This document shows positions 1-8,966 of a stretch of 8,966 bases of DNA, in pieces. The stretch lies in assembly GCA_900556665.1 (NCBI GenBank), contig USPX01000070.1, forward strand, positions 1-8,966. Reading direction: 5' to 3'. The notes under the pieces are model-generated. The model was not told the DNA's origin and did no database searches. It was given only the letters and a program-made list of their open reading frames with translations. The position numbers and the translations under genes are program-made. The first letter of the stretch is position 1. Every line of letters starts with the position of its first letter. Source of the stretch: an uncultured Eubacteriales bacterium. GTDB lineage: Bacteria > Bacillota_A > Clostridia > Lachnospirales > Cellulosilyticaceae.

Positions 1-850
1 CTGCACTTGCATTTCCACCTAAAATAGCTGTTTTAAAGTTAGCCTTTGTAGATTGTGCTAGTAAATTCTCCCATTTCTTTTGTACACTTGGCTCTAACGC
101 AAATGATTTGATAGTTTGTACACCTGTTACAGCTTCTACCATATATGAGTTAGATTCTGCGCCGCATCTAAACTTCTCATCTAAACGTTCTCTAAGTAAT
201 GGCGTTACAATAATAGAAATAGCTGCAAACACTGGTAATGAAGCAAGTACAATCCAAGTTAATGGCACACTATAAAGTAACATAACTCCTATATAAATAA
301 AGATAAAAGCCACATCTAATACTGCTGTTAATGGTGCCCCTGTTAAAAACTGCCTGATATTCTCAACTTCTCTTACACGGGCAATGGTATCCCCTACACG
401 CCTTGATTCAAAATATCTTAAAGGCAGCGAAAATAAATGTCTTGCAAGTCTTGCCCCTAATATAACATCTATTTTACTGGTTGTATGTGTAAATATATAC
501 GTTCTAAGGACACTCATCATTAGTTCAAATATGTAAATAATAGCTAAAGCAAATACTAATACATTTAATGTAGACATACTGTTATGTACAAGTACTTTAT
601 CAATAACGACTTGCATCATAATCGGTGTAAATAATCCAAAAATCTGTAATGTTAAAGCTGCTACAATAACCTCTATAAGTTGCTTTTTGTATTTTATAAT
701 ACTTGGAATAAACCATTTGACCCCAAATTCTCTTTGTTTATTGATCATATCCCTTGTTGCCATCAATATAATACGTCCATTCCACTCTTCCTCAAAGGCT
801 TCTGGTGTAATTACCTCTGGTGACCTTTTCTGTGGACGCAAAATTAACAT
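1..850 (-). CDS. HlyB/RtxB-like type I secretion ABC transporter, membrane domain (partial, 3' end off window)
   Basis: This encodes the transmembrane half of an ABC exporter of the haemolysin-B type, which moves proteins across the cytoplasmic membrane using ATP. My translation from the ATG at 848-850 gives 283 open codons to the left edge. Landmarks match E. coli HlyB as I recall it: WFIPSIIKYKK, FTPIMMQVVIDKVLVH, LRTYIFTHTTSKID, RYFESRRVGDTIARVRE and RQFLTGAPLTAVLD, with several hydrophobic membrane segments. Its first 30 or so residues align with the end of the HlyB C39-like domain (F..E..WNGRIILMATR), so the polypeptide starts inside what is normally one continuous protein. The Walker A, signature and Walker B ATPase motifs would lie beyond the left edge. 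The upstream reading frame (860-1147) is in the same frame and separated only by TAA and three codons. Start choice rests on the GAGGAG at 854-859. Family assignment is firm; the exported substrate is unknown. Confidence 0.88.
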   Translation of the reverse strand, partial: MLILRPQKRSPEVITPEAFEEEWNGRIILMATRDMINKQREFGVKWFIPSIIKYKKQLIEVIVAALTLQIFGLFTPIMMQVVIDKVLVHNSMSTLNVLVFALAIIYIFELMMSVLRTYIFTHTTSKIDVILGARLARHLFSLPLRYFESRRVGDTIARVREVENIRQFLTGAPLTAVLDVAFIFIYIGVMLLYSVPLTWIVLASLPVFAAISIIVTPLLRERLDEKFRCGAESNSYMVEAVTGVQTIKSFALEPSVQKKWENLLAQSTKANFKTAILGGNASA

Positions 851-853
851 CTT

Positions 854-859
854 CTCCTC
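854..859 (-). promoter_or_regulatory. Ribosome binding site for the transporter ATG at 850
   Basis: On the minus strand GAGGAG follows directly after the TAA at 860-862 and is followed by AAG and then ATG. Spacing is 3 nt from GAGGAG, or 5-6 nt if only GAG(G) pairs. The closeness of stop, ribosome binding site and start suggests translational coupling and supports the second open frame being translated in its own right. These bases could also be chance within a purine-rich Glu-Glu-Lys stretch. Confidence 0.55.
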
Positions 860-1147
860 TTAAATTCTAGCAACTACTAAAAATCCCCCTACTTTAGTTT
901 CTACAATAAGTGGTGCCCGCAATTTTTTTAGCTTCTCAAATTTAACGCCTACTGCTTTCGCTTTTAACTTGACTCTTTTAGCTGCCTTTAATATATCTAT
1001 TTCCGTCATTCCATTAGGGCCAATAGCTAAATCATGTACTATTTGTGCTGGGTCTATACTTATACCATGAAATCTTGCAACCGTTATAAATACACTTAAT
1101 CCTTCATCAATTGCTTTACGTGCTGCTTCCTCTTCTCTCTCCTCCAT
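860..1147 (-). CDS. C39-peptidase-like (CLD) domain protein, N-terminal piece of a split HlyB-type exporter
   Basis: A 95-residue protein matching the N-terminal C39-like domain of HlyB-family exporters, which in HlyB binds the unfolded substrate rather than cutting a leader. The fold signature is visible: AIDEGLSVFITVARFHGISIDPAQIVHDL (residues 13-41) and TEIDILKAAKRVKLKAKAVGVKFEKLKKL, then APLIVETKVGGFLVV. The catalytic Cys expected before Gly is Glu (DEG), the His expected near GGFLVV is absent, and the Asp region, encoded after the stop, reads LRP. A proteolytic role is therefore unlikely. The start is the ATG at 1145-1147, 8 nt after AAGGAG; another ATG 4 nt upstream opens only a short frame. 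The frame ends at TAA 860-862 and resumes unchanged into the membrane domain, so this is either a genuine two-gene arrangement or one nonsense mutation. The N terminus is unusually Glu-rich (EEREEE). Confidence 0.8.
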   Translation of the reverse strand: MEEREEEAARKAIDEGLSVFITVARFHGISIDPAQIVHDLAIGPNGMTEIDILKAAKRVKLKAKAVGVKFEKLKKLRAPLIVETKVGGFLVVARI

Positions 1148-1203
1148 ACATTCTACTCCTTATCAATTTTAGACAGAATTTATTAATTTTTCCAATTATA
1201 TAT

Positions 1204-1232
1204 ACTATATCTCTTTTTATATTAATCTACAA
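1204..1232 (-). promoter_or_regulatory. Promoter for the C39-like/ABC transporter genes
   Basis: On the minus strand TTGTAG (1227-1232) and TATAGT (1204-1209) are 17 bp apart, about 55 bp upstream of the ATG at 1147. It lies just after the feoB terminator, so the transporter genes form their own unit. A second -10-like TATAAT a few bases downstream makes the exact start uncertain. Confidence 0.55.
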
Positions 1233-1257
1233 TATATTAAATTGCCCTCTTACTATA

Positions 1258-1296
1258 AAAGAACCAGAAAACCTTATTTAGGTTCTCTGGTTCTTT
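1258..1296 (-). terminator. Intrinsic terminator of feoB
   Basis: A 16-bp stem (1258-1273 with 1281-1296, one G-U pair in the minus-strand RNA) closes a 7-nt loop. The minus-strand transcript then runs into UUUUAU. It begins 26 bp past the feoB stop codon. It could also act weakly on plus-strand transcripts, whose stem is followed by a short T-rich stretch. Confidence 0.85.
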
Positions 1297-1321
1297 CTGA
1301 AATATATTGTATTAGAATTAA

Positions 1322-3736
1322 TTACTTTGCTTTTTTAAAACTTCTACTCATAATAAGTACTATACTTACTGCAAGTAATACGCCAAGGGCAAGCCATATG
1401 CCTAATACTTTTACTGCAAAGGCTACAAACCATGCAATCACACATTGTAAAACAACTACTATAATTGCCCCTCTTCTTCCAAGCTCACGTTTTACTGCTG
1501 CAATGGCTGCAACACATGGTGTATAAAGCAGTGAAAAGATTAAAAATACTAAAGCTGTACTTGAAGTAAACAGCATATTTAACCCTTCTGTGCTGCCCCC
1601 TAGAAGTACTGTTAATGTACTTACTACACTTTCTTTAGCTGTGAAACCAGTAATAAGTGCAGTAGAAATACGCCAGTCATTAAAGCCTAATGGTGCAAAG
1701 ATTGGTGCAATAAGTCCACCTAATAAGGCTAACATACTATTTGCTGAATCTGTTACCACATTTAAACGTGTATCAAAGCTTTGTAGGAACCAAATCAAAA
1801 TAGATGCAATGAAGATGACTGTGAAAGCTTTAGATATAAAGTCTTTAGCTTTATCACCAATAAGCTGCATAACACTTTTTACACTTGGCATACGATAGTT
1901 TGGAAGCTCCATAACAAATGGTACAGGCTCTCCTTTAAATGTAGTTTCTTTCAAGATTAATGCAAAGAAGATTGCCACTATAATTCCCATTAAATATAAA
2001 CCAATCATTACAAGTGCTTGATATTTAGGGAAGAATGCTGCTGTAAATAAAGCATAAATAGGCAGCTTAGCTGAGCAGCTCATAAATGGTGTTAAAAGAA
2101 TTGTCATCTTTCTATCACGATCTGATGGCAATGTACGTGTGGCCATAATAGCTGGTACAGAACATCCAAATCCAATAAGCATAGGTACAAAGCTTCTTCC
2201 TGATAGCCCAATCTTACGTAATAATTTATCCATTACAAAGGCTACCCTTGCCATATAACCACTATCTTCTAATATTGATAAGAAGAAGAATAATACAACG
2301 ATAATTGGTAAGAAACTAAGCACACTTCCTACCCCTGCAAAAATCCCATCAATGATAAGAGACTGCATAACTGGGTTAATACCATAATGGGTTAACGCAT
2401 GATCACAAATTTCTGTAATCCATCCAATTCCCATTTCCATTAAGTCAGATAAAGCCGCACCTATTACACCAAATGTAAGCCAAAAGATTAAGCCCATAAT
2501 GCCCACAAATGTTGGAAGGGCTGTATACTTACCTGTAAGAATCTTATCAATAGCCACACTACGTTTATGTTCTTTACTCTCATGAGGTTTTACAACTGTA
2601 CGTTCACATACCCCTTCAATAAAGTTAAATCGCATATCAGCCAGTGCTGCTAATCTATCTGTACCACTTTCTTGTTCCATTTGATAGATAATATGATTTA
2701 CCATTCTCTTTTCATTTTCATCTAATTGTAATGTTTCTAGAATGAGCTCATCACCTTCAACTAATTTAGTAGCTACAAATCTAGGTGGCAACCCTACACG
2801 CTTTGTATGATCTTCTATTAGATGTAAGATTCCGTGAATACAGCGGTGAATGGCTCCACTTCTCTCTTCACTACAAAAATCCATGCGACCAGGATGTTCT
2901 CTATATTTAGCTACGTGAATCGCATGTTGTATAAGTTCATCAATCCCCTCATTTTTAGCCGCTGAAATAGGCACAACTGGTATACCTAATAAACCTTCTA
3001 ACTCATTAATCATGATAGTGCCACCATTTTCTTTCACTTCATCCATCATGTTTAATGCCAGTACCATAGGAATATTTAATTCAATAAGCTGCATAGTTAA
3101 ATATAAGTTACGTTCAATATTGGTAGCATCTACTATATTAATAATACCGTGTGGTTTTTCGTTTAATATAAAATCTCTTGTTACAATCTCTTCACTTGTA
3201 TAAGGTGATAGTGAATAAATTCCTGGTAAGTCTGTTACATTTGTATTTTTATTTTTTCGAATCATACCGTCTTTACGGTCTACTGTTACCCCAGGGAAGT
3301 TCCCTACATGTTGATTAGATCCTGTTAATTGATTGAATAATGTCGTCTTGCCACAATTTTGATTACCTACTAAAGCAAACTTTAACACTTCATTATCTGG
3401 TACAATTCTACCACTCTTTTTAAGTGGATATCTTCCCACCTCACCTTTTTGAGGATGGGCAACTACTTTAATTCTATCTTTATACTTTTTAATGTCCTCA
3501 TGGGCTGTATGTATATCTTTAAGTGCGATATATGCTGCATCTTCTTTACGAAGTGTAAGTTCATACCCTCTTACCCTAATTTGAATCGGGTCTCCCATAG
3601 GCGCCATCTTGATTACCGTAATCTCTGTGCCAGGCGTTAGACCCATATCTAGTATATGCCTTCTCAGTGATTCACTACTACATGCTACACTTTCGATAAT
3701 CGCATCTTTACCTATCTCTAAATCTGCCAATGTCAT
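1322..3736 (-). CDS. feoB: FeoA-FeoB fusion, ferrous iron transport protein B
   Basis: An 804-residue inner-membrane Fe(II) importer with a FeoA domain fused at its N terminus. Residues 1-75 are FeoA-like (SH3-type, with RRHILDMGLTPGTEI and the RVRGYELTLRKEDA ending). A linker of about 40 residues leads to the cytoplasmic G domain: G1 GNQNCGKT (124-131), switch region GNFPGVTVD (145-153), G3 DLPG (169-172), G4 NMMD (229-232) and G5 SAAKNEG from 258. A helical spacer (270-390) precedes the multi-helix membrane part from about residue 405, with the conserved cysteines GFGCSVPA (Cys525), MSCSAKLP (Cys554) and YTPC (Cys741). A separate feoA is not needed. The ATG at 3734-3736 is 8 nt after AAGGAG. 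The Cys-rich membrane peptide gene lies 163 bp upstream with no clear promoter or terminator between, so both probably share the Fur-type promoter at 4146-4174. Confidence 0.96.
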   Translation of the reverse strand: MTLADLEIGKDAIIESVACSSESLRRHILDMGLTPGTEITVIKMAPMGDPIQIRVRGYELTLRKEDAAYIALKDIHTAHEDIKKYKDRIKVVAHPQKGEVGRYPLKKSGRIVPDNEVLKFALVGNQNCGKTTLFNQLTGSNQHVGNFPGVTVDRKDGMIRKNKNTNVTDLPGIYSLSPYTSEEIVTRDFILNEKPHGIINIVDATNIERNLYLTMQLIELNIPMVLALNMMDEVKENGGTIMINELEGLLGIPVVPISAAKNEGIDELIQHAIHVAKYREHPGRMDFCSEERSGAIHRCIHGILHLIEDHTKRVGLPPRFVATKLVEGDELILETLQLDENEKRMVNHIIYQMEQESGTDRLAALADMRFNFIEGVCERTVVKPHESKEHKRSVAIDKILTGKYTALPTFVGIMGLIFWLTFGVIGAALSDLMEMGIGWITEICDHALTHYGINPVMQSLIIDGIFAGVGSVLSFLPIIVVLFFFLSILEDSGYMARVAFVMDKLLRKIGLSGRSFVPMLIGFGCSVPAIMATRTLPSDRDRKMTILLTPFMSCSAKLPIYALFTAAFFPKYQALVMIGLYLMGIIVAIFFALILKETTFKGEPVPFVMELPNYRMPSVKSVMQLIGDKAKDFISKAFTVIFIASILIWFLQSFDTRLNVVTDSANSMLALLGGLIAPIFAPLGFNDWRISTALITGFTAKESVVSTLTVLLGGSTEGLNMLFTSSTALVFLIFSLLYTPCVAAIAAVKRELGRRGAIIVVVLQCVIAWFVAFAVKVLGIWLALGVLLAVSIVLIMSRSFKKAK

Positions 3737-3899
3737 ATGCTATTCTCCTTAATCTAAACTTTTATTTGCTACTCAATCCTACCCTTTATCAGGCAAAATG
3801 TAAATATTGATATTATTTCCTTTACTATTGTAGTTAAGCTCAAAAATGAATTATTATATTGTTTCGAGCAATAATCTAATATTTTTTGTACTTTAAACG
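3737..3899 (-). other. Intercistronic leader between the Cys-rich peptide gene and feoB
   Basis: This 163-bp stretch is unusually long for a gap inside an operon. It holds the feoB ribosome binding site (AAGGAG, 8 nt before the ATG) and a weak AT-rich hairpin near 3855-3880 (ATTATTG pairing with CAATATAAT across a bulge). I find no open frame, good promoter or T-tract terminator in it. It could hold an mRNA processing site or a weak second promoter, but the sequence does not decide this. Confidence 0.4.
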
Positions 3900-4043
3900 T
3901 TATTTCTTATTAATTGAATGACAGCTACTACTGCAACTATCGCAACCACAATGACACTTACCAGATAACTTATCTTTAATCATTTTACGAATAACTAATC
4001 CAACTGCCAAAACTAAAATAGCTCCTACTATAATTGTTGCCAT
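3900..4043 (-). CDS. FeoB-associated Cys-rich membrane peptide (47 aa)
   Basis: A 47-residue peptide of the FeoB-associated Cys-rich type found beside feoB in many Firmicutes. It begins MATIIVGAILVLAVGLVIRK, a single membrane helix (about residues 3-18), followed by a basic turn (RKMIKDKLSGK). The short tail holds five Cys and two His (K-CHCGCDSC-SSSCH). The tail probably faces the cytoplasm by the positive-inside rule and could hold or hand over Fe(II), or sense a cluster, at FeoB; that role is inference. The start is the ATG at 4041-4043, six bases after a full AGGAGG. The stop is TAA 3900-3902. It is the first gene after the Fur-type promoter and is probably co-transcribed with feoB. It is short enough to be missed by standard gene calling. 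It is sometimes loosely called FeoC, but it lacks the winged-helix fold of enterobacterial FeoC. Confidence 0.88.
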   Translation of the reverse strand: MATIIVGAILVLAVGLVIRKMIKDKLSGKCHCGCDSCSSSCHSINKK

Positions 4044-4115
4044 ATTATACCTCCTACTTTAACATATTACATCTAACTGTTTTTTATTTATCCATATTTA
4101 GCACTTTTATATTTT

Positions 4116-4134
4116 AATAATGATTTTCATTTTT
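4116..4134 (-). promoter_or_regulatory. Fur box 1, downstream of the feo promoter
   Basis: This 19-bp site matches the classical Fur consensus (GATAATGATTATCATTATC) at 15 of 19 positions, with the core AATGATTTTCATT intact. It lies just downstream of the expected transcription start of the feo operon, where a bound iron-loaded Fur would block transcription. The identification is by motif and context only. Confidence 0.75.
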
Positions 4135-4145
4135 CTTTCACTCTT

Positions 4146-4174
4146 ATTATATTGATATACTTGTAATTTTTCAA
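4146..4174 (-). promoter_or_regulatory. Sigma-A-type promoter of the feo operon
   Basis: On the minus strand TTGAAA (4169-4174) and a perfect TATAAT (4146-4151) are separated by exactly 17 bp. The expected start is near 4139, giving a leader of about 95 nt before the Cys-rich peptide ATG. Fur-like boxes lie on both sides. It is among the best promoters in the window, which suits a strong gene held down by a repressor. Confidence 0.8.
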
Positions 4175-4182
4175 TATGTAAA

Positions 4183-4197
4183 TGATATTTTTTATCA
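4183..4197 (-). promoter_or_regulatory. Fur box 2, upstream of the feo promoter
   Basis: The sequence TGATATTTTTTATCA matches the 7-1-7 Fur inverted repeat (TGATAAT-N-ATTATCA) at 12 of 14 defined positions, with intact TGATA and TATCA outer arms. It starts 9 bp upstream of the -35 element. With box 1 it brackets the promoter, an arrangement that allows two Fur dimers to bind together. Confidence 0.65.
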
Positions 4198-4232
4198 TTA
4201 GTTTACAACTCTCAAAATTTGGCATATAAAAA

Positions 4233-4270
4233 GAACTGCCATGAAATTATCTCTCACTTCGTGACAGTCC
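4233..4270 (-). terminator. Intrinsic terminator of lacZ
   Basis: The arms 4233-4245 and 4258-4270 pair over 13 positions in the minus-strand RNA, with two G-U pairs and one C-A mismatch, around a 12-nt loop. The transcript then reads UU-C-UUUUU-A. The pairing is better on the minus strand than the plus strand, so it belongs to lacZ, whose stop lies 40 bp upstream. It isolates the feo promoter from read-through. Confidence 0.75.
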
Positions 4271-4310
4271 TCTATTTCTACGCTTATTATAAACAACTTA
4301 ATTTTTCTTT

Positions 4311-7394
<3,084 letters not shown>

Positions 7395-7405
7395 CTATAT
7401 ACACT

Positions 7406-7479
7406 ATTATATAATGGTTACGCCTATTATCGCTATAGCATATGGTGTATTCATATAGAAACACTTAACATGTTGTCAA
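7406..7479 (-). promoter_or_regulatory. lacZ promoter region (two candidates)
   Basis: A perfect -35 TTGACA (7474-7479) has TATATG (7452-7457, 16 bp) or TATGAA (18 bp) as a possible -10. Closer to the gene, a perfect TATAAT (7406-7411) lacks a recognisable -35. Either could drive lacZ; the second would fit activator-dependent or weak basal expression. The TTGACA lies only a few bases after the T-tract of the preceding terminator. Confidence 0.45.
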
Positions 7480-7489
7480 CTAAAAAAAT

Positions 7490-7534
7490 AAGGAGCTAAC
7501 TTGAAATTATAAATAACTTCAAGTTAACTCCCTT
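7490..7534 (-). terminator. Intrinsic terminator downstream of the SLH gene and the palindromic element
   Basis: The arms 7490-7505 and 7518-7534 form a stem of about 16 bp with one bulged base and a G-U pair in the minus-strand RNA, around a 12-nt loop. The transcript continues UUAUUUUUUUAG. The T-tract exists only on the minus-strand side. It probably was the SLH gene's own terminator before the element inserted between them. Confidence 0.8.
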
Positions 7535-7540
7535 CTCATC

Positions 7541-7620
7541 ACATTCAAGTATAAATCAAACTATAAATATTCTAAAATCTACACTTATCATCAAAGTGGA
7601 TACATTAACTTTTACTTCTT
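7541..7620. other. Short AT-rich stretch, no gene seen
   Basis: This runs between the terminator and the palindromic element. I see no open frame with a ribosome binding site. Its right end, read on the minus strand, begins AAGAAGTAA. This is interpreted as the original last two codons and stop of the SLH gene, displaced by the insertion. Confidence 0.5.
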
Positions 7621-7629
7621 TCCTCCAAA
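7621..7629. repeat. 9-bp direct repeat, left copy (putative target-site duplication)
   Basis: TCCTCCAAA here is repeated exactly at 7864-7872 in the same orientation. The two copies bracket the 234-bp palindromic element, as expected for the staggered-cut duplication left by a transposase. Confidence 0.65.
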
Positions 7630-7863
7630 GTTTCTAAATGATAGCTGGGGTAGTGAGGGCTTAGAAACTGCCTGTGGAGTAATTTCATGATAGTCTTAGT
7701 GAAGATAGTCAAAGAGCCTTTAGCTGTGCTGTTTGAGCAGCGCACGCTTTATCGCGTTGCGAGTTCACAGCGTTTCTTTGACTATCGAACTTAGACTATC
7801 ATAAATTACGGAAGGAGCAGTTCTAAGCCCTCACTACCCCAGTGGACCATTTAGAATCTAAAA
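7630..7863. mobile_element. MITE-like 234-bp palindromic element inserted at the 3' end of the SLH gene
   Basis: The element is a long imperfect inverted repeat with no coding capacity. Paired blocks run from outside in: 7632-7640 with 7848-7856, a perfect 22-bp arm 7645-7666 with 7821-7842, 7687-7696 with 7793-7802, and a 12-bp block 7704-7715 with 7775-7786. The centre (7716-7774) is more GC-rich than the surroundings and folds separately. A perfect 9-bp direct repeat flanks it, typical of a target-site duplication. The outermost ends match imperfectly (TTTTAGATTCTAAATG against GTTTCTAAATG). The SLH stop codon TAG lies inside the element. No transposase is present, so mobility would need help in trans. 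I do not recognise the family. The alternative is a fixed structured 3' UTR RNA, but the flanking repeat and the restored frame favour insertion. Confidence 0.68.
7716..7774. repeat. Structured GC-rich core of the palindromic element
   Basis: Between the long arms GCTGTG (7723-7728) pairs with CACAGC (7766-7771), closing a three-way junction. Inside are a short CTG/CAG hairpin (7729-7740) and a hairpin CGCACGC/GCGTTGCG (7741-7747 with 7754-7761, one bulge). A competing hairpin, GTGCTG with CAGCGCAC (7726-7731 with 7738-7745), shares bases with it, so two folds are possible. Confidence 0.5.
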
Positions 7864-8966
7864 TCCTCCAAACCCTATATAAATTGCAATGATGATTGCA
7901 ATTGTACATGCAAGGGTTGTAAGAGCGATTACAAATCTTTTAATTACTTTCCAAATAAGTAATAAAACTAATGCAAGTACAAGGAATGTACCTAAAATAG
8001 AATATGTTTTTTGTTCTACTGGCATTTCTGCTACGTTATCTGGTGTTGTTTCATATAAAAGCATGAAGAGTTCATATAAAACTTCTGCACTTTCCGCTTT
8101 TGTAATTTGTGTTTTTGGTGTTAAACTACCACCAGATGTAATTAAACCACTTTGTACGGCTAAGGCAATATCATTTGTTGCCCATTTACCGATTTCATCT
8201 ACATCAGCAAACTTTAAATAGTCTTCTGCATGTTCTGGATAGACATAACCTTTTTGATCAGCAATTGTTCTTGCACATAAAGAAATAACTTGCTCTCTTA
8301 AAATTTTTGTATCTCCTTTAAATGTGCCATCTTGGAAACCTTTGATAATGTCATAAGTTTCACCTGATGCTACATATGGGTAGTATTTACTATCTACTGG
8401 TACATCTTTAAACTCTGTTTGAAGTGATGTATCTAAAGCAAAGAACATTTTTACAAGTGCTTCAGCGAATTCATAACGTGAGAATGTGTGTTCTGGATTG
8501 AAGCAATCATTCTCAAGTATTAAATAGCCTTTAGATACCATGAATTTAATAGCTGATTGTTGTTTCTTTGGTAGATGAGCGATATCTCTAATCTTCACAT
8601 TGTTATCTACGATTTTATAGATCCCTGAGTATTTTGTTCCAAATGAAATGCTACTTGTAGCACTTTCATATTGCCCACCCCAGTTTTGTTCTTCTTCACC
8701 ATTCATTTTAACAACTGTTGTAAACTCATCTTTTGCTTTAAATGCAAATGTGATTGTTTGATCAAGTTGTGGAATGATTTCACCATTTTCATTAATAAAA
8801 CTAATATCATAGCCTTTTTTATCATGTAAACGTTCAATTCTAATTCTAAGTCCTGCAAGGGCCTCTAAATCTTCCCCTGGAATATATACATAACTATTTT
8901 CATCAATTACAACGCGAAGTCCTGTTACACCTTCTAAATCATCCATTTTCTTAGGAAGTTGAATAA
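7858..8966 (-). CDS. SLH-domain surface protein with two C-terminal membrane helices (partial, 5' end off window)
   Basis: The frame is open to the right edge and the residues before the first in-window Met (IQLPKK) read as coding sequence, so the start lies beyond the window. Numbering from the Met at 8946: residues 1-120 form a beta-rich region with a short repeat (LEGVTGLRVVI and LEALAGLRIRI), ending YSGIYKIVD. Three SLH repeats follow at about 128-170 (FMVSKGYLI, FSRYEFAEALVKM), 180-228 (FKDVPVDSKYYPYV, IIKGFQDGTFKGD, LREQVISL) and 245-296 (FADVDEIGKWA, ALAVQSGLITSGG, ITKAESAEVLYEL). SLH repeats normally bind pyruvylated wall polymers outside the cell. Two hydrophobic helices close the protein (about 315-333 and 338-358), which is unusual for SLH proteins. 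The final Phe and TAG come from the inserted element; without it the protein would end FGGKK. Confidence 0.88.
   Translation of the reverse strand, partial: IQLPKKMDDLEGVTGLRVVIDENSYVYIPGEDLEALAGLRIRIERLHDKKGYDISFINENGEIIPQLDQTITFAFKAKDEFTTVVKMNGEEEQNWGGQYESATSSISFGTKYSGIYKIVDNNVKIRDIAHLPKKQQSAIKFMVSKGYLILENDCFNPEHTFSRYEFAEALVKMFFALDTSLQTEFKDVPVDSKYYPYVASGETYDIIKGFQDGTFKGDTKILREQVISLCARTIADQKGYVYPEHAEDYLKFADVDEIGKWATNDIALAVQSGLITSGGSLTPKTQITKAESAEVLYELFMLLYETTPDNVAEMPVEQKTYSILGTFLVLALVLLLIWKVIKRFVIALTTLACTIAIIIAIYIGFGGF
7864..7872. repeat. 9-bp direct repeat, right copy (putative target-site duplication)
   Basis: TCCTCCAAA, identical to 7621-7629. On the minus strand it is TTTGGAGGA and encodes Phe-Gly-Gly in frame near the end of the SLH protein, so it is the coding-side copy of the putative target site. 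Confidence 0.65.

Follow-up and report, generated by a model that had tools for sequence, protein, structure and literature searches.

The palindrome at positions 7630-7863 of the window (the whole stretch of 8,966 nucleotides that was analysed) is, as we read it with moderate confidence, an old copy of a non-autonomous, structured repeat of mobile type. This repeat is spread over part of the class to which Cellulosilyticum ruminicola belongs, presumably the Clostridia. The repeat family itself, and not the stop codon of the SLH gene beside it, is the point of interest. No published description of this hairpin family was recognised in the open-access literature that was searched, and the family is apparently undescribed so far.

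The palindrome lies between two perfect copies of TCCTCCAAA, at 7621-7629 and 7864-7872, which are the only occurrences of this word in the window (its reverse complement does not occur). It is made of nested inverted repeats, which pair 7645-7666 with 7821-7842 (22 bp, 100%), 7684-7700 with 7789-7805 (88%), 7704-7715 with 7775-7786 (100%) and 7629-7640 with 7848-7859 (92%). The 252-nt stretch that includes both TCCTCCAAA copies folded at -125.9 kcal/mol on the plus strand, as compared to a shuffled mean of -61.5 (z = -12.8), and at -120 kcal/mol on the minus strand, as compared to -60.0 (z = -13.0); none of 200 shuffles reached the native energy. The SLH gene, whose product has an SLH domain confirmed by Pfam, is read from the minus strand. 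In the ORF list its stop TAG is at 7858-7860, within the base of the hairpin, and the inner copy of TCCTCCAAA (7864-7872) corresponds to its FGG codons, which comparison with C. ruminicola showed to be conserved. The flank that contains the outer copy (7621-7629) is rich in purines when read on the minus strand. Behind the gene, folding and comparison revealed a hairpin resembling an intrinsic terminator (7490-7533, minus strand), which is conserved in C. ruminicola, so that the element sits between the stop and this terminator-like hairpin. The earlier note had thus described the letters correctly, with regard to the palindrome, the two perfect repeats, the stop inside the element and the terminator-like hairpin after the gene. 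Further along the minus strand, two large ORFs resemble by eye FeoB (1322-3736, 804 aa) and a LacZ-type beta-galactosidase (4311-7346, 1011 aa).

Two covariance models were built, one from 13 copies (R1) and a second one from 36 copies in the orientation of the R strand (R2), which is the strand that we propose to be the folded one; it corresponds to the plus strand of the window, and the opposite (F) strand is sense to the SLH gene. R2 matched 7667-7821 on the plus strand (131.9 bits, E 7.9e-26) and R1 matched the window on the minus strand with 157 bits, the window being among the training sequences of both models. This core (7667-7821) is bordered by two variable arms, recognised from the inverted repeat and the comparison with C. 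ruminicola, the left one at 7645-7666 and its perfect complement on the right at 7821-7842. On the R strand, the 5' half of a conserved internal loop, CTTAGTGAA, lies at 7695-7703 and its 3' half, GAACTTAG, at 7787-7794. The tip, TGTTTGA ... GAGTT, occupies invariant or nearly invariant alignment columns at 7730-7765; the coordinates of tip and loop halves were read by eye from the sequence. The tip encloses a small hairpin, which is of the GCGNAGC type in many copies and longer in the window copy.

The sequence of the stem is largely free and its pairing is kept, while the tip and the internal loop are constant. In 63 distinct copies, 92.3% of the cells were paired and double changes were found in 33 of the 34 modelled pairs, with a covariation score of 0.688 vs. 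0.173 in shuffled data. The 43 copies collected class-wide with the R-strand model behaved similarly (91.0% of cells paired, double changes in 35 of 37 pairs, score 0.704 vs. 0.180), helix 4 of this set being weaker (76.6% paired). Because both alignments were fitted to the models, they are biased towards pairing; their slid controls gave at most 0.126 and 0.125, respectively. Among 20 class-level loci, 16 could be folded (the crop was too short for the other four) and gave one long stem with the tip TGTYTGAGCGNAGCGAGTTT or variants of it. The feet of the stem were seen by eye in genome G018 to be of the GTCCGC/GCTAG types.

The R strand probably is the one that is recognised, to judge from the folding energies and from the mismatches left in the stems. 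A set of 99 R1 matches was reduced to 98 by dropping the second strand of one of them (L070, position 6078) and, for folding and mismatch counts, to 97 by leaving out a broken copy (L058, position 1020). R folded better than F in 86 of these 97 copies, by 12.7 kcal/mol on average, and on the F strand A.C mismatches outnumbered G.T (269 vs. 151), although copies within one genome are related to each other, which bears on these counts. In C. ruminicola taken alone the two kinds were about equally frequent (A.C 55 vs. G.T 50) and F folded better in 9 of 22 copies; the case for R therefore comes mainly from the other genomes. Of 43 R-strand copies, 29 have U-G at one pair of the tip, which would be A.C on F. 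The tip also looked mirror-symmetric on the F strand, an observation that was dropped after a hairpin with a GNA loop had emerged on R.

The notion of a non-coding mobile element in the earlier note is borne out in so far as the element is multi-copy, non-coding and dispersed. Blastn with the window stretch gave 22 matches in the genome of C. ruminicola (G001) and none in 23 other genomes of the family; the covariance models found more. R1 matched 8 of 24 family genomes, with at least 26, 44, 40, 50, 21, 13, 6 and 3 matches (with up to 131 candidates scored per genome), and, with a stricter filter, at least 8 of 196 genomes of the order. R2 matched at least 33 of 391 genomes of the class, many of them in multiple copies (8 candidates scored in each), and at least 47 places in G002 when 150 of 2963 candidates were scored; all copy numbers from these searches are lower bounds. 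The loci studied were mostly chosen around matches, and only locus L073 of G001 and regions of G002 were taken independently of them. A known Rfam RNA family was rejected as the identity of the element, since Rfam 15 gave no match at the gathering score at the hairpins in the window, in seven loci and in five loci searched at E ≤ 10. The matches in the tested loci lay away from the hairpins and were a cobalamin riboswitch and a T-box leader, the rest being far under the cut-offs. Phage and plasmid collections searched by blastn with the window element gave no match, and a 26-base tip pattern was absent from viral contigs. A looser tip pattern picked out six IMG/VR contigs (L222-L227), three of which (L223, L224 and L226) match R2 at E ≤ 0.001.

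As a side observation, the 47 hairpins listed on contig C1 of G002 (4,714,237 bp) lie at 0.18-0.74 and 3.19-4.49 Mb. The stretch from 0.742 to 3.189 Mb holds none of them, and 19 loci of 20 kb, taken from the middle without selection, gave one R2 match, with E 0.18. Since dnaA, recognised by eye, is at the start of the record, the copies of G002 seem to keep away from the origin-distal half. In another genome, G315, the 8 scored R2 matches are spread along the contig.

The earlier note had proposed that a recent insertion rewrote the stop of the SLH gene and replaced an original FGGKK ending. The one relative of the SLH protein found among genome contigs, in a protein search reaching close relatives only, is that of C. 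ruminicola JCM 14822 (95% identical), and this protein ends in FGGF*, followed by a related hairpin and then by a similar 3' region with the terminator. Orthologues accounted for 31 of the 34 proteins found (49-100% identity, including those of the window and of C. ruminicola). Their endings were GGF in 22, GGL in 4, GGFNVM and FKN in one each and cut or frameshifted in 3, and none was FGGKK, so that FGGKK does not stand as the original ending. The genes of G004 (67% identity) and G005 (56%) end in GGA TTT TAA and GGC TTT TAA, respectively, and the SLH copy of G006, which is broken into two frames, ends in GGFD-stop. In the 320 bases after the stop of G004 and G005 we found a terminator-like hairpin and nothing resembling the element, and R1 found no match in either genome. 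Because these genes end in GGF-TAA without such a hairpin, and that of C. ruminicola in FGGF* with one, the comparison of gene ends indicates that the ending is ancestral and was not rewritten by the hairpin. The lack of the hairpin behind the G004 and G005 orthologues is consistent with an insertion in the lineage of the window.

Nor does the copy appear to be recent, given the related hairpin already present at the same site of C. ruminicola. Of the 22 pairs of the arms, 16 are identical in the window and C. ruminicola, 4 differ on both sides and still pair, and 2 differ on one side (one now a G-T pair, the other a mismatch). The hairpin of C. ruminicola is without about 140 bases of the tip and retains CTCCATAGG, which corresponds to the CTCCACAGG motif that full copies carry on one side. 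It probably lost its tip by deletion; the less likely alternative is that, in the lineage of the window, an older hairpin gained the tip by insertion. The copy would then have arrived after the split of the G004/G005 lineage and before the split between the species of the window and C. ruminicola, probably, and the tip would have been lost in C. ruminicola after the latter.

The two TCCTCCAAA copies had also been taken for a target duplication. One of them consists of conserved codons, as described above, and the counterpart of the outer one differs in C. ruminicola. The longest word common to a 5' and a 3' flank averaged 6.46 bases within copies vs. 6.30 between copies in G001 and the window, and 6.07 vs. 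6.30, 5.85 vs. 5.87 and 5.89 vs. 6.11 in G018, G021 and G002, respectively. Shared words of at least 9 bases occurred in 2 of 24 copies in G001 and the window, one of which is the window's own, where 0.65 would be expected (chance rate 2.7%), and in none of 15, 20 and 37 copies in G018, G021 and G002, respectively. The 9-mer of the window is thus somewhat unusual, yet it is no feature of the family. Since there is no clear family-wide excess of flanking direct repeats, the repeat provides no evidence of a target duplication.

Copies were found singly, as inverted pairs and within the loop of another hairpin repeat. In G002 there are 12 inverted pairs (24 of 37 matches) and in G021 8 (16 of 20), whereas none was found among 23 matches in G001 and 15 in G018. 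The paired cores converge on F, that is, their R strands point outward. The spacer resembles another spacer of the same genome in all 12 pairs of G002 and in 7 of the 8 pairs of G021. G189, outside the family set, has an inverted pair (L115:1500-1935) between the stop of a gene and a T-box leader. The second hairpin repeat, found in G018 and G019, combines a constant loop, about 29 nt long (CTACCCACNGCCAAACCCGAGTC or nearly so), with differing, well-paired arms of 22-29 bp, which read G-rich and then as a T-run (L105:7081-7155, L107:5025-5097, L108:3613-3699, L108:7507-7581, L110:11543-11623 and L112 near 8768). Its loop is uninterrupted in six cases (5 in G018, 1 in G019). At three distinct loci (two in G018, one in G016), which account for four matches, the loop instead holds an insert of 256-271 bp, which lies between ends like AGACTGTC and GACAGTCT. 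The filled and empty loops, a comparison that covers G018, G019 and G016, not C. ruminicola, with three distinct filled loci, are the clearest sign of insertion in this analysis.

The position of the copies with respect to genes was biased in three genomes. In 16 of 23 copies of C. ruminicola, the core follows a stop codon of the same (F) strand at a distance of 15-60 nt, while placing copies at random between the genes of these loci would give 1.5; the corresponding figures were 7 of 20 in G021 (1.0 expected) and 5 of 15 in G018 (0.85 expected). In G002 only 2 of 37 copies were so placed (1.7 expected), which is no bias, and therefore the rule of the stop is not universal. In 19 distant loci (16 of the 23 class-level loci L199-L221 and 3 others), a stop faced the 3' end of R in 14, at 60 nt or less in 7 of these, as raw counts. 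The ORFs for these and the neighbour analyses were longest-ORF calls of at least 80-90 aa and not curated genes.

A full-length relative with a transposase, which the earlier note had looked forward to, did not turn up where we looked. Among the ORFs between two widely spaced inverted pairs (L111 in G018, L038/L030 in G020) no transposase was recognised by eye, and these were discarded as autonomous copies. Of the 60 ORFs in the 23 distant loci, the 20 neighbour proteins examined comprised 19 with a Pfam family, none of them a transposase, and one without a family. The terminal repeat of a larger element in G018 was also abandoned as a route to a transposase, since its 13-base pattern, searched with one mismatch allowed, was absent from G001 and occurred only 2-8 times per genome in the other 7 of the 8. 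The whole-genome search for transposases covered the Y1 family. PF01797 was found in 7 of the 8 hairpin-bearing genomes (not in G020), and all seven have a long form (226 aa or more). The best NCBIfam match was REP_Tyr_transpos for all 6 proteins tested, one of them above the cut-off. A form of about 310 aa, whose C terminus is DnaA-like in G018 and G019, occurs by eye in the same gene neighbourhood in G002, G018 and G019, and is broken in C. ruminicola. There, a RAYT-like gene in two pieces (L161, on contig C74) has by eye the same neighbours as the whole gene of the other three genomes. In the regions searched no mobilising gene was found, and neither excision nor transposition was observed.

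Several other explanations were weighed against this material. That a small transposon recently inserted with a 9-bp target duplication and replaced an FGGKK ending would account for the two perfect TCCTCCAAA flanking the palindrome, for the multiple copies and for the absence of the element behind two orthologous genes. However, C. ruminicola has FGGF* and a hairpin at the same site, GGF prevails among the orthologues and FGGKK is never seen, and the flanks show no clear excess of repeats; we hold this explanation to be highly improbable. A REPIN-like element moved by a REP-associated Y1 tyrosine transposase (RAYT) would fit the inverted pairs, the lack of a target duplication and the widespread PF01797 proteins with REP_Tyr_transpos as their best match. 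On the other hand, an R1 match lay within about 1.5 kb of only 1 of 21 PF01797 loci, a fragment in G001 (L164), and a RAYT homologue at E ≤ 1e-10 was present in 12 of 33 genomes with hairpins vs. 117 of 358 others, a comparison limited by draft genomes and by this cut-off. With 20 loci lacking a nearby hairpin and no association across the class, RAYT was rejected as the class-wide mover, and the Y1/RAYT-like candidate is not supported as a general mover. The unit of about 230 bp is also far from the 20-40 bp given for REPs in the part of the literature consulted (PMC3733652). A REPIN-like origin is thus quite unlikely.

The family might also owe its shape to snap-back copying, in which case the constant part would be the element and the variable arms would have been copied, inverted, from the target during insertion. 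Arms that differ between copies yet remain complementary, and the constant loop with differing arms of the second repeat of G018 and G019, speak for it. But paired substitutions change the arms in place, so drift alone could make them differ, and many copies share arm sequence within G018, G021 and G002, which makes this origin very doubtful. Finally, the hairpin could be a useful RNA element of the 3' UTR, for instance an mRNA stabiliser or an RNase III site, that spread and has since been maintained by selection acting on the host mRNA. The sense-orientation position behind stops, the retention with compensatory changes between two species and the place before the terminator at the SLH gene would all be explained, and the vertical persistence at the SLH site also fits. 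Against this, the C. ruminicola copy at that site is without the tip, and G002 is without stop bias. The neighbours examined are ordinary, mostly housekeeping and unrelated genes (CTP synthase, Mur ligase, hydrogenase, UvrD twice, etc.). Moreover, among pairs of neighbour proteins from different genomes, defined by sequence identity alone, none of the 10 with at least 50% identity was adjacent to a hairpin in both genomes; at 35% or more, 2 of 18 were, both at about 37%. The differing occupancy of the former pairs also speaks for a mobile repeat, and the two pairs at about 37% speak against it. For these reasons we regard a 3'-UTR element kept by selection as unlikely.

The old mobile-type repeat that we favour would work as follows. 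Its R strand would fold into a single long stem, in which the tip (TGTYTGA-GC-GNA-GC-GAGTT type) and the purine-rich internal loops are conserved, and a putative trans-acting enzyme may recognise this fold, as single-stranded DNA or as RNA. The letters of the stem would drift fast with pairing kept, either by selection for pairing or by correction of one arm templated on the other, or by both. Copies would settle alone, as inverted pairs with the R strands outward or in the loop of another hairpin repeat. Where they lie right behind stops, as in C. ruminicola and several other genomes, the F strand would become part of the 3' UTR of the host mRNA; at the SLH gene the copy lies before the terminator. 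A bolder version, which we consider rather unlikely, is a class-wide mobile nucleic acid recognised by its fold, with fixed tip and internal loops and free pairing arms (perhaps copied from the target), whose insertion would be aimed behind stops and into hairpin loops by a new kind of trans-acting enzyme.

The analysis provides a searchable covariance model for a repeat family that was detected in at least 33 of the 391 class genomes sampled and that matched nothing in Rfam 15 in the stretches tested. Its extreme covariation, together with little conservation of stem sequence, offers a test case for whether selection or templated correction of the arms keeps palindromes perfect, and the sense placement behind stops makes effects on mRNA 3' ends directly testable. 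The case also illustrates that a tidy flanking repeat and a seemingly restored C terminus can mislead.

Among bacterial repeats, the ERIC, RUP, BOX, Correia and Rickettsia palindromic elements are short palindromic repeats of roughly 100-250 bp. None of them is known to have this tip or drifting, always-paired arms. REPINs and BIMEs are doublets of REPs thought to be moved by RAYTs (PMC3116915). As far as that source describes them, they resemble the present family as dispersed, non-coding hairpins that occur as singlets and inverted pairs, are mostly intergenic and have no autonomous copy. Here, in contrast, the unit is much larger, has conserved internal loops and tip and drifting arms, and was not found to flank or to track a RAYT gene. 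Another comparison is MRSC-65-2, one of the 250 mobile or repeat candidates counted in PMC11109978 and the only one considered here, by its description in that paper, which includes a UYCCGG repeat. It shares with our family the single long stem, the strong covariation, the often dozens of copies per genome and a fold that may matter as DNA. TYCCGG occurs in 1 of 23 copies of C. ruminicola, not in the window copy, in 25 of 37 in G002, 4 of 20 in G021, 2 of 15 in G018, none of 2 in G019 and 3 of 23 distant copies. With respect to shuffled sequences, UYCCGG sites are enriched in G002 (32 vs. 5.3) and not clearly so in G021 (4 vs. 1.9), G018 (2 vs. 1.5) and G001 (1 vs. 2.5). Although the link to RAYTs failed and the unit is much larger, the behaviour of the family is akin to that of REPINs and of the candidates of PMC11109978.
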